From Zestosphaera sp. (GTDB lineage Archaea > Thermoproteota > Thermoprotei_A > Sulfolobales > NBVN01), in assembly GCA_038843015.1 (NCBI GenBank), contig JAWBSH010000002.1, positions 1 through 64,000 of the forward strand: DNA of 64,000 nt, in the 5' to 3' direction. Both the position numbers and the translations under genes were made by a program. Under the pieces are notes generated by a model that saw only the letters and a program-made list of their open reading frames with translations, was not told the origin of the DNA and searched no databases. Below are positions 1 to 64,000 of the stretch, one piece after another. Position 1 is the first letter of the stretch. Each line of letters starts with the position of its first letter.

Positions 1-139
1 GACTTATAGACAGGTTCTAAGCAGAGACTAAAGAGCTGTTATGCTCTTAACTGTACTGAGGAAACTGAAGACCATCAACGCCGCGGAAACAAGGGAACAC
101 ACCAGGAATAAAATTGGTGTTCGGCGACACCTAAATTGA
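1..139. other. No feature seen
   Basis: No reading frame with family similarity and no RNA gene is visible in the first 139 bases. It may be the far end of a gene or spacer outside the window. Confidence 0.4.
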
Positions 140-778
140 CTACGCAGTCAGTCTCAGTACAGCGACACTAGCCACGAAAATCACAACCCACTCTATGAGG
201 GACCTCCTGAATATCTTGAAGCCGTCTAGAGGAGGCAGAGGTAAGAGATTGAAGAAAGCTATCCAGGCGTTGATTCTCATTACGTAGTACAGCACATCAG
301 TAACTATTGGTGTGCTCGGGATAGTCATGAGGACCACCCACGTAGTGATCCCTACAGCTATGTTTGTGAGAGGACCTGACTCTGCTACTCTCAACTCAGC
401 GAGAGGGTTTACGTGACCCCAGTACCCGTAAATCACTACAGCGCCGGGAGCCGCGAACAGTACTGGTAGCTTAGCTACAGTGTTGATTAAGGCTATAGCC
501 AGGGTTATGAGTAGTCCTAAATACCACGCCCTATACCTGGCTTCAAGGTCGTAAGCTCTAGCGACCTGTCTGTGAGCTAGCTCGTGGAGTATGAAGGCAG
601 ACCCAACACCTACCGAGGAATACACTAGGCTTAAAGGCAGTCTCTCAGGACCCGGGCTCATGAACAGAGCGAAAGAGAAGCTCAAAACAACCCAAGAAGC
701 GAAGAAATCGAAGACCTCACTCCTCAATCTGAAGTAGAAACCCCTATTTCGGTAGACTAGATATGTCATCACGACCAC
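140..778 (-). CDS. Site-2-protease-like M50 family membrane metalloprotease
   Basis: This is a 212-residue polytopic membrane protein. It carries the zinc-binding HELAH motif (HExxH) at residues 65-69 inside a hydrophobic segment. A second family motif lies near the C-terminus, NLLPLPPLDG at about 177-186, whose Asp is the third metal ligand in M50 proteases. Members of this family cleave peptide bonds within the membrane; the substrate cannot be told here. The start is GTG, with an ATG three codons later as an alternative. It is divergent from the Tfx gene, with about 70 bases between them. The length is short but normal for minimal archaeal M50 proteins. Confidence 0.85.
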   Translation of the reverse strand: MVVMTYLVYRNRGFYFRLRSEVFDFFASWVVLSFSFALFMSPGPERLPLSLVYSSVGVGSAFILHELAHRQVARAYDLEARYRAWYLGLLITLAIALINTVAKLPVLFAAPGAVVIYGYWGHVNPLAELRVAESGPLTNIAVGITTWVVLMTIPSTPIVTDVLYYVMRINAWIAFFNLLPLPPLDGFKIFRRSLIEWVVIFVASVAVLRLTA

Positions 779-847
779 TACAAAGATTAAGGCAATTCTA
801 ATTATAAGTGTTAATGAAGTAATGTATTTAGTAGGGCGGTCGAGACA

Positions 848-1270
848 TTGAGTAAGGAGAGGAAGTACGGACTACTCACAGAGAAACAATACGAGGTACT
901 CAAGCTAAGAGCTGAAGGGAAAACACAGAAGGAAGTAGCTGAAATTATGGGAACTACTAGAGAGAACGTTTCAGTCATAGAGAAGAACGCACTAAGGAAA
1001 ATAAGACTAGCTGAAGAGACCCTGAAAGTCTATAAAGACTTAATGAAGGCGGGCGAGATAATCATAGAGCCGGGAACCCACCTAGTCACGATACCTCAGA
1101 AGCTAGTCCAGCTAGCAGACGAGAAGGGAGTCAAGCTGAGAGGAAACTTCACCACAATATACGACTACATAAGAATGAACGCCTCAGAAAACATTGAGGG
1201 AGTTAGGGTAGTCAAGCCCATAAAAATAATTGTCTTCAGAGACGGAACATACCAAGTAACGAAAACTTAA
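848..1270 (+). CDS. Tfx family DNA-binding transcriptional regulator
   Basis: This 140-residue protein begins with a LuxR/sigma-70-like helix-turn-helix at about residues 9-50, including LLTEKQYEVLKLRAEGKTQ and VAEIMGTTRENVSVIEKNA. A C-terminal domain that is typical of archaeal Tfx proteins follows. In methanogens Tfx binds DNA downstream of the fmd promoter, but the target here is unknown. The start codon is TTG. The AT-rich stretch upstream (about 795-825) should hold the promoter. No operon partner is visible, as the next gene is convergent and begins only 15 bases beyond the stop. Confidence 0.88.
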   Translation: MSKERKYGLLTEKQYEVLKLRAEGKTQKEVAEIMGTTRENVSVIEKNALRKIRLAEETLKVYKDLMKAGEIIIEPGTHLVTIPQKLVQLADEKGVKLRGNFTTIYDYIRMNASENIEGVRVVKPIKIIVFRDGTYQVTKT

Positions 1271-1285
1271 GAAACTGACGAAGAA

Positions 1286-2908
1286 CTAAACACGCACATC
1301 AACCTCAGCAAGCACTCTAGCAAGAAGACTAGAAAATAGCGAGTAAGCAACGTAAGACACTACCGGAGAAGTCGCTGAAGCCGCCGCAACGTAAATGTAG
1401 GGAATCAAACCATGAAAGACCAAGAATAAATACAACGCCAAGCTCGAGTAAGTCATGATACCTGAAATAACTAAAGGCAAAAACAACAACTGAGAAACAG
1501 GGTCTAAGACAGGTAAGCCACCACGCAAGTACACCTCAGACGCGGGCTCCTGAGACTTAGCCCTCCTAAGTAACAAAACCGCAGTAAGCAGAACGATAAA
1601 GACGGAAAACACGCACGCAGGCGCAACAACTAAAACCCCTAAAAACACAGCGAAGTCAGCACTTAAGGAAGCCGCCAAAACACTCACGACAGACACGACT
1701 ACTAAAGACGCGATAACGTACTTAAGCATCAAGACCCTACTGAAGAAACTCAAGTCAATTAAGTAAACCCTGTAAACCCACAAGTACTTCAAGTCATTAG
1801 CGAGCAACTCTCTAATAAACCCCACGTAAGCCCCCACACCCAAAGCAACTACGATAGGTATCAGATACTGCTCAACCAACTCAACCAAGTACTCCTGAGG
1901 TAAGAAACCCCTAACGAGGAAAGCCGCCGCCAAACTCCCCAGAAACAGAGGCAGGTACTTCCTAAACATTAAGCGAGGACTATAGACCGTGAACTCAAGC
2001 ACGACACGCCTCAAAGCATCAGAAGGCGAACTCCAGCTAACGAGAACATCCCTCCTCAAAACCTTCTTAAGGTCTCTCAAGAGCCTAACCTCATAAACGT
2101 CTCTGAAGCTAGTGAAATCACTTACATCGAGCCAGCCACCAGCGAAGAAAACAACTAACAAGAAAAAGCAAAACACGATAAGAAAGTAAGCCAGGAAACT
2201 AGCGTAACCCACTAACTCATAGAGACTCAACACAATAAAGTACAACCAAGTAATAGGGTAGCTCAAGAAAGGAGAAACGAATAAGCCGCCGAACAAGAAC
2301 GAGTTAAAGAGAGAGTGAAGCACCCCAAAAACAATATAAGCCTGAACGACTACGGACACGATACTCAAGCGACCGAGCCTACGTAAAACCCTCGAGGAAA
2401 TAAAGAATATGGGGTCAAGCACCAACATCACGTAAGTAAATAAGTAAATCAACATGAAGAAAAACCAGGGAATAATGAAGGAGATAAGTACGGCCATAGG
2501 AACTAAAGACACCAGAACGAACGCGGCGATCCCTAAGCCTATGCCAGCGTAAATCTCCCTAACATGTAATGGCTGGTAAAGAACAAACTCGAAGTCAGGC
2601 GGCACCACCACCAGACTCTCACGCACGTAATACTGAGTAAATGTGAGAACTAGTATTAAGGCTGACACGACATCAAGTACCGCGCCCGGCAACCACCATT
2701 CAGGAAGGCTAGGGTCAAGCGGGTTAGTGACTGAACCAGCGTACCTATAGACAACGAAGAGCATATTGAGTAAGACCACACCGTAAATAATTGCTGCACC
2801 AATAATCCCTGGCTTCTTATAGAGTTTTCCAGGCCTGTACTGCCTCCACAAAGACGCGAGCTGATTAAGAAAAACTATCTTAGCTATCTTAACGGCTCCC
2901 CTCAACAC
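1286..2908 (-). CDS. ABC exporter membrane protein (ABC-2-like permease)
   Basis: This is a 540-residue protein with about 12 or more hydrophobic segments and no recognisable soluble domain. Its role is inferred from position. It overlaps the end of the ABC ATPase gene by 20 bases, and a strong Shine-Dalgarno (GGAGGAG) precedes its GTG start inside that gene, so the two are translationally coupled. It is therefore probably the transmembrane half of an exporter. The substrate is unknown. Sequence similarity to characterised ABC-2 permeases is weak by eye. Confidence 0.7.
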   Translation of the reverse strand: MLRGAVKIAKIVFLNQLASLWRQYRPGKLYKKPGIIGAAIIYGVVLLNMLFVVYRYAGSVTNPLDPSLPEWWLPGAVLDVVSALILVLTFTQYYVRESLVVVPPDFEFVLYQPLHVREIYAGIGLGIAAFVLVSLVPMAVLISFIIPWFFFMLIYLFTYVMLVLDPIFFISSRVLRRLGRLSIVSVVVQAYIVFGVLHSLFNSFLFGGLFVSPFLSYPITWLYFIVLSLYELVGYASFLAYFLIVFCFFLLVVFFAGGWLDVSDFTSFRDVYEVRLLRDLKKVLRRDVLVSWSSPSDALRRVVLEFTVYSPRLMFRKYLPLFLGSLAAAFLVRGFLPQEYLVELVEQYLIPIVVALGVGAYVGFIRELLANDLKYLWVYRVYLIDLSFFSRVLMLKYVIASLVVVSVVSVLAASLSADFAVFLGVLVVAPACVFSVFIVLLTAVLLLRRAKSQEPASEVYLRGGLPVLDPVSQLLFLPLVISGIMTYSSLALYLFLVFHGLIPYIYVAAASATSPVVSYVAYSLFSSLLARVLAEVDVRV

Positions 2909-3650
2909 TCCTCCCCAGAATCTTCATGTAGAGGTCCTCAAAACTAGCTCTCTCCCCAGCCAACCTCATGATGGCGTCCATACTACCCTCAACAACCATC
3001 TTACCCTTATTAATTATGCCGACATCCGTGCAGACACCCTCAATCAAAGAAAGCATGTGACTAGACAAGAGAAACGCAACACCCTCCTCAGACGCAAGCC
3101 TCTGCACGACCTTCTTAAACATAAACTGAGAGTCTATCTCGATATTAGTTAGCGGCTCATCCATGACTAAAATCCTAGGCCTGACGAGAAGTGAAGCAAC
3201 AATAGCAGTCTTCTGGAGACTGCCGCGAGATAAAGTCCTTATAGGCTTCTTTAAGTCCCCCTCAAGATTAAAGACCTCAACATAGTACTTAACGTCAGCC
3301 TCAACCTCACCCCTACTATAGCCCCGGAGAGCCGCAACATAATACATAAACTCAAGAGGAGTCAAGTAGCTAGGGAGATTAGGATAATCAGGAACATACC
3401 CAACCCTCCTCAAAGCCTCAACCCTCCTCAAACGAACGTCAAATCCATCAACAAAGACACGCCCGGCATCAGGCTTAAGCAAACCAACAACAACCCTCAA
3501 CGTAGTAGTCTTCCCAGCACCGTTAGGACCAACCAAACAGTAAACCCTGCCAAAACCAACAGTAAAAGAAAGACCATCAACAGCAACAACATCACCAAAC
3601 TTCTTAACCAAACCCTCAACAACAATAGCTGACGAAGCCTTCGAAACCAA
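2889..3650 (-). CDS. ABC transporter ATP-binding protein (exporter type)
   Basis: This ATPase of about 253 residues has Walker A GPNGAGKTT (about residues 41-49), a degenerate signature LSRGSLQKT and Walker B ILVMDEP. It resembles the CcmA-like ATPases of ABC-2 exporters. The reading frame is open up to an ATG at 3701. However, a TATA-like TTAAAAATT lies at about 3682-3690, which places transcription start near 3660, downstream of that ATG. I therefore prefer TTG at 3650 with an almost leaderless mRNA. It energises the overlapping permease. The signature Gly-Gly changed to Arg-Gly is unusual but occurs in such exporters. Confidence 0.85.
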   Translation of the reverse strand: MVSKASSAIVVEGLVKKFGDVVAVDGLSFTVGFGRVYCLVGPNGAGKTTTLRVVVGLLKPDAGRVFVDGFDVRLRRVEALRRVGYVPDYPNLPSYLTPLEFMYYVAALRGYSRGEVEADVKYYVEVFNLEGDLKKPIRTLSRGSLQKTAIVASLLVRPRILVMDEPLTNIEIDSQFMFKKVVQRLASEEGVAFLLSSHMLSLIEGVCTDVGIINKGKMVVEGSMDAIMRLAGERASFEDLYMKILGRSVEGSR

Positions 3651-3739
3651 CAGATCGTCCCAATATCTATATCGTGCATCAATTTTTAAGGCAACTAACA
3701 ATTGGTACGAGAAATTTTATGAAAGCTTACTCTATTTTA

Positions 3740-4039
3740 TTATTCTTCTCTAATTAACGTATATACGAAAACACCCCACCCACAAGTCTCAAGTATTTGA
3801 AATACTAAGTACGTGTATGAAATTTCCGTCCCTGAAGCTGACTGAATAAAAGTTTGTGCAAGGCTAGAAACTATTAGTAGAATTAGAAACACTAGCATAC
3901 CCCTGTGAAACCTAGAATTAACCACTCTCTGCCATTGATAGAATAGAGTGAAGGCAACTAACTCTAATATTATCTTAAGACCTATAAGGGTCAGGTACAG
4001 AGACCTAACAATCATCTCTAACTGCGTCAGCTCACTCAA
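3740..4039 (-). CDS. Small membrane protein of unknown function
   Basis: This 99-residue protein has three hydrophobic segments (about residues 13-33, 47-65 and 73-93). I do not recognise a family. Its ATG overlaps the stop of the preceding ribbon-helix-helix gene in an ATGA arrangement, so the two are co-translated. It is the last gene of the rightward-to-leftward run that starts with the ECF transporter. It could be a membrane partner or target of the upstream DNA-binding protein; this is inference from coupling only. Confidence 0.6.
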   Translation of the reverse strand: MSELTQLEMIVRSLYLTLIGLKIILELVAFTLFYQWQRVVNSRFHRGMLVFLILLIVSSLAQTFIQSASGTEISYTYLVFQILETCGWGVFVYTLIREE

Positions 4040-4551
4040 AATCTTCTCACCCTAAGGAGCATCATGTTCTCAAAACACCTCATTTCAACTCTTCTCGGAG
4101 CCAGAATTCTCTCAAGGACCTTGCCCAGCAAAAGAGCACTCTCTTCCGAAATCGCAGTAACAACGGAATTCACCACGTCTTTCTCAACAGTTAACCTGAA
4201 CTCCAGCACCTTCCCCTCAAGCTTCAATAACTCCAGCAGTTTTCTTAGAACCTCACTAACATCAGTAAACTCACCTCCGAACACCTGAATTAGGCTTTTA
4301 TAGAGCTCACTTACGTAGTCTACATACCTACTCACTAGCTCCGCATCACTCGATACGATCTTCGCCAAGTACGTGTATTCTGCAGACGAAACCCATATCA
4401 TGGGGTAAGACCTTGTACTCTCGTGCAATAACATGAACTCCACGTATCTACGCATAAGCGTAGTAATACCGACACCTAACTCACTAGCCCTCTTATTAAG
4501 CTTCTTTACTAGCTCCTCATCAATTCTTAAACTAACCAGAACCTTAGGTAT
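4036..4551 (-). CDS. Ribbon-helix-helix DNA-binding protein with an apparent AUA start
   Basis: From 4551 the frame encodes 171 residues that begin PKVLVSLRIDEELVKKL and continue with NKRASELGVGITTLMRRYV. This is a clear CopG/Arc-type ribbon-helix-helix. A search limited to ATG would start at 4455 and lose the whole DNA-binding domain. No ATG, GTG or TTG exists between the in-frame TAG and the beta strand. The codon 8 bases after a good Shine-Dalgarno (GGAGGT, 4560-4565) is ATA. The C-terminal 120 residues are helical and of unknown fold. The gene starts 18 bases after the ECF ATPase gene, so it may autoregulate or control that operon (inference). Confidence 0.75.
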   Translation of the reverse strand: MPKVLVSLRIDEELVKKLNKRASELGVGITTLMRRYVEFMLLHESTRSYPMIWVSSAEYTYLAKIVSSDAELVSRYVDYVSELYKSLIQVFGGEFTDVSEVLRKLLELLKLEGKVLEFRLTVEKDVVNSVVTAISEESALLLGKVLERILAPRRVEMRCFENMMLLRVRRF

Positions 4552-4559
4552 ATCTAGCT

Positions 4560-4565
4560 ACCTCC
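4560..4565 (-). promoter_or_regulatory. Shine-Dalgarno that decides the AUA start
   Basis: On the minus strand this is GGAGGT, followed by eight bases and then ATA at 4551. It is the only strong ribosome-binding site near the ribbon-helix-helix reading frame, which opens after a TAG just downstream of this site. Confidence 0.7.
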
Positions 4566-4569
4566 TAAT

Positions 4570-5418
4570 TCAAATGCTTTTATTCTTTAAATACTTAAGA
4601 ATCACTTCAGCAAACTTCTCAGGCGTCAAAGCATCATTAGTCAAGAGTTGATTATTAGATAAATTCAAAGAACTCAAAATACGAGCCACTTGCGGTGGTC
4701 TGACAAAAGCTCTCGCCAATATATCACTCTCTAGAAAGACCTCACTAGTCGGCCCGTCCAGTATAATTCTTCCTTCAGACATAACTACAGTTCTCCTCGC
4801 GTACCTAGCTACTATCTCCATTTCATGCGTAATTATTATCACCGTGTGACCGCGCTCATTAAGTCTCTTCAGAAACTCCATTATCTCTAGCGACTGCCTC
4901 CAGTCTTGACCGGTAGTTGGCTCATCTATTATTAAGATCTTAGGCCTCAGCGCTAGGATAGAGCCTATAGCAATTCTCTGTCTAAGTCCTTTAGGTAGGA
5001 AGAAGGGTGACTGATTAAAGTGTTCTTCAGAAAGACCAACGATTTTAGCTGCTTCCAGAACTCTCTGCCTTACCTCATCTTCAGGTAGCAGTAGATTTCT
5101 CGGGCCAAACGCCAGCTCATCAAAAACCGTAGAATTGAATATCTGATGGTCGGGGTTTTGAAAGACATATCCTACGGAGGTAGCCAGCTCCTTAACCCTC
5201 ATGTCCTTAGTATCCCTACCATATATCAAGATCCTACCCCTTGCAGGCTTTAGCAAGCCGGCAATGCATTTAGCCAGTGTGGTTTTCCCAGACCCATTCT
5301 GGCCTATTAAGCCTATGAATTCTCCCTCATCTACTGACAAGCTAACCCCGTTTAAGGCTAGAGTGCCGTCTCTGTATACGTACGTCAGGTCCTCAACCCT
5401 AATTGCTTCCCTAGTCAT
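4570..5418 (-). CDS. ecfA: ECF transporter ATP-binding protein (degenerate signature)
   Basis: This protein of about 282 residues has Walker A GQNGSGKTT, Walker B ILIIDEPTTGQD and a family-typical Q loop (VFQNPDHQIF). Its signature reads LPKGLRQRIAIG instead of LSGGQ. It belongs to the CbiO/EcfA family that energises vitamin and metal importers. I prefer the ATG at 5418 over the upstream in-frame start at 5457, because GGAGG lies just before it and the overlap with the preceding ATPase gene is then only 8 bases. With its neighbour it should form an asymmetric ATPase heterodimer in which one composite site is degenerate. Confidence 0.9.
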   Translation of the reverse strand: MTREAIRVEDLTYVYRDGTLALNGVSLSVDEGEFIGLIGQNGSGKTTLAKCIAGLLKPARGRILIYGRDTKDMRVKELATSVGYVFQNPDHQIFNSTVFDELAFGPRNLLLPEDEVRQRVLEAAKIVGLSEEHFNQSPFFLPKGLRQRIAIGSILALRPKILIIDEPTTGQDWRQSLEIMEFLKRLNERGHTVIIITHEMEIVARYARRTVVMSEGRIILDGPTSEVFLESDILARAFVRPPQVARILSSLNLSNNQLLTNDALTPEKFAEVILKYLKNKSI

Positions 5419-6271
5419 GGCTAAGCAACCTCCTAATAACTTCAAGTCCTTCATCAAATCTTAAGGGCACTCTTCCAGAGTAGAGACCACCCCTCCTTAA
5501 CTCATTCAGCACTACCATAAACTCAGGCGGATTAACGTGGTTTGCCAAGAGAAAGTCTATATCATCAAAAAATTCTCGCGGGTCTGCGTCTTTAACTATC
5601 CTCCCCTTATTTAAGAGGATAAAACGAGTAGCTAACGGAGCTATATCTTCCAATCTATGCTCTATCACAATTATAGTAGAGTTGAGCTCTTCTCTGAGCC
5701 TCTTCAAAACTTCTAATACCTCAGCCTTCCCTAAAGGATCTAACATAGAGGTAGGTTCATCAAGAATAATCACCTCAGGCTTCATAGCTAGGATAGCCGC
5801 TATAGCTACCCTCTGCTTCTGACCTCCCGAGAGCTCGTAAGGAGGTTTATCTAGTAAGTCTTCACTGAGCTTGGTGAGCTTTAAAGCCCATAAAATCCTC
5901 CTACTAATTTCATCGATGTCTAGACCTAAGTTCTCGGGACCGAAAGCTATCTCTTCTTCAACAGACATAGTTAAGAACTGGCTTTCAGGATCTGAAAAGA
6001 CTAACCCGACTCTCCTACTGACCTGACTTGGATGAAGCTTCCTAGAATCCTCACCGAATATGAGGACCTCACCCCTCATCACACCCTGATAGTTATGAGG
6101 TATCAGAGCATTCATAGACATAGCCAACGTCGTCTTACCAGACTCGTTAGGTCCCGTAATACACACAAACTCACCTCTATGTATTGTTAGGTTAATGTCT
6201 GCTAAGGCCCAGTCATTCATTAGTGAGTACTTCCAGTAATAATTGCGAAATTCTATCACAGGCGTGCCCAA
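5411..6271 (-). CDS. ecfA: ECF transporter ATP-binding protein (canonical)
   Basis: This is a 286-residue EcfA/CbiO ATPase with Walker A GPNESGKTT, a canonical signature LSGGQKQRVAIA and Walker B VIILDEPTSMLDP. The start is TTG, two bases after the stop of ecfT. It precedes the second ATPase with an 8-base overlap. The two ATPases, EcfT and the S component lie in the order S-T-A-A on one strand with tiny gaps, so this is a dedicated (group I) ECF transporter operon. Confidence 0.92.
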   Translation of the reverse strand: MGTPVIEFRNYYWKYSLMNDWALADINLTIHRGEFVCITGPNESGKTTLAMSMNALIPHNYQGVMRGEVLIFGEDSRKLHPSQVSRRVGLVFSDPESQFLTMSVEEEIAFGPENLGLDIDEISRRILWALKLTKLSEDLLDKPPYELSGGQKQRVAIAAILAMKPEVIILDEPTSMLDPLGKAEVLEVLKRLREELNSTIIVIEHRLEDIAPLATRFILLNKGRIVKDADPREFFDDIDFLLANHVNPPEFMVVLNELRRGGLYSGRVPLRFDEGLEVIRRLLSHD

Positions 6272-6272
6272 A

Positions 6273-7157
6273 TCAAGACACCCCTAAAGCACGCGCTAAC
6301 ACTCCTAAAACGAGCGAGTTGCTAGTGCTTAAGACCGCTGTGGTAAGTTTAAGATACAGCAGAGCTAGTAACATGAATACCATCAAAGCGATAACCAGCA
6401 AGTCTCTCAACCTCACCTCATACTTACTCAGCATATACTCGGTCCTCCTAGAGTCCCTCCATCCAGCAAAACTGAAACCTCTAGCGTCTAGAGCATTAGA
6501 GACTTCATCAGTTCTTCTTAGCGCCAGACTCATCAAAGGCACTATATAGAGTCCAAACTTCTTTATCTTGTGTGTTAGGGGGAGTTCTCCCATATCTAGA
6601 GCCCTGGCTTTCTCAGCCTCACGTATAGTGTTGAAGTCTATTATGGAGAGACCTATCGACCTAAGAGCTAAGCCAGCAGTATAAGAGATCACGTAGGGAA
6701 GCCTCAACCACCTCAAACCAAGTATGATGTCTCTTTCTCTGCTCACAGACAAAAAGTAAATTATTATTAGTATACCCCAAAACATTCTGCAGTACACTGA
6801 AAAAGCCCAAGCAATATTCTCCCAAGACACTATGATAGGACCTAACCTCCCAACAACATGATAGTCTGGAGAGTAACCCCCGAAGAAAGTGTACGCTATG
6901 AAGATTATCCAAAAGATATTAAGCATTATCGTCGTATAAAACCTGAGTATACTTACGTCTATTCTACTCAAGTAAAAAATAATTAAGAGTACGAAGATCC
7001 CTACTAGATTCCAGTCTGGCGAGTCAATCAACAAAGGATACACCGAAACTATTAGCAAGAAAAATGTCTTGACGATTGGGTGAAAACTATGGACTGGGGA
7101 TTCCAGCGGTAAGTAGCCTAGAAGAGTTCTCTTCATACGCGAGCTTCTCAGACTCAT
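6273..7157 (-). CDS. ecfT: ECF transporter transmembrane component EcfT
   Basis: This 294-residue membrane protein has about six hydrophobic segments. Its cytoplasmic coupling helices carry the family motifs ARAL (in EAEKARALDMG) and DARGF (in SNALDARGFSFAG), which dock into the two ATPases. It links the S component to the EcfA pair. The ATG at 7157 is 12 bases from the end of the S-component gene. Confidence 0.92.
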   Translation of the reverse strand: MSLRSSRMKRTLLGYLPLESPVHSFHPIVKTFFLLIVSVYPLLIDSPDWNLVGIFVLLIIFYLSRIDVSILRFYTTIMLNIFWIIFIAYTFFGGYSPDYHVVGRLGPIIVSWENIAWAFSVYCRMFWGILIIIYFLSVSRERDIILGLRWLRLPYVISYTAGLALRSIGLSIIDFNTIREAEKARALDMGELPLTHKIKKFGLYIVPLMSLALRRTDEVSNALDARGFSFAGWRDSRRTEYMLSKYEVRLRDLLVIALMVFMLLALLYLKLTTAVLSTSNSLVLGVLARALGVS

Positions 7158-7169
7158 TAGAAAACCCTC

Positions 7170-7778
7170 TCAAGCCCACCAACCCTTACAGAAAGCCCTG
7201 TGCCTTACAACCAACGGCGAGAGCGCCTTAAGCAATATAGCGCCAAACACTAGTGATGGAATCCCATTACCTATAACCCATCCACTAAAGAATAGCGGGA
7301 CAGAAGCCACAGTTATCAAACCAAACCACTGAAGCGCTGTAACCGCCCAGAAAGCCCCCAGAAAGTTATTTACTATGACCGCAGACCAGATAAAGTGAAT
7401 CCAGTCTCTAGAGCTTTTAAGACTAGGATCTAGCTTCAAAGCCCTGAAGACCCAAGCAGGCAGAAAACCTTGAATGAAGTTAGAAGGGAAGTACGCAACA
7501 CTAACGTATAGGGGGGCACCAGCTAAGCTATTGCTTATGAAGGGGAAGAGACCGCCAGCAAGAACTCCCCACATACCGAACCAGATACCGCCCACAGCCT
7601 GCACAGCAACCCCCGGCCAGAAACCAGTCACTCCATACCCTAACGGTATTGCTATACTGCCGAAAGTTCCGGCAACCGCCCCAACACCTATCAACAAAGC
7701 AAAGACCGTTATATGGACTGTGCCGGGCTTCCTAATCTCCCCTTCAACTAATTCCCAAACAGATTTAGCTTGAGGCAC
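7170..7778 (-). CDS. ECF transporter substrate-binding (S) component, substrate unknown
   Basis: This is a 202-residue polytopic protein with about five or six membrane helices and Gly-rich loops such as VQAVGGIWFGMWGVLAGG, which resemble S components. It is first in the ecfT-ecfA-ecfA operon, which supports the call. I could not match it by eye to a named vitamin class (riboflavin, thiamine, biotin, queuosine), so no substrate is given. The promoter lies in the AT-rich region at about 7800-7850. No riboswitch-like fold is apparent there. Confidence 0.75.
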   Translation of the reverse strand: MPQAKSVWELVEGEIRKPGTVHITVFALLIGVGAVAGTFGSIAIPLGYGVTGFWPGVAVQAVGGIWFGMWGVLAGGLFPFISNSLAGAPLYVSVAYFPSNFIQGFLPAWVFRALKLDPSLKSSRDWIHFIWSAVIVNNFLGAFWAVTALQWFGLITVASVPLFFSGWVIGNGIPSLVFGAILLKALSPLVVRHRAFCKGWWA

Positions 7779-8017
7779 AAAGACACCTCGTTAAGTACAA
7801 GATAAGATCATTAAAAAATCTAAGTAATACAATGTAATACAACTGAAAACCTAATCTCTTAAAACGAGAAATAAACGTAGTGAAACGCCTGAAGAGTCTT
7901 CATAGTGTGTTCTATTAACGAGAACTCATAACTAATAGCGTCCTCAAACTCCCAGAAAGACGGACTCTCAAGATTTATCTTTTTGGTGTCCCTCATGATT
8001 ATTTAGGTGGTTGAGAG

Positions 8018-9289
8018 TTGAAGAGAGTAGTAGTCGTCCCGTTCGCGTCCAGACTTCACGGAGAGCTCTATTACTCGTCCGTATATGACGTGCTGAGGAG
8101 CCATATCCTGAGAGCAGGTGTGAACGTGAAGGTCTTGCCGCCAGTGACTGACAATGAAGATATAGAGTCTCTCGCGCGCGAGAATAGCGATGCCGTACCA
8201 GTTTTTGCTGTCTTGACAGGCGGCACAAGCAGACTCATGCGTAAATTCGCGTCAGTAGCTAATTACGGTGTGGTGTTATTCTTGGCACACGGCGAGCACA
8301 ACAGCTTGCCGTCCGCTATATCTGCTAGAGTGAAGATGAGTATGGCAGGAATTAAGACTTGGTTACTCCACTGCAGGGAAGTAGGCTCGGTCGAGTGCCC
8401 GAACAAGATCTGGCGTGCGGTGAATATAGCTGAGGCGATCGCGTCACTCCTTAACTCGCGAGTCTTGTTAATAGGTCCCTACGCGGAGAAGCCTGAAAAC
8501 GCGGAAGATTTCGAAAAACGCTTCAACTCAGTAGTTGACGTGATGACTGTCAACGAATTAACATCAATGCTAGAGTCTGCAAGAAGCGACTACGTTGAGC
8601 ACTTCTTAAGAACTTTTGAAAATGCAGAACATAAGCTACTGAAAAACAAGTTGATTGAAGTCGCCAAGCTATACGCTGTCATCAGGTCTGTATTCGAGGA
8701 ACGCAATTACGACGGGGCCGCGCTAGATTGCTTCCCGTACCTCATAAAACACGGCGTGACTCCCTGCCTAGCGCTGTCCCTACTGAACGCGGAAGGCCTA
8801 GTAATAGCGTGTGAGGGAGACTTAGTAGCGTTAACCCTCATGCTGATCTCTAAGAAACTCAGTGGCGTGAGTGGCTGGATCGCTAACGCGTCAATGTTTG
8901 AAGACAGGAAAGCTTACTTCGCACACTGCACTATAGCGCTCAACATGATTAAAAACCCAGTAATTCTCTCCCACTTCGAGTCAGGATATCCATACTCCAT
9001 AACTGGAGAACTAAAAAACGATACCTACACGATCACGTCACTAAGTCCAGACTACAGCACCATGATCGCGTCACTAGGACGCTTAGTAGAGAGTGGAATG
9101 CTACACGAGTCTATGTGCAGGACACAAGCAGTAATTGACCTCAACCTCCGCACAGAAGAAATACCTATGGTAGCAGTCTCTAACCACCACGTACTAATAC
9201 CTGGTGACGTTCGAGAAGAACTGAGAATCATTGCCTCACTGCTCGGGATCAACTACGCAGAATACAGAGACCTCATTAAGACAACGTGA
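8018..9289 (+). CDS. L-fucose/L-arabinose isomerase-like protein
   Basis: This is a 423-residue protein with the two-part architecture of FucI/AraA-like isomerases. The N-terminal half contains the HGEHNSLPSA segment. The C-terminal half has ALDCFPYLIKHGVTPCLALS, CEGDLVALTL and a closing NHHVLIPGD motif close to the metal-site loops of the family. It may act on a sugar or sugar derivative, but no sugar kinase, aldolase or transporter is nearby, so the substrate is open. The start is TTG, preceded by GGTGGTTGAGAG. It is flanked by transporter genes on the opposite strand and is probably monocistronic. Confidence 0.72.
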   Translation: MKRVVVVPFASRLHGELYYSSVYDVLRSHILRAGVNVKVLPPVTDNEDIESLARENSDAVPVFAVLTGGTSRLMRKFASVANYGVVLFLAHGEHNSLPSAISARVKMSMAGIKTWLLHCREVGSVECPNKIWRAVNIAEAIASLLNSRVLLIGPYAEKPENAEDFEKRFNSVVDVMTVNELTSMLESARSDYVEHFLRTFENAEHKLLKNKLIEVAKLYAVIRSVFEERNYDGAALDCFPYLIKHGVTPCLALSLLNAEGLVIACEGDLVALTLMLISKKLSGVSGWIANASMFEDRKAYFAHCTIALNMIKNPVILSHFESGYPYSITGELKNDTYTITSLSPDYSTMIASLGRLVESGMLHESMCRTQAVIDLNLRTEEIPMVAVSNHHVLIPGDVREELRIIASLLGINYAEYRDLIKTT

Positions 9290-9293
9290 CACG

Positions 9294-10022
9294 CTACACT
9301 CCCCTAGGTATTAAGTCTACGTAACCGTCTCTTGAGATAACCTCAAACTCTACCTCATAGATTTTCTCGGGCGTGCCAGACTTTAAGAAACTCCTCACAT
9401 CGCCCGTGAAGACTACCTCACCGTTCTTGAGCCCCACTACACAGTCCACGTAACTCAACAGAGGATTTAACTGATTAGAAGCCACTAAGACTACCCTACC
9501 ATCTCTGCTTAAAGTCCTCAAGTGCTTCAGCAAGATCAGCTGGAATCTCACATCTATGTGTGAGAGAGGCTCATCAAGAGCTACTACCCTAGAATTTCTT
9601 GAGAGTCCCTTCACTAGCAGGGTCCTGCTCAACTCACCACTACTCACTCTACTCAGCCTCCTCCTCAGCAACTTACTCAACTCAAACAACTCAACATACT
9701 TCTCGAGCAGACCCTCGTCAATCATCGGGTCACTCAATATTAGGTCCCCGACAGTCATGTCAGGCATTACGTCAACTAGGGGAGGCACGTAAGTCACTAG
9801 CCTCGCCCTCTCCTCAGCACTAACAGCACGCAAGTCTTTATTGAGTATCCTCACAAAACCTTCATAACTCACTAGCCCTGAGAGAGCCTTAAGCAACGTA
9901 GTCTTCCCGGCACCGTTAGGACCAACTACCGCGACAACACCGCTACCGAAAGAGAAACTAACCTCCTTAATGATTTGTGTGCCATTATAAGAAACACTCA
10001 GCCCGAGAACCTCAAGAACCAT
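9294..10022 (-). CDS. Cobalamin/iron-chelate ABC importer ATP-binding protein
   Basis: This 242-residue FecE/BtuD-type ATPase has Walker A GPNGAGKTTLLKALSG, the signature VSSGELSRTLL (degenerate at Gly-Gly) and Walker B RVVALDEPLSHID. It overlaps the permease gene by 11 bases and converges on the fucose-isomerase-like gene with a 4-base gap. The operon order is binding protein, permease, ATPase, the usual layout for vitamin B12 and siderophore importers. The sequence alone does not say which ligand is used. Confidence 0.88.
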   Translation of the reverse strand: MVLEVLGLSVSYNGTQIIKEVSFSFGSGVVAVVGPNGAGKTTLLKALSGLVSYEGFVRILNKDLRAVSAEERARLVTYVPPLVDVMPDMTVGDLILSDPMIDEGLLEKYVELFELSKLLRRRLSRVSSGELSRTLLVKGLSRNSRVVALDEPLSHIDVRFQLILLKHLRTLSRDGRVVLVASNQLNPLLSYVDCVVGLKNGEVVFTGDVRSFLKSGTPEKIYEVEFEVISRDGYVDLIPRGV

Positions 10023-11082
10023 ACTTCCTCAACTCAAGTATAGCTAGACCCAACACCGGCGCGCCAATCATTGAAGCAATGACGTTAACGGGTATCTCAA
10101 CACCACTCACTAAAGTCTTGCCGAGAAGGTCAGATGAGGTAAGTAGAAGTGACCCTAAAACCACAGAAGCTGACGCAACAAAAGCTATGTCGCTGGTTTT
10201 AAGAAGCCTCCTAGAAATGTGCGGCGCCGCCAAACCAACAAAACCTATCACCCCGAACCAAGCAACCGTGAGTGAGGCTGTCAGGGAAGCCAGTAGCGTA
10301 GAGTACCTCCTTAACTTAGCCGGGTCTCGCCCCAGCTGCCTCACGAAATCGTCACTGACTTGAAGATTATTGAGTGGGTGCCTAACGAACAACACGTAGC
10401 TCGCGACCAGCAATAACGAGGAAACTAACAAGACTAGAACGTCTGCAGATGGACTCACGAAAGAACCCATGCTCCACGCGATCAACTTGTGTATGTCGCG
10501 AGAGATGAAATACTGCGGTAAGAGAGAAGCTGAGTAGAAGAAAGTACCTACCGCAACCCCCGCCAACACTAGAGACGTAGGCGTCATACCGGCCCTCGAA
10601 GCTATGAAGAGAGTCATTGAATACGCGATCAACCCGCCTAAGAAAGCAGTAAGGGACCTAACACCGATCCCTAGAGGGTGTGTTAAGTAACTAGTGAGAG
10701 ATAAGGTTAGGGAGACCGTGAATAAAGCTCCTGAAGAAACACCCAGTATGTATGGGTCTGCTAACGGGTTCTTAGTACTCAATTGCATCAAGTATCCTGA
10801 GAGAGCTAGTGTAGCACCAACAATAACAGCCGTTAAAGCTCTCAAGACTCTATATCCTTCAATACCTAAATCACCAAGAACTAACTGGGTGACGCCGGAA
10901 ACCAAGACTTCCAGAGGATTCATTACTCTGTAACCCAAGCTTAAGTGAGTGAGGAAAGCAAGAGTTAGCAAGAGAACTAATACGGAAAATACCGTGAGAA
11001 ACCTTCTCCTCCTCCAGAAAATAAACGACTTCACGTGACTCATGCTAAAAACATCACCGACTAACCTAACGTGAGTCCCCAC
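10012..11082 (-). CDS. Cobalamin/iron-chelate ABC importer permease (FecCD/BtuC family)
   Basis: This 356-residue permease shows the family blocks LSGYLMQLSTKNPLADPYIL (usual form GxxxQxxxRNPLAdP.iLG), SLVLAGVAVGTFF and VGFVGLAAPHISRRL. About ten hydrophobic segments are present. The first ATG-like start is a GTG at 11082 that overlaps the binding-protein gene by 22 bases. An ATG at 11043 just before FIFWRRRRF is a reasonable alternative. It forms the channel of the importer with the ATPase downstream. Confidence 0.9.
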   Translation of the reverse strand: MGTHVRLVGDVFSMSHVKSFIFWRRRRFLTVFSVLVLLLTLAFLTHLSLGYRVMNPLEVLVSGVTQLVLGDLGIEGYRVLRALTAVIVGATLALSGYLMQLSTKNPLADPYILGVSSGALFTVSLTLSLTSYLTHPLGIGVRSLTAFLGGLIAYSMTLFIASRAGMTPTSLVLAGVAVGTFFYSASLLPQYFISRDIHKLIAWSMGSFVSPSADVLVLLVSSLLLVASYVLFVRHPLNNLQVSDDFVRQLGRDPAKLRRYSTLLASLTASLTVAWFGVIGFVGLAAPHISRRLLKTSDIAFVASASVVLGSLLLTSSDLLGKTLVSGVEIPVNVIASMIGAPVLGLAILELRKYGS

Positions 11083-12269
11083 TCACTAACAACACTTTCG
11101 TCAACAAAACTAGGAACTTGAGTTATGTTGTAGGCTCCAGGATAGAGAATCCTAGCTAAGATCTCAACAGCTAGGCCCAGTCTAGGGCCCGGGCGAGACA
11201 CTATATCCTCGACCTCACCACCCAACACGTATATCCTCCCCTCCCTAACAGCAGTAATGTTACTCCAGCCAGGTCTCGAAGTAATCATGCTTATCAAGTC
11301 TTGAGGACTGCCGAACATGCCGTAATTATAGCTTAATAAAATCACGGAAGGATTCAAGTCTATAACTGACTCAGGACTAGCCACAAACCACGAGAGACTA
11401 GTATTCCCGAAAATGTTCTCCCCGCCAGCGTAAACCACGATACTGTTCTGGAAAGTATTCCCCCCTAGAGTCCAGTAATCAGGGAAGATCTCCCAATAAA
11501 CACGAACTTTAGCTACTCCCGTGAGGTTGAGGTAGTTAGTGACTCTCAAGTAAGTACTCATGACCTTACCAGTTATATTGTTTAGCAACTCTAACGCCGC
11601 GTCAGCCCTATTCATGATCAGACCTAAAGACATGATAGCATTATAGATATCTCCAAGGTCCTCAACCCTAACAACATAAACACAAACACCTAAATCTGTT
11701 AAGGTCTTAACGTACTTCTCTAGCTGGGCTGAGTAAGTGAGGAACACTATGTCTGGCTTGAGACTAACTATTAACTCTACGTTAAGCGTGAAAGCATCTC
11801 CGACAACCTTGACTACGCCCCTACTAACTAGCTCGTTAAGGACAGGCGGGTAATTAGAGAACCTATCAACACCAACGACCCTATCACCCAAACCTAAAGA
11901 AAACAAGACCTCCGTTAACGAAGGACCCACTGAAACAACTCTTAAAGGTTCGTACTTAACGAAGACACTCCTCCCTATGCTGTCAGTCATTACGAGAGGA
12001 TACTTGAGTTCCTTAAACCTACTACTAAGTTCTTCATACCTTAGCTGCAGGTCCTTAATCAAGTCACTTATTTCTTTAGTTCTCCCACTAAGCGAGGTAA
12101 CAACTCCCTGAAGCTCGGAAACGTTAGCTTGAACTCTACTAATAGCTAACTCCTGCTTTAAGAGGATTTCTCTAACCTCGTTGACCAGCATATAGTTGAC
12201 CGCGAAAGAAACAACACTGAACGCAAGAACTATTAAAAGCAACACGACATAGATTCTCTGGCTTACCAT
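11061..12269 (-). CDS. BtuF/FecB-like substrate-binding protein with coiled-coil stalk
   Basis: The frame is open to 12323, but the ATG at 12269 directly precedes a membrane segment (IYVVLLLIVLAFSVVSFAV) and sits one base from a palindrome, so I use it (about 402 residues). An N-terminal helix anchors the protein outside the cell. A heptad-like region of roughly 60 residues follows (EVREILLKQELAISRVQ through SRFKELK). The binding domain then begins at GRSVFVKYEPLRVVSVGPS with the family motif PSLTEVLFSLGLGD. A coiled coil between anchor and binding lobe is not usual for this family and may raise or oligomerise the receptor at an S-layer (inference). Confidence 0.85.
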   Translation of the reverse strand: MVSQRIYVVLLLIVLAFSVVSFAVNYMLVNEVREILLKQELAISRVQANVSELQGVVTSLSGRTKEISDLIKDLQLRYEELSSRFKELKYPLVMTDSIGRSVFVKYEPLRVVSVGPSLTEVLFSLGLGDRVVGVDRFSNYPPVLNELVSRGVVKVVGDAFTLNVELIVSLKPDIVFLTYSAQLEKYVKTLTDLGVCVYVVRVEDLGDIYNAIMSLGLIMNRADAALELLNNITGKVMSTYLRVTNYLNLTGVAKVRVYWEIFPDYWTLGGNTFQNSIVVYAGGENIFGNTSLSWFVASPESVIDLNPSVILLSYNYGMFGSPQDLISMITSRPGWSNITAVREGRIYVLGGEVEDIVSRPGPRLGLAVEILARILYPGAYNITQVPSFVDESVVSEWGLTLG

Positions 12270-12288
12270 ATTGGATACCCTATCCAAT
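12270..12288 (-). promoter_or_regulatory. Perfect 19-bp palindrome at the start of the importer operon (putative operator)
   Basis: The sequence ATTGGATAGGGTATCCAAT is a perfect inverted repeat with 8-base arms around GGG. It ends one base before the ATG at 12269. In this position a dimeric repressor would cover the transcription start. Iron- or metal-responsive DtxR-like repressors bind palindromes of similar size, but the cognate regulator is not identified here. Confidence 0.55.
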
Positions 12289-12326
12289 AAATGAACAAAG
12301 ACTAATAAGCTTTTCGGTCTCAAAAC

Positions 12327-12986
12327 TCAAATAGTGGTGCTGAGAATATTACGCACAGTCACGAACGAAATAAACCACGCTACAGGCCCTAAGAAGAATA
12401 TGAAAGCAGAAATCAAGACTAGAACACCCGCGATAACAAACCTCTTATTATTTAGTACGTGCCCTAACTTATCAAAGATTAGAAAGAACCCTACATAAAC
12501 TAGCAGGTTAGTGACTAGAACACCTAAAGATAGTGAATAAATAACTATCAAAACAGTAATGTTAGACGCTATTAAGTAAATAGCGAGTGATATAGTTAAT
12601 TGAATAGCCGCTAATGTCAGGGTCGCTACAGTCCCAGCAAAAACCATGGTTAGTGAAGCACCTAAGTTAACTCCTTGATTCTCTAGTTCTCTCAGAGAAG
12701 GAATCATCTCGCCAAACACTGCATACAACCACATCAGAAAACCGATCATGAAACCCAACGTAATCAGCTGAATTTGAGGACTCAACAGTAAGAGAGGTAA
12801 CTCCCTACCTAAGTCAAAAAAGTTGCGCTCACCCGTGAAGAAAGAACTCAAATACACCCCTATCAACCACCACAAAAGCGAGAAAAACAAGATACTCTCA
12901 AGTAGTGTAGCAATTACTAGGTACTTAGAAGCTCTGTAAAAGCCTGCTAGCCACCCGCGTTGCGTCCCGTAACTAAACTCACTCAT
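12327..12986 (-). CDS. Multi-pass membrane protein of unknown function
   Basis: This is a 219-residue protein with about five hydrophobic segments. It ends four bases before the longest form of the binding-protein reading frame and has the same strand as the importer operon. The arrangement of a short N-terminal tail, long hydrophobic helices and two short loops resembles Yip1-like archaeal membrane proteins, but I cannot make a firm family call. It could be co-transcribed with the importer. The palindrome in front of the binding-protein gene suggests instead a separate promoter there. Confidence 0.55.
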   Translation of the reverse strand: MSEFSYGTQRGWLAGFYRASKYLVIATLLESILFFSLLWWLIGVYLSSFFTGERNFFDLGRELPLLLLSPQIQLITLGFMIGFLMWLYAVFGEMIPSLRELENQGVNLGASLTMVFAGTVATLTLAAIQLTISLAIYLIASNITVLIVIYSLSLGVLVTNLLVYVGFFLIFDKLGHVLNNKRFVIAGVLVLISAFIFFLGPVAWFISFVTVRNILSTTI

Positions 12987-13027
12987 AACTATTACCGTAG
13001 ATAATTACTTAAGCAGGAAATTATAGC

Positions 13028-13792
13028 TTACTCAATAATCTTCTTCAGGTTCTTCACAGCAACTCCTAAAGAAATGATAGTGAAGCAAGCCAGAACCAGT
13101 ATTTCCTGGAGCACATCATAAGAGTTACTCACGAGCAACTTCCTTAAAGCCGACACCGTGTATGTGAGCGGGTTAGCTAGAGAGATATACTTGATTACAT
13201 CGGGCATCACCTCAATCGGGTATAGAGCGTTACTAGCAAAGAATAGAGGCATCGTTATAGCTCCTATAATCCCCATAAACCTCTCACGCGTTTTGAGTAG
13301 AGAAGCTATGAGTATTGAGAGGCTTGTGAAGCCCATGCATGCCATGACGAGTATTAAGTAGCCAGCAACCAAGTTCAGCGGGTCACTACTTATTCTAGCG
13401 CCTACGACAGCAGCTGACGCCAAAACTATGACGTACTGTGTTGAGGCTCTAACGCCCCCAGCGAGAGCTCTCCCAACTACTATGTAGCTTCTAGGAATAG
13501 GTGATGTCAAGAGCTTCTTCAGTATTCCCGATTCTCTCTCGAATATCAGGGCTATCCCGTAAGCTAATGATATGAACGTAGAAGACTGAAGTACCACACC
13601 AGGAGTTATGAAAGTCACGTAATCACCAACGCTTGGGAATGCTCTTATCCTGGCCATGACAGAACCGAAGACAGCGACCCAGAGTATCGGTTGAACCGCG
13701 CGCGTGAGTATCTCGAAGGGATCGTGCCTAAGCCTCCTCAACTCCATCTCAGCCATCGAAGCAAGAGACTCTAACTTAGCGGCGCGCATCAC
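13028..13792 (-). CDS. ABC-2 type exporter permease (DrrB/NodJ-like)
   Basis: This 254-residue permease has six membrane helices. Family-typical blocks are ILTRAVQPILWVAVFGSVMA, DYVTFITPGVVLQSS, FERESGILKKLLTSPIPR and PLFFASNALYPIEVMP. It overlaps the stop of the upstream ATPase gene by four bases. The pair resembles drug, polysaccharide or Nod-factor exporters. The substrate is unknown. Confidence 0.9.
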   Translation of the reverse strand: MMRAAKLESLASMAEMELRRLRHDPFEILTRAVQPILWVAVFGSVMARIRAFPSVGDYVTFITPGVVLQSSTFISLAYGIALIFERESGILKKLLTSPIPRSYIVVGRALAGGVRASTQYVIVLASAAVVGARISSDPLNLVAGYLILVMACMGFTSLSILIASLLKTRERFMGIIGAITMPLFFASNALYPIEVMPDVIKYISLANPLTYTVSALRKLLVSNSYDVLQEILVLACFTIISLGVAVKNLKKIIE

Positions 13793-14790
13793 CCACCCCT
13801 CCTAATCATTTTCCTCACACTAACTACTTCTTTCACCCTCCCAGACTCCTCAGTTATCCTCCTACCAGTAAGCTTTATGAAGACCTCGTCAAGCGTTGCT
13901 TCCCGAATCACCACTTCCGAAACCGAATAACCACTAGAGAAAATCTTCTCTAGTATGGCGGGGAGCTTAGTAGGTATGTCACTGACTACCAAGTCTAGGT
14001 ATTCATCATTGAAGCTAGAGATAGTTACTCCATGAATTCCTGAGATGATTTCGCTCAACTTCGAACCATCTACACGACCCTTAAAAACTATGACGACTCT
14101 ATTACCCTCAACAAGCCTCTTCAACTCACTCGGCGTCCCGTGAGTCACTACCTTCCCCTGGTTAAGCAGGGTTACGTAATTAGCGTACTTATCTGCTTCG
14201 TCCATGTAGTGAGTAGCGAAGAATACCGTCACCCCATTCTCTCTTCTAAACTCACTTATCTTGTCCCAGACTAGACTACGCGCTCCCGGATCGAGCCCTA
14301 TGGTAGGCTCGTCAAGGATTAAGAGCTTAGGGTTACGCATTAAAGCGATAGCTATTTCGAGCCTCCTTATCATGCCTCCAGAGTAGGTCCTGACAAGCCT
14401 CCTTGAAGCATCACTCAACCCCATAAAATCAAGCAGTTCTTCAATCTTCTTACTCCTAACTCCTCTCGGAACCCCATATATTTTCGAGTATATGAGCATA
14501 TTCTCATAACCACTCAAGTCACTCCAAAGCGACATTTCTTGAGGTACATAACCAATCAGCTCTCTAACCGCAGAAGACTCTTTGATGACGTCATAGCCAA
14601 AAACTCTTGCGAAGCCACTACTAGGTTTAAGCTGAGTAGTTATGACTCTTATTAGCGTAGTCTTGCCAGCCCCGTTAGGTCCTAACAGAGCGTGGACAGC
14701 ACCCTCCTCAACATCTAGACTCACGCCATCCAGCGCTCTGACCTCACGCCCGTAAACCTTAACCAAGTCCCTCACTTCGACAGCGTTCAA
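13789..14790 (-). CDS. ABC exporter ATP-binding protein (DrrA-like)
   Basis: This 333-residue ATPase has Walker A GPNGAGKTT, the signature YSGGMIRRLEIAIAL and Walker B LLILDEPTIGLDPGAR. A C-terminal extension of about 100 residues follows (from about residue 230) and is typical of the DrrA/NatA group (VVIVFKGRVDGSKLSEII, ATLDEVFIKLTGR). It is the first gene of a two-gene exporter operon. The intergenic stretch to 14910 is AT-rich and serves divergent promoters. Confidence 0.92.
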   Translation of the reverse strand: MNAVEVRDLVKVYGREVRALDGVSLDVEEGAVHALLGPNGAGKTTLIRVITTQLKPSSGFARVFGYDVIKESSAVRELIGYVPQEMSLWSDLSGYENMLIYSKIYGVPRGVRSKKIEELLDFMGLSDASRRLVRTYSGGMIRRLEIAIALMRNPKLLILDEPTIGLDPGARSLVWDKISEFRRENGVTVFFATHYMDEADKYANYVTLLNQGKVVTHGTPSELKRLVEGNRVVIVFKGRVDGSKLSEIISGIHGVTISSFNDEYLDLVVSDIPTKLPAILEKIFSSGYSVSEVVIREATLDEVFIKLTGRRITEESGRVKEVVSVRKMIRRGG

Positions 14791-14909
14791 TACCGTCCCC
14801 GACCACTATATTCCTCAGAAATATATTTAAAGCATTGCTCACTACTTGACTACACAAAACCTAATAAAGTTATTACTCTGACCAACGTTAAGTATCTTGA
14901 GGGGAAACG

Positions 14910-15236
14910 ATGAGTGAAGAGAAGAAAGATGTAGAAGAGTTGCGTGAGGTCTTGAAAGCTGTGTCAGAGTTCCTAACAGGAATTAAAGAGCCTCTAGGCG
15001 ACTTACTCAAGACACTAATAGAGAGTGTGAGTGGTGAGAAACTAGCTAAGGAAGTAAGCACGTTTTATAAGTCTTTAGTAGATAGCGGTGTTGACCCACA
15101 GACAGCTAAAGAGTGGACTGAGAAATTCCTTGACGAGAGGCTGAAATCACTTCCTAGCCTAAGCTTCCTAAAAGATTTAATAAGTGAGAAGCCTAAGATA
15201 AGAAGCCGAGAAGAAGAGGAAGAGAAGAAAGACTAG
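14910..15236 (+). CDS. Small charged helical protein of unknown function
   Basis: This 108-residue protein is almost wholly helical by composition, with a central amphipathic stretch (about residues 10-85) and a C-terminal run rich in Glu and Lys. No membrane segment, Cys or known motif is visible. The ATG follows a Shine-Dalgarno-like GAGGGG by four bases. It is the first of three small same-strand genes (14910-16022). It might bind the next gene product, which also has a helical N-terminus; that is only inference. Confidence 0.6.
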   Translation: MSEEKKDVEELREVLKAVSEFLTGIKEPLGDLLKTLIESVSGEKLAKEVSTFYKSLVDSGVDPQTAKEWTEKFLDERLKSLPSLSFLKDLISEKPKIRSREEEEEKKD

Positions 15237-15277
15237 AAAGTCCTTAAAGCTCTCAACAAGCATCGACAGTGAATTAA

Positions 15278-15724
15278 ATGTCTTCTAGCGACGCGCTTAA
15301 GAGAGTTGAAGAACTACTTGAACACGTAGTCAAGAAGCTAGAGAGGCTTGAGGAGCTACTCACTACGTTAAGTAACGACCCGACCTACGCCATCGCCGTA
15401 GAACTAACACTCTATTTTTCCGTCCCTGCACAGAAAGCAATTAAGTTAGCTAGAGAGTTAGTCCTTTTATTTAAGGGGGTCTCTGAAGTCGACCCGATAA
15501 CTAAGGCAGTACTAGAAGTACTAGCATCCTCAGAAGACGGCATAAGCATATCAGAACTAACTAGGAGAGTCAGGAAAGTCAGAGGTACTGCGTCCAGAAG
15601 AATAGTGACTGAAAGGATTAAGCTTCTAGAAAGTAAAGGATTAGTGCAGGTAAAGAGGTCCGGCAACGTAGCTAGAGTCTACTTAAGGAGGAACTCAGAT
15701 AGTGAGGGTCTCAAGAATAGCTAA
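15278..15724 (+). CDS. Winged-helix DNA-binding protein with N-terminal coiled coil
   Basis: This 148-residue protein starts with a heptad-rich helix (residues 5-32, ALKRVEELLEHVVKKLERLE). It ends with a winged-helix domain (about residues 65-142): AVLEVLASSEDGISISELTR, a recognition-helix region and KLLESKGLVQVKRSGNVARVY as the wing. It resembles MarR/ArsR-like archaeal regulators and probably dimerises through the coiled coil. Its end overlaps the next gene by 23 bases. Confidence 0.68.
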   Translation: MSSSDALKRVEELLEHVVKKLERLEELLTTLSNDPTYAIAVELTLYFSVPAQKAIKLARELVLLFKGVSEVDPITKAVLEVLASSEDGISISELTRRVRKVRGTASRRIVTERIKLLESKGLVQVKRSGNVARVYLRRNSDSEGLKNS

Positions 15725-16022
15725 GATAGCTGAGTACACCTTAATAGCTCATCAGATACTCCTAGTACTGCTCGCTCTAGCAGACTTAGGACTTTACATT
15801 TTCTTCTACTTAACACTAATTAAGCCAGCCCTACTACTTAAGTTTCGCGTGAGGCTGTTCCTAAGCGGCCTGCCAAAAGACCTCAGAAACTCCGCGTACA
15901 GTCTCTATAGGTCTTACGTGAAGACAAACCTTGATATCAACTACATCCCCAAACTATTACTTCTTTTCTACGATATTAGAGATAAGTCAAGTCATGACAA
16001 AATCAACGACATTTCTAGCTAG
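15702..16022 (+). CDS. Small membrane-associated protein of unknown function
   Basis: This is a 106-residue protein starting at GTG inside the end of the winged-helix gene. It has two closely spaced hydrophobic segments (about residues 13-45) followed by a basic, helical cytosolic tail. The segment YTLIAHQILLVLLALA loosely resembles YVFIAHKVLLGFSLIA in the small protein at 22380-22658, so the two may be distant relatives. Translational coupling to a regulator suggests a membrane sensor or anti-regulator (inference only). Confidence 0.5.
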   Translation: MRVSRIAKIAEYTLIAHQILLVLLALADLGLYIFFYLTLIKPALLLKFRVRLFLSGLPKDLRNSAYSLYRSYVKTNLDINYIPKLLLLFYDIRDKSSHDKINDISS

Positions 16023-16034
16023 CAGGAAGCAATA

Positions 16035-16042
16035 TTTATAAA
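16035..16042 (+). promoter_or_regulatory. TATA box in front of a short leaderless frame
   Basis: TTTATAAA lies about 30 bases upstream of the ATG at 16069. This is the spacing expected for a leaderless archaeal transcript. Confidence 0.45.
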
Positions 16043-16068
16043 GTGATGATAGTAAACGTTGGTACTTC

Positions 16069-16254
16069 ATGGTACGTAAGAAGCTCTCTCATCATAAGCA
16101 AGGTTTTGTCACTTTCAGCGAGTTTCTTGATGAAAGTAAAAGGCTTAAAAACTATATTGTATCCGATTGTGCCCGAGTTAAAGCTATCAATAGCCTTGAG
16201 ATTTCTGGTCGCAGCAAGCTCGTAATCATTGGAGTAAGTGTATTTACTAAGTAA
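16069..16254 (+). CDS. Possible 61-residue protein (hypothetical)
   Basis: This short frame is supported mainly by a well-placed TATA box. The product is basic at the start (VRKKLSHHKQGFVTFSEFLD) with a short hydrophobic C-terminus. I recognise no family. A second frame overlaps it at 16043-16225, so one or both may be chance. It may also be the remnant of a larger gene. No other gene fits the 318 bases between 16022 and 16340. The rest of that gap holds the promoter of the beta-propeller gene (TATAAAG near 16297-16304). Confidence 0.3.
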   Translation: MVRKKLSHHKQGFVTFSEFLDESKRLKNYIVSDCARVKAINSLEISGRSKLVIIGVSVFTK

Positions 16255-16339
16255 TATGTAGTTAATGATGCATTAATATCTTGGGAATCAAAGACTTATA
16301 AAGGTTTACGTAAATAGTAAATAACGAGTTGAGGGCGCT

Positions 16340-17809
16340 TTGCGCTCAATACCGTGTATCCGTCTAGGTCTAATATTAGCATTAACTTCGTTCATGTTAT
16401 TGACATTGTTTACTATTTATGCATCCGTTCAGTTGGTGCATACGATCTTATGGTCTGTGTTAATACCAGACACCACCATCTGGTTTATCAGTTACATCTT
16501 TAGATACAACAGCTTCGGCGGACCTGCTCTTTATGTGGTTCATTCCAATGGAGTTAACGTTTACACCTTTAACGGAGATTTGATTTGGCGTTTGAATACC
16601 TCTACAACGCCCATAGTTCAGCACATTTTCACCACAGACTATAAAACAGACATTATAGTATGTGATGGTAATATCGTGTCTAGAAGGGATTCTTCGAATG
16701 GTCAGGTAGTTTGGCAGAAAGTACTAGGATCTCAAATAACAGCGCTGTATTCTTATGAAGACGTAAACAATGATGGAACTTGGGACGTGTTAGTAGGGGA
16801 TAGCAACGGTAATGTATATGTGCTCAACGGCGTCAACGGAAACATCATATGGTCTAAAAATCTCGGTGCATCACCAGTAAACGGGGTTTCTTTCCTGAGA
16901 ATTTCAAATACGTTAGGAGTCGTTGCGTACGCGGGTAAGGGTCCTTCAAAAGTTGACGTTTATCTTCAGGACGGAACCTTGTTGTGGTCAAAGAGCATTA
17001 GCTCCGGTATAAGTATCGTGTTCTGGCCAAGGACGTATATTGCTACATATTTCGATTTAAACGCTGATGGCTACGACGAGATAGCTTTAATAACAGATTC
17101 AGCGATCATGGCTTTCAACGGTCGAACAGGAGATGAACTCTGGACAAAGGCGTTGAGTGTCAGACCCCATACTATCTGGAGAGTTAGCGAAGATCTTGAC
17201 GGGGACGGCATATATGACTTGATAGTTGGGACAAGACAAGGTATTTACGCGGTTTCAAGCGCGTCTGGCTCAACAGTCTGGTACCTTAATCTCAACTATA
17301 TTTTCTTTATAGACCCTTACTATCAAGATATAGATAAAAACGGATACTCAAACGCTGTTGTTGCATCTGACAATCTATACATAATAGACTTAAAGCAAGG
17401 GAATATCACATGGACATTCAATGAGATAAGTCCGACAGCTGTTCAACTCACCTGGATCACTGGTAGTTTTAACAGAAATCAGGTAGTCGTCGGTTCCGGA
17501 AACGGGGACCTAGTCATGATTGCGCTTGAAGCCACATCGGAAACTACTACAGCGACTACAATAACTAGGACCATCACCATAACAGAAACTACTACAGCAA
17601 CGCAATCCTTTTATTTCACAATTACTAATACCGTCACATTTACTCAGCCAGCTACGATCACCACCACTCATCTCTTATCGTCAGAGATAACGAGAACTGT
17701 GATGCCAACTTTAACTGACCAACAAGTAACGTTGCAAACATATCTTATAGCATTTGCTATGATCGTTTCGTCGACTATTATAGCATTATTAATCAGGAGA
17801 GGGGGATAG
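16340..17809 (+). CDS. Membrane-anchored beta-propeller (FG-GAP/PQQ-like repeat) surface protein
   Basis: This 489-residue protein begins at TTG. An N-terminal hydrophobic helix (about residues 9-35) is followed by a beta-propeller built from about six to seven blades. Several blades carry Asp-rich calcium-type loops (DVNNDGTWD, DLNADGYDE, DLDGDGIYD, DIDKNGYSN) and the Trp-containing PQQ-like signature (NGNIIWSKNL, TGDELWTKAL, QGNITWTFN). A Thr-rich stalk (about residues 405-455) and a C-terminal membrane helix (about 465-485) close the protein. The propeller should face outside. It is six bases upstream of a membrane-anchored kinase gene, which suggests one signalling unit. Confidence 0.8.
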   Translation: MRSIPCIRLGLILALTSFMLLTLFTIYASVQLVHTILWSVLIPDTTIWFISYIFRYNSFGGPALYVVHSNGVNVYTFNGDLIWRLNTSTTPIVQHIFTTDYKTDIIVCDGNIVSRRDSSNGQVVWQKVLGSQITALYSYEDVNNDGTWDVLVGDSNGNVYVLNGVNGNIIWSKNLGASPVNGVSFLRISNTLGVVAYAGKGPSKVDVYLQDGTLLWSKSISSGISIVFWPRTYIATYFDLNADGYDEIALITDSAIMAFNGRTGDELWTKALSVRPHTIWRVSEDLDGDGIYDLIVGTRQGIYAVSSASGSTVWYLNLNYIFFIDPYYQDIDKNGYSNAVVASDNLYIIDLKQGNITWTFNEISPTAVQLTWITGSFNRNQVVVGSGNGDLVMIALEATSETTTATTITRTITITETTTATQSFYFTITNTVTFTQPATITTTHLLSSEITRTVMPTLTDQQVTLQTYLIAFAMIVSSTIIALLIRRGG

Positions 17810-17815
17810 ATTTAG

Positions 17816-19189
17816 TTGGATAGCAATCTCGTGATTATTTTAGCGGCCATTATTTCGTCATTAATAATAATTATGTCAGCTATTACCAAGAAACCCAGAA
17901 ATATTCGCTCACTCAAGAATAAAAGTGTAGAACCATCTAAGTCTTTGCTTAGATCTCCAGTAACTTCTCAGGTAGTGACTCAGGAAACCGAGTACTTTGA
18001 GAGGATATTTAAAACCGAGAAAAACACCTATAGACTCATTCAGCTAGTGAGTGGAAAGGAATATACAGAAGTGTGGAAAGCTTTAGACAAGCTAGGAAAA
18101 TCGGGAAAAACCGTAGCTATAAAGATCTATAAAAAAGGTGAGGGAAGTAACAAGACCTTCGTTACGGAATTGAGGAAGCTGACTCAGCTCTTAGAAAAGC
18201 TCGGAGACAACCCATATGTATCAAACTACATAGTAAAGATATTAGATTTTGGAACTAGTCCAGCCCCGTATATAGTGATGGACTACTACCCAGAAAACTT
18301 GAGGAGTCTCACCAAGCGAGGTGTCTCGCACAAAGACTTAGTTAAGATTATGGCAAGAATTGCTAAGGCTCTGGCTTACGCTAGTGATGTTGGTGTTAAT
18401 CACGGAGACTTAAAACCTGAAAACATCCTTATCAAGGAGGAAGACGGCAAATATTATCCAGTACTTGCAGATTGGGGAGGAGGTTTTACGCCATGCTACG
18501 CTGCACCTGAGATCTACAAATACGGTGAAAAAATGCTTACGGAGAAGAGCGATGTGTGGAGTTTTGGGGTTATTCTATACGAGGTCTTGACACAGAATAG
18601 ACTTTTCAAGAACCTCACCGAATATGAAAAGCGGATAGAGAATGACGTTAGAGTAGAAATTCCTCACAATCCGAGACTCGAAGAGCTCGTAAATAAGTGT
18701 TTACGTAAAAATCCCGGTGAGAGACCGAGCTTTAGAGATATCTACGGAGAACTTTACGATTATTTGAGAACCGAGCTTAGAACAATTATCTCACAGGGCA
18801 CGCGAGATCTTAAAACAACTCTTGAACTTTTTGAATCCCACATAGTATTGAGAGACAGTATCAGTGCAAAAGAAGAACTAAAGAATCTTAAGAGATATGA
18901 TTTGGACCCTGCTGTCTACAAAATACTTACTAGATCTGTTCATATAGTTAGGAAACTTGAAAATAAGACTGCAGATCCGAATGAGATCATATCATACTTT
19001 AACTATGTTCTCTCCTCAGCTAGTAAGGACACAAAGCTCAAAAAAATGCTAGAGAAAGAACGATGTATAAAGGAATATCTCTTACCTATAGAAAGATATG
19101 GGAAGTGGTCAATGATTAGCCTATGGAGAGACGTAAGTGAATGCATTCATAGAATAGTAGAGGTGTTAGAAGATTACATTAATATATAG
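17816..19189 (+). CDS. Membrane-anchored eukaryotic-like Ser/Thr protein kinase
   Basis: This 457-residue protein starts at TTG after GGAGAGGGGG. An N-terminal membrane helix (about residues 4-24) is followed by a linker and a protein kinase domain (about 75-320). Visible motifs are VAIKIYKKG (ATP-binding Lys), a catalytic loop HGDLKPENIL in place of HRDLKPEN (a non-RD kinase), DWG in place of DFG, APE in CYAAPEIYKYG and DVWSFGVILYEVLT. The glycine loop is poorly conserved. A C-terminal helical region of about 135 residues has no known domain. Its tight coupling to the propeller gene suggests that the kinase domain reports on an external ligand. Neighbouring phosphatase or FHA genes are absent. 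Confidence 0.88.
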   Translation: MDSNLVIILAAIISSLIIIMSAITKKPRNIRSLKNKSVEPSKSLLRSPVTSQVVTQETEYFERIFKTEKNTYRLIQLVSGKEYTEVWKALDKLGKSGKTVAIKIYKKGEGSNKTFVTELRKLTQLLEKLGDNPYVSNYIVKILDFGTSPAPYIVMDYYPENLRSLTKRGVSHKDLVKIMARIAKALAYASDVGVNHGDLKPENILIKEEDGKYYPVLADWGGGFTPCYAAPEIYKYGEKMLTEKSDVWSFGVILYEVLTQNRLFKNLTEYEKRIENDVRVEIPHNPRLEELVNKCLRKNPGERPSFRDIYGELYDYLRTELRTIISQGTRDLKTTLELFESHIVLRDSISAKEELKNLKRYDLDPAVYKILTRSVHIVRKLENKTADPNEIISYFNYVLSSASKDTKLKKMLEKERCIKEYLLPIERYGKWSMISLWRDVSECIHRIVEVLEDYINI

Positions 19190-19248
19190 TGAAACACTAA
19201 AGCTATCCCAAGACAAATAACTCTCTGCTGTTTCTTAATAAACGTTAA

Positions 19249-20610
19249 TTACCACCCATGAATCTTAACAAGAGCTTCATCGCCTACCTTACCTTCCTCA
19301 ACCTCTCTGATAGACCTCTCCAGTATGCTGAGACCTTCCTCAAGGACTTCCTCCTCTATGGTTAGTGGGGGCTGTATCCTGAGCACGTTCCCAGACAAGA
19401 ACATGATGAAGAGTCCTAACTCGTAAGCTCTCCAGACTACTTTCTTAGCTTCCTCAAGCCCTCTCGCTTTACTCTCTTTATCCTTAACTAACTCTAAGCC
19501 GATCATTAAGCCCTTACCCCTCACATCACCTACTATGGAGCACTCATCACGTAACTTACTCAATCTCCTTAAGACAATCTCACCGAGCTTCTCAGCTCTC
19601 CTCACTAAGTCTCTCTCCTTAATTAGCTGGATGCCTCTTAACGCAACCCTAGCTATGAGTGGGTTGCCAGCCAGCGTGAAGGAGTACGCGAACTCAGGCA
19701 GAGAATTCATTATGTCTTCCCTACCTAATATAGCCGAGATAGGTAGGCCAGCGCCGAGAGGCTTCCCTAAAGTCATTACGTCAGGTCTAAAACTAAAGTG
19801 TTGGTAACCGAACCACTTCCCAGTCCTTCCCAAGCATGTCTGAACCTCATCTACTATTATGGGTATTCCGTGCTTCCTCAAAACCCCCTCAAGTCGTGTG
19901 AAGTAGTTTTCCGGGGGCACCACAATACCTCCATCACCCTGAATAGGCTCAGTAATAAGTGCTACTACGTCTTCAGGACCCACCTCCTCAATCAAGGCCT
20001 TCACGTTCTCAACACACGACATCCCGCAAGACTTGAGCTCAAGACTTAGCGGGCACCTATAGCAGTATGGGTAAGGCACTTTAACGCTCTTTAGCCAGGA
20101 ACCTACTATTTTAGAGACCTTGACAGAGAGGTCCACGCCCGAGACTGTAGTAGTGCCAACACAGCAGCCGTGGAAACTGCCCGCATGACTCATCAACACT
20201 CTAGAATCTTTCCTAAACCCCTTAGCAAGCATTAAGGCGCCTTCGTTAGCGTCACTACCGCTCAAACCTAAAACAACTCTCCAGTCTTTAAAGCCTGAGA
20301 GAGCAAGTAACTCCTCAGCTAATTGGAGAGCAGGTACGTTGTAGCCGTATATGAAAGTAAAATGAATTAATTCTTCAGCCTGCTCCTTAATCACCTTAAC
20401 TATCTCGGGATCGCAGTACCCGAGATTCATTACGGCAGCACTTGAAGTAAAGTCTATGTATGCCCTACCACTAACGTCAAACACTCTAGAATTCCTGCCT
20501 CTAACAGCTATGACTGGCGCGTAAGAAACTCTCTGAACTCTGGAGAATACTTTCTCATACTTAGCTATAATCTCCTCAGGAGTTCTCTCCCCAAAACTCA
20601 AGACACACAC
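19249..20610 (-). CDS. Class III PLP-dependent aminotransferase
   Basis: This 453-residue enzyme is of the acetylornithine/4-aminobutyrate aminotransferase family. Visible blocks are the PLP-site region VDEVQTCLGRTGKWFGYQH and the Schiff-base Lys in DVMTLGKPLGAGLPISA. The C-terminal block is KGLMIGLELVKDKES. An inserted Cys-rich loop (YPYCYRCPLSLELKSCGMSC) may bind a metal and is known from archaeal members. It would transfer amino groups from an omega-amino acid, or possibly act as an amino-acid racemase as some archaeal relatives do. The substrate cannot be read from the sequence. Confidence 0.87.
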   Translation of the reverse strand: MCVLSFGERTPEEIIAKYEKVFSRVQRVSYAPVIAVRGRNSRVFDVSGRAYIDFTSSAAVMNLGYCDPEIVKVIKEQAEELIHFTFIYGYNVPALQLAEELLALSGFKDWRVVLGLSGSDANEGALMLAKGFRKDSRVLMSHAGSFHGCCVGTTTVSGVDLSVKVSKIVGSWLKSVKVPYPYCYRCPLSLELKSCGMSCVENVKALIEEVGPEDVVALITEPIQGDGGIVVPPENYFTRLEGVLRKHGIPIIVDEVQTCLGRTGKWFGYQHFSFRPDVMTLGKPLGAGLPISAILGREDIMNSLPEFAYSFTLAGNPLIARVALRGIQLIKERDLVRRAEKLGEIVLRRLSKLRDECSIVGDVRGKGLMIGLELVKDKESKARGLEEAKKVVWRAYELGLFIMFLSGNVLRIQPPLTIEEEVLEEGLSILERSIREVEEGKVGDEALVKIHGW

Positions 20611-20664
20611 CTACTTTAAGACCTGATCGTAAATTAAAATTATTGTGAGAGCTTCTCAACTACT

Positions 20665-20943
20665 CTACATACCTACCCTCAGCAACCTCCTAGAAATCAA
20701 GAATGTGAAGACTACGAGAATCAGTGTTAAGACTAAAGACAATACTATCATGAGAGACACGACTCCCGACTCGCCTAAACCAAAACATACTGGGATGAAA
20801 AACAGTATCACGCAGCCAGCAACTCCTGAAGAAGTCGTTACTTGACTTACTGAAGTTAATATCGGCAATAACACAGCCAGGAAAACCAGCACGAAGCCAG
20901 CAATTAAGAGTAGAATACCTGTTTTTAGGAGAGAGTTGACCAC
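20665..20943 (-). CDS. Small DUF131-like membrane protein, divergent copy
   Basis: This 92-residue protein has two or three hydrophobic segments. It aligns by eye with its upstream neighbour over the segment GCVILFFIPVCFG, matching GGVLIVGPIPIVFG there, and over the closing hydrophobic helix. The pair therefore looks like a tandem duplication in which this copy has lost the conserved GPIPI motif. Another frame (20690-20953) covers the same region but lacks such similarity. Function is unknown. Confidence 0.6.
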   Translation of the reverse strand: MVNSLLKTGILLLIAGFVLVFLAVLLPILTSVSQVTTSSGVAGCVILFFIPVCFGLGESGVVSLMIVLSLVLTLILVVFTFLISRRLLRVGM

Positions 20944-20949
20944 CGCTAA

Positions 20950-21195
20950 TCACCTAACATTAGTTAAGATGAACGTGGTGAGAACTATCAACATTAAAAC
21001 TATAGCGAGTACTATGAGAATCGCTGACGCCTTCTGACTAGTGCCGAATACTATAGGTATGGGCCCCACTATAAGCACGCCACCGCCCTCAAGCTTGTAG
21101 TCACTACTCCGACGTAATAAAGCGATGAAGAATAGTAAAAAACCTCCCACAATCAAGACGAGCCCTGAGAAGAGCAAGATCTCTGAGAGACTCAT
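20950..21195 (-). CDS. DUF131 family membrane protein
   Basis: This 81-residue protein has two membrane helices flanking the motif GGVLIVGPIPIVFG, the hallmark of the archaeal DUF131 (TIGR00304) family. The length is typical. It precedes the divergent copy by six bases, probably in one transcript. No function is established for the family. Confidence 0.82.
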   Translation of the reverse strand: MSLSEILLFSGLVLIVGGFLLFFIALLRRSSDYKLEGGGVLIVGPIPIVFGTSQKASAILIVLAIVLMLIVLTTFILTNVR

Positions 21196-21243
21196 CTATA
21201 GTCACCCAATTAATGAAGATTGCTAGAGGACATAAAAACTTAG

Positions 21244-21293
21244 TTTACAATCCCGAAAGCCTCGTTCTTTAGGGCGGGGATGATGTAGTAAGG
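21244..21293 (+). repeat. Hairpin repeat copy A (IS200/IS605-type end-like)
   Basis: It begins TTTACAATCCCGAAAGCCTC and continues into a hairpin whose right arm is AGGGCGGGG, with G-U pairs in the stem. It shares more than 30 aligned bases with copies at 23822, 37651 and 39264, all on the plus strand. Its tail (ATGATGTAGTAAGG) has drifted from the AGGTCAG end of the others. Confidence 0.7.
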
Positions 21294-21318
21294 TTTTAAG
21301 CTCTGTATTCTTTAGGTA

Positions 21319-21465
21319 TTGGGAAGCCATATCCCTGAGCCCCGCTCTACACGGGGTAGGGGTAAAGCGCCTGAGACCGGGCGCGGAGCTAAACCCAGCA
21401 CACGCTGGGGATGTAGCTCCAAACCTCCCCAGAACCCCCGCCCTAAAGGGCGGAGAGGAGGTCAG
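21319..21465 (+). pseudogene. tnpB tail remnant overlapping an omega-RNA-like structured end
   Basis: The frame reads GSHIPEPRSTRGRGKAPETG and then a Pro/Gly-rich tail (AKPSTRWGCSSKPPQNP). To my recollection this resembles the C-terminal extension of archaeal TnpB proteins, though I could not search for it. The same DNA folds into consecutive hairpins: CCCCG/CGGGG (21340-21356), GCGCC/GGCGC (21367-21384), GGAGCTA/TAGCTCC enclosing CCCAGC/GCTGGG (21385-21420), and CCGCCC/GGGCGG (21438-21453) before GGAGGTCAG. Overlap of a guide-RNA scaffold with the tnpB 3' end is known for these elements. The body of tnpB is absent. The last bases supply the stop codon of the convergent gene. Confidence 0.55.
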
Positions 21466-22313
21466 TTGCTCGCAAGCAGGAAATCCACTAATTTTCTGGC
21501 TTCCCCTACCTCAAGTACCCCACTATACTTGACGTCGGGTCTAACACTCAATACCATGTCTGGCTTGAAGAGCATGACTAAAAACGAAGTCTCTGCCCTG
21601 AGACGGTCTAGAGCACTCAAGTACGTAGTCACTTTACTAGGTCCGTAAACTAATGCTCTAGAAGGAGCTACTACAATCACGTGCTTAACGAACTTCCTCA
21701 AGCCGAGTGCGGGTAGCAAAGCACTACTAAAAGACTCACAGAGAGTTACGTCATGTCTTGAGATTATAGAGTTCGTAGACTCAGCAACCAAGACGTCAAT
21801 ATCTTTACTCGTTAACTTATTGTATAGCCATAAACTGTCTACTTCCTCAGTCTTGCCTAAGCCGCCGGCAAATTTCATGACTTCATCAGCTAAGTAGTCA
21901 CTCAACTTACTCAAGTTATTAGTGATTAAGTAGTAGTTTCTCTGCCTCGCTGAGGAGACCCTAACAAGTACTGCCTGATCAATCAGTGAAGCTAGTGAAG
22001 TGAGGTAAGAGTCTAGTGACGGGTGCTTCATAAGGTCGTGAGGAGCTGTCATAACGTCAACAGGATTCTGTAAGTCGATGTCATAGATGAAGCCAGCCTT
22101 AACATACTTAACAACGTCCTCACCAACTAAAACACCCAACTTACGAGACTCTAAGAAATACTCGTACTGCTCCCAGAAAGAGTGGGCAGCAACAGGCTTA
22201 ACAACACCTACGGAATAACCTAACCTACTCAAGTATTCAGCTAAAGCCAGAGTAAAGAAGGTCTTGCCAGAATTATATGGTAGCAACCCAGAAACAACTA
22301 CTAAGCCTCCCAT
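21462..22313 (-). CDS. Predicted P-loop ATPase/GTPase, function unknown
   Basis: This 283-residue soluble protein has an N-terminal P-loop, GLLPYNSGKTFFTLALAEYL (Walker A GxxxxSGKT), like those of cobyric-acid/dethiobiotin-synthetase-type and related archaeal P-loop proteins. A possible Walker B-like segment is DIDVLVAEST. It may be a synthetase-like or partitioning-type ATPase, but no pathway partner is close. Its TGA stop is formed by the terminal TCA of the transposon-like remnant on the other strand, so the natural C-terminus may have been altered by insertion. Confidence 0.65.
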   Translation of the reverse strand: MGGLVVVSGLLPYNSGKTFFTLALAEYLSRLGYSVGVVKPVAAHSFWEQYEYFLESRKLGVLVGEDVVKYVKAGFIYDIDLQNPVDVMTAPHDLMKHPSLDSYLTSLASLIDQAVLVRVSSARQRNYYLITNNLSKLSDYLADEVMKFAGGLGKTEEVDSLWLYNKLTSKDIDVLVAESTNSIISRHDVTLCESFSSALLPALGLRKFVKHVIVVAPSRALVYGPSKVTTYLSALDRLRAETSFLVMLFKPDMVLSVRPDVKYSGVLEVGEARKLVDFLLASN

Positions 22314-22379
22314 CCTAAAGCCCTAGTAATAAAACTAGCTAAAGAGAAAAATAATTAGAGTTTAGTTAAAAACGTATTC

Positions 22380-22658
22380 TTATGAAGTCAAGAAGTACAG
22401 GGCTATCAGAGAAAACCCTAATAATACCTTATGCGCTATAAATACATACTCGACTAACTTCTTCTGGTCTTTCTCAGACTTGTTTTCTATCATCTTGAAA
22501 ACTCTACTACTTACTAGGTTTTCAAGGAGAGCAATAAAAGAAGAGAACTTACAAGCTAAGTTCTTCAGAGAATGAGAAAACCTCCTAACTAAGTCGGAGA
22601 GGGAGCTTATTCTCTCCAATTTAAACAGACTTAAACTCTCCAGGTAATACTTATACAT
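22380..22658 (-). CDS. Small protein with C-terminal membrane segment, unknown
   Basis: This is a 92-residue protein with a helical basic N-terminal two thirds and one hydrophobic segment at the C-terminus (VFIAHKVLLGFSLIALYF). It has a good Shine-Dalgarno (GGTGGT) five bases before ATG and an AT-rich TATA-like ATTTATATAC about 40 bases upstream, which supports a real gene. A weak resemblance to the membrane part of the 15702-16022 product is noted. Function is unknown. Confidence 0.5.
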   Translation of the reverse strand: MYKYYLESLSLFKLERISSLSDLVRRFSHSLKNLACKFSSFIALLENLVSSRVFKMIENKSEKDQKKLVEYVFIAHKVLLGFSLIALYFLTS

Positions 22659-22764
22659 TTTACCACCAAATTATATATTAATAACTAAGTATATAAATAC
22701 TTATGCTACAATACCAAAATATAAGTAAATTTCAGCATATATTAGTGAGTTAAAATATGGTCCA

Positions 22765-22809
22765 GCAGTAAGATTCTTAAGAATCTCAGGAACCTTAAGA
22801 GAATACTGC
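22765..22809. repeat. Imperfect inverted repeat with internal palindrome
   Basis: The arms GCAGTAAGATTCTTAAG (22765-22781) and CTTAAGAGAATACTGC (22794-22809) pair with two small mismatches. Inside lies the perfect palindrome GATTCTTAAGAATC (22772-22785). It sits in the divergent promoter region between the genes starting at 22658 and 22898. It could be an operator or a small RNA stem. Confidence 0.45.
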
Positions 22810-22897
22810 CACACAAATTAGTCTAGAACGCCGTAAGCAGAAGTGATTAAGAACCTGCAGTATTTAACTTTGAAGCTATATCCTAATAGGGGTTAAC

Positions 22898-23833
22898 GTG
22901 GTAGTGAGTAAGCACATAAGCTTAAGCATCCTCACGCTATTTCTCTTAACACTCTCTCCTCTCGCCACCGGGTATCCCCTACCACACGCTAACACCGCCT
23001 GCCATCTTTCAGTAAGCAACTTTCTAGCTTCTCGTTTTCCTCTATTGAGTAATTACGTGAACCTAGACAACTATACTGTAATAAGCTCTAACCTCAACTA
23101 CACAGACTTAAAGATACTTGTTTTTAAGTGGGTTTCTAGGGGAGTATCTATAGGAATTCAAGTAACTGAAGAAACTTGCGAGATAACGCGCTTTGAAGTA
23201 ACTGTCGATTCTAGATACTTAAACGAGTCAAACCTCAACAACCTTTTAAATGAGTTGGAAACGGGAGTGGAAAAACTGTTTAGTGATGTCAAAGATCTCG
23301 TGAGCAACACATCAAATGCCAGAATTATCGGGGGACAGTTGGTAGTTAATGACACACCAATCTACTTCATAGACCCTAACTACGTTACAGCAACCCCGGC
23401 TCTCGTGAGGTATTTTGTTTACCCGTCACCTCCTATAGTAATCTACACATTCATCAACTACTTCCCTGCAGTCAAGAAGCTGCTCACGCAGGTCACTAAC
23501 TTCAACTTAAGTGAGGAGGAAGCAATAGAAACACTTAAGAACAAACTAAACATAACTGAATACAGAGGAGTCACCAGGTCTTACGTGATACTATACGGAG
23601 TGCTCAGACCAGCATACATAATTGCCATAACCCCCTACAAGAACGTGGCTGTGCTGGCCGACAACGGGGAAGTCCTAACACAGAAAACAGCTACCAACAC
23701 ACAAGCAACACCTGAAGACAACCAGCTAATTACGTACCTTGGACTAACACTAATCCTGGCAGGGTCAGCAATAGCAGTGACTTATATATTCTGGCTAAAG
23801 AGACGTCGTCTCCCTTTACGATTTACAACCTGA
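22898..23833 (+). CDS. Secreted or surface protein with C-terminal membrane anchor, unknown
   Basis: This 311-residue protein begins at GTG with a signal-like hydrophobic segment (about residues 8-25). A long Asn-rich extracellular part with many N-x-S/T sites follows. A C-terminal membrane helix with a basic tail (about 275-308) closes it. No known domain is recognised. The last residues (LPLRFTT) and the TGA stop are contributed by hairpin repeat copy C, so the present C-terminus postdates that insertion. The original protein may have ended slightly differently. Confidence 0.65.
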   Translation: MVVSKHISLSILTLFLLTLSPLATGYPLPHANTACHLSVSNFLASRFPLLSNYVNLDNYTVISSNLNYTDLKILVFKWVSRGVSIGIQVTEETCEITRFEVTVDSRYLNESNLNNLLNELETGVEKLFSDVKDLVSNTSNARIIGGQLVVNDTPIYFIDPNYVTATPALVRYFVYPSPPIVIYTFINYFPAVKKLLTQVTNFNLSEEEAIETLKNKLNITEYRGVTRSYVILYGVLRPAYIIAITPYKNVAVLADNGEVLTQKTATNTQATPEDNQLITYLGLTLILAGSAIAVTYIFWLKRRRLPLRFTT

Positions 23834-23866
23834 AAGCCTCGCACTCTAGGGCGGGGAAGAGGTTAG
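23822..23866 (+). repeat. Hairpin repeat copy C
   Basis: It starts TTTACAACCTGAAAGCCTCG and continues with a hairpin ending AGGGCGGGG and the tail AAGAGGTTAG. It is the same family as the copies at 21244, 37651 and 39264. The TGA at 23831-23833 is the stop codon of the upstream gene. Confidence 0.75.
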
Positions 23867-23893
23867 TTAGTGGTTGCCCGTGTCTGTTAGCTA

Positions 23894-24099
23894 GGTTTTT
23901 GGTTGTTTTTGGTTTTTCTGGACACGGGTTCATCCCACCTGTTTATCTCTTTTCTCCCCGCTTACGGCTCCAGGGGGTCGCCGGGGTCCCTAGAGCCATC
24001 GGTGAAGAGCGGTTCACAGAGCCTCGTCTCTCGCCAACAGCTCATCAACTCATGTCGATTCCTGAAACCCGTGGAAATAACCCAAACAACCGAAAAACC
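23894..24099. mobile_element. Possible fold-back (MITE-like) element
   Basis: Two arms of nearly 40 bases, 23894-23932 and 24063-24099, are imperfect inverted repeats (T/G-rich with a shared CACGGGTT core on the left and AACCCGTG on the right). Between them is a further hairpin, GGCTCCAGGG with CCCTAGAGCC. No coding potential is convincing in the 435 bases between 23834 and 24268. The element follows hairpin copy C by about 30 bases and may be part of the same degraded insertion. Confidence 0.4.
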
Positions 24100-24268
24100 A
24101 AAACTAAACAACATACAGACAGTCTAACTAGAAAGAGAGAAGATAGTCATCACTTTAGTTGTCTAGTGCGTATCCTGCACTTTATTCATTGACGCATCAA
24201 GTCTTAAGTTTCTTTAACACATCTAAAAAGTAGCTTAATTCTTTAATGCGGGACTTCAGCCGCAAACC

Positions 24269-25483
24269 CTACTCGTACCTCAGAGCAGTCGCTGGAGGTA
24301 TTTTAGCAGCTCTGTAAGCAGGCAGTGTCCCGCCCACGACGCCGACCGCCACAGTTATGAAGACTGTAGTCAGTATCAAATCTACGGTTATCTCTGGGTT
24401 AGCCACTATGACTAACCCACTACTACCAGCAGATATTGTGAGACCTCTTGATGAGAGGACGTGAGCCCCTACAACACCAGATCCTATGCCTATAGCGCCT
24501 CCTATCAAAGACATTATTATAGACTCAGCCAGTATCATGAAGACTACCTGCTTGTCTGTGAAGCCCAAAGCTTTTAAAACACCTATCTCACGCGTCCTCT
24601 CAATAACTGAGGTAATCATTGTTGACGCAGTCCCCGCCACAGCCACCGCGAAAGCCGAGAGAGAAGCAGAGAAAACTATAAAATCTAGTGCTGCAGTTAC
24701 TGAAGCAACAGTTCTAGCTATCTGCTGGAAAGCCACTACCGTCACCTTATCTTGATAAACTTCTCTAATTTTTCTAGTCAGCACATCAACTAGTGAGGGG
24801 TCCTTAGCTACTATGAAAATACCTGACACATCCTTTATGTTGAGGATGGAGGGACCACTCCTCACAGGCAAGAAGACCGTCTGGTCCGGCGACACGAAAG
24901 CAGCACCACCAAACTCTTTAAGGATTCCCTTAACTCTAAGTGAGACTTTCCTCAAGTTGAGCTTGCCGCCACTCAATACCTCAACTATGTTGATCGTGAT
25001 GACATCACCGACATCAAACAACTTAGTGTTTGAAGTAGTTGAGTACGCTATAGAGTGGCCTATCACGCAGTAAGTCGTCTCTACATCGAGGGGGAACTCA
25101 CCCTCATCTAACTCTAGATTACCTATAGCTTTAGTTAAGATAGACGCGTCTACAGCATATATAAACACATTCTTCCTGCCCTCAACAGTCTGTATGAACC
25201 CCTGCGTAGAATAAAAAGGCTCTGCTTCACTAACCTCATCAAGACTCCTTATATAGTCTAAATCACTACTAGTAAGTCTGTATCTCTCGGAAGGTAATAC
25301 AACTACGGTGTTCTGACCTAAAGCCAGTATAGCGCTCTCAACGTAATTAGCATACCCCCTCACAGTAGAGGTCATCATCACTAGAGCTAGAGGACCTATA
25401 GATATTCCGATTATAGTTAATACAGCTCTAAACTTCTTCTCAGTCAACACCTTCATAGCGTACCTGAATATATCTCTAAGCAC
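24269..25483 (-). CDS. MacB-like ABC transporter permease (FtsX domain)
   Basis: This 404-residue protein has the MacB layout. There is one N-terminal membrane helix (about residues 20-40), a large extracellular domain (about 45-255) and three C-terminal helices forming the FtsX domain. The family motif ERTREIGVLKALGFTDKQV stands between the helices. The C-terminus is AYRAAKIPPATALRYE, the typical permease end. The gene begins two bases after the 1197-residue surface protein gene. It should work with the ATPase at 29438. Confidence 0.9.
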   Translation of the reverse strand: MLRDIFRYAMKVLTEKKFRAVLTIIGISIGPLALVMMTSTVRGYANYVESAILALGQNTVVVLPSERYRLTSSDLDYIRSLDEVSEAEPFYSTQGFIQTVEGRKNVFIYAVDASILTKAIGNLELDEGEFPLDVETTYCVIGHSIAYSTTSNTKLFDVGDVITINIVEVLSGGKLNLRKVSLRVKGILKEFGGAAFVSPDQTVFLPVRSGPSILNIKDVSGIFIVAKDPSLVDVLTRKIREVYQDKVTVVAFQQIARTVASVTAALDFIVFSASLSAFAVAVAGTASTMITSVIERTREIGVLKALGFTDKQVVFMILAESIIMSLIGGAIGIGSGVVGAHVLSSRGLTISAGSSGLVIVANPEITVDLILTTVFITVAVGVVGGTLPAYRAAKIPPATALRYE

Positions 25484-25485
25484 TA

Positions 25486-28400
25486 CTATTCCCTCACTTG
25501 AGGTATGGGGTGCGTCTTCAGATACCTGTAGAGGATAAACGCTACAAGACCTAAGAACACTATGACAGCAACCATAATGCCGTATCTCAGTAGGTCAGCT
25601 GGTTGTTGGGGTGGAGGAGTGGTAGTCTGAGTAATTAACTGAGTCACTCCAAATTCTCTGCTCAAGACTTCGACTTCATTATATGGGTTCCTGTAGCTTA
25701 GCAACAACTTAACAGACTCAACGTAAGTCCCGGTCTCAAGATAGATAGCAAAGCTAGTCTGTGAAGAAGGGTCTAAGTCTCCTATGAAGATTTCCTCACC
25801 TTCTCTACCACCACCTACCAGCTTAGCTGTTATCCTCTGTGCTTGAGCATTACCCACGTTTATTAAAGTACAGGAGAGCCTCACCAACCCATTAGAATAT
25901 GATACCTTAACGTCAGACAGCATGAATTTTATGAAGGGCTCGATACTTACGGTGAAAGAAGTATTAATTACCTGCCTCAATCCGTTAGACGTTGTGTAAA
26001 TCACGGTAGCCATGAAGGGTATGTTACCGTAAGTTATGGGAACTGGGATTTGAGCTGAGGGCAACGGGTTTAAGTAAACAGGTATGCTAACCGAGGTAAT
26101 CACGCCAGGCTCTAACCTACTAATATAGGTCGGAGTCGACTTAGGAATGAGTACGTAGCTACCGTACGGGTACACAGCTAAGTACACATTGTAGGCAGGC
26201 GCCGTACCCAAATTCAGAATCTTGAGAGTCATGTTAGTCTCCCTGGAATCTCTGAAGTTTAAGGAATCCTCGCTCCACACCTGAATAAGTATTGGCGACC
26301 CAAGAACACTTAGAGGGACTTTCAACTCCTGCGTTCTGATATTATCCCAGTGATCAACAAACGAAAGCGTCATCTCAGCATAGTAAATACCGGGAGCCAC
26401 GGAAAGCACGTTAATCGGTATCACGAAGTATACGAAATCACCTTTACCAAACTGGGCTTGAAGAGGTGTTTGAGCCCCTAACAACTGAGTATAGTATCTC
26501 AGTAAGTCCTGCACGTTACCGAGTTGCTGCACAGGTATCTGAGGTAAGGAAGAGGTAGCAGCTACTCTAACCCTACTCTCGTTATTAATTGAAGAAACGA
26601 AACCCTCAGGCAGTGCTACGTCAGCTACAAGACCCCTAATAGACGGGTACTCAGAATTCCTCATAACAACAACTAAGACGTTCCCGTAAGTCCCAGGCTC
26701 TGCCGGTCTCCCAGCCCACGAAGTACTCACCAACTCCACACCTAAAGAAACGTCGTTGACTAAAACAGGCAACGTAACCTCCTCCACCACACCCAACCCC
26801 TCACCGCCAGAATTAACTAAGTAGAAGAGCCTCACAACGCTGCTGTACCAACCAGGACTCACATCACCTACATTAAGCGCGAAACTCAGCTGAAGAACTT
26901 GATTTGACGGCACAGGTCCCGAGACGTAAGCCTTATTAAGGCCCTTACTAGCAGTGAATCCTTCAGGCAACACTAACTCAGCATAGACTGAAGATATGGT
27001 GTATGGGTAATGGTTTATTAAGTAAACCACGTAAGTAGCGTTTTGTGTGTTGGGATACACAGGATTATTGTTAACCCACCCAAAGCTAATCACGCTTAAT
27101 CCTCCCAGAGAGCTTGGCGGGTAAGTACTCAAAGGAACTCTAACTACGTAGTCTGTCGTGACCGGTATGTAAGAACCATAAACTGTTATGTAGTAAGTAA
27201 CCTTAATGACCAGAACTAACGTATCCGCGCTAAACCCACTCAAGTTCAGGTAAGGAACTAGCCTACACGAAGACCCTGGACTCAAGTACGTAGAACACAC
27301 GCCCTCACCATCAACGACTGCCACACCATCAGGTCCTGATACCTTGAGGTAAACGTAGCTAGCCCCGTACCTGCCCAAATTCGTTAATTCTACGTGTAGC
27401 GGGTAAAGCTTCTCTAAACCGTAAGATACTGTAGGCGCTGTCGCCCCCCACCAAACCTTGCTTAAGACTAGGTCAGCCACATAGTCACGCGGATCTGAAA
27501 TAAAGAACTGGAAGTCTAGAGTAACAGTCCTGTACAGGAGTGAAGCACCCACCCTAACGTCGTAAGTTACTATTAGGGACGCGTTATAGAAGCCCGGGCC
27601 CGCCTCAGGGCCCACATCAATAACTAGCTGAAGAACACAAGTGCTCCCTGGCTGCACCCCAGCCAAGCAAGTCCCTCCAACAGACTTAACCTGAATAAAG
27701 TCAGGAAGTAGCGGATTCACGTATAGCGGCGTAAGAATGTCTTGACCGAAATTACTTAATCTAATAGATAACGTTATGTCTCTTGATGTAGGGAGTGCTT
27801 CAGCAGCGCTTCCCTGATAACTCCACTCAACCCAACCAATCCTCAGCACGTCTTCAGACACTAAAGTTGCAGTGACGTTTAAAGTTAGGTTAAACCAGAA
27901 CTCAGAACCTCGATAAGTAGCTAATCCCTCAAGAGAGACCTCAGCCACTATAACGTCTCCTAGATACCCAGACATGTTAGTCACTATATTACTGAAAGTC
28001 AGCGTAGCTATGTTACCGTAACTCAGCGGCGTTTCAAGCGTTGCTACTACGTAGTTCCTCCCATCTCTTGATTTGAGTCCTTCAGGGAGCTTGAGTACAG
28101 CAACCAGAGAGTTTATTGTTGATAGGTCCCTATTCTGTAGCGTCACAAACATAGTTAGTGAGCGACCCTCACTATACGCAGCACCATAACTCCACCCACT
28201 ATCAACAACTACAATATTTGGTGCTTCAGGGACCTCAACAACTACTGTGAAGCTCAAGCTCGTGCTAGACTCGTAAGTAACCCCATCTTCAGTTCTGGAA
28301 GTCACGTTGATTCTCAAGAAACCCTCATAAGAACCTGGGCTTGTTGAGAGTGGCACATCAACACCCCCAACTACTAGAACATACGTGCTACCCTCAGGTA

Positions 28401-29079
28401 TCGCAGGCACTTCAACCCTAACTTCTTCAGGCATTAAGGGAGACTGCAGTGTGAGAATCCCGTAACCACTCAGAACCTCTGAGTTGCCGGAGTTCTTTAT
28501 GCGCACATTTAGTGTAGCACCCTGCGTTCCCGGAAAAACACGAGCGGACCACCAAACGTCAACCACAGATAACTCAACCTCAGGATATTCACTCACGTTA
28601 ACGTATACAGTGAACCACACGTACCTAAGAATTTCGTCAGACCCGTTGAAGACTCTGTAAGTCACGTTAAGTCCTAGAGCGTAACTACCTGGCAATACGT
28701 AGTCGTCTATATTGAGTCTAGTCCCTATTAAGAAAACCTCTCCTGGGGCGAACTCGTAAGTCCAAGACCCGTTAACAGAGTACGCCGAAACACACGAAGA
28801 AAGTCCTGCCGAGAAATGAAAGCCTTCCGGCAAGCTAAAGCACCCTTGAACACCTCTTATACTAGAAGCCTCATCATTCCTTATCTCAACAGACACTCCA
28901 ACATTCCTGCTACTAGGATAAACCGACGCACCGCCCGCAGCATTACGTTGTGTTGTAGTAACAAGCGTGAGCCCTGGTGAATCTCCTGAAACTCTTATAG
29001 CTAGCGGCAGACCTGAAACTATAGATAAAGTCAGCAGAGTTAGAAACAAGCAAGAGTTAACTAGCCTCACCCTCCTCAA
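25486..29079 (-). CDS. Giant surface protein with repeated Ig-like (CARDB/NEW3-like) domains
   Basis: This 1197-residue protein has an N-terminal signal segment and a single C-terminal membrane helix (about residues 1168-1188). The rest consists of about seven to eight tandem beta-sandwich units of roughly 130-150 residues. These units share phrases such as VSLRN/VELTNLG, LPEGF and PGSYxxxLxVTY, the style of alpha-galactosidase NEW3 and CARDB domains. It lies between the ATPase and the permease of a MacB-like system and almost touches the permease gene. It may be an external subunit or cargo adaptor of that system. Such repeats usually bind other surface proteins. Confidence 0.72.
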   Translation of the reverse strand: MRRVRLVNSCLFLTLLTLSIVSGLPLAIRVSGDSPGLTLVTTTQRNAAGGASVYPSSRNVGVSVEIRNDEASSIRGVQGCFSLPEGFHFSAGLSSCVSAYSVNGSWTYEFAPGEVFLIGTRLNIDDYVLPGSYALGLNVTYRVFNGSDEILRYVWFTVYVNVSEYPEVELSVVDVWWSARVFPGTQGATLNVRIKNSGNSEVLSGYGILTLQSPLMPEEVRVEVPAIPEGSTYVLVVGGVDVPLSTSPGSYEGFLRINVTSRTEDGVTYESSTSLSFTVVVEVPEAPNIVVVDSGWSYGAAYSEGRSLTMFVTLQNRDLSTINSLVAVLKLPEGLKSRDGRNYVVATLETPLSYGNIATLTFSNIVTNMSGYLGDVIVAEVSLEGLATYRGSEFWFNLTLNVTATLVSEDVLRIGWVEWSYQGSAAEALPTSRDITLSIRLSNFGQDILTPLYVNPLLPDFIQVKSVGGTCLAGVQPGSTCVLQLVIDVGPEAGPGFYNASLIVTYDVRVGASLLYRTVTLDFQFFISDPRDYVADLVLSKVWWGATAPTVSYGLEKLYPLHVELTNLGRYGASYVYLKVSGPDGVAVVDGEGVCSTYLSPGSSCRLVPYLNLSGFSADTLVLVIKVTYYITVYGSYIPVTTDYVVRVPLSTYPPSSLGGLSVISFGWVNNNPVYPNTQNATYVVYLINHYPYTISSVYAELVLPEGFTASKGLNKAYVSGPVPSNQVLQLSFALNVGDVSPGWYSSVVRLFYLVNSGGEGLGVVEEVTLPVLVNDVSLGVELVSTSWAGRPAEPGTYGNVLVVVMRNSEYPSIRGLVADVALPEGFVSSINNESRVRVAATSSLPQIPVQQLGNVQDLLRYYTQLLGAQTPLQAQFGKGDFVYFVIPINVLSVAPGIYYAEMTLSFVDHWDNIRTQELKVPLSVLGSPILIQVWSEDSLNFRDSRETNMTLKILNLGTAPAYNVYLAVYPYGSYVLIPKSTPTYISRLEPGVITSVSIPVYLNPLPSAQIPVPITYGNIPFMATVIYTTSNGLRQVINTSFTVSIEPFIKFMLSDVKVSYSNGLVRLSCTLINVGNAQAQRITAKLVGGGREGEEIFIGDLDPSSQTSFAIYLETGTYVESVKLLLSYRNPYNEVEVLSREFGVTQLITQTTTPPPQQPADLLRYGIMVAVIVFLGLVAFILYRYLKTHPIPQVRE

Positions 29080-29162
29080 CTAAGCCACCTCAATTAGACA
29101 CTAACCCCAGAAGTTAAAAACACTGATTACCAGGAAGTAATGCCTAGCGCAACTGTTTTGGG

Positions 29163-29173
29163 TTTTATAAAGG
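29163..29173 (+). promoter_or_regulatory. TATA box in a gene-free gap
   Basis: TTTTATAAAGG is a near-ideal archaeal TATA element. It points rightward into a region without a reading frame but with several strong hairpins, which places transcription start at about 29192. Confidence 0.5.
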
Positions 29174-29191
29174 TTTGTAAGGGGTTGATGT

Positions 29192-29400
29192 AGGTTATTT
29201 TATTGTGGGTTGAGCTCGCTCACGATGTGAGTGTGTAGTGAAGACTCGAGTGGGTGGGCACCTAAAGCCAGGATGTGGGGGTTTCCCCACAGCTGTGAGC
29301 CAAATGAGGGTGAGCTGTGGGTGGGGTTACCCTGAAAGGGTAAAGACTAATGATAAGACCTCCAATGAAAGGAGGTCTAAGGTCTATGAAGCCAAGGGTC
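29192..29400 (+). ncRNA. Candidate structured RNA (possibly a degraded tnpB/omega-RNA end)
   Basis: Perfect hairpins are CTCAC/GTGAG (29219-29231), TGTGGGG/CCCCACA (29274-29291), TTACCC/GGGTAA (29327-29343) and AGACCTCC/GGAGGTCT (29356-29378). A competing helix, CCCACAGCT (29286-29294) with AGCTGTGGG (29313-29321), excludes the second hairpin. A TATA box lies about 25 bases upstream of the presumed 5' end. In two frames the DNA also reads weakly like a transposase tail (for example KARMWGFPHSCEPNEGE), so it may be a relic of an IS605-type guide RNA. It fills the gap 29080-29437 together with its promoter. Confidence 0.42.
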
Positions 29401-29437
29401 GACAACAAACATGAAACTCAAACCCCCTACACGGAAC

Positions 29438-30172
29438 TCACTTTATCTCCTTATATAGGAGACACTCACTCTTAGAAGGGATTCGTAAGTCCTTAATGAC
29501 GCCATCTCTTATTACGTATATTTTGCTAGCACAGTTAGCTACTTCAGGGTCGTGCGTCACTATAACGATAGTCTGACCCTCCATATTCAGTCTAGTGAAA
29601 GTCTCTACGACTGTTCTGGCTGACGCCCTATCTAGGTTTCCCGTAGGCTCGTCAGCCAGTATTATTTCAGGGTTGTTTACTAAGGCTCTAGCAATAGCTA
29701 CTCTCTGTTGCTGACCCCCAGATAATTGAGTCGGTTTCTTGGCAAGCCACTCACTCTCACCACCAGCTGCTTTAAGAGCTTTTAAAATCATTTCGCGCCT
29801 TAAGCGAGGGGGTACTCCAGCAGGCATAAGAGGTAATTCTATGTTCTCGTATACACTCATGCGAGCGACTAGGTTGAACTGCTGGAAAACAAAACCTATC
29901 TTCCTGTTCCTAAGCCTGGCTAACTCATCTGAAGGCAGTGCTGACACGTCAACACCGTCTATATACACCTTACCCTTAGTAGGTCTGTCAAGTAAGCCAA
30001 TAATGTTTAGTAGGGTAGTCTTGCCTGAGCCTGAAGGACCCATTATAGCTATGAACTCACCTCTCAAAATACTTAAATTGACCCCCTTCAAAGCCCAAGT
30101 AACTATGTCACCTACTCTATAGGCCTTCCACACATCAACTAACTGCATTATTACCTCTGTCTTGCTACTCAC
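29438..30172 (-). CDS. MacB/LolD-like ABC transporter ATP-binding protein
   Basis: This 244-residue ATPase has Walker A GPSGSGKTT, a canonical signature LSGGQQQRVAIARAL and Walker B IILADEPTGNLDRASA. Together these are diagnostic of the MacB/LolD/FtsE group. The probable partners are the FtsX-domain permease (24269) and the large surface protein (25486). A 358-base gap with the structured RNA candidate separates it from them, an unusual break in such an operon. Cargo is unknown. Confidence 0.92.
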   Translation of the reverse strand: MSSKTEVIMQLVDVWKAYRVGDIVTWALKGVNLSILRGEFIAIMGPSGSGKTTLLNIIGLLDRPTKGKVYIDGVDVSALPSDELARLRNRKIGFVFQQFNLVARMSVYENIELPLMPAGVPPRLRREMILKALKAAGGESEWLAKKPTQLSGGQQQRVAIARALVNNPEIILADEPTGNLDRASARTVVETFTRLNMEGQTIVIVTHDPEVANCASKIYVIRDGVIKDLRIPSKSECLLYKEIK

Positions 30173-30281
30173 TCCTCCTTACCCTATCCATTAAGAACTA
30201 TAAACTCATAAAAATCGAGATATCAAGTCAGGTATTAAACAACGTTTTAAGCCACACTTAATCGTTATGTTGGTGGTCTCT

Positions 30282-30557
30282 ATGGAGGTAATCATAGCGC
30301 TGATTGCCGGAATACTCGTAGGCACCTTACTAGGCAGAGCTCTAAGCAACAAAGAAAAGAATTTACTCACGAGCATTGTAAGCAAGACAACACTCTTCTT
30401 AACATACGCTCTGGTGTTCGTTATCGGGTTAAGAATTTCCCAGATCTTGCCAGACATAATAACGAGAGGTCAGCAAGTAGTCTTAGTCGTCATAGCGTTC
30501 TCAACGATACCTGCCGTACTCAGTCTAGCGATCTCGTACTTAACGCTGAGGAGCTGA
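30282..30557 (+). CDS. lysO: LysO-type exporter, N-terminal part (separate gene)
   Basis: This protein of about 91 residues has three membrane helices and matches the N-terminal (about 100-residue) part of LysO/DUF340 lysine exporters, which are a single chain of about 300 residues in E. coli. I prefer the ATG at 30282 to the one at 30267. A TATA-like GTTTTAAG at 30244-30251 puts transcription start near 30272, and a GGTGGT precedes this ATG. The stop is followed six bases later by a second gene for the rest of the protein. Confidence 0.72.
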   Translation: MEVIIALIAGILVGTLLGRALSNKEKNLLTSIVSKTTLFLTYALVFVIGLRISQILPDIITRGQQVVLVVIAFSTIPAVLSLAISYLTLRS

Positions 30558-30563
30558 CCAGCA

Positions 30564-31163
30564 ATGCTTAAAAAACTCGAGTCTTCGAGACTCACTCTAT
30601 TGTTCGCGGCAGGATTAATCACGGGTCTAGCTACTAACCTCAGAGTAGGTGAGGAGATTCTATGGACTACTTTATTGTGCTTAATATTCGCGGTAGGACT
30701 CTCTATGGGCCTAGAAATAAATAAGATTGCGTCAATGAGTAGAGAGAAGATCTCTTGGGGGCTTAAGCTGATTCTAGCCACCCTCACAGGCTCCTTAACA
30801 GGCGGCGCAGTAATCTACTTGCTAATCGGTGAACCAGCACTGAAGTATTCACTAGCAATCTCCGCAGGCATGGGCTGGTATAGCTTTACTGGAACGTACT
30901 TAGCGAGTATAGATCCCTATCTCGGGTTCCTCGGGTACTTATCTAATATTCTGCGCGAGGTCTACACCTACATCACGTACCCCCTACTAGCTAAGAAGCT
31001 GAGGTACTCTTCAATAAGCTTGGGAGGTGCTACGACGATGGACACCACATTACCAGTAATAGCGTCTGTAGGAGGCTCTGAAGCAGGAATCATAGCGTTC
31101 ATACACGGAGCCTTCTTAACTCTCCTAATACCTATAATAGTGTCTGCACTAGCCTCAACATAA
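30564..31163 (+). CDS. lysO: LysO-type exporter, C-terminal part (DUF340)
   Basis: This 199-residue membrane protein has the strongly conserved DUF340 blocks LSISAGMGWYSFTGTYL-like (SLAISAGMGWYSFTG) and GGATTMDTTLPVIASVGG. It has about six helices and completes the LysO fold when joined to the product of the preceding gene. GAGGAG lies upstream of its ATG. The split is therefore functional and not a recent frameshift. It is expected to export lysine or a related basic compound. Confidence 0.85.
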   Translation: MLKKLESSRLTLLFAAGLITGLATNLRVGEEILWTTLLCLIFAVGLSMGLEINKIASMSREKISWGLKLILATLTGSLTGGAVIYLLIGEPALKYSLAISAGMGWYSFTGTYLASIDPYLGFLGYLSNILREVYTYITYPLLAKKLRYSSISLGGATTMDTTLPVIASVGGSEAGIIAFIHGAFLTLLIPIIVSALAST

Positions 31164-31238
31164 GAACTCAGAACCAGAACATCAAGCTTTACCTAACCCT
31201 TCAAGCCTAACAGCACGGGACTCACATCTAGTCAGTCG

Positions 31239-31790
31239 TCACACCCTAACGTAATTACTGGGTTTCGCGTATACGTTTCCTCCAACGTGAAGCAACACCT
31301 CAGCATCCTCAGTGAGGACGTTCTCCCTGAAGTACTTCTCATCCACATAAACTTTAAGACCCTTAAACACCATTAACGAGTGGTCCTCAAAAAGTAGTTC
31401 GTTAATCAGTACACCCTCGACGTATGCTGGAACACCCTTTATGTGCGGGACTCTAACGACAGAAGAGCTCTCGAGCTCAAAACCCAGCACAGTAAGCTTA
31501 TTCTTTAATTCTTTACCTGAAATACTGCCCGCGCGATGAACTTTCTCAACAAACTTAAACGGCATTATGTTTAGAGTAACTTCCTTGGTCTCCTTGATAT
31601 AGCTATATGTTAGTCTCTCAGGACTTAAAGACACTGAGAAGATGAACGGGTCAACATTCACCGGCATAAACCACGACACGCTACAGCCGTTGACTTCCCC
31701 AGTTCTCGACATACCCACAATGACTGACACGGGTCTCGGGTGCATAACTCTAGCTACGTACCTACCTAAAACCAAGCTAACACCCCACAT
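31239..31790 (-). CDS. Flavin reductase-like domain protein (FMN-binding)
   Basis: This 183-residue protein is of the flavin reductase/DIM6-NTAB type. The family segment HPRPVSVIVGMSRTGEVNG is followed by SWFMPVNVDPFIFSVSLSP and the TYSYIKETKEVTLNI block. It binds FMN and may reduce flavin or act in an unknown redox step. Its ATG begins directly after the stop of the upstream regulator gene, so the two are co-translated. Confidence 0.85.
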   Translation of the reverse strand: MWGVSLVLGRYVARVMHPRPVSVIVGMSRTGEVNGCSVSWFMPVNVDPFIFSVSLSPERLTYSYIKETKEVTLNIMPFKFVEKVHRAGSISGKELKNKLTVLGFELESSSVVRVPHIKGVPAYVEGVLINELLFEDHSLMVFKGLKVYVDEKYFRENVLTEDAEVLLHVGGNVYAKPSNYVRV

Positions 31791-32174
31791 CTACCCAAAT
31801 AGCTTCAGGCATATCTCGCACGAACTCTTCTTAACTCCCTCCTCAACAAGCGAGTGATACTCACATAAGTACCCCCCACGAAGCAACTCTATAGCTAGCT
31901 TGCTAATAGCTAACTCTAAACTCTCCCCACTCAAGCCCCTCTCTTCAATCTCATTAACTAATTCCCTTATCCTGGACTCAGCAAACTGTATGTTACTCAA
32001 GTCAATACTCAGCTTCTTCTGTCTTGAGACATACTTAGAAACTGAAGACTGAGAAACACCTAACAACTCAGAAATCACCAGTTGATTATGCCCGTACTCA
32101 AAATACAGGATTTTAATGATCCGCTTCTTAATAGCGGGAACAACATACTTGCTAGCGAAATCAAATACCCCCAC
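31791..32174 (-). CDS. HTH transcriptional regulator of archaeal type
   Basis: The frame is open to 32216, but the N-terminal 14 residues are hydrophobic and unlike the family, so GTG at 32174 (about 127 residues) is the likelier start. The product begins near FDFASKYVVPAIKKRIIKIL. It has a helix-turn-helix, QLVISELLGVSQSSVSKYVS, and ends with a Cys pair (CEICLKLFG) after CEYH. Such regulators are widespread in archaea. Adjacency to the flavin reductase gene suggests that it controls that gene in response to redox or metal state (inference). Confidence 0.75.
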   Translation of the reverse strand: MGVFDFASKYVVPAIKKRIIKILYFEYGHNQLVISELLGVSQSSVSKYVSRQKKLSIDLSNIQFAESRIRELVNEIEERGLSGESLELAISKLAIELLRGGYLCEYHSLVEEGVKKSSCEICLKLFG

Positions 32175-32301
32175 TTTAATCAAAACAAACACCAATACTA
32201 TTAACGACATCCACACTTATAACTTAGTAAGCACTAGAAGCAAGACACACTCGATACTAGCGTTTTTAACTCTGTTAACGTATAACTATAAGGTGGTGGC
32301 A

Positions 32302-32667
32302 GTGAGTAACAACGTGAGAGAAAAAGTAATCGAAACACTGAAAAATATTTACGACCCAGAAATACCGATCGACATATGGGATCTAGGACTTGTGTACGAC
32401 TTGCAAGTCAGCGAAGAGGGAGACGTTCACGTAGTAATGACTTTAACAGCGCCGGGATGCCCTCTAGCAAACACGTTAGTAATGCTCGTAGAAGACGCTA
32501 TAAGAAGTATTGACGGCGTAAGAAACGTTACTGTAGACTTAACTTTCAACCCGCCGTGGGACCCTAAGAAGATGACTCCAGAAGGCAGAGAACTTTTTAA
32601 GAAGCTGTATGGCTACGACATACTAGAGTACTGGGAGAGCATTTACGGGAAAAAACCCACGGCTTAA
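32302..32667 (+). CDS. MIP18/DUF59 (PaaD-like) iron-sulfur assembly protein
   Basis: The protein of 121 residues starts at GTG after GGTGGT. The upstream in-frame ATG at 32116 adds 62 residues foreign to the family. The DUF59 core is clear: IYDPEIPIDIWDLGLVYDL, MTLTAPGCPLANTLV with its conserved Cys, and VDLTFNPPWDPKKMTPEGR. Family members carry or deliver Fe-S clusters (SufT/PaaD-like). It stands alone, divergent from the regulator and convergent with a membrane protein gene. Confidence 0.9.
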   Translation: MSNNVREKVIETLKNIYDPEIPIDIWDLGLVYDLQVSEEGDVHVVMTLTAPGCPLANTLVMLVEDAIRSIDGVRNVTVDLTFNPPWDPKKMTPEGRELFKKLYGYDILEYWESIYGKKPTA

Positions 32668-32687
32668 AAGCATGCTTAAGTGCGGAG

Positions 32688-33113
32688 CTATACTTGCGGA
32701 AGCCCCGACATAGAAGGCTCTTGCCTTACAGGCGGCTTCCAAGTAAGGCCTAGTATACCCCCGATTAACCCCAGTATAAACCCTATGAAGAATCCGCCAC
32801 CCACCGTGAATAAACTTAAGATCGAGAAGATCAATACTAAGATAGAACCAGTCTTCACTCTCCCCGGATTACCCGAGTAAATCAGGACTGCCCCCACTAT
32901 AATCAAGACCCCGAAAACCAAACCTACAACACCAATAATCGCAATCCAAGTCCCTACGAGTTCCAGCGGATAAGGCATTCCCGGAACTTCTGGAAACTCA
33001 CCACTCACCGAACTCAGCAAACCCGCTGCAACGAACATAATCAAAGCCGTTAAAAGCACTAATATCCCGCTAATTAATGATAAGACAAACGCTGCAGTAG
33101 GTTTCTCACTCAC
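32688..33113 (-). CDS. Four-helix small membrane protein, unknown
   Basis: This is a 141-residue protein with four hydrophobic segments rich in Gly and Ile (about residues 8-32, 48-80, 85-105 and 106-125) and a short Pro-rich tail. The pattern resembles DUF4064-type or similar small archaeal membrane proteins. No functional residue stands out. An AT-rich gap of 137 bases separates it from the AOR gene. Confidence 0.6.
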   Translation of the reverse strand: MSEKPTAAFVLSLISGILVLLTALIMFVAAGLLSSVSGEFPEVPGMPYPLELVGTWIAIIGVVGLVFGVLIIVGAVLIYSGNPGRVKTGSILVLIFSILSLFTVGGGFFIGFILGLIGGILGLTWKPPVRQEPSMSGLPQV

Positions 33114-33250
33114 AGACTATAACACCTCAAATTAATAGTCGCTATTAAATTAATAAAGTCTTTAAAACTATCTCTAAAACTAACAACTCTCTAAGATTAA
33201 TTACTTAATAAAAACTAAATTGCAATTAGATCTTCTTCAGAGAAGAAGAA

Positions 33251-35032
33251 TTAACTACTTAAGAGATTTAATACTTTCTCTTTATAGTAATTGAGAGCTT
33301 CTCTCACGTACTCCTCACTTATACTACCGAAGGGTGATGGGGTCTCAAAGATCCTCTTAGGTGGTTTGAGGTCTTCTAGCCTGTGCCCTAGCCTCATCTT
33401 GAGCTTAAGTTTCTCTTTGTAGATCTCAATACCAAGCTTCTTCAACTCTTCCTCACTCATTTTTATTCCGAGAGGCTCGAGAGCTCTCGAAACTATAGAG
33501 GGCTTATAAACCCCTCTCGCAAAGAAACACACTACGAGAGATGAGAGGACCTGCCTCCATGCCTCCTCCTCAACTAACTCGTTTATTAATGTCTGCGGAC
33601 GCGGGTATTCCTTGCCCACATACTTCTGATCTACTGAATAGCCCGCATTATCTAAGTGGCTGTGTCTAAGCCCTATTAAGTACCCGATGTGTGCTCCAGG
33701 TCCTGTGTGATAGCCGGGCATCTCGTTACCTCCGAACACTAAGGCGAATTCTGAACCCCCATAAACTTCAGAAGCTTTCTTAACGCCCGCAGCCAGAGTC
33801 TTGTAGAAGTCGTTTGGTTGTGTGACCAGGTATTTGACCATTTCTATGTATGTCTTCCAATCACCCCACTCAGGCTTCACTATCGTGTCTCTCTCGCTTA
33901 TCAGTCCTTTCTTGAAGGCCTCAGTACTCCAAGCTAGTGCTACTCCCGTACTCATGGCATCAAGACCTACTATGTCTACCTCTTCTATTAGTCTAAGCAG
34001 ACCTTCCCTGTCTCTAATTCCTAGCATTGTGCCGAGAGAGTATATAGGCTCGTAATCGTATCCTATGTACCTAGTAGTGTAGAAGTACTTCTCGTGCGGG
34101 TACCTCTCTCTTATGACTGCTATATGAATGCAGGCTACCGGACAGTGAGCACAAGCAACTCTCCTAGCTAGTGAGTACTCAGCGAAAGCCTCACCACTCA
34201 CGTCTTCAGCGCCTTCGAAAACATTAGATGTTAAGTTCCTGGTAGGCAATCCCCCTATCTTATTTAGGGGCAACACGTTGACGGAGGTCCCCAAATCATG
34301 GTATTTCTGCATTGCCGGACTCTTAGTGATTTCATCAAACAACTCCTTGTAAACCCTCCTGTAAGCAGATATGTCGACTACCGGGATATCTCTCTTACCA
34401 CCCACAACAATAGCTTTAAGTTTTTTAGCACCCCATACGGCTCCTAAACCTAACCTGCCGAAGTGCCTGTACGTCTCGAGTATGACTGAAGCGTACCTGA
34501 CAAGCATCTCTCCAGCCCTCCCAATCCTCATAATAGACCTTAGCCCCGGCCACGGCTCTCTCTCCCTCAACACCTTACCTATAGTAAGAGAACTCCTCAC
34601 ACCCCATAAAGCACTGGCGTCTCTAAACTCGACCCTACCGTCATGAATCGATAGATATACCGGCGTCTCACTACCACCTTTTATAACTATCGCGCCAAAC
34701 CCGGCCATCCTTATAGCTACTGGAGCTCTCCCCCCAGCATGAGACTCGCCTAGATTACCCGTCAAGGGAGACTTGAACATCGCTACAACCTTAGAGGCCG
34801 TTGGGTAAACCCCCGTAAAGACACCCACAGCCAGCACAACAACGTTTTCAGGACTAAGTGGGTCGACGTCAGGACTCAACTCTTCCTTAAGTAGCTGAGT
34901 AGCGACTCCAGTCCCTCCTAAGTATCTCGTGAATAACTCGGGCCTATTCTTAATCCAGAAAGTCTTCCTAGTTAAGTCTACGTAGAGTACTCTACTCAAG
35001 TATTCATCAACTAACGTGTGAGCACACATCAA
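33251..35032 (-). CDS. Tungsten-dependent aldehyde:ferredoxin oxidoreductase family protein
   Basis: This 593-residue AOR-family enzyme has the tungstopterin-binding segment NLGESHAGGRAPVAIRMAG. Its cluster ligands are C-x2-C-x3-C (ACAHCPVACIH, about residues 295-305) plus a Cys near the C-terminus in LSSLVVCFFARG. It oxidises aldehydes to acids with ferredoxin as acceptor, but AOR paralogues differ in substrate. The ferredoxin gene directly upstream overlaps it by four bases, so the two form a complex or electron relay, as in the AOR/FOR/WOR group. Confidence 0.92.
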   Translation of the reverse strand: MMCAHTLVDEYLSRVLYVDLTRKTFWIKNRPELFTRYLGGTGVATQLLKEELSPDVDPLSPENVVVLAVGVFTGVYPTASKVVAMFKSPLTGNLGESHAGGRAPVAIRMAGFGAIVIKGGSETPVYLSIHDGRVEFRDASALWGVRSSLTIGKVLREREPWPGLRSIMRIGRAGEMLVRYASVILETYRHFGRLGLGAVWGAKKLKAIVVGGKRDIPVVDISAYRRVYKELFDEITKSPAMQKYHDLGTSVNVLPLNKIGGLPTRNLTSNVFEGAEDVSGEAFAEYSLARRVACAHCPVACIHIAVIRERYPHEKYFYTTRYIGYDYEPIYSLGTMLGIRDREGLLRLIEEVDIVGLDAMSTGVALAWSTEAFKKGLISERDTIVKPEWGDWKTYIEMVKYLVTQPNDFYKTLAAGVKKASEVYGGSEFALVFGGNEMPGYHTGPGAHIGYLIGLRHSHLDNAGYSVDQKYVGKEYPRPQTLINELVEEEAWRQVLSSLVVCFFARGVYKPSIVSRALEPLGIKMSEEELKKLGIEIYKEKLKLKMRLGHRLEDLKPPKRIFETPSPFGSISEEYVREALNYYKEKVLNLLSS

Positions 35033-35457
35033 GGACCAACCTCCTCAAGAGCTAAGACCCCGAAAGGACAGAAATCAACACAGTAACCACAGTAAGTGCA
35101 TATGACTGGCTTATTCAAGTAAACATTCCATTGAACAGCCCCGAAAGGACATGCACTCCTGCAGTTACCGCATCCAATACATAAGTTAGGATTCAATATA
35201 ACGCCTCCTCCCCTCCTCAACATGAGAGCCTTAGTAGGGCACACCTTAGCACATGAAGGGTCTTTACAAGCCCTACAAACGATAACTGAAAACCCTCTCT
35301 CAACACCCCCTACACTCCTCACGTGAATCGCCGTGTAACCTAACCCCGCGTCAGCAAATCTACGCGAGCAAGCAAACATGCAAGACATACAACCAACACA
35401 TAAGTCAGGGTCTACGACGATAAGTCTCTTAAGCTTAGCCGCAACTACAGCACACAA
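35029..35457 (-). CDS. Ferredoxin-like 4Fe-4S protein partnering AOR
   Basis: This 142-residue protein has four Cys clusters: CVGCMSCMFAC, CRACKDPSCAKVC, CIGCGNCRSAC and CTYCGYCVDFC. They are enough for up to four [4Fe-4S] clusters, as in HycB/AOR-associated electron-transfer subunits. It overlaps the AOR gene (ATGA) and should carry electrons from the tungsten site. The N-terminal ten residues are uncertain, because the conserved part starts at LIVVDPDLCVGC. Confidence 0.92.
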   Translation of the reverse strand: MCAVVAAKLKRLIVVDPDLCVGCMSCMFACSRRFADAGLGYTAIHVRSVGGVERGFSVIVCRACKDPSCAKVCPTKALMLRRGGGVILNPNLCIGCGNCRSACPFGAVQWNVYLNKPVICTYCGYCVDFCPFGVLALEEVGP

Positions 35458-35645
35458 ACTTCATCACCTAAATAACTGTATAAGTGAGGCAATTTAACTA
35501 TTTCCATCTAGAGGGACTTACTTTCGAGCCCCGTAAATCAGCATTCAAGCGAAACTATATTAGGTTCTTTTCGTGTTTATTAAGTGATGTTCAGTAAGAG
35601 GTTGGTGATAATGCAACGCCAAACATAGTCTCACTAAAACCTGAA

Positions 35646-37358
35646 GTGCTTGCGCGGGCAGGACTACTACTGCAGTACGTGGTCTCTAGAGACGTACCTT
35701 GGCTGAGGCCCGCGGGCTGTAGTGTGGGTGAAGACGGTTTTAAATGCGATTTCATATCAACCTCGGGCGAGTGGCCTGATGAGGACCTCATTAGGAAAGT
35801 AGAGAAAGCTATTATCGAGTTAGAGAGTTCTGGAAGCGTGACCCTCGCGTACGCTGGTGAAGCGAGTGATGAGCTTGTCAGACTGCTTGGGCGGAACGCC
35901 ACTTACGAAATCAACGAGACCGAGGTCTTCTTAGAATCTGAGGTAAGACCTGCCGAAAACTCTGTTAAGGCAGTGTTGATAAAGAATATCTCCGCACATA
36001 ATCCGACTAGAGACGTCAGTTTAGTCAGACTCATTGGCGTGGCTTTCGACAACTTGAGCGAGTATAAGGAGTGGGTTGAGTACTACGAGGAAGCTATCAA
36101 GAGAGACCACAGGAGTCTCGGGCAGAAACTAGACCTATTCGGCTTTTACGAGGAGGCAGGGCCTGGCCTAGTCATATACCATCCTAAAGGACAGATAATT
36201 AGAGAAGAACTGATGAAGTTAGTTAAAGAAATAAACAGTAGGTTAGGCTACAGCGAGGTCTACACACCTCACGTATACAGGTCAGCACTCTGGAAGATCA
36301 GCGGTCACTACGACCTCTACAGAGATAAGATGGTTTTAGCAGATGTTGACGGCGAGGAGTACGGCGTCAAGCCAATGAATTGTCCGGGCCATATCCTAAT
36401 ATACAAGAGCAAAACCAGAAGCTACAGAGACCTCCCTATAAGACTTGCTGAGTTCGGGACTGTGTATAGGTGGGAAAAGAGGGGGGAGTTATTCGGGCTA
36501 CTCAGAGTTAGAGGTTTTACACAAGATGATGGGCACGCTTTCGTTAGAGAAGACCAGGTAGAGTCGGAAGTCGGAAACATACTCAGGGAAGTCTTCAACC
36601 TCCTCTCACTCTTCGGCATAGTTAGAGAAAACACTAGGATATACTTATCAACGAAACCAGAGAAATACATAGGTTCTGACGAGGCGTGGGATAAAGCAAC
36701 CGAAGCACTCAAGCGAGCTCTCGAGAAGCTGGGCATCCAGTATGAGGTTAAAGAAGGTGAAGGAGCTTTCTACGGACCAAAAATAGATGTCCACTTCAGA
36801 GACTCTCTTGGTAGGTGGTGGCAATGCAGTACCATACAAGTAGATTTCGCACTGCCAGAGAGATTCAACCTAGAGTACGTAGACAGTGATGGGAGTAAGA
36901 AGAGGCCCGTAATGATACATAGGGCTATACTAGGAAGTATTGAGAGATTCATGGCTATAATCATTGAAGAATTTGAAGGCAGACTACCCACTTGGTTAAG
37001 TCCTACTCAGGTAATAGTAGTGCCGGTATCCAAAGAAATAGCTGAGTACGCCGCAGAAGTAGCTGAGAAGCTGAGGAACGCAGGACTCAGAGCTGTAGAA
37101 GACTTAAGTGACGAGACTCTACAAAAGAAAATAAAGATGGCTTACGAGCAGGCAGTACCTTACGTCTTAGTAGTTGGGCGTAGAGAATTAACGCAGAAGA
37201 CAGTCACAGTCAGAGGTAGAGGTAACCTGCAAGCAAATAACGTACCTCTCAACATATTCATAGAAGAGTTGATCAATGAAGTACGAGAGAGAGCACTCAA
37301 CCAGAAAGCACTAATAAACATCTTAAGAAAATCATCAGCTAAGCAACCGAATCTCTGA
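35646..37358 (+). CDS. thrS: Threonyl-tRNA synthetase
   Basis: This 570-residue class II synthetase has motif 1 near GPGLVIYHPKGQIIREEL, motif 2 TVYRWEKRGELFGLLRVRGF and motif 3 MIHRAILGSIERF. The zinc Cys is in MNCPGH. The anticodon-binding domain is at the C-terminus. The N-terminal 130 residues do not look like the TGS/editing domains of bacterial enzymes. Crenarchaea are known to use a catalytic ThrRS with a separate editing protein, and this may be such a catalytic form; an editing gene is not in the window. The frame extends 16 codons upstream of the GTG with no standard start. Confidence 0.93.
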   Translation: MLARAGLLLQYVVSRDVPWLRPAGCSVGEDGFKCDFISTSGEWPDEDLIRKVEKAIIELESSGSVTLAYAGEASDELVRLLGRNATYEINETEVFLESEVRPAENSVKAVLIKNISAHNPTRDVSLVRLIGVAFDNLSEYKEWVEYYEEAIKRDHRSLGQKLDLFGFYEEAGPGLVIYHPKGQIIREELMKLVKEINSRLGYSEVYTPHVYRSALWKISGHYDLYRDKMVLADVDGEEYGVKPMNCPGHILIYKSKTRSYRDLPIRLAEFGTVYRWEKRGELFGLLRVRGFTQDDGHAFVREDQVESEVGNILREVFNLLSLFGIVRENTRIYLSTKPEKYIGSDEAWDKATEALKRALEKLGIQYEVKEGEGAFYGPKIDVHFRDSLGRWWQCSTIQVDFALPERFNLEYVDSDGSKKRPVMIHRAILGSIERFMAIIIEEFEGRLPTWLSPTQVIVVPVSKEIAEYAAEVAEKLRNAGLRAVEDLSDETLQKKIKMAYEQAVPYVLVVGRRELTQKTVTVRGRGNLQANNVPLNIFIEELINEVRERALNQKALINILRKSSAKQPNL

Positions 37359-37453
37359 AGACTCTCTGACTTAACAGCTTGAGGCGCTCAGCTCTTATGT
37401 TAGTTTGTATTGATTGATGTCACTGCATCATCCCTGTTCTCCTGTATTGGTCT

Positions 37454-37612
37454 TTAGTTTGTATTACCTCTGGAGGCGTTCAGAGCCCCTAGACCTCCAC
37501 ATCTTGAGTGCTTGAGGAATAAGTTAATGTACATGACTACGTTTCTGTCTCCTGTTAGTCCGCATTTAGAGCATGTAGATGATGTTTTGTAGTGACTGTA
37601 TTCTTCATAGAA
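37454..37612 (-). pseudogene. Fragment of a TnpB zinc-ribbon C-terminus
   Basis: The minus strand encodes 52 codons beginning FYEEYSHYKTSSTCSKCGLT and going on with GDRNVVMYINLFLKHSRCGG. This is the C-terminal zinc ribbon and DRxVxxxINL block of IS200/IS605 TnpB. A stop precedes the fragment and the RuvC body is gone. The second Cys pair is incomplete. It lies between thrS and hairpin copy D, which is on the opposite strand, so the two pieces may come from different insertions. Confidence 0.75.
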
Positions 37613-37650
37613 CTATAGTGATAACTTCTTACTGAATGTTTTGCCCTCTC

Positions 37651-37691
37651 TTTACAACCTGAAAGCCCCGCCCTTTAGGACGGGAGGTCAG
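37651..37691 (+). repeat. Hairpin repeat copy D
   Basis: It starts TTTACAACCTGAAAGCCCCG. The hairpin arms are CCCCGCCCT and AGGACGGG, then GAGGTCAG. It is the best stem of the four related copies. A T/G-rich stretch follows about 40 bases later (37728-37765), as also occurs after copy C. With the TnpB fragment it accounts for most of the gene-free interval 37359-37765. Confidence 0.75.
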
Positions 37692-37765
37692 GTCTTAGCT
37701 AAAGCTACTTTTGTATTATAGGGGGTTAGGTTTATTAATTTTTTTGTTTTGTTTTTGTTGGGGTT

Positions 37766-39058
37766 TTGGTGAGGAGGGGGTGGTATACTTACTTATTGAT
37801 TGCTTTGTTAGTAGTTCCTGTAGTAGCTGTTTATGCTTATCAAGATGACTTAACAGTAGTCTTTAATAGCTGGGCTTCTGGAGAACCTAAAATAATGATC
37901 AAACTAGAAATACACATACCAGCAATCAAGGCTGAATTCTGTGGTGTTGTTGTTAGGAGAATACCCACAATGTACAGACCAACAAAAACAGGATTTAGTG
38001 AGGAAGTGTATGTAGGTAATCACAGACCAGGAGAAATAGTAGTAGTTAAGCAGTTACTCACAGCAATAATAGCTAAAACAAAAATTGAGGGAGGAGAATA
38101 CAAAATAGAATATTACGAACCAGCAGAATACCTCACCACAATAATCTGCAAAAACAAAGAAACAACACACAAATACAGCAAAATACACGAAATATTCCCA
38201 AACAAACTAATAACCACACACAAAATTGAAGTAAACTTCGAAGAGAAAACTAGTAGAGAATTTCTGGGTAGTGAAGTCAGCTCCTCAACCACTCCCATCT
38301 CATGCAACCTCTACCGAATTTCCCTGCCAGGCGCTCTTGATGCTGCAGAGTGTGTCACTTGGGTTAGAGGACCCTACTTGTACTCACTACCTGGTCTTAA
38401 AACAGCTTTCGGAGTGTCTGGAGCGTATCCGCGATCAGCAGTATATCTCGAATCATACGTGGATTCAGTACTCTGCACCCCGCAATGCGAGCGCGACACC
38501 CCACAAGAGTGGAGCAGTGCTGGAAAGAAACTAACACCCAGCGTAGTCTCGCACGAGACCGCAGAACTATCGGGCAGGTGGAAAGACCGAGTATACTTCA
38601 ACGTAGTATATAGGTATGAAGAATGGTACGTAAGTTTTGACGGCTTCGCAGGGATAGGAATGCTTCAATGGCTTCTCTATCCACTACAGATTACAGGTCT
38701 TGAGAGAAGTGAGGCTTTACCAGAAGTTCCCTACGAGAAGAAGTACTTGAGCTTCATACCTCCAGCACCTTCGTATGCTAGAGGAAGACTAGTAGGGGAC
38801 ACGACAATATTCTTTACTCCTGTCGAACAGTCAGATACCGTAATTGCGAGTATAAGTATAAGCTTTGGTTATGTGCTTGAGGGTTGGTCAGCAATCCTTA
38901 CAGTAAGTTTCTATAAGGCTGGTAGGAACGACCAGATGTACATAACTCCATACGTTAGTGTTAAAGACGTGAGCGGAAATACACAAGCATGGTATTACTG
39001 GTGGTACAGCTATAACGACCCAATGACATACGAAACACAATTCTCTAACTACAGATAA
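37766..39058 (+). CDS. Secreted protein of unknown function
   Basis: This is a 430-residue protein with a GTG start after GGAGGGG, a signal-peptide-like N-terminus (YLLIALLVVPVVAVYAYQ, about residues 8-25) and no other membrane segment. The body is rich in Lys, Thr and Tyr. A Cys pair (CTPQC) occurs near residue 237 and several more Cys could form disulfides. I recognise no domain. Codon usage in the first third is A-rich and unlike the neighbours. It sits between two transposon-like ends (37651 and 39264), so it may be a transferred cargo gene. Confidence 0.62.
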   Translation: MVRRGWYTYLLIALLVVPVVAVYAYQDDLTVVFNSWASGEPKIMIKLEIHIPAIKAEFCGVVVRRIPTMYRPTKTGFSEEVYVGNHRPGEIVVVKQLLTAIIAKTKIEGGEYKIEYYEPAEYLTTIICKNKETTHKYSKIHEIFPNKLITTHKIEVNFEEKTSREFLGSEVSSSTTPISCNLYRISLPGALDAAECVTWVRGPYLYSLPGLKTAFGVSGAYPRSAVYLESYVDSVLCTPQCERDTPQEWSSAGKKLTPSVVSHETAELSGRWKDRVYFNVVYRYEEWYVSFDGFAGIGMLQWLLYPLQITGLERSEALPEVPYEKKYLSFIPPAPSYARGRLVGDTTIFFTPVEQSDTVIASISISFGYVLEGWSAILTVSFYKAGRNDQMYITPYVSVKDVSGNTQAWYYWWYSYNDPMTYETQFSNYR

Positions 39059-39173
39059 GAAAAACTGGTCATGTTTTTTAATAAATCCGTAAGAGAGTAT
39101 TCACGCATGTTTTTCGTGAACGTATTTTTCTAAGAAGTTAGTTAGCGCGACCTCCGGCTTAGTTCTCTGAGAT

Positions 39174-39516
39174 TTCAGGAGCTCCTCACTCGTGTGCATA
39201 TACGTGGCTAAATTAATTTCTTTGAAATTCAAGGAAACCTAGGTTTTGTATAGCTCCTGAGACTTTACAACCCGAAAGCCTCGCTTTTTAGGGCGAGAAG
39301 AAGGTCAGTCACTAAGAGCTCATTAACTTATAAACTCTGAGACTCCCCTACGTGCCTCACGCTCAGCATGCACCAAGTTCTGAATTAAAAATTATCTATT
39401 AAACGGCTCGAACAACCAAATTAAGTAGCTAATACACAGTCTTTTCCTACTCGCGGGCACGTTGCAAGTTTAAATATCGTTATGTTATGAATATTATGAG
39501 AGGTGTGTGTTAGTGG
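39174..39516 (+). other. Gene-free stretch with inverted repeat and the cysS promoter
   Basis: TCAGGAGCT near 39174 and AGCTCCTGA near 39253-39261 form a 9-base inverted repeat just ahead of hairpin copy E. A TATA-like TTTAAATA at 39469-39476 lies about 45 bases before the cysS start. I see no reading frame or RNA gene elsewhere in the interval. Confidence 0.45.
39264..39308 (+). repeat. Hairpin repeat copy E
   Basis: It starts TTTACAACCCGAAAGCCTCG. The hairpin is CTCGCTTTTTAGGGCGAG and the tail is AAGAAGGTCAG. It has the same orientation as copies A, C and D. A compensating change (GGGCGAG facing CTCG) keeps the stem paired, which suggests that the fold matters or mattered. Confidence 0.75.
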
Positions 39517-40950
39517 GTGGGTATGTTTGCGGAGCTCAAGATTTATAATACTAGGACTAGGTCTCTAGAAGTATTCAAGCCTCTTAATAGTAATAGAGTG
39601 TTTATGTTTGTGTGTGGTCCCACAGTTTATGACTATTCTCATATAGGTCACGCGAGAGTCTTTGTGTTCTTTGATGTTGTGGCGCGTTGGTTGAGGAGGT
39701 TAGGGTATTCACTGTTTTATATAGTTAACATAACTGACGTTGATGATAAGATTGTTGGGAGAGCGGTTGAGGAGGGGGTTCACCCGCTAGATCTTGCTAG
39801 GAAGTACGAGAAATTTTTCCTTGAAGACATGATGTCACTTAATGTTACGTCTCCCAACCTGTATGCGAGAGCCTCTGATTACTTGAGAGAGATATTCGAG
39901 CAGATAGAGAAGCTAGTGAGTGAGAATCACGCGTACGTTACGCCGACTGGCGTATACTTTGACATAACTACATTCAGTGACTACGGCAAGTTATCAGGTA
40001 GGGACCCTAAAGAATTGATTGTTCACAGGATTGAGCCAGACCCGACGAAGAAGAACCCGGGAGACTTCGCTTTATGGAGAGTTAGGCCTAAATACGAGTT
40101 CGGCTGGGACTCGCCGTGGGGTTACGGCAGGCCTGGATGGCACATAGAAGATACTGCAATAACTATCAGGCATTTCGGCCCGCAGTACGACATACACGGC
40201 GGTGCGGTAGAGTTGATATTCCCTCATCATGAGGCCGAGATAGCTCAAGCAGAGTCTTTTACGGGTATAAAGCCCTTCGTTAATTTCTGGATTCACGTAG
40301 GTCTGCTTACAGTAGGTGGTGAGAAAATGAGTAAGTCTTTAGGTAATTACGTTACTATAAGAGAAGCTGTCAGTAAGTACGGCGCTAACGCTCTAAGATT
40401 ATATCTGCTGCAAACTCATTACAGGTCACCTATAGACTTCACGTGGGACGCGCTTGAGAGCGCTTACAAGACTTTCTCCAGGATTGAAGTAGCTCACTCA
40501 AGATTAGAGCAACTAGAAATTAGGAGAGACAGCAAAGTTAGTGATGACGAAATAGAGTTAAGAAAGAAAGCTGAGAAGACTAGAGAAAAGTTTGATACAT
40601 CCATGAATAACGACCTCAACACTGCTGAGGCCGTAGCTAGCTACCTAGACCTAATATCGGCTATAAACGAATACACTAATAAGAGAAGCGATATTGACGC
40701 ACTCACACACGAGTTAGTCATTAACACACTAGAATACATGAACAGCGTCCTAGGCTTCGTGGTGAGACCGAGTAAGACTGGAGAATTAGTTGAGAATTTG
40801 ATTAAGTTGTTAGTTGATGTCAGGTCTGAACTCAGGAAGAGGAAAATGTGGGAGTTGTCAGATAAGATAAGAGAAGATTTGAGAGGACTAGGTATAGAAC
40901 TCCAAGACACACCGTCAGGCACTAAGTGGGTTGTCAGGGTAGGGAAGTAA
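39517..40950 (+). CDS. cysS: Cysteinyl-tRNA synthetase
   Basis: This 477-residue class I synthetase has the first zinc Cys in MFVCGPTVYDYSHIGHARV, which also includes HIGH. The signature KMSKS is in GGEKMSKSLGNYV. Domain blocks are PGWHIEDTA and FPHHEAEIAQ. The start is GTG at 39517, with ATG at 39523 as an alternative. It is followed after two bases by the M20 peptidase gene. Confidence 0.96.
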   Translation: MGMFAELKIYNTRTRSLEVFKPLNSNRVFMFVCGPTVYDYSHIGHARVFVFFDVVARWLRRLGYSLFYIVNITDVDDKIVGRAVEEGVHPLDLARKYEKFFLEDMMSLNVTSPNLYARASDYLREIFEQIEKLVSENHAYVTPTGVYFDITTFSDYGKLSGRDPKELIVHRIEPDPTKKNPGDFALWRVRPKYEFGWDSPWGYGRPGWHIEDTAITIRHFGPQYDIHGGAVELIFPHHEAEIAQAESFTGIKPFVNFWIHVGLLTVGGEKMSKSLGNYVTIREAVSKYGANALRLYLLQTHYRSPIDFTWDALESAYKTFSRIEVAHSRLEQLEIRRDSKVSDDEIELRKKAEKTREKFDTSMNNDLNTAEAVASYLDLISAINEYTNKRSDIDALTHELVINTLEYMNSVLGFVVRPSKTGELVENLIKLLVDVRSELRKRKMWELSDKIREDLRGLGIELQDTPSGTKWVVRVGK

Positions 40951-40952
40951 GC

Positions 40953-42122
40953 ATGGACGTAGTTAAATTAACTAAGGAGCTCGTAAAGATAAAGAGCTTA
41001 CCGGGAAGTGAAGGAGACTTAGCAAACATAGTTAAAGAGTTTTTAGGTTATGCAGGAGTTGATAAAGTATTTATAGATAGTGTGGGAAATGTGATTGCAC
41101 CGGTAAAGGGTAGTGGTTTGGGGACTGTCGTCTTAGAAGGACACCTAGATACTGTGGATGCCGGTGATTTGAGGCAGTGGGTTGTTGAGCCTTTTTCTGG
41201 CGCTGAGATTGAGGGGAGAGTATACGGGAGAGGAGCTGTTGACATGAAGGGCGCGATCGCTTCTCAAGTGAAAGCGCTTGAGGATTTGAAGACTTTAGAA
41301 AGTGATCTTTACGTGATATACACGATACATGAAGAAATAATTGAGGGTGTCGCGTTAAGACACGCTCTAAGAGACTCACTGAGAATACGTCCTGACGTGA
41401 TAGTGACTGGAGAAGCTACTTCTCTTAAGTTAGGTTTAGGACATAGGGGCAGGGCCGTAATAGACATCGAAGTTTCTGGAGTTTCAGCTCACGCGTCAAT
41501 GCCTAGTGAAGGTATTAACTCTCTTGAAGGCGCCGCCCTAACTATCTTGAAGGTGGTTGAGATGTCTAGTAACTTACCCACTCACGAACTACTTGGTAGC
41601 GAATCAGCTACGACTACCCTCATCGACTGTCAGCCTAAAATACAGCCCCAAATACCTGATAAGTGTTTAGTCACTATAGATCATAGGTTACTGCCAGGCA
41701 GGAGCGAGGCAGACATAATCAAGACGTACGAAGATTTATGTAACCAGGTAAAGAACTTGAAGAAAACTGAGTGCAGACCTTCATTAAGAGAAGAAGAAGT
41801 TAGGTCTTGGAGAGGTTACCTCTTACGTACTAAGGAGTTATTTCCTGGCTGGATAAACGAGGACGTAAACCTAATTAAGTCCTTAATAGAGTCTCTCAAA
41901 AAGACATATAGTAGCGTCTCAAGACATTACTGGAGATTCTCGACAGACTTAGTTGTTGTGAACGAGTTTGACTCTGAAGGACTTGGTTTAGGTCCGGGGG
42001 ATGAGATATTAGCTCATAAACCTAACGAGTATGTTGAGATTGTCGAGTTGAGGAAAGCTGTAGACATGTATAGAGTAATGCTTCGGGAACTGAGTAGATA
42101 CTTATCAAGCAAGATAAAATAA
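40953..42122 (+). CDS. M20 family metallopeptidase/deacylase (ArgE/DapE/YgeY-like)
   Basis: The ATG at 40953 starts a 389-residue protein; the longer frame from 40926 lies inside cysS. Metal-site motifs are GHLDTVDAGD, the bridging Asp in YGRGAVDMKGAIA and the catalytic Glu pair in YTIHEEIIEG. A dimerisation domain begins around RGRAVIDIEVSGVSAHAS. Family members remove acyl or amino-acyl groups from amino acids or peptides. Co-transcription with cysS is likely, but no lysW-type partner is near, so the exact substrate is open. Confidence 0.88.
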   Translation: MDVVKLTKELVKIKSLPGSEGDLANIVKEFLGYAGVDKVFIDSVGNVIAPVKGSGLGTVVLEGHLDTVDAGDLRQWVVEPFSGAEIEGRVYGRGAVDMKGAIASQVKALEDLKTLESDLYVIYTIHEEIIEGVALRHALRDSLRIRPDVIVTGEATSLKLGLGHRGRAVIDIEVSGVSAHASMPSEGINSLEGAALTILKVVEMSSNLPTHELLGSESATTTLIDCQPKIQPQIPDKCLVTIDHRLLPGRSEADIIKTYEDLCNQVKNLKKTECRPSLREEEVRSWRGYLLRTKELFPGWINEDVNLIKSLIESLKKTYSSVSRHYWRFSTDLVVVNEFDSEGLGLGPGDEILAHKPNEYVEIVELRKAVDMYRVMLRELSRYLSSKIK

Positions 42123-42161
42123 GGAAATAGAGAGTCACACCATAGTGTTTCGCCCAATCAC

Positions 42162-42542
42162 TTAACTTTCTATGTATGCTATTGCCTCAATCATTAAGTC
42201 AGCATCTCTAGGTATTGAGGACACAGCTACTACAGCTCTAGCTGGTTTATGATCGCCTAATAATTCACTATAGACCTCATTAAACTCACTAAACTTGGCT
42301 ATGTCTTTCAAGTATACAGTAACTTTAACTATGTTTCTCACGTCTCCTCCGGACGCGCGAACTATCTCTATCACGTTAGTTAAAGCCTGTTTAGCAGCCC
42401 CTTTAAAATCATTCTTCACTAACTCACTAGTTAAGGGGTTTATGGGCAACTGCCCTGAAATGAAGAGAAAGTTGCCGACTAAAACTCCCTGAGAATACGG
42501 TCCTACAGGCTTAGGAGCTTTGTCTGTATAAACATACTTCAT
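42162..42542 (-). CDS. ridA: RidA family reactive enamine/imine deaminase
   Basis: This 126-residue protein has the full RidA pattern: APKPVGPYSQGVLVGNFLFI, SGQLPINP, the conserved Arg in HKPARAVVAVSSIPRDADL, and Glu near the C-terminus. RidA hydrolyses 2-aminoacrylate-type intermediates released by PLP enzymes, which fits a genome with several aminotransferases and cysteine-synthase-like enzymes. It is monocistronic with a divergent promoter region at 42543-42655. Confidence 0.95.
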   Translation of the reverse strand: MKYVYTDKAPKPVGPYSQGVLVGNFLFISGQLPINPLTSELVKNDFKGAAKQALTNVIEIVRASGGDVRNIVKVTVYLKDIAKFSEFNEVYSELLGDHKPARAVVAVSSIPRDADLMIEAIAYIES

Positions 42543-42655
42543 TTTAAAGACACCGTTAATTAATTACTCAACACTAGTTATAAATGATAGTGATTATTGT
42601 GTAAAGCTAAACATTTTTATGAAGCTATCACTAATAGATTAGTGAGGCATGGTGC

Positions 42656-43087
42656 ATGAATTACGTGCAACCCCCTCACGTGACACCTCTCTCAAATCCC
42701 GGGGGTGCGGCTACTTCTCATAAGGTATTGAATGCTGTAGTTATTTTGAGTAGGGAAGATGACTTCATGCACCGCTATTTAACGTATGATATCATTAGAG
42801 AGAGTGTTAGAGGTAAGTATAAGAAGATACAGCTTTACGTAATAAGTCCTCTGCCACCCCCTTTATACCTTAAGCAAATCAGAGACTTGCTCTTGTCGAA
42901 TATACATGTAGGTATAGTCGTCAGGTATTCTGGTCGCGACGCTGACTCACTGAAAAAACTGCTGCAGAAGCTAGTTGAGTCAGGCAACGACCTCAGAGTA
43001 TATTCTTCACGTAGTTTGAGTGATGAGTACTTAGAAGTAATTAAGCAATTCGGAATCACACCAATCCTGGCGGGTGAGAGTCTGTGA
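42656..43087 (+). CDS. Unknown protein coupled to a radical SAM enzyme
   Basis: This is a 143-residue soluble protein, alpha/beta in pattern (AVVILSREDDF, KIQLYVISPLPPPLYL, HVGIVVRYSGRD, FGITPILAGESL), with no recognised family. The ATG is preceded by TGAGGCATGGTGC. Its end overlaps the radical SAM gene (GTGA), so the two products are made together. It could be a dedicated accessory or substrate-binding subunit. The N-terminal 20 residues are Pro- and Gly-rich. Confidence 0.6.
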   Translation: MNYVQPPHVTPLSNPGGAATSHKVLNAVVILSREDDFMHRYLTYDIIRESVRGKYKKIQLYVISPLPPPLYLKQIRDLLLSNIHVGIVVRYSGRDADSLKKLLQKLVESGNDLRVYSSRSLSDEYLEVIKQFGITPILAGESL

Positions 43088-44592
43088 GTTTTGAGATAGT
43101 AATAACTACTGATAGAACGATGATGACAAACCATAGGGGGAAGGAATTCCTGGGGTTCATGACTACGGGCCCTGCTATAGGCATCCCTGAGTTTTTATGG
43201 ATGTGGATCGCAGCTCCTAAAGTGAAAGTTGATGAGCTAGGTAGACCTGTTGAAGCACCTTACGGGCTAAGGAAAATCGAAGCAAGACTTCAGGACTTAG
43301 GTTACAAGGCAGCCGTCATAGACCCTGACTATATAAGCAAACACTTAAATAACATGAAGATCCTCATGATAGGACATCACGACTACTTTGCTTACGGACC
43401 CCCAAGCAGTGAGTGGTGGTTCATCACAGGTAAGGAACCCGTGAATAGGAAATCATTCGTGAGATTTATGAGGAGTGAGCCGGTACGTAAAGCTAGAGAA
43501 AAGGGCGTAAAAATAATAGCTGGTGGTCCGGCGGCGTGGCAGTGGTTGTGGGAGGTTGAGTTGATGCGTGAGTTTGGTGTTGATACAGTGATTGACGGGG
43601 AAGCTGAGCTAGTAATTGGCGACATAGTTGAGAGAGCCTTAAACAACGAGGAATTACCTCAATACGTTTTCGTAGGACCTTATGAAGTGCCGCAAGTGAG
43701 TGAAATACCTGTGATTAGAGGAGCGAGTGTGAACGGACTTGTAGAGATAATGCGGGGATGTCCCAGAGGCTGCAAATTCTGTTCGGTTACGTTAAGGCCG
43801 CTCAGGTACATACCGCTAGAGAAGATTAGAGCTGAGGTAGAGATTAACGTGCGTAACGGGGTCAAGAACACAATACTTCATAGTGAGGATGTCTTGCTAT
43901 ACGGTGCTGACGGCATTAAGCCTAAAGAAGAACCTTTAATTAAGTTACACGAGCTAGTTAAAAGACTAACTCCAGACAGCATAGCTTGGGCACACACCAG
44001 CTTCGCGGCAGTCAAGTTTGCTGAAGACAACTACAGATTATTATCTAAGATAATGAACGACATACTATATGACAAGCAAGACTACCTAGGCGTTGAGATA
44101 GGTCTTGAGACAGGTAGCCCGAACCTAGCTAAGAAAATAATGCCTGCTAAATCAGCGCCATACCCCCCTGAAAAATGGCCTGAGGTAGTTGAGGAAGCTC
44201 TTAAAATACTCCACGAGAACAGGATAGTGCCTGCCGTGACACTAATTCTGGGAATACCAGAAGAAACTCCTGACGACTTAATTAAAACGTCTGAGCTCCT
44301 AGACAGGATACGCCAGTATAGAAGTCTCGTGGTGCCCATGTTTTTCGTTCCTATGGGTGCCTTAAAAGATAGAGACTGGTTTAGGAAGAACGCTATCAGG
44401 AGAGAACACATAGACGTGATGCTCAAAACACTACACCACTCTATATACTGGGCCGAAGACATAATGAATAAGTTTTACATTAAAGAATCAAAATACTTAC
44501 CCGTCAGGATACTCTTGAAAGCCTTTATAAGGTACGTGAAATACAAAGTCAATAAACTCAGACCCCTACTTGAGGAACTAACCCATGACTAA
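43084..44592 (+). CDS. Radical SAM protein (B12-binding-like N-terminus)
   Basis: This 502-residue protein contains the radical SAM cluster motif CPRGCKFC (CxxxCxxC, about residue 230) in MRGCPRGCKFCSVTLRPLR. The N-terminal 200 residues resemble the cobalamin-binding-like Rossmann region of COG1032 enzymes (KIIAGGPAAWQWLWE; DTVIDGEAELVI). Family blocks GIETGS-like (GLETGSPNLAKKIMP) and LILGIPEET are present. The reaction is unknown. The coupled small gene upstream is probably its partner. Confidence 0.85.
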   Translation: MSFEIVITTDRTMMTNHRGKEFLGFMTTGPAIGIPEFLWMWIAAPKVKVDELGRPVEAPYGLRKIEARLQDLGYKAAVIDPDYISKHLNNMKILMIGHHDYFAYGPPSSEWWFITGKEPVNRKSFVRFMRSEPVRKAREKGVKIIAGGPAAWQWLWEVELMREFGVDTVIDGEAELVIGDIVERALNNEELPQYVFVGPYEVPQVSEIPVIRGASVNGLVEIMRGCPRGCKFCSVTLRPLRYIPLEKIRAEVEINVRNGVKNTILHSEDVLLYGADGIKPKEEPLIKLHELVKRLTPDSIAWAHTSFAAVKFAEDNYRLLSKIMNDILYDKQDYLGVEIGLETGSPNLAKKIMPAKSAPYPPEKWPEVVEEALKILHENRIVPAVTLILGIPEETPDDLIKTSELLDRIRQYRSLVVPMFFVPMGALKDRDWFRKNAIRREHIDVMLKTLHHSIYWAEDIMNKFYIKESKYLPVRILLKAFIRYVKYKVNKLRPLLEELTHD

Positions 44593-44748
44593 TTAGAAAA
44601 ATCACTGACTCTCTTTCTCAGCTACTCTAATTAATGTCGCTACAAGGATTCACCAGTAATGAACAGGACTCGCGCTAAGCGATACGAGAGTGATTATAGT
44701 TCCTATGAAAATTAATTATAATGATTTGAACCATGAGTGTGTCTTAGC

Positions 44749-46278
44749 TTATCTCCCAAGCTCGCTTAGTATTTGCTGATATCGCTGGGACGCTGCTTGC
44801 GTCCACGCAAGCTTATAGAGGTCTAGCATTTGTGGTTCACTCCCTACGATGCTGGTTACCCTTATAGCGTCTTCCTGCGTAAATGTTGACGCTTGCCCTG
44901 TTTTGGGGTCGATGTAGGTGAGTGGGGCGCTAAGAATGCTCACATAATAATCGAACTGACTCTGAGAGAGTTGCCCGCTTAGATATTTGCTGACTAACGT
45001 TTTCCAGACCTGCTTCAAATCACTATTGAGGTTTACTAATACAGCCTCGAAGTAGTGTATCACTGCTTTCTCATAGGATAGGGCTAAGTTATCATCGAAT
45101 GGGATGCCAACAGTTCTGTTTATTTCTAGGAACGCTTGATAGAGGTCTTGTCTTTTCATTCCCTCAGGAGTTTCGAAAGCTCTTGGATTTACTGGGAGTC
45201 TGTTTATGTCAGGCTTAAACCAAACCTTCCACTGACCCTCAGTAAGGACCCATGCTATGAAGGCCTGAGCAGCTTCAGGGTTACGGGAGGTTTTTAGGAG
45301 AGCTATAGGGTCTCCGTTGACTATTGTTTCGCCAGTAGGAATTAAATACTTGCAGTCAGGGTTTTGTGATTGAGCTATATACCCGTAAAAGTCTATAGTA
45401 ATCCCCACATCTATGTCTCCCGCGATAACACCGTCTCTCACGTCTGCTGACCCCTGATATACTTTAGCATTAGCAGCCATGGTAGTTAGTACTTTCCAGC
45501 CGTTTGTCCATCCGTAAGCCTGTAAGATTATTTCATACATTCTAGTGTTGCTGGTTGATTGAGTTGGGTTAGCTATTCCTACTGCTTCTTTACCTAAAAG
45601 AATGAGCTTACGAGCGTAATCTACGCTACCTAAGTCACTCCACTTAGTCGGTTGAGGCAAACCATAAGAATTGAGAGTAGCTAAGTTCACGGTAAATCCA
45701 AAAGAAGACATTGCCGCAGCAACCCAATATATCTTGTTATCCGGACCTAACCTCTTCATCGGAGCGCCGGCTATGTAGTCCGGTATTTGATTCACTGCAT
45801 CTAAAACTTCTCCTGAAGTTAAGGGAGCCAGTAATCCAGCTTGATACAGAGTATCAAAGAGCGTGGGACCGCCTCCCCAGCCAACATCGTAATTCTTCTG
45901 CTGAATAATGGGGACCCACCACCCGGCCTCCAAGTACACGAATTTAACGTCTTTGATGTTATACCTCCTCGCAATCTCAGAATTCAAGAACTCACTTCTA
46001 GCGACTTCCTGAATATCACCTGAATGTCTGGTGACTACGTACAGCACTACACCCTCCGTAGTTGGTGTCGTAGTTGGTGTAGTAGTTGGCGTTGTAGTCG
46101 GTGTTGTAGTCGGTGTAGTTGTCGGTGTCGTGGTTGGTGTGGTTGTCGGTGTTGTAGTTGTTGGTGGTGCTCGTGTGGTCATGAAAAACAACACAGTAGC
46201 GGCAACAGCACTTAAAATCACGACACTAATAACTAAGACACTCAATTTTGAGAGTGCTTTACAGTACTTCATACTCAT
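44749..46278 (-). CDS. ABC transporter solute-binding protein (family 1, iron/thiamine-like)
   Basis: This 509-residue protein has an N-terminal membrane anchor (about residues 10-33), then a stalk of PTTT repeats (residues 40-74). A bipartite binding domain follows (from LYVVTRHSGDIQEVARSEF), with NPTQSTSNTRMYEI and GDIDVGITIDFYGYIAQ blocks. It resembles AfuA/ThiB-type receptors for Fe(III) or thiamine. No permease or ATPase is adjacent. A two-domain permease of the matching class begins at 62752. Confidence 0.82.
   Translation of the reverse strand: MSMKYCKALSKLSVLVISVVILSAVAATVLFFMTTRAPPTTTTPTTTPTTTPTTTPTTTPTTTPTTTPTTTPTTEGVVLYVVTRHSGDIQEVARSEFLNSEIARRYNIKDVKFVYLEAGWWVPIIQQKNYDVGWGGGPTLFDTLYQAGLLAPLTSGEVLDAVNQIPDYIAGAPMKRLGPDNKIYWVAAAMSSFGFTVNLATLNSYGLPQPTKWSDLGSVDYARKLILLGKEAVGIANPTQSTSNTRMYEIILQAYGWTNGWKVLTTMAANAKVYQGSADVRDGVIAGDIDVGITIDFYGYIAQSQNPDCKYLIPTGETIVNGDPIALLKTSRNPEAAQAFIAWVLTEGQWKVWFKPDINRLPVNPRAFETPEGMKRQDLYQAFLEINRTVGIPFDDNLALSYEKAVIHYFEAVLVNLNSDLKQVWKTLVSKYLSGQLSQSQFDYYVSILSAPLTYIDPKTGQASTFTQEDAIRVTSIVGSEPQMLDLYKLAWTQAASQRYQQILSELGR
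46057..46161 (-). repeat. 12-bp tandem repeat coding PTTT stalk
   Basis: About eight copies of a 12-base unit encode the Thr-Pro stalk of the solute-binding protein. Third codon positions vary, so selection on the peptide rather than recent slippage seems to maintain it. The length may vary between strains. Confidence 0.85.
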
Positions 46279-46402
46279 CTCCAGTAAGATTATAGTTCGT
46301 ATAAATAAAAACTTCTAATTCATTCAGAGTATACACGCGTTTAGCAGTTTTCGTGATTCTATTTATTAACCTCTCCGTAGTAGTTCTAATTGAGGTGCCT
46401 CT

Positions 46403-47704
46403 ATGCGTAAGTTAGCTACTATAGCCCTACTCTTATTGCTTCTCGCCCCCATTACCGGCTTGGTGACTCCGCAACTCAAGGCAGCTAAGGTCGGGATAGG
46501 CATACTAATAGACTTATCACATGGCCAGACAGTCGGTGGGGTTATTGAAATGATGAAGATGATTCCCGAGGCTAATTGGGTCGTTCTACTATCTAGTGAA
46601 GCAGATCTGGAGACACTCCCCGATTATATCAAGAATAATGCTGAGATTAGGTACGGAGGTTTTACCTCAACTACTTTGAAAGATGTTGAGATGGTCATAA
46701 TCGGGCAGGCGTTGAGGCTAGTGACGCCTGAGGAAATAAGTGCTCTAGTCTCATGGTTTAATAGTACACCTAGAGCTATATGGCTAGCTGGCGATAGTGA
46801 CTACCCCGCACAAGGCAACGAAATAGCGCAGCAAGTGGTTAATATGATTGCGGAAGCGTTGGGGTCCCACCTAAGAATAGACTATGTTGCTGTGGATGAC
46901 ACGATCTCAAATGCTAAAGCGACTTACAGGGTTGTGGGGATTGTAGACCCTGACCCTGAAGTTGCTGAGTTAGGTTACGGTGTTCAGGTAGCGTTATTCC
47001 ACGGCCCAGGACCTCTTGCAGCAGTCTTAGATAATGGTACTTGGGTTAATCCCATAAACGTTAAAATACCTAACGTCTACATAGTGGCTAGAACTACGGA
47101 AGGCGGTAAAATAAGTGAGTATCAGCCCTCAGCGCCTGGTGCTCCAGGAATGATTCACCAGCTATACTCGCCTGGCGACACTGGAGTATTTCCTCTCTTA
47201 GCTGTAGAGATTTTACCTAACGAGAATAGAGTAATAGTGAGTGGTGAGTCGCCCTACGGTGGCTACCAGTCAGGGTTGACCTACGTGTATTATGGTGTCG
47301 TAATGCAGGGTATGAGATTATTTAGGAACATAGTGTTATGGGCTACTAGATACTACGGTGAGTTACTAGCTTATAAAGAATTGCTTGAAGGTAAGAGCGT
47401 CTTAATGAATGTAGTCAGCGAGACTCAGAAACTAAGTTCTGACTTAAATCAGTTAGCCTCAAGCGTCAACAGCTTAAGTAATTCAGTGTCTTCATTACAG
47501 AATACCGTTACAAACATTCAAGGCTCGGTAGGGAATTTAAATAACCGTGTCACAACTCTTGAAGGTTCTGTTAATACATTAGAGTCACGTGTTTCAAGTC
47601 TTGAGGGTGCTGCGACAAACATTACTACATCACTAGCTTTAGGCGGTGTAGCTTTAGTCTTATCGATAGTTTCGTTAGTCCTGGCTTTTGCGAAAAAGAA
47701 GTAA
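46403..47704 (+). CDS. Surface protein with coiled-coil stalk and C-terminal anchor
   Basis: This 433-residue protein has a signal peptide (LATIALLLLLLAPITGLV), an alpha/beta domain (about residues 30-315) and a long heptad-rich region (about 330-400: SDLNQLASSVNSLSNSVSSLQ, then TLEGSVNTLESRVSSLEG). A membrane helix ends the protein (about 408-429). The alpha/beta part opens with GIGILIDLSHGQTVGGVIEM and includes NSTPRAIWLAGDSDYP, reminiscent of DUF4350/glutamine-amidotransferase-like folds. It is divergent from the solute-binding protein gene and may form an S-layer-linked receptor. Confidence 0.7.
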   Translation: MRKLATIALLLLLLAPITGLVTPQLKAAKVGIGILIDLSHGQTVGGVIEMMKMIPEANWVVLLSSEADLETLPDYIKNNAEIRYGGFTSTTLKDVEMVIIGQALRLVTPEEISALVSWFNSTPRAIWLAGDSDYPAQGNEIAQQVVNMIAEALGSHLRIDYVAVDDTISNAKATYRVVGIVDPDPEVAELGYGVQVALFHGPGPLAAVLDNGTWVNPINVKIPNVYIVARTTEGGKISEYQPSAPGAPGMIHQLYSPGDTGVFPLLAVEILPNENRVIVSGESPYGGYQSGLTYVYYGVVMQGMRLFRNIVLWATRYYGELLAYKELLEGKSVLMNVVSETQKLSSDLNQLASSVNSLSNSVSSLQNTVTNIQGSVGNLNNRVTTLEGSVNTLESRVSSLEGAATNITTSLALGGVALVLSIVSLVLAFAKKK

Positions 47705-47829
47705 GTTGTGAGCATAGAATCTACTCTTTTTTATCATCAACTCTCAAATAATTTATGCGGGTGTTCTAAGATAGTTGACATAGTAGTTAACTATTTATCT
47801 TCTTCAACTTAGACATACTAGGGTCTTTA

Positions 47830-48117
47830 ATGAGTGGTGAAGCACTAATTGAATTAATTAAGGCAGGTATTGAAGCCTACAATAAGCAGAGAGCTCCGGA
47901 AGCCTTCGCAGAACTTCTTGAAGTTAAGGGAGATATCATAGTTGTTAAATTTTCAGGCAGTTTTTGCATGTGGTGCGGCATATATGACTGGATTGAGGAC
48001 CTCGTCTATGTTTTTAGGGAAGTAGGGTTAGAAACAGAGTTGGTAAGGTATGTTGAGCCAGAAGACCCAACGGAGCCCTTGAGACTCGGATACTTCAGAA
48101 TTATTTCGAAGGTTTAA
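47830..48117 (+). CDS. Small thioredoxin-like protein
   Basis: This 95-residue protein carries a CxxC motif, CMWC, within KFSGSFCMWCGIYDWIEDLV. This matches the active-site position of thioredoxin/glutaredoxin folds (beta strand IIVVKF, Cys pair, helix). The chain is slightly shorter than a full thioredoxin, and the cis-Pro loop may be EPEDPTEPLRLGYF. It may act in disulfide exchange. Its stop region overlaps the probable TATA box of the RNase P RNA gene. Confidence 0.68.
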   Translation: MSGEALIELIKAGIEAYNKQRAPEAFAELLEVKGDIIVVKFSGSFCMWCGIYDWIEDLVYVFREVGLETELVRYVEPEDPTEPLRLGYFRIISKV

Positions 48118-48141
48118 AACTTTAGAAGTCTCATTAGTTTT

Positions 48142-48467
48142 GGGCGGAGCCGGCTGGCGGCCACGGGAGTTGCACTCCTGAGGAAGCACCGCCCTCCACG
48201 CGGTGCGAGGACCCCGTAAGGGGTGCGGGGAGACCCGCGGCAACAGCACAGAAACGACACGGCCGCTCCCGAATGTCAATGAGGCGGCGAGGACGCTTCG
48301 GCAACGAAGCGTCAGTAACCCGCTGAGTATGGGAGCGGATGCGTTGAAACGGCTGCCCCCTCGGGAGCAAGGCCAAGTAGCGCCGATGAGGACCGCGTGA
48401 GGCGCGGGTAGGCCGTTGAGCTTAATGCCGCCGTAGTACTGAAGGCGGGCTATAGCCGGCACCGCCC
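48142..48467 (+). ncRNA. rnpB: RNase P RNA (archaeal, type A)
   Basis: The catalytic RNA of RNase P, which matures tRNA 5' ends. Stem P1 is formed by GGGCGG (48142-48147) with CCGCCC (48462-48467), and GCCGGCT (48149-48155) with AGCCGGC (48454-48460). Conserved regions are visible: GAGGAAGCACCGCCC near 48179, ACAGAAAC near 48247, GAGCAAGGCCAAGTAG near 48364 and GGCGGGCTATAGCCGGC at the 3' side. A TATA-like GTTTAAAAC (about 48111-48119) lies about 25 bases upstream. The high GC content against an AT-rich background also marks it as a structural RNA. Confidence 0.95.
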
Positions 48468-48534
48468 CAGCAAAACGAAGACCTCGTGCAAGCATGTGAA
48501 GTTTTTATTTATTCTCGTGTTAGTCTCTTAATAT

Positions 48535-50061
48535 GTGGTGATGTACGTGCTTAGGGTTCCTTTCTATTCTTCTAGAGGTGTAGTAGCTAGTGAAACTACT
48601 TTAGCCTCTGCCGTAGGGGTTAAGATTCTTGAAGTTGGAGGTAACGCCGTAGACGCTTCCGTAGCTACATCTTTAATGCTCTCAGTTAATATACCTCATT
48701 TAGGTGGCTTGGGGGGCGATTTCTTCGCTCTAGTTAAAGACTCTCAAGGGAGAATCACGTTTATCAATGGCTCGGGCTACGCCCCCTCAATGATGAGCAT
48801 AGAGCTTATCAAGTCAATGGGTCTTAAGGAAATCCCCTTAGAAGGGCCTCTCTCAATCGTAGTTCCGGGAATAGTTGACGGACTCAGACTCATGTGGGAG
48901 AAGCTAGGATCTCTTGAGTGGAGAAAGATTGTAGACCTAGTGATAAGCTCATTAAAGAACGGCTTTCCAGTCTCGCCAGGTTTTGCCACAGCTCTCAACA
49001 ACTTCAGAGACCTGCTACTCAGAGATGAAGGCTCTAGAAAGACTTACTACAGTAGCGCCCACTATTACTTGCCAGGACAACTCATTAGGTTTGACGGCAT
49101 GATTAAAGCGTTAGAACTCATCAGAGAAGATCCTAGACAGTTCTACGAAGGCGATATAGCCGTCAAGATCTCACAATATGTGAGGTCCGTGGGTGGAGTG
49201 TTAAGCTACGAGGACATGAGAAACTACAGAGCAGAAATCGGAGAACCGATTAAGTTATCCTTAGATGATATCACAGTATACGAAATGCCCCCCAATACTC
49301 AAGGCATTACAACCCTCCAACTGCTAAAGCTCCTTGAAGAAGAACATGTTGACAAGCCGAACTCTATTAACAGATTAAAAACATACATACACCTGTTTAA
49401 GACAGTATACAAGATTAGAGACTCTCACGTGGGAGACCCACGTTACATGCACGTTAAAACGAACGAGCTACTAAACATAGACTTCCTACGTAGTAGCGCC
49501 GCAGGCCAGCATAGAGTATATGGCGGCGACACTACTTATTTCGCAGTCGTAGATAGTGAGGGCGCCATAGTATCAGGGATCCAGTCACTTTTTTATCCTT
49601 TTGGCTCTAAAATAACAGAACCTACGTACGGTATAACCTTAAACTCTAGAGCTTCTTCTTTTAACCTGATTCCGAATCACCCGAATTCACTAGCTCCGCT
49701 AAAGAAACCCTTACACACACTCTCGGCGATGATAATAGTAGCTAGAGATAGAGAGATGGCTTTAGGACTCTCAGGAGGTCACTTCAGACCGCAATTACAT
49801 GCAGAAATATTCCAGAATATCTTCAAGTATAAGATGAACCCGCAGGAAGCTATAGAACACCCCAGATTTGTGTGGTATCCTGGAACTAACATCATAGAAC
49901 TTGAAGAAGGTTTTGAAGAGGGGGTTATTGAGGAGTATACGTTGCGGAAAGTCAAGTATCCTGCAAGACTCGGTGTGGCGGCAATCGCGGAGACCAAAGA
50001 CAACGTGAAGGCGGGTTACGTTGACGTAAGAGGTGATGGCTTGGCTCTAGGGCTACTTTAG
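48535..50061 (+). CDS. ggt: Gamma-glutamyltransferase family protein
   Basis: This 508-residue Ntn-hydrolase precursor has the N-terminal block EVGGNAVDASVATSLMLSV and NIPHLGGLGGDFFALV. The autoprocessing site is visible as GGDTTYFAVVD, where the first Thr becomes the nucleophile. The C-terminal block ALGLSGGHFRPQLHAEIFQN is also present. It is somewhat shorter than bacterial enzymes. No signal peptide is seen, so it probably acts inside the cell on gamma-glutamyl or related peptides. It is convergent with the dipeptidase gene (4-base overlap). Confidence 0.92.
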   Translation: MVMYVLRVPFYSSRGVVASETTLASAVGVKILEVGGNAVDASVATSLMLSVNIPHLGGLGGDFFALVKDSQGRITFINGSGYAPSMMSIELIKSMGLKEIPLEGPLSIVVPGIVDGLRLMWEKLGSLEWRKIVDLVISSLKNGFPVSPGFATALNNFRDLLLRDEGSRKTYYSSAHYYLPGQLIRFDGMIKALELIREDPRQFYEGDIAVKISQYVRSVGGVLSYEDMRNYRAEIGEPIKLSLDDITVYEMPPNTQGITTLQLLKLLEEEHVDKPNSINRLKTYIHLFKTVYKIRDSHVGDPRYMHVKTNELLNIDFLRSSAAGQHRVYGGDTTYFAVVDSEGAIVSGIQSLFYPFGSKITEPTYGITLNSRASSFNLIPNHPNSLAPLKKPLHTLSAMIIVARDREMALGLSGGHFRPQLHAEIFQNIFKYKMNPQEAIEHPRFVWYPGTNIIELEEGFEEGVIEEYTLRKVKYPARLGVAAIAETKDNVKAGYVDVRGDGLALGLL

Positions 50062-51077
50062 CTGAAAACATTCTCTAACAAAGTAAGAACATTCTCATAC
50101 GCTATCTTCCTAATGTCTGATTCGTTGAGGCCTCTGTCTCTCAACGCGTCTAGAAGTACCTGCACCTTATCGACAGACTCAAGTCCTTCAGGTCCTGGAA
50201 GACCTAAAAGTCCGTGAAAGTCAGTGCCTATAGCTAGTATGCTCGAGCCGAATCTCTCGTAAACGTACACGAAGTGATTGACTAAGTCATTAACGTTAGA
50301 TTTCTTCTTAGAAGATATGAAAGAACTCACAAAAGACAACCCAATCACTCCCTTATTTGACGAGAGGAGTTCTAAAACCTCATCATCTACGTTTCTCTTA
50401 TGGTCGTGTAGTGACTTTATGTTAGCATGACTTATTATAACAGGCTTCTTAGAAGCTTGAAGCACATCTACTGCAGTCTTTTTACTTGCGTGAGCTAAGT
50501 CTATTATCATGCCTAGCTTGTTAGCATACTTAACTAGTTCTTCTCCCTCAGGAGTCAACCCATAGTCTTTACTTGAGAAGCAGGATGAAGCCCACTTATT
50601 ATTGTAATTCCACGTTATCCCTAAAGATCTCACACCGAGCTTCTTAAGAAGAACTAGGTCGTACGGGTCGTCGATAGCGTCAGCCCCCTCTACATGAATA
50701 ATGAAGCCTAACTTATAGTCACTCGACCTGATAATCTCGTCAGCTTCTCTAAAAGACTCAACTACTCTTATGTTGTAAGCTTCAGAAAGTGAGTAATAGA
50801 TCTTAAGGTGCTCAAAGACTTGTATTTGAGGGTACCTCATAATGACTTTAGGTAGCCACTTATCTCTCCCCCTCTGCTCAAGTAGTTTTATGTCGAAAGT
50901 GTGAGTGCCTGGAAAAATAGACGAGAATACTAACCTCACGTTGCCGCGAACATACTTAGGCATGTCCGCGTTTCTGCCCATCACATCATCGCTAAAGTCT
51001 GCTAAAGGCTGTCCTCCGCCAAATAACAAGAAGTAAAGTGAAACATCTTCATGTAAATCTATGACGGGGTACGCCAA
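50058..51077 (-). CDS. Membrane-dipeptidase-like metallopeptidase (M19)
   Basis: This 339-residue protein has the zinc-site motifs of renal-type dipeptidases: IDLHEDVSLYFLL, the bridging Glu in FIIHVEGADAIDD, MIDLAHASKKTA, PVIISHANIKS and AIGTDFHG. These enzymes cleave dipeptides and fit the peptide-catabolic setting with gamma-glutamyltransferase. It has no signal peptide. The upstream gap contains the promoters of this gene and the cysteine-synthase-like gene. Confidence 0.92.
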   Translation of the reverse strand: MAYPVIDLHEDVSLYFLLFGGGQPLADFSDDVMGRNADMPKYVRGNVRLVFSSIFPGTHTFDIKLLEQRGRDKWLPKVIMRYPQIQVFEHLKIYYSLSEAYNIRVVESFREADEIIRSSDYKLGFIIHVEGADAIDDPYDLVLLKKLGVRSLGITWNYNNKWASSCFSSKDYGLTPEGEELVKYANKLGMIIDLAHASKKTAVDVLQASKKPVIISHANIKSLHDHKRNVDDEVLELLSSNKGVIGLSFVSSFISSKKKSNVNDLVNHFVYVYERFGSSILAIGTDFHGLLGLPGPEGLESVDKVQVLLDALRDRGLNESDIRKIAYENVLTLLENVFS

Positions 51078-51218
51078 AGTTTAACACCACGTCTCACTTA
51101 CATGAGACAATAAAAATTTGTTGAGTAAGATGCTCGTATTTAACGTTTCTTCAGATTCTGTGAAATATTTTATATAAGAAAGGCCCCCTTAATTTGAGGT
51201 GGGTAGGTGAGTTCGTGA

Positions 51219-52196
51219 ATGAGAGTTGGCGAGTCAATAGCGGATGTGGTAGGTGAAACTCCCGTAGTGAAGCTTAAGAAAGTAATACCGGAGGATGTGA
51301 AGGCTGAGATTTGGGTTAAGCTAGAATTCATGAATCCTTCAGGTAGTGTTAAGGATAGGATGGCTCTCTACATGATTAAAAAAGCTGAGAGAGAAGGCAG
51401 GCTAAGTAAGGGCAAAGCTATAGTAGTAGCGACCACAGGCAATACTGGGATAGCTTTTGCTGCTTTAGGTGCTGCGTTAGGCTATAAAGTAGTTATAGTG
51501 ATTCCGGAAGAAATGAGTAGAGAAAGATTCTCATTGATTGAGCATTACGGTGCAGAGATTGTTAAGGTGCCTGGTGGCGAGTCAGACGCTTTTAAAGCTC
51601 TAGAGTACGGTAGAGAACTCGAAAGAAAGTATCCTGACAAGTACGTCTTCTTAGACCAGTGGGATGATGAAGCAAACGTCGAAGCACACTATGAAACTAC
51701 AGGAAAAGAGATAATTAAGCAATTGGGTACTGTAGACGCTTTCGTAGCTCACGTAGGTACTGGAGGAACTCTAGTAGGTGTTGCTAAGAAGCTTAAGGAA
51801 GTCAATCCCAGAACCCTCGTTGTTGGTGCAGAACCTGCCGAATGTCCCGTAGCATACCACTGGTTCTACACTGGCGTAGAAGGACCCTGGGGTAGACATG
51901 AGATAGAAGGCGTGGGAGACGGGTTCGTGCCGAATATAGTTAAGAAGTATAAGCACCTAATAGATCACTTTGAAGTAGTTAGTTCGGGAGAAGCTATAGA
52001 AATGTCTAGAAAATTAGCTAGGCTTGAGGGACTTGCGGTAGGAATATCTTCAGGTGCTAACGTAGCAGCAGCTATTAAGATAGCTAGAAGGTTTGGTATT
52101 GGTGAAGGAAAGAAAATAGTTACTCTTCTTCCAGACTATGCAGCAAGATATTTCAGTACTAGACTTTTCCAAGAAAACAATAAAAAAGGTCTTTAA
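51219..52196 (+). CDS. Cysteine synthase/cystathionine beta-synthase-like PLP enzyme
   Basis: This 325-residue fold-type II PLP enzyme has its Schiff-base Lys in NPSGSVKDRMAL, the substrate loop TTGNTGIAF, the phosphate-binding GTGGTLVG and the C-terminal block AVGISSGANVAAA. It could make cysteine from O-acetyl- or O-phosphoserine, or act as a beta-synthase. The sequence alone does not settle it. The CBS regulatory domain is absent. Confidence 0.88.
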   Translation: MRVGESIADVVGETPVVKLKKVIPEDVKAEIWVKLEFMNPSGSVKDRMALYMIKKAEREGRLSKGKAIVVATTGNTGIAFAALGAALGYKVVIVIPEEMSRERFSLIEHYGAEIVKVPGGESDAFKALEYGRELERKYPDKYVFLDQWDDEANVEAHYETTGKEIIKQLGTVDAFVAHVGTGGTLVGVAKKLKEVNPRTLVVGAEPAECPVAYHWFYTGVEGPWGRHEIEGVGDGFVPNIVKKYKHLIDHFEVVSSGEAIEMSRKLARLEGLAVGISSGANVAAAIKIARRFGIGEGKKIVTLLPDYAARYFSTRLFQENNKKGL

Positions 52197-52224
52197 AGTT
52201 GTTTCTAGGCTGAATTACTGATTA

Positions 52225-52842
52225 CTAAAGACTACTAGAGTAACTCTTAGAGAATTCATAACCTCTATCGAAAGCTCTTAAATTTAATTCAACCCATCTT
52301 GACGGAACTCTGTTTCTTACGGCAGTTCTCAAGTCTTCCGTAGTAAAGGGAAGCTCATTCTCAGCGATCCCGGCAAACACACCTAGTATAACGACGTTCA
52401 TTAGTCTTGGGGACCCCACTTCCTCAGCTATCTTAGTAAAGTCGTGGTATATTATCCTGGCCTTTAACTTCTTGAAAGACTCAATTATTTCTTCTATGTT
52501 GGGGTACTTGGCTATACCCACATTAACATCGATGGAACTCACTTTCCTAGTATTCAGGACTGCTAAGCCCCCTTCTTTTAAGTACTGAACACCCCGTCTT
52601 AATCCTTCAAGAGGTTCTAGCGCTAGTAACGCGTCTGCTTCATCCTCAAGCATCAATGGCCCGTAGACTTCTCTCCCAATTCTCACGTGAGAGTGTACTG
52701 ACCCGCCTCTCTGAGCCGCGCCGAAAGTCTCTCCTAGCCTGACTCTTAAGCCTCTAGAGAGAGCTGCATCACCTATGATTCTTGAGAGGAGTAGATTACC
52801 CTGCCCCCCAACACCAGCTATCATTATATGATAGTACTTCAC
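52225..52842 (-). CDS. iorB: Indolepyruvate:ferredoxin oxidoreductase, beta subunit
   Basis: This protein of about 205 residues starts at GTG (52842), because GGAGGTG stands just before it; the longer frame from 52863 overlaps iorA. It has the gamma-domain pattern of 2-oxoacid oxidoreductases: IMIAGVGGQGNLLLSRI, RLGETFGAAQRGGSVHSHVR and ALEPLEGLRRG. With IorA it oxidises aromatic 2-oxo acids to acyl-CoA and reduced ferredoxin. Confidence 0.94.
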   Translation of the reverse strand: MKYYHIMIAGVGGQGNLLLSRIIGDAALSRGLRVRLGETFGAAQRGGSVHSHVRIGREVYGPLMLEDEADALLALEPLEGLRRGVQYLKEGGLAVLNTRKVSSIDVNVGIAKYPNIEEIIESFKKLKARIIYHDFTKIAEEVGSPRLMNVVILGVFAGIAENELPFTTEDLRTAVRNRVPSRWVELNLRAFDRGYEFSKSYSSSL

Positions 52843-52846
52843 TGAG

Positions 52847-54937
52847 TCACACCTCCTTAACACCCACTACTTTCTCAGTTGATGGTTTTATCGCTTTTAC
52901 TGGACACACCTGAGCACAGAGAGAGCATGAAACGCAGAGAGTAGAGTCTATAAAAGCTTTCCTAGAACTCTCGTCCCACCCAATAGCTGGACACCCTAAC
53001 TGCACACAGAGCCTGCAACCCACACACTTACTCACGTCAACTAGGTAATGTGTTATTACCTTACCTTCTCTAGTGAGTCTCCTAACCACTTGTAACGCAC
53101 ACTCTCGCCTGAAGACAACTAAAGTAGTTTTACTCTCATTTATGGTCTTGTCCATAGCTTTCAATAAAGCTTCTTCAGCGCTTTTTATGTCGTATGGGTC
53201 GACAACCCACACATCATCTACTCCTAAAGCTCTAGCAACGTCTTCTATTCTGTAAGTCTTGCTTGGCGAACCCGTGGCAGTGAAACCTGTTGTGGGGGCT
53301 GGTTGATGACCTGTCATAGCTGTCCAGGAATTATCTAGCACCAGGAAGGTTATCGCGGCCTTATTATATGTTGCGTTAAGTAGTGCGGGCATACACGCAT
53401 GGAAGAATGTGGAGTCACCAGCTACTGCTACTATAGGGCCCTCGCGGTAGCCGGCATGATACTGACCCTGTGCTAAACCTATACCACCACCCATTATGTA
53501 GTTAGTGTCGAGAATTTCGTACGGATTATCAAAGCTTACTCTCTTAGTAGTTTTTTCTCTCCAGGGCTCTATCTCACGCGCGAAGAGTCCATAACCGCCC
53601 ATCTCGTAGCAACCTATATCACCGTTGACTATCCAGGCACCCTTAAACCTATCCCTATACTTGTTAACTGTCTTATGGAGAGCGAATCTGAGCACCCAGT
53701 AAGTCCCTAAGTGCGGGCAACCAGCACATAGCATTGAGGACCTTGGAGCTATGATCTTCTTTATCTCTGCTTTAATATTTCTCCTCTCGTTGCTTGGCTC
53801 ATAATATTTAGAGCCTGTCAACTCAGAAACAGCTTTCAAGACTTGAGAGAGTCCTAACTCGCCAAAGCTTCTTATAGTGCCTGACTCTCTACCTAGAATC
53901 TTGATCTCAGGACAGCAATCCTTGCTCAAAGCCTTAATCTCTTCTTCGACTAGAGGGTCACCTTCCTCGACGACTAAGACTTCTCTTAAGTTGCTCAAAA
54001 ACTTAGATAATTTTCTGATAGGGAGAGGGTATGGAGTCCCTATCTTAAACACCCATGGTTTAACACTACCGTCTAGTCTTGCTAAAACATCTTTAACATA
54101 AGAATATCCAATACCTGAAGCAACTATACCAACGTCTGTGTCTCCTTCCTCAACCCAATTAAAAGGCACTTCCTCAACAAATTCTTTAATGATTTCTAAC
54201 TTTTCTAGTTGCCATGCATGCTTAGCTGAAGGACCTACCTCACCCTTGTACTTATAGGGACCATAAACGTTATATCTGAAGGGCAACCCGTAATGCCTAT
54301 TGAAGAAGACTTTATTTCTTTCCTTCTTGATTTCACCGAACAATACGTCACCGGTTGAGTGACTAATCCTAGTCACAGACCTAACAAACACGGGTAATTC
54401 AAATCTTTCTGAGTAATCAAAACCTAACTTCACCATCTCTTTAGACTCTCCTTGATCAGCAGGCTCTAAAATCAAGACGCCCACACTCTTAGCTAAAGGT
54501 CTCGTGTCTTGTTCTGTAGAGCTGTAGAATGCTCCAGGATCGTCGGCAGCGTACACTACGAGACCTCCGGGAAGCCCTCCATAAACTACCGTAGCAAACA
54601 TATCCATGTACCAGTTAACCCCGGCGTTTTTAGCAGTCACTAGAGCACGAGCACCAACAACGGCGGCACCTACAGCAACATCAAAAGCTACTTTCTCGTT
54701 AACAGACCACTCCACGTAAATCCCGTAATCTTTAGCTATCTCAGACAAAGTCTCAATAACTTCTGAAGACGGCGTGCCGGGATAGCCAGTAGCTACTTGA
54801 ACACCCCCTTCTAAAGCGCCTCTAGCTACTGCTTCATTACCTTGAAGAAGGAACCTAACTCCGGGTTTGTCTAGTCCAACAATATGCACTACTACAACAC
54901 CACAAGTAAGTAACGCATTACCGTCAATTTTAAACAT
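52847..54937 (-). CDS. iorA: Indolepyruvate:ferredoxin oxidoreductase, alpha subunit
   Basis: The 696-residue frame has the alpha-subunit order. The pyrimidine-binding block is GYPGTPSSEV with KNAGVNWYMD. The TPP-binding C-terminal region contains CAGCPHLGTYW and VAGDSTFFHA. Two 4Fe-4S sites follow (CVGCRLCVQLGC and CVSCSLCAQVC). A TATA-like TTTAAAA overlaps the first codons, so translation probably starts at the GTG at 54889, giving about 680 residues. It is followed by iorB with the ribosome site inside its last codons. Confidence 0.95.
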   Translation of the reverse strand: MFKIDGNALLTCGVVVVHIVGLDKPGVRFLLQGNEAVARGALEGGVQVATGYPGTPSSEVIETLSEIAKDYGIYVEWSVNEKVAFDVAVGAAVVGARALVTAKNAGVNWYMDMFATVVYGGLPGGLVVYAADDPGAFYSSTEQDTRPLAKSVGVLILEPADQGESKEMVKLGFDYSERFELPVFVRSVTRISHSTGDVLFGEIKKERNKVFFNRHYGLPFRYNVYGPYKYKGEVGPSAKHAWQLEKLEIIKEFVEEVPFNWVEEGDTDVGIVASGIGYSYVKDVLARLDGSVKPWVFKIGTPYPLPIRKLSKFLSNLREVLVVEEGDPLVEEEIKALSKDCCPEIKILGRESGTIRSFGELGLSQVLKAVSELTGSKYYEPSNERRNIKAEIKKIIAPRSSMLCAGCPHLGTYWVLRFALHKTVNKYRDRFKGAWIVNGDIGCYEMGGYGLFAREIEPWREKTTKRVSFDNPYEILDTNYIMGGGIGLAQGQYHAGYREGPIVAVAGDSTFFHACMPALLNATYNKAAITFLVLDNSWTAMTGHQPAPTTGFTATGSPSKTYRIEDVARALGVDDVWVVDPYDIKSAEEALLKAMDKTINESKTTLVVFRRECALQVVRRLTREGKVITHYLVDVSKCVGCRLCVQLGCPAIGWDESSRKAFIDSTLCVSCSLCAQVCPVKAIKPSTEKVVGVKEV

Positions 54938-55030
54938 GGATTAATCTATTTTAGTAAACTGTTATTTAAACTACGCAATGAGACTACCAGAACTTAAATA
55001 ATGTAGTAGACTTAATAAATAGGTTTAATT

Positions 55031-56413
55031 TCATAAGACTTGATGAATTTTTAAGAACCTGGTGTAGTCTACTAAAGCCTTCACTACCTTAACTGCTCGC
55101 TCAGGTGTCTTGAAAGTAGGTATTCTAGATTCATGCATCTTCCTTCTCTCTACTACCTCAACAGAACCCCCACCTATGTATACTGGAACTATAGTCTTCC
55201 CCGAATTAAACCATCTCTTAACGACTTCGCTTGCGTTAGGTATTGGATCGCCGAATATAGTTAAGACTATGTCTATGTTGGGGTCTTTTGCCAGGACTCT
55301 TAAGACTTTATCGTATCTTGACGCGTCAGCATCTCCGGTAAGGTCTAGCGGATTACCTACTATGCAGTGGGATGGCAGTTCACTACGTAAGCTCTCCTTA
55401 GATGAATCGTCTAAGTTAGCTAGTCTTAAACCAAGCATCTCTGCATAATCTACAGACACTATTCCAGAACCTCCTGAAGAAGTGACTATCTGAACACGGT
55501 CACCGTACGTTCTGGGCAGTAAAGCTAGACCCTTAGCCATATCATAGAGTTCCTCTATAGTATCAGCAACTGCTATCCCGGCTTTCCTGAAAGCTGAATA
55601 GTAGATAGCGTAAGAGCCGGCTAACGAGCCTGTATGTGAGGCTACTGCCCTAACCCCTGAAGGAGTCCTGCCTGATTTAAGAACCACTACAGGCTTTACG
55701 AGGCTAGTCTCAGTAGCTACTTTCAAGAATCTCCTGCCATCTTTAACGCTTTCTATGTACATAGCAATAGACTTGGTGTCAGCGTCTTCTCTTAAATACT
55801 CTAGTAAGTCAGTCTCGTCAACATCTATCTTATTCCCTAATGCCGCCATCTTACTCACGCCTATGCCCTCCTCCTCAGCCCACAACTCGAAAGCTGCTGC
55901 TATAGTGCCGCTCTGTGATATTATGGATAGAGGTCCCTTAGTCTTTATTAGAGGCCATGAAGCACACAACCCTACGTGAGGATTATTTACTCCCTGACAG
56001 TTAGGTCCTAAAACTCTTACGCCACTCTCACGAGCTCTAAATTTAAGTTCTTCTTCTAGTCTAAGCCCTTCCTGAGTGCCAGTTTCTCTGAAACCGCCTG
56101 AAATGATCACGGCGGCTTTAACTCCCTTAATGCTTAGTTCGTTAATAACATTAGGCACCAACCTAGCTGGAACAACTACGACTGCCAGATCTATGCTTTC
56201 AGGAACTTCTAAAACTGACTTATAACATTTTAAACCAAGGATCTCGTCAGCTGAAGGGTTAATCGGATATATTCCTCCCTTGTACCCACCCTCAATAATG
56301 TTTCTGAGTATGATGTGTCCCGTCTTTAATGGGTCTCTAGAAGCTCCTATAACAGCTACTGATTTGGGCTCAAAAAACAATCTTATATCTGAACTCATGC
56401 CCGAACCTCTCAC
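55031..56413 (-). CDS. acdA: Acyl-CoA synthetase (ADP-forming), alpha subunit
   Basis: This 460-residue protein has the CoA-binding domain (SVAVIGASRDPLKTGHI), the ligase part (PNCQGVNNP) and the conserved His in VASHTGSLAGSYAIY that is phosphorylated in the family. It converts acyl-CoA to the acid while forming ATP, the last step of amino-acid fermentation. The beta (ATP-grasp) subunit gene is not in the window. The start is either GTG at 56413 or ATG at 56398, which has GAGGT in front. It follows the aminotransferase gene after three bases. Confidence 0.92.
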   Translation of the reverse strand: MRGSGMSSDIRLFFEPKSVAVIGASRDPLKTGHIILRNIIEGGYKGGIYPINPSADEILGLKCYKSVLEVPESIDLAVVVVPARLVPNVINELSIKGVKAAVIISGGFRETGTQEGLRLEEELKFRARESGVRVLGPNCQGVNNPHVGLCASWPLIKTKGPLSIISQSGTIAAAFELWAEEEGIGVSKMAALGNKIDVDETDLLEYLREDADTKSIAMYIESVKDGRRFLKVATETSLVKPVVVLKSGRTPSGVRAVASHTGSLAGSYAIYYSAFRKAGIAVADTIEELYDMAKGLALLPRTYGDRVQIVTSSGGSGIVSVDYAEMLGLRLANLDDSSKESLRSELPSHCIVGNPLDLTGDADASRYDKVLRVLAKDPNIDIVLTIFGDPIPNASEVVKRWFNSGKTIVPVYIGGGSVEVVERRKMHESRIPTFKTPERAVKVVKALVDYTRFLKIHQVL

Positions 56414-56416
56414 TAC

Positions 56417-57763
56417 TTAAGTTCTAGCACTTTTTATAGATTCCTCTAATATCTCGACAGCTACGTCTATGTGTTCTTCCTTAATAACGAGTGGTGGTTG
56501 TAGCCTTAGAGATGATATGCCCGCACCCAGTAATATTAGGCCTCTCCTGAAAGCTTCTTCTATGACTTTCTCCCTAAATTTCTTGTTAGGTTCTTTCGTC
56601 TCTTTACTTTTAACAAACTCAACACCAACCATTAATCCCTTACCCCTCACGTCACCTACCTCCTCATATTTCTCTTTAAGTTCGCTCAATCTCTTCATTA
56701 AATACTCGCCCTGCTTAGCCGCGTTTTCTGGGAGCTTCTCTTCTAAAATCACGTCTAAGACTGCTATCGCTGCAGCGACTACTATCGGGTTACCGCCTAG
56801 TGTGTTCTCGTGCGCGTCCGGCTCCCACTCAAGTAATTCAGCCCTAGCAACACAGGGGCCGAAAGGCAACCCGTTCGCCGCGGCCTTAGACATAGTCATT
56901 ACGTCAGGTATCACGCCTTCATAGTGCTGTACTGCCCATAACTTGCCTGTCCTTCCAAACCCTGTCTGTACCTCATCTATTATCAAGTAGAACCCATATT
57001 TTCTGCTCATTTTGTACAGCTCTCTCAAGAATCTCTCAGGAGCTGGTACAACTCCTCCAGCACCAAGTATTGGCTCAATTATCGCTCCAGCAACCTCGTC
57101 AGGAGGGACTACATGCTGGAACAAGAAGTCCTCAATGTAAGACAAGACTGCCTCCACACACTCGTCTCCTTCAAGACCTTTGAAGGGACACCTATACGTG
57201 TTAGGGAAAGGTATGTGAACAGCTCCAGCCATGAACGGGAAGAACCTTCTCCTAGCACTTAATTTTGTTGTGGTGAATGACAGCGAACCCATAGTTCTCC
57301 CGTGAAAGCCTGGTACGAAACCTAGTATGTATGGCTTGCCAGGAGAATGCCACTTAACAGCTTTCAGAGCACACTCTACAGACTCTGTTCCTGAATTACC
57401 GAAGAAGACCCTCTTTTTAAAATCTCCCGGTATTAGCGGGAGTAACTTCTCAGCATAAACCACCTGAAGATGGCTGTAGAAGTCGCAAGAGTTTGTATGG
57501 TCGAGTAAATCAATGACTTCTTTCAATGCCTTAACAACTCTCGGATGTCTATGACCCACATTCGTAACAGCAATCCCTGAACCAAAATCTAGAAAAACGT
57601 TGCCGTCAACATCTTTAATCCAGACATAACCAGTCTCTGCAGGAACTAGGGGGGCCGTCCTAGTTAAGGAAGTTGAGAGTAGTGCTTCATCACGCTTAAT
57701 CCATTCAAGAGCTTTAGGACCGGGAGGCGGGACAACTATTGAGGGCCTCTTATAATCCCACAA
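56417..57763 (-). CDS. Class III PLP-dependent aminotransferase (4-aminobutyrate-type)
   Basis: This 448-residue enzyme has IIDEVQTGFGRTGKLWA and the PLP Lys in DVMTMSKAAANGLPFGP. The N-terminal block is FLDFGSGIAVTNVGHRHPRV. It is upstream of the acyl-CoA synthetase alpha gene in one operon, followed by iorAB on the same strand. It could supply 2-oxo acids or semialdehydes. It differs clearly from the paralogue at 19249 in length of the inserted Cys loop. Confidence 0.9.
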   Translation of the reverse strand: MWDYKRPSIVVPPPGPKALEWIKRDEALLSTSLTRTAPLVPAETGYVWIKDVDGNVFLDFGSGIAVTNVGHRHPRVVKALKEVIDLLDHTNSCDFYSHLQVVYAEKLLPLIPGDFKKRVFFGNSGTESVECALKAVKWHSPGKPYILGFVPGFHGRTMGSLSFTTTKLSARRRFFPFMAGAVHIPFPNTYRCPFKGLEGDECVEAVLSYIEDFLFQHVVPPDEVAGAIIEPILGAGGVVPAPERFLRELYKMSRKYGFYLIIDEVQTGFGRTGKLWAVQHYEGVIPDVMTMSKAAANGLPFGPCVARAELLEWEPDAHENTLGGNPIVVAAAIAVLDVILEEKLPENAAKQGEYLMKRLSELKEKYEEVGDVRGKGLMVGVEFVKSKETKEPNKKFREKVIEEAFRRGLILLGAGISSLRLQPPLVIKEEHIDVAVEILEESIKSART

Positions 57764-57914
57764 AATTTAGTCACCGACTTCTCTTACGGTAAAGGTATTA
57801 AAACCCAGAATTTACGTAAACACAATAAAAATCTGTTGTTTACTCATATGTAGACAAAACATCACTCTTAAGTAGTTAATTACTTCTAATGAAATATTAA
57901 GTCAGCTTTTTAAA

Positions 57915-59069
57915 CTACTTAAACCTAACGAGTCTCCTCTTATCAAATTTAGGATGGTTTATATAGTCGAGTGCATTCCCTTTAGCGTCCATGATGCGCA
58001 TGTGATTAATTAGTTTTCTGGAAGAACCGCCTGCTATGCCATCCCCCACTAAAGCGTAACCTTGTGCTGTCTCTTTAACTTTATTGGCGCCTGGGAGATT
58101 TCCCACAGGCAATACCTTTACCAAACCTAAAACACTGGAGTTTCTGATGTTCTTGATCAACATATTTCTGATTAAGTCGATCCTGGAAAGCCTTCCCGAG
58201 TAAAGTACTTCTTTAGGTATTCCGACACTGTAGGTTAAGGCATGAATAGCTTTCAGGACTCCATCAAGCATAGAATTTAGTGAATCATCGCATTCAGGTC
58301 TAGAAGCAAAACACTGAACTAACTCTTCAGGAGTTCTACAACCTGACGCGTAAGAAACTCCCCCAGTAAACACGTCAGTCTTTAACCAATTCTTAACTAG
58401 TTGAACGACTTCTAGGTCTGCACAGCCCATTGACAGAAATCCGGGGCCGGGCATCGTAGTCCCGCCAAACGCGTCTTTAATAAGACCTTCACTAACCCCT
58501 ATAACTGCGTTGTAGCCGAAACCCAGCTCAGATAAAATAAAGGAGACCTCACTATATGGTATCTCAAGTCTCTTGGATTGTAGATATGTTGCGAGGACAG
58601 TTACTGCCAACTTATCTGCGGTTCCTAAATCAACCTTATTTAATTTCTTAAAGTTCTGAACTGTGGGAAGATTTATGATGCCTGGTATAAAAACTACTGG
58701 GAGTCGACGCTTCTTGAACTCTATCATCGTCTTAGCCATAGCGTAATAAACGTAGGAGCCTACATCACCTCTAGCAACACCATACTCGATTTCTTCCTTA
58801 CTAGTTAGGAGTATGTAGGTGTAATACCACTCTTCAAAGATGTCGTCAGATATTTCATCAAGGTAGGTCACCTCAACCCCGTAGCCTGACGGACCTACTA
58901 TGAGGTCGTGCGGAGATAGCTTCTCAACAGCTTTTATGAGTAGTTCAGGCCTAAGCGCTACCTCACTAGATTCAAGAATTACCTCATCTCTTACTACACC
59001 GTTCTCAAGCAAGCATAAATCCATGGTCTTAGTTCCTGGGTCTATTCCTACGACTCTGACCAAGAGCAC
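57915..59069 (-). CDS. DUF1464 family (ASKHA-type kinase-like) protein
   Basis: This 384-residue protein opens with VVGIDPGTKTMDLCLLENG, a phosphate-1-type motif of the acetate/butyrate kinase and hsp70 superfamily. A second Gly-rich motif is GFGYNAVIGVSEG, and GGSSRKLINHMRI stands near the end. This matches archaeal DUF1464 proteins. Phosphotransfer activity is inferred from the fold only. It is divergent from the BtpA-like gene. Confidence 0.8.
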   Translation of the reverse strand: MLLVRVVGIDPGTKTMDLCLLENGVVRDEVILESSEVALRPELLIKAVEKLSPHDLIVGPSGYGVEVTYLDEISDDIFEEWYYTYILLTSKEEIEYGVARGDVGSYVYYAMAKTMIEFKKRRLPVVFIPGIINLPTVQNFKKLNKVDLGTADKLAVTVLATYLQSKRLEIPYSEVSFILSELGFGYNAVIGVSEGLIKDAFGGTTMPGPGFLSMGCADLEVVQLVKNWLKTDVFTGGVSYASGCRTPEELVQCFASRPECDDSLNSMLDGVLKAIHALTYSVGIPKEVLYSGRLSRIDLIRNMLIKNIRNSSVLGLVKVLPVGNLPGANKVKETAQGYALVGDGIAGGSSRKLINHMRIMDAKGNALDYINHPKFDKRRLVRFK

Positions 59070-59151
59070 ACCAAACTATATCTTATAAAGACGCTCATAA
59101 AAATAATACTCCCGGCAACAGTATAGATTAAGAGCTAGTTAAGGTGATAGT

Positions 59152-59994
59152 GTGACAAAACTTGGTAACTCGGGAAAATTACTGATTGGAGTGATACACC
59201 TGCCCAGACTGCCTAGCACCAACTACGCTAGCGAAGTTAAAGTTGAAGACATACTAGAGAGAGCTACTAGAGAGTCTAAACTACTTGAAGAATTAGGGTT
59301 TAGTGGCGTTATAGTCGAGAATTTTGGTGATTCCCCCTTCCTAAAAAGAGTTAAAGATCCTTTAACGCTAGCAACGTTCACAGTCATAACTAGAGAAGTC
59401 GTTAAGTCTGTCAGCATTGATGTAGGAGTTAATCTCCTAAGGAATTCAGGTCTTGAAGCCTACTCAGTAGCGCTGGCAACAGGAGCTAAGTTCATCAGAG
59501 TAAATTCATTAACAGAGACTTTATTGACAGACTCAGGAATTATAGAACCTGAAGCACCTAGACTCAGAAATGTTAGATTTAATCATCCGGGAATTAAAGT
59601 ATATGCTGACATTCTCTGTAAGCACGGAGCTAGCCTAAGCTACTTAGCTTACAGAGAACACAACTTAATAAGAAGCAGTAGAGAAGCAATAAAAGAATTA
59701 GTTGCGGACGCTGTAGAGAGAGGGGGAGCTGACGCGCTGATAGTGACTGGAGCTAGAACTGGAGAAGAACCCAGCGTGGAATTCTTGAGTAAAGTAAAGA
59801 GTATCTCGCCAGTACCAGTCATAGTAGGTAGTGGCGCGAGACCCGAGAATCTTGAGCTACTACTGAAAGTATCTGATGGGGTTATAGTGGGTTCATTCAT
59901 CAAGATTGATGGAAAGGCAGGCAATCCTGTAGACGCTGAGAGAGCTAGACGATTTATCAATAAATTTAATGAGGTAACACGAACACTAAGATAG
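59152..59994 (+). CDS. BtpA/SgcQ family TIM-barrel protein
   Basis: This 280-residue protein shows the BtpA family blocks IGVIHLPRLPST, GVIVENFGDSPF, VGVNLLRN, GADALIVTGARTG and VIVGSFIKIDGK. In cyanobacteria BtpA affects photosystem I stability, but in archaea the family role is unknown and may be a nucleoside- or sugar-linked enzyme. The GTG start follows AAGGTGATA. The stop is near a convergent gene. Confidence 0.85.
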   Translation: MTKLGNSGKLLIGVIHLPRLPSTNYASEVKVEDILERATRESKLLEELGFSGVIVENFGDSPFLKRVKDPLTLATFTVITREVVKSVSIDVGVNLLRNSGLEAYSVALATGAKFIRVNSLTETLLTDSGIIEPEAPRLRNVRFNHPGIKVYADILCKHGASLSYLAYREHNLIRSSREAIKELVADAVERGGADALIVTGARTGEEPSVEFLSKVKSISPVPVIVGSGARPENLELLLKVSDGVIVGSFIKIDGKAGNPVDAERARRFINKFNEVTRTLR

Positions 59995-60054
59995 GCAGGC
60001 ATGAGGCTATATTCTGTTTAATAAAATATGATCGCTCAAGAGCGTAGCTACTTT

Positions 60055-60765
60055 TCAACTTAACTCTAGTCTCCCCTCCTTAATCAATTTAGAAAGAGCT
60101 TCCTCAATACTCTCTCCAATCCTCAAGACATACTTAAGATATGTTCCTGTCCTGCCAACCTGGTCTCGCCTACTCAGTAATCTAACTCTCTCGTTTACTA
60201 CATTAATAGAAACACCTAAGAGAGAAGCAACATAACCCTCATAGCTGATGACAGGTGCTTCACGATGTCCTCTCTCCGTCGGCACTATCAAAACTAGGTT
60301 TTTATTAACACCAGGCTTCCTAACATTCTTTCTCAGGTCTTCGAGCGTCACAATACCGCCAAACTTATAAAACTCCCATTCAGTAGGACTTGATTCTTTG
60401 AGGGGGAACGAAATTACTTCTCTACCCTCAACATCTAATTCTATGTAGGCTTTAGGGGTTGACGCGGGAGTAGCCTTAACTATATACTGCTTATGTATAG
60501 AATAATTGAGTTTTTCTAGGCAAAAAGTGATTTTGTAGGGCTGAGTTAAATACGTTATCACTATATCTACGTCGCTAGTTGGTGTCACGTCTCCTCTTGC
60601 TAGGGAGCCGTGAGCGACTGCACTTATCCCGCAACTACTCAGGTCTTCTATTATGTGAAGAGCTCTTGACCTTAACTTAGCTAGTAGATCCCATCTTTTC
60701 TCATCATAAATGACTTCTCTGAATTCTGGTATTCTCTGAATCTTGTGACGCGGTACTGGACTCAA
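60055..60765 (-). CDS. Nucleotidyltransferase domain protein
   Basis: This 236-residue protein has the pol-beta-type motif GSLARGDVTPTSDVDIVI with the metal-binding Asp pair at about residues 65-67. A conserved archaeal extension follows (LVIVPTERGHREAPVISYEG; RVRLLSRRDQVGRTGTYLKY). It belongs to the predicted archaeal nucleotidyltransferases and not to the short MNT toxin partners. Six bases separate it from the upstream methyltransferase gene. The substrate is unknown. Confidence 0.85.
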   Translation of the reverse strand: MSPVPRHKIQRIPEFREVIYDEKRWDLLAKLRSRALHIIEDLSSCGISAVAHGSLARGDVTPTSDVDIVITYLTQPYKITFCLEKLNYSIHKQYIVKATPASTPKAYIELDVEGREVISFPLKESSPTEWEFYKFGGIVTLEDLRKNVRKPGVNKNLVLIVPTERGHREAPVISYEGYVASLLGVSINVVNERVRLLSRRDQVGRTGTYLKYVLRIGESIEEALSKLIKEGRLELS

Positions 60766-60771
60766 GACGCA

Positions 60772-62124
60772 TCACTCCTTAGTGAGGAGAGCGTAGAAAA
60801 AGCCTGTCGTACCATGTTTATGGGGCCACGCCCTCATAGTGCCTGTAATAAAGCCTTCCTCGTACGGACCCTTAATAGGCACTACCTTAACTCTCTTTTT
60901 CTTAATGACGCGCGATATCACGTCCTCATTCTCTTCCTTGAGGAGAGAACACGTAGAGTATAAGAGATACCCACCCGGTTTAAGAATTTTCAATCCTGCT
61001 AGTAAGAGCTCATACTGAAGCTGTGCTAATTTAGGGACCTCGTCTTCCACGAGCCTCCACCTCAGGTCATGATTCTTCATTAAGGTTCCGTCGGAACTAC
61101 ATGGAGGGTCTACGAGAACCCTATCAGCCACGTCTTTACCGATTATGTTAGGAGCTTCCCTCCCGTCTCTTTCATATATCTTGACTATAGTGATGCCTGT
61201 TTTCTCAAGTAATCTCTGCATTCTCTTAATGCGTATAGGGTCTACATCGAACGCATAGATAACTCCTTCATTCTTCATTAACTCGCCCAAGAACTCTGTC
61301 TTACCTCCTGGAGCAGCAGTTAAATCAACTACTACATGACCAGGTTTAGGATCTAACAGCATTGCTGCTAAGGCTGCTGACTCGTCCTGAATGACTATCT
61401 TACCCTCCCTCACGAGGCTCGACCTGTCGAAGTTATAGGGCCCCCTAAATTTTACTACCGTAGGTACTACCTGAGATACCTCTAAGTCTTTAATTCCCTC
61501 CTCTTTAAGCTCTTTGAGAACCTCATCTACGGTAGTTTTCAACGTATTTACCCTCACTGATATCTTTGGTGTTTTTAGAAAGCTTTCAAAGAGTTTAGAT
61601 GCTTCATCCTCGCCAATCAATTCACGTATCTTTTTAACATACCAAGCTGGTAGTAAGTGCTTTAAGGTGAGCTCCTCCTCAGGCGTTCTAGGCTTATACT
61701 CGTAATTCTTTAATTTATCTATTAAATCCCAAAACCACATACCAGTGAATGGGTGGCTACTTCTTGAGAGGTACTGAGATACCTTGTTTTTAATTTTATC
61801 AAAATCTTCAAACTTGACTCTCTCTTTGCTAAAAATCATTAAGCCTATGAAAACTCTGAGAGCTGCTCTGAGATTACTGTCTAGTAGTAGGGGGTTTATC
61901 ACGCCTGAAAATTCCTTAATTAAATTATCTATGAGACCAAGTCTTAACATTATGTTATAGAATATGGCGGTGAGGGGAGGGTCGCGCCTAGTTCCGAGAA
62001 TGCCAAACTTTTTGAAAGCGTTTCTCTTGGCTTGCTGGGAAGGCTTAATACTCTCAGCTAACTTCACAGCATCAATCAGAGCCGCTACATCCACCCACTG
62101 AAGACTGTAAGGTTCTTTCATCAT
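60772..62124 (-). CDS. NOL1/NOP2/Sun (RsmB-like) RNA m5C methyltransferase
   Basis: This 450-residue protein has an N-terminal NusB-like helical part (about 1-140) and a SAM-dependent methyltransferase domain. Motif I is VVDLTAAPGGKTEFLGEL, and the two catalytic Cys are in VDPPCSSDGTLM and LYSTCSLLKEEN. These mark an RNA (cytosine-5-)-methyltransferase; whether the target is tRNA or rRNA is not evident. It is followed by the nucleotidyltransferase gene. Confidence 0.92.
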   Translation of the reverse strand: MMKEPYSLQWVDVAALIDAVKLAESIKPSQQAKRNAFKKFGILGTRRDPPLTAIFYNIMLRLGLIDNLIKEFSGVINPLLLDSNLRAALRVFIGLMIFSKERVKFEDFDKIKNKVSQYLSRSSHPFTGMWFWDLIDKLKNYEYKPRTPEEELTLKHLLPAWYVKKIRELIGEDEASKLFESFLKTPKISVRVNTLKTTVDEVLKELKEEGIKDLEVSQVVPTVVKFRGPYNFDRSSLVREGKIVIQDESAALAAMLLDPKPGHVVVDLTAAPGGKTEFLGELMKNEGVIYAFDVDPIRIKRMQRLLEKTGITIVKIYERDGREAPNIIGKDVADRVLVDPPCSSDGTLMKNHDLRWRLVEDEVPKLAQLQYELLLAGLKILKPGGYLLYSTCSLLKEENEDVISRVIKKKRVKVVPIKGPYEEGFITGTMRAWPHKHGTTGFFYALLTKE

Positions 62125-62275
62125 ATCATCTCGTTACCCAATACATCATATTCAACTCAGAAACTTTAGATTTTTATCTCGTATCCGCAACTTGATTACT
62201 AGCTTAACCAGAATCTTGAAACTATGTAAGTATAGTGTTTGAGTAAGTTTTATAAGCTTCTCTCCTTTTTTAAAC

Positions 62276-62319
62276 AGGAGGTCGGAGATTAACAGGCTCT
62301 CTATTAAGTGTGACCTCCT
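62276..62319 (+). promoter_or_regulatory. Hairpin in the 5' leader of the small Hsp20-like gene
   Basis: AGGAGGTC (62276-62283) pairs perfectly with GACCTCCT (62312-62319). An inner GAGA/TCTC helix is possible. A TATA-like TTTATAAG lies at 62248-62255, so transcription starts near 62279, at the base of the hairpin. A structured leader of about 75 bases is unusual among mostly leaderless archaeal genes. The left arm itself looks like a Shine-Dalgarno. Confidence 0.5.
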
Positions 62320-62352
62320 CAGCAAACTCGACCTAACGAAGAGAGGATAGAT

Positions 62353-62694
62353 ATGGTTGAAGAAAAGAAAAGAGGAGTGCCTGAGAGCAGAAAAACTGTG
62401 GGGTATGAGGACCCGAGTAAGTACTTAACGCAAGACCCGTTAGTCGAGATAAGAGAGTATTCTGACCACGTGAGAATAATAGCTGAGGTCTCAGACCAAG
62501 ACCCTCAGACTATAGTTGTTCGTCCTATAGACGCCTTTAAAATAGAATTGTCTTTCAAGTATAGAGGACGTAATATCAAGAAGTTAGTACTGCTTGCAAG
62601 TCCTGTTAACCCAGATAAGTATGAGGTAAGAATAAAGAACGGTGTTGCTAGAATAAGCTTGTGCAAGAGCAGTGGCGGAGCCTGCAGTACATGA
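62353..62694 (+). CDS. Small Hsp20/alpha-crystallin-like protein
   Basis: This 113-residue protein follows the alpha-crystallin strand pattern: VEIREYSDHVRIIAEVS, TIVVRPIDAFKIELSF, a basic connecting loop, LASPVNPDKYEVRIKNGVARISL. The final part matches the NGVLxI strand of Hsp20 proteins. The C-terminal IxI tail is lacking and it ends in a Cys-containing CKSSGGACST. It may be a diverged small heat-shock chaperone. The hairpin leader upstream could be a temperature-responsive element (inference). Confidence 0.62.
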   Translation: MVEEKKRGVPESRKTVGYEDPSKYLTQDPLVEIREYSDHVRIIAEVSDQDPQTIVVRPIDAFKIELSFKYRGRNIKKLVLLASPVNPDKYEVRIKNGVARISLCKSSGGACST

Positions 62695-62751
62695 GTTGGT
62701 GCTTAAGGAAATTATGTCCTGAAATTAAGTTTATATTGGGGTGAGTAGACT

Positions 62752-64000
62752 TTGAGCATAAAGAATAGTTTGAGATATCTAGATAGAGTGTTAATATTCA
62801 TGATGGTTCTTGCTCTCGTGTTATTCTTTTCGTTCCTTATATTACCTCTAGTAGAGATGGTTTCGCTCCCATTAGTCTTCACTTTAGAGAGGCTGGTTAG
62901 TGGCGTTAAGACTGGGTATTCACTCATCGAATTATTTAGTGACCCCAGACTCTTCAGGACGTACTCAACTACAGAACCCGTGATAGTAGCTCAGATAGGC
63001 GCTACTACTCTAGTTAATTTGATAGGATGGAATTTCGGGGTTATTCCGAACACGTTGATAATAGCTTCTTTCGTTACATTAATAACTACCTTGCTAGGCT
63101 TAGTTGTGGCTTTCATTATGGCACGTTATGATTTCAGAGGTAAGTTAATTATGCGTGTCATAGCTTACATGCCGCTCTTAATGACCCCCTTCGTCAACGC
63201 TTACATCATAAAAAAGCTCTTCTCATTTGACGGGTTATTCTCTTACATTATAAACACGGTTTTAGGGATGCCATTAAGGATTAATGTTGACGGGATGTTC
63301 GGTGTTATATTAACTCAGTCTATGGCTTTCTGGCCAATAGTTTACTTAAACATATACTCGAGTATGATGTTGATAGACCCTAGTCTAGAGGAGCAAGCTG
63401 AGAACTTAGGCGCTAGAGGCTTCAAACTCTTCAGGAGTGTTACGTTGCCTCTCTCGCTACCTGGTCTTGCCGCAGGCGCTGCTGTAGTTTTTATTTTTTC
63501 TATGGAGGATTTAGGAGGTCCGATAGCTTACGGATTTTATGATGTGCTTTCTTACGGTATTTACAGTAATATTAAGGCAGCTCAGAACATAGGTGAGGTG
63601 GGTGCGTATGTTGGTGCATTATCTATAGTTTTGCTAGCCCTAGCACTGTCTATATTCTTCGGAATTAAGAGATACGTGTCTCTGAAGCAGTATGCTATGT
63701 TGAGTAGAGGCGGTAGGTGGGTGCCCAGGACTAGGAAGCCTGGATTAGTGGGTAGTCTAATAATATACTTGGTAGTATTGCCTATAATGATATTCACGGC
63801 CATGCCACAAATAGGTGTTTTTATAACAGCTTTTAGTGTGAGGTGGTCTAGAGCGTATCCAGAAGGCTTTACGTTAGACCATTTCGCGAACATACTTGTT
63901 AATCCAGAGGTTTTTACGGGGCTAACTAATAGTCTCAAGTACGCGGTGATGGCTACAGCACTAATAACAGTGTTAAGCCTCTCATCAGCGTACGTGGTTG
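62752..64000 (+). CDS. ABC transporter permease, two-domain (Fe(III)/thiamine type), cut by window end
   Basis: A TTG at 62752, just after an in-frame TAG and seven bases after GGGGTGAG, opens a frame that runs off the window (at least 416 residues). It has many membrane segments and the inner-membrane permease loop EEQAENLGARGFKLFRSVTL (EAA motif, canonical EAAxxxGAxxxxxFxxixlP) at about residue 215. A second permease domain begins beyond residue 380 (TNSLKYAVMATALITVLSLS). This is the FbpB/AfuB/ThiP architecture. The solute-binding protein at 44749 is of the same class and lacks its own permease, so the two may work together. Confidence 0.88.
   Translation, partial: MSIKNSLRYLDRVLIFMMVLALVLFFSFLILPLVEMVSLPLVFTLERLVSGVKTGYSLIELFSDPRLFRTYSTTEPVIVAQIGATTLVNLIGWNFGVIPNTLIIASFVTLITTLLGLVVAFIMARYDFRGKLIMRVIAYMPLLMTPFVNAYIIKKLFSFDGLFSYIINTVLGMPLRINVDGMFGVILTQSMAFWPIVYLNIYSSMMLIDPSLEEQAENLGARGFKLFRSVTLPLSLPGLAAGAAVVFIFSMEDLGGPIAYGFYDVLSYGIYSNIKAAQNIGEVGAYVGALSIVLLALALSIFFGIKRYVSLKQYAMLSRGGRWVPRTRKPGLVGSLIIYLVVLPIMIFTAMPQIGVFITAFSVRWSRAYPEGFTLDHFANILVNPEVFTGLTNSLKYAVMATALITVLSLSSAYVV

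Follow-up and report, generated by a model that had tools for sequence, protein, structure and literature searches.

Receptor Ser/Thr kinases with a beta-propeller as ectodomain are known in bacteria, as exemplified by PknD of Mycobacterium tuberculosis, in which the extracellular part is a six-bladed propeller (PMC3601408, PMC2877116), and prokaryotic kinases linked to WD40 or PQQ domains have already been described (PMC2877116, PMC1262709). In archaea, the route leading from an outside signal to phosphorylation inside the cell is little known. One report proposes that the membrane ePKs of Sulfolobus (SiRe proteins) sense outside signals (PMC5682000), and our literature search, kept mostly to papers available without subscription, revealed no description in archaea of a receptor kinase whose ectodomain is a propeller, either fused or split.

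Here, we analyzed a stretch of 64,000 nucleotides from Zestosphaera sp. (contig JAWBSH010000002.1, positions 1 to 64,000; hereafter the window), in which positions 16340-19189 hold two + strand ORFs, a propeller gene followed by a kinase gene, with six bases between the stop of the former and the start of the latter. The pair is considered below as a candidate split receptor kinase.

A surface propeller and a membrane kinase gained in one block

The first ORF (16340..17809, + strand) encodes a surface beta-propeller protein of 489 aa, matched by the Pfam families PQQ_2 (PF13360, 8.1e-17; 62.1 bits, cut-off 27.6) and FG-GAP (PF01839, 1.3e-07; 31.8 bits, cut-off 22.1). From its N-terminus, the protein is composed of a signal/TM helix (hydrophobic residues 3-22 by hydropathy), the PQQ/FG-GAP propeller, a Thr-rich stalk (17540..17725; residues ~401-463, 41% Thr) and a C-terminal membrane helix predicted by hydropathy from residue 463 (17726..17794), which is followed by an RRGG tail. 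A motif scan located four DxDxDG-type calcium-like loops within the propeller (16760..17344; residues 141, 239, 285 and 330), whereas shuffling the protein gave a mean of 0.03 loops of the form Dx[DN]x[DN]G, and these calcium-type loops together with the repeats scoring over cut-off place the protein among the FG-GAP/PQQ surface propellers. It is the sole PQQ_2 match in the genome.

The second ORF (17816..19189, + strand) encodes a membrane-anchored Hanks-type kinase of 457 aa that is devoid of an extracellular domain. An N-terminal TM helix (17825..17884; residues 4-23 by hydropathy) is directly followed by the basic stretch KKPRNIR, and the protein is predicted to lie N-out with the catalytic domain inside. 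The kinase domain (18023..18751; residues ~70-312 by profile and motif scan) matches PF00069 over residues 85-310 with 107.1 bits (cut-off 31.7; 1.4e-30). Structure predictions of the two proteins, run without alignment and of low confidence (mean pLDDT 45 and 47), contain the propeller helix at 464-487 and the kinase helix at 3-23, and suggest that the C-terminal tail of the kinase (18773..19186; residues ~311/320-457) is probably all-helical. This tail has no family match, and no convincing relative was found in 211 genomes of the order (one match, E 0.008). The protein is the sole conventional Hanks kinase of the genome, the other four kinase matches being read as Bud32-, RIO1-, RIO2- and atypical kinase-like.

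Up to this point, the description agrees with that of the first-pass annotation, which had reported the ORFs, the six-base gap, the propeller with its calcium-like loops, stalk and membrane helix, as well as a membrane-anchored kinase with HGD and DWG motifs and an unassigned C-terminal region. A degenerate Gly-rich loop and a short activation loop were absent from it. The kinase motifs are VAIK at residues 100-103, ELRKLT at 118, HGDLKPEN at 196, DWG at 219 and APE at 230, so that the catalytic Lys, the Glu, the HGD Asp, the Asn and the DWG Asp are all kept. The GxGxxG loop, by contrast, is degenerate (LVSGKEYTEVWKA, versus YVGRGGFARVFKA in a relative), and the DWG-to-APE segment counts 14 residues versus 25-30 in the relatives where it could be measured (50 in one of them). 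Because of these two losses, the activity of the kinase is uncertain, and the enzyme may be inactive. Both would be expected of a pseudokinase receptor, in which a non-catalytic domain acts as an ATP-dependent or passive scaffold recruiting an effector to the surface propeller; the retention of all five catalytic residues argues against this reading, as does the occurrence of non-RD and DWG motifs in other archaeal kinases (e.g. L070|2, with HGD and DWG), and we consider it unlikely.

Comparison with congeneric genomes (G001 to G004) indicates how the pair came to its place. In G001 and G004 the flanking genes are collinear with the window, with mostly 76-88% protein identity (55-70% for a few), and both genes are missing from the locus as one block; the flanking stops lie 3,226 bp apart in the window versus ~30-71 bp in these two genomes. 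Since the flanks are collinear and both genes are missing, the comparison establishes the propeller and kinase genes as a single block of ~3.2 kb (16023..19248), most simply gained in the window lineage. The left edge falls at ~15925-16022, inside or just 3' of the end of the 15702-16022 gene, and the right edge at ~19248, at the aminotransferase stop. The outgroup G002 (67% versus ~81% for the others) is also without the pair. This locus comparison rests on G001, G002 and G004, with G003 covered by protein search, and that search found neither protein in G001-G004. The acquisition that had been suggested from base composition thus stands on gene content. In G002 this gap is occupied not by the propeller-kinase block but by a transporter-like membrane gene (L140:7746-9053), and it may take up genes repeatedly.

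The composition itself fits acquisition and decides nothing: the AT-richness noted earlier is borne out by the kinase, whose GC content of 38.6% is the lowest among the 46 window genes (mean 44.9%), and by the propeller (41.5%), while the codon usage of both genes is ordinary. No convincing target-site repeats flank the block. Upstream of the propeller gene, a TATA-like box (TTATAAAG, 16296..16303, + strand) and a GAGGG Shine-Dalgarno-like stretch (~16331-16335, + strand) can be read, which suggests that the pair has its own promoter.

An origin of the pair in a virus, phage or plasmid was considered and rejected, the viral collection having returned nothing, the phage matches being distant kinases of 27-30%, and the best plasmid match, a kinase of Thermococcus peptonophilus, having no recognised propeller beside it. 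We also evaluated whether the block could be a small defence island with the kinase as an anti-virus effector of MADS or PD-T4-6 type, which would agree with its recent gain and with a score of 153 bits for the PADLOC mad6 model. This model is not specific, since unrelated archaeal kinases scored up to 242 bits in a control; the NCBIfam MAD6 score of 83 bits lies below the cut-off of 460, and neither MADS partner genes, nor any other gene in the block, nor a viral relative was found. Following the control, the defence reading, which we find barely credible, was dropped.

Immediately before the block lies an older, conserved trio (14910-16022) encoding a 108-aa protein, a winged-helix protein (wHTH) and a small TM protein. 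The winged-helix gene had been put forward as a distant output of the pair. G004 and G002 have the trio but not the pair, and G001, likewise without the pair, has part of the trio; across the order it recurs beside unrelated genes, and 57 of the 117 sampled genomes contain wHTH relatives. An output role is hence unlikely, and the trio's independence from the pair led us to rule this candidate out.

Distribution of the propeller and the Thermosphaera cluster

The kinase was searched in 214 genomes of the order and the propeller in 197, each together with 398 genomes of the phylum, and none of these genomes contains a second case of the two genes side by side. The adjacency is also absent from 84,980 species genomes at pattern-level sensitivity, among which the kinase has no relative by pattern. 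Conservation of the two genes as neighbours, proposed as a check on their coupling, is accordingly not what the searches returned.

The sole close relative of the window propeller is encoded in Thermosphaera sp. Bin P8 (G122; JAJHRV010000012.1, i.e. G122:C9, L069/L187), where it is cut by the contig end. The two propellers form a clade with a support of 100/99, apart from 14 other propellers compared. On the Thermosphaera contig, the propeller gene lies 4 kb from, and on the same strand as, a gene for a kinase with an N-terminal TM helix and no ectodomain. The gene between the two, whose reading frame is broken, encodes a surface protein with a Thr stalk and a TM helix, and a further Thr-rich membrane protein is encoded on the same strand, all within ~7 kb. 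The chance of finding a kinase this near in Thermosphaera is ~2%, as estimated from two kinase matches in ~1.2 Mb. Both members of the propeller clade are therefore encoded near a TM kinase lacking an ectodomain, which we take as support for a receptor function.

An alternative is that two independent membrane proteins travel together, the propeller as a stalked adhesin or ligand-binding protein and the kinase signalling alone or with another partner. This would explain why the pair is conserved nowhere else in the genomes searched, and it is in line with the commonness of kinase-free stalked propellers in the order, none of whose 14 loci has an adjoining kinase. Those 14 propellers, however, constitute a separate clade, and the proximity of both members of the window clade to ectodomain-less TM kinases speaks against independence, as does the six-base spacing of two genes that are each the only one of their kind in the genome. 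We regard independence as somewhat unlikely.

The same 14 propellers bear on another partner. Twelve of them adjoin an ABC-2 ATPase and permease (L071, L085, L086, L089, L090, L092, L093, L094, L095, L096, L097 and L099), mostly in divergent orientation, and several of the ATPases linked to stalked propellers end in a Cys-rich tail. These conserved, ABC-2-linked propellers occur in many genomes of the order. At one locus (L091:4278-8292, G165), a propeller of the broad family adjoins multihaem cytochrome-like proteins with several CxxCH motifs. Since an ABC pair is encoded 1.5 kb away in the window (13028-14790), the window propeller could be a member of this ABC-2-linked surface family, with the transporter as its real partner. 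Yet it falls outside that clade (100/99), and the window permease shares just 23-25% identity with the propeller-linked permeases, near background, and is kept in G001, G002 and G004 without any propeller. The separate clade and the non-orthologous permease largely refute this reading, which is very improbable.

Fused receptor kinases of the order and the kinase tree

In this order, receptor kinases that carry an ectodomain prove not to be rare once sought. Four single-chain proteins contain a signal peptide, an extracellular propeller of WD40/PQQ type, a TM helix and a C-terminal kinase, namely L072:4850-8953 (G078), L108:1529-6823 (G053), L083:14704-17781 (G038) and L106:169-3510 (G074), and they fall in two kinase clades. 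The Thermosphaera kinase groups with those of L108, L106 and L083 at 100/100, and the occurrence of fused and split forms within one kinase clade supports the view that the propeller and the kinase of the window act jointly. The kinase of the pair lies outside this clade, as an orphan on a long branch with no supported sister. The earlier suggestion that the propeller is the sensor of the kinase is thus favoured indirectly, by the Thermosphaera cluster on the one hand and the single-chain propeller receptors on the other; in none of the genomes searched is the exact pair conserved.

The best matches of the window kinase are a plasmid kinase of Thermococcus peptonophilus, which is its best BLAST match, and a soluble protein of G110 that fuses a propeller to a kinase. 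On the Thermococcus plasmid (NZ_CP014751.1, L186:8440-12067), the membrane kinase forms a cassette with a Vps4-like AAA ATPase and a PP2C phosphatase, in which no propeller was recognised.

Other ectodomains are found on the receptor kinases of L075, L076, L081 and L082, and some receptor kinases of the order are encoded near FHA-like proteins. In G186 (C1:742000-779900, L077 and L088), at least five Hanks-type kinases are encoded within ~30 kb, and in their midst lies the gene of a large, receptor-like membrane protein with a Thr stalk.

A candidate split receptor and its known counterparts

Taken together, these results are consistent with a model in which the pair is a split, PknD-like receptor protein kinase made up of an outside sensor and an inside switch, a reading whose prospects we judge evenly balanced. 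It is favoured because the two genes share a strand with six bases between them and were gained as a single block, because no other PQQ_2 propeller or conventional Hanks kinase is encoded in the genome, and because the Thermosphaera propeller is encoded near a membrane kinase whose clade includes propeller-TM-kinase chains; PknD provides a precedent. Against it count the adjacency of the exact pair in no second genome searched, the position of the window kinase outside the Thermosphaera kinase clade together with the WD40-like nature of the fused propellers, and the loss of the Gly-rich loop and of most of the activation loop.

In this split receptor, for which we infer topology, physical pairing, direction of the signal, kinase activity and ligand, the propeller would stand outside the cell on its Thr-rich stalk, with one or two membrane helices as its anchor, and bind a ligand, with calcium in the DxDxDG loops. 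A helix of its own would fix the kinase to the inner side of that membrane; the prediction of propeller outside and kinase inside rests on hydropathy and flanking charges. When the propeller binds its ligand or clusters, the signal would travel laterally between the membrane helices and bring the kinase domains together, a step analogous to that proposed for the ectodomain of M. tuberculosis PknD within one chain, and the helical tail of the kinase may dock a substrate or partner. With the activation loop almost gone, control of the kinase would operate through dimerisation, the juxtamembrane stretch or the helical tail, not through loop phosphorylation, or else the domain would serve as a pseudokinase scaffold. 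We further propose, as plausible if short of probable, that the pair represents a receptor kinase of two membrane proteins with reduced control loops and lateral signalling between helices, which is passed from lineage to lineage as a cassette of two genes. The pair, the fused proteins and the Thermosphaera cluster point to a propeller-based receptor kinase family in the order, in both fused and split form, of which the pair is a small, testable two-gene unit.

Among the systems with which the pair can be compared, the ABC-2-linked stalked propellers of the order share the signal, the FG-GAP/PQQ propeller, the Thr-rich stalk and the C-terminal TM helix, but belong to a separate clade and have an ABC transporter, not a kinase, as partner. 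The Sulfolobus proteins SiRe_2056, SiRe_0101, Saci1041 and Saci1181 are likewise Hanks-type kinases with TM helices, whereas no propeller or ligand-binding partner is named for them in the accessible parts of the two reports (PMC5682000, PMC5300886). The fused receptors stem from the same order and have the same predicted succession of signal peptide, outside propeller, TM helix and inside kinase; they differ in being one chain, in their WD40-like propeller of another family followed by repeated beta domains, and in their kinases, which belong to two other clades. The Thermosphaera cluster has a propeller of the same clade, an ectodomain-less kinase with N-terminal TM helix and Thr-stalked membrane proteins on the same strand, but its genes are 4 kb apart with a broken surface gene between them, and its kinase is from another clade. 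Lastly, PknD resembles the pair as predicted here in its extracellular propeller sensor, single membrane passage and inside Hanks-type kinase, and differs from it in that it is one chain with the kinase first, whose six-bladed propeller belongs to another family and whose kinase loop is ordinary, whereas in the window, sensor and kinase are two proteins encoded by two ORFs rather than one polypeptide, and the kinase loops are reduced.
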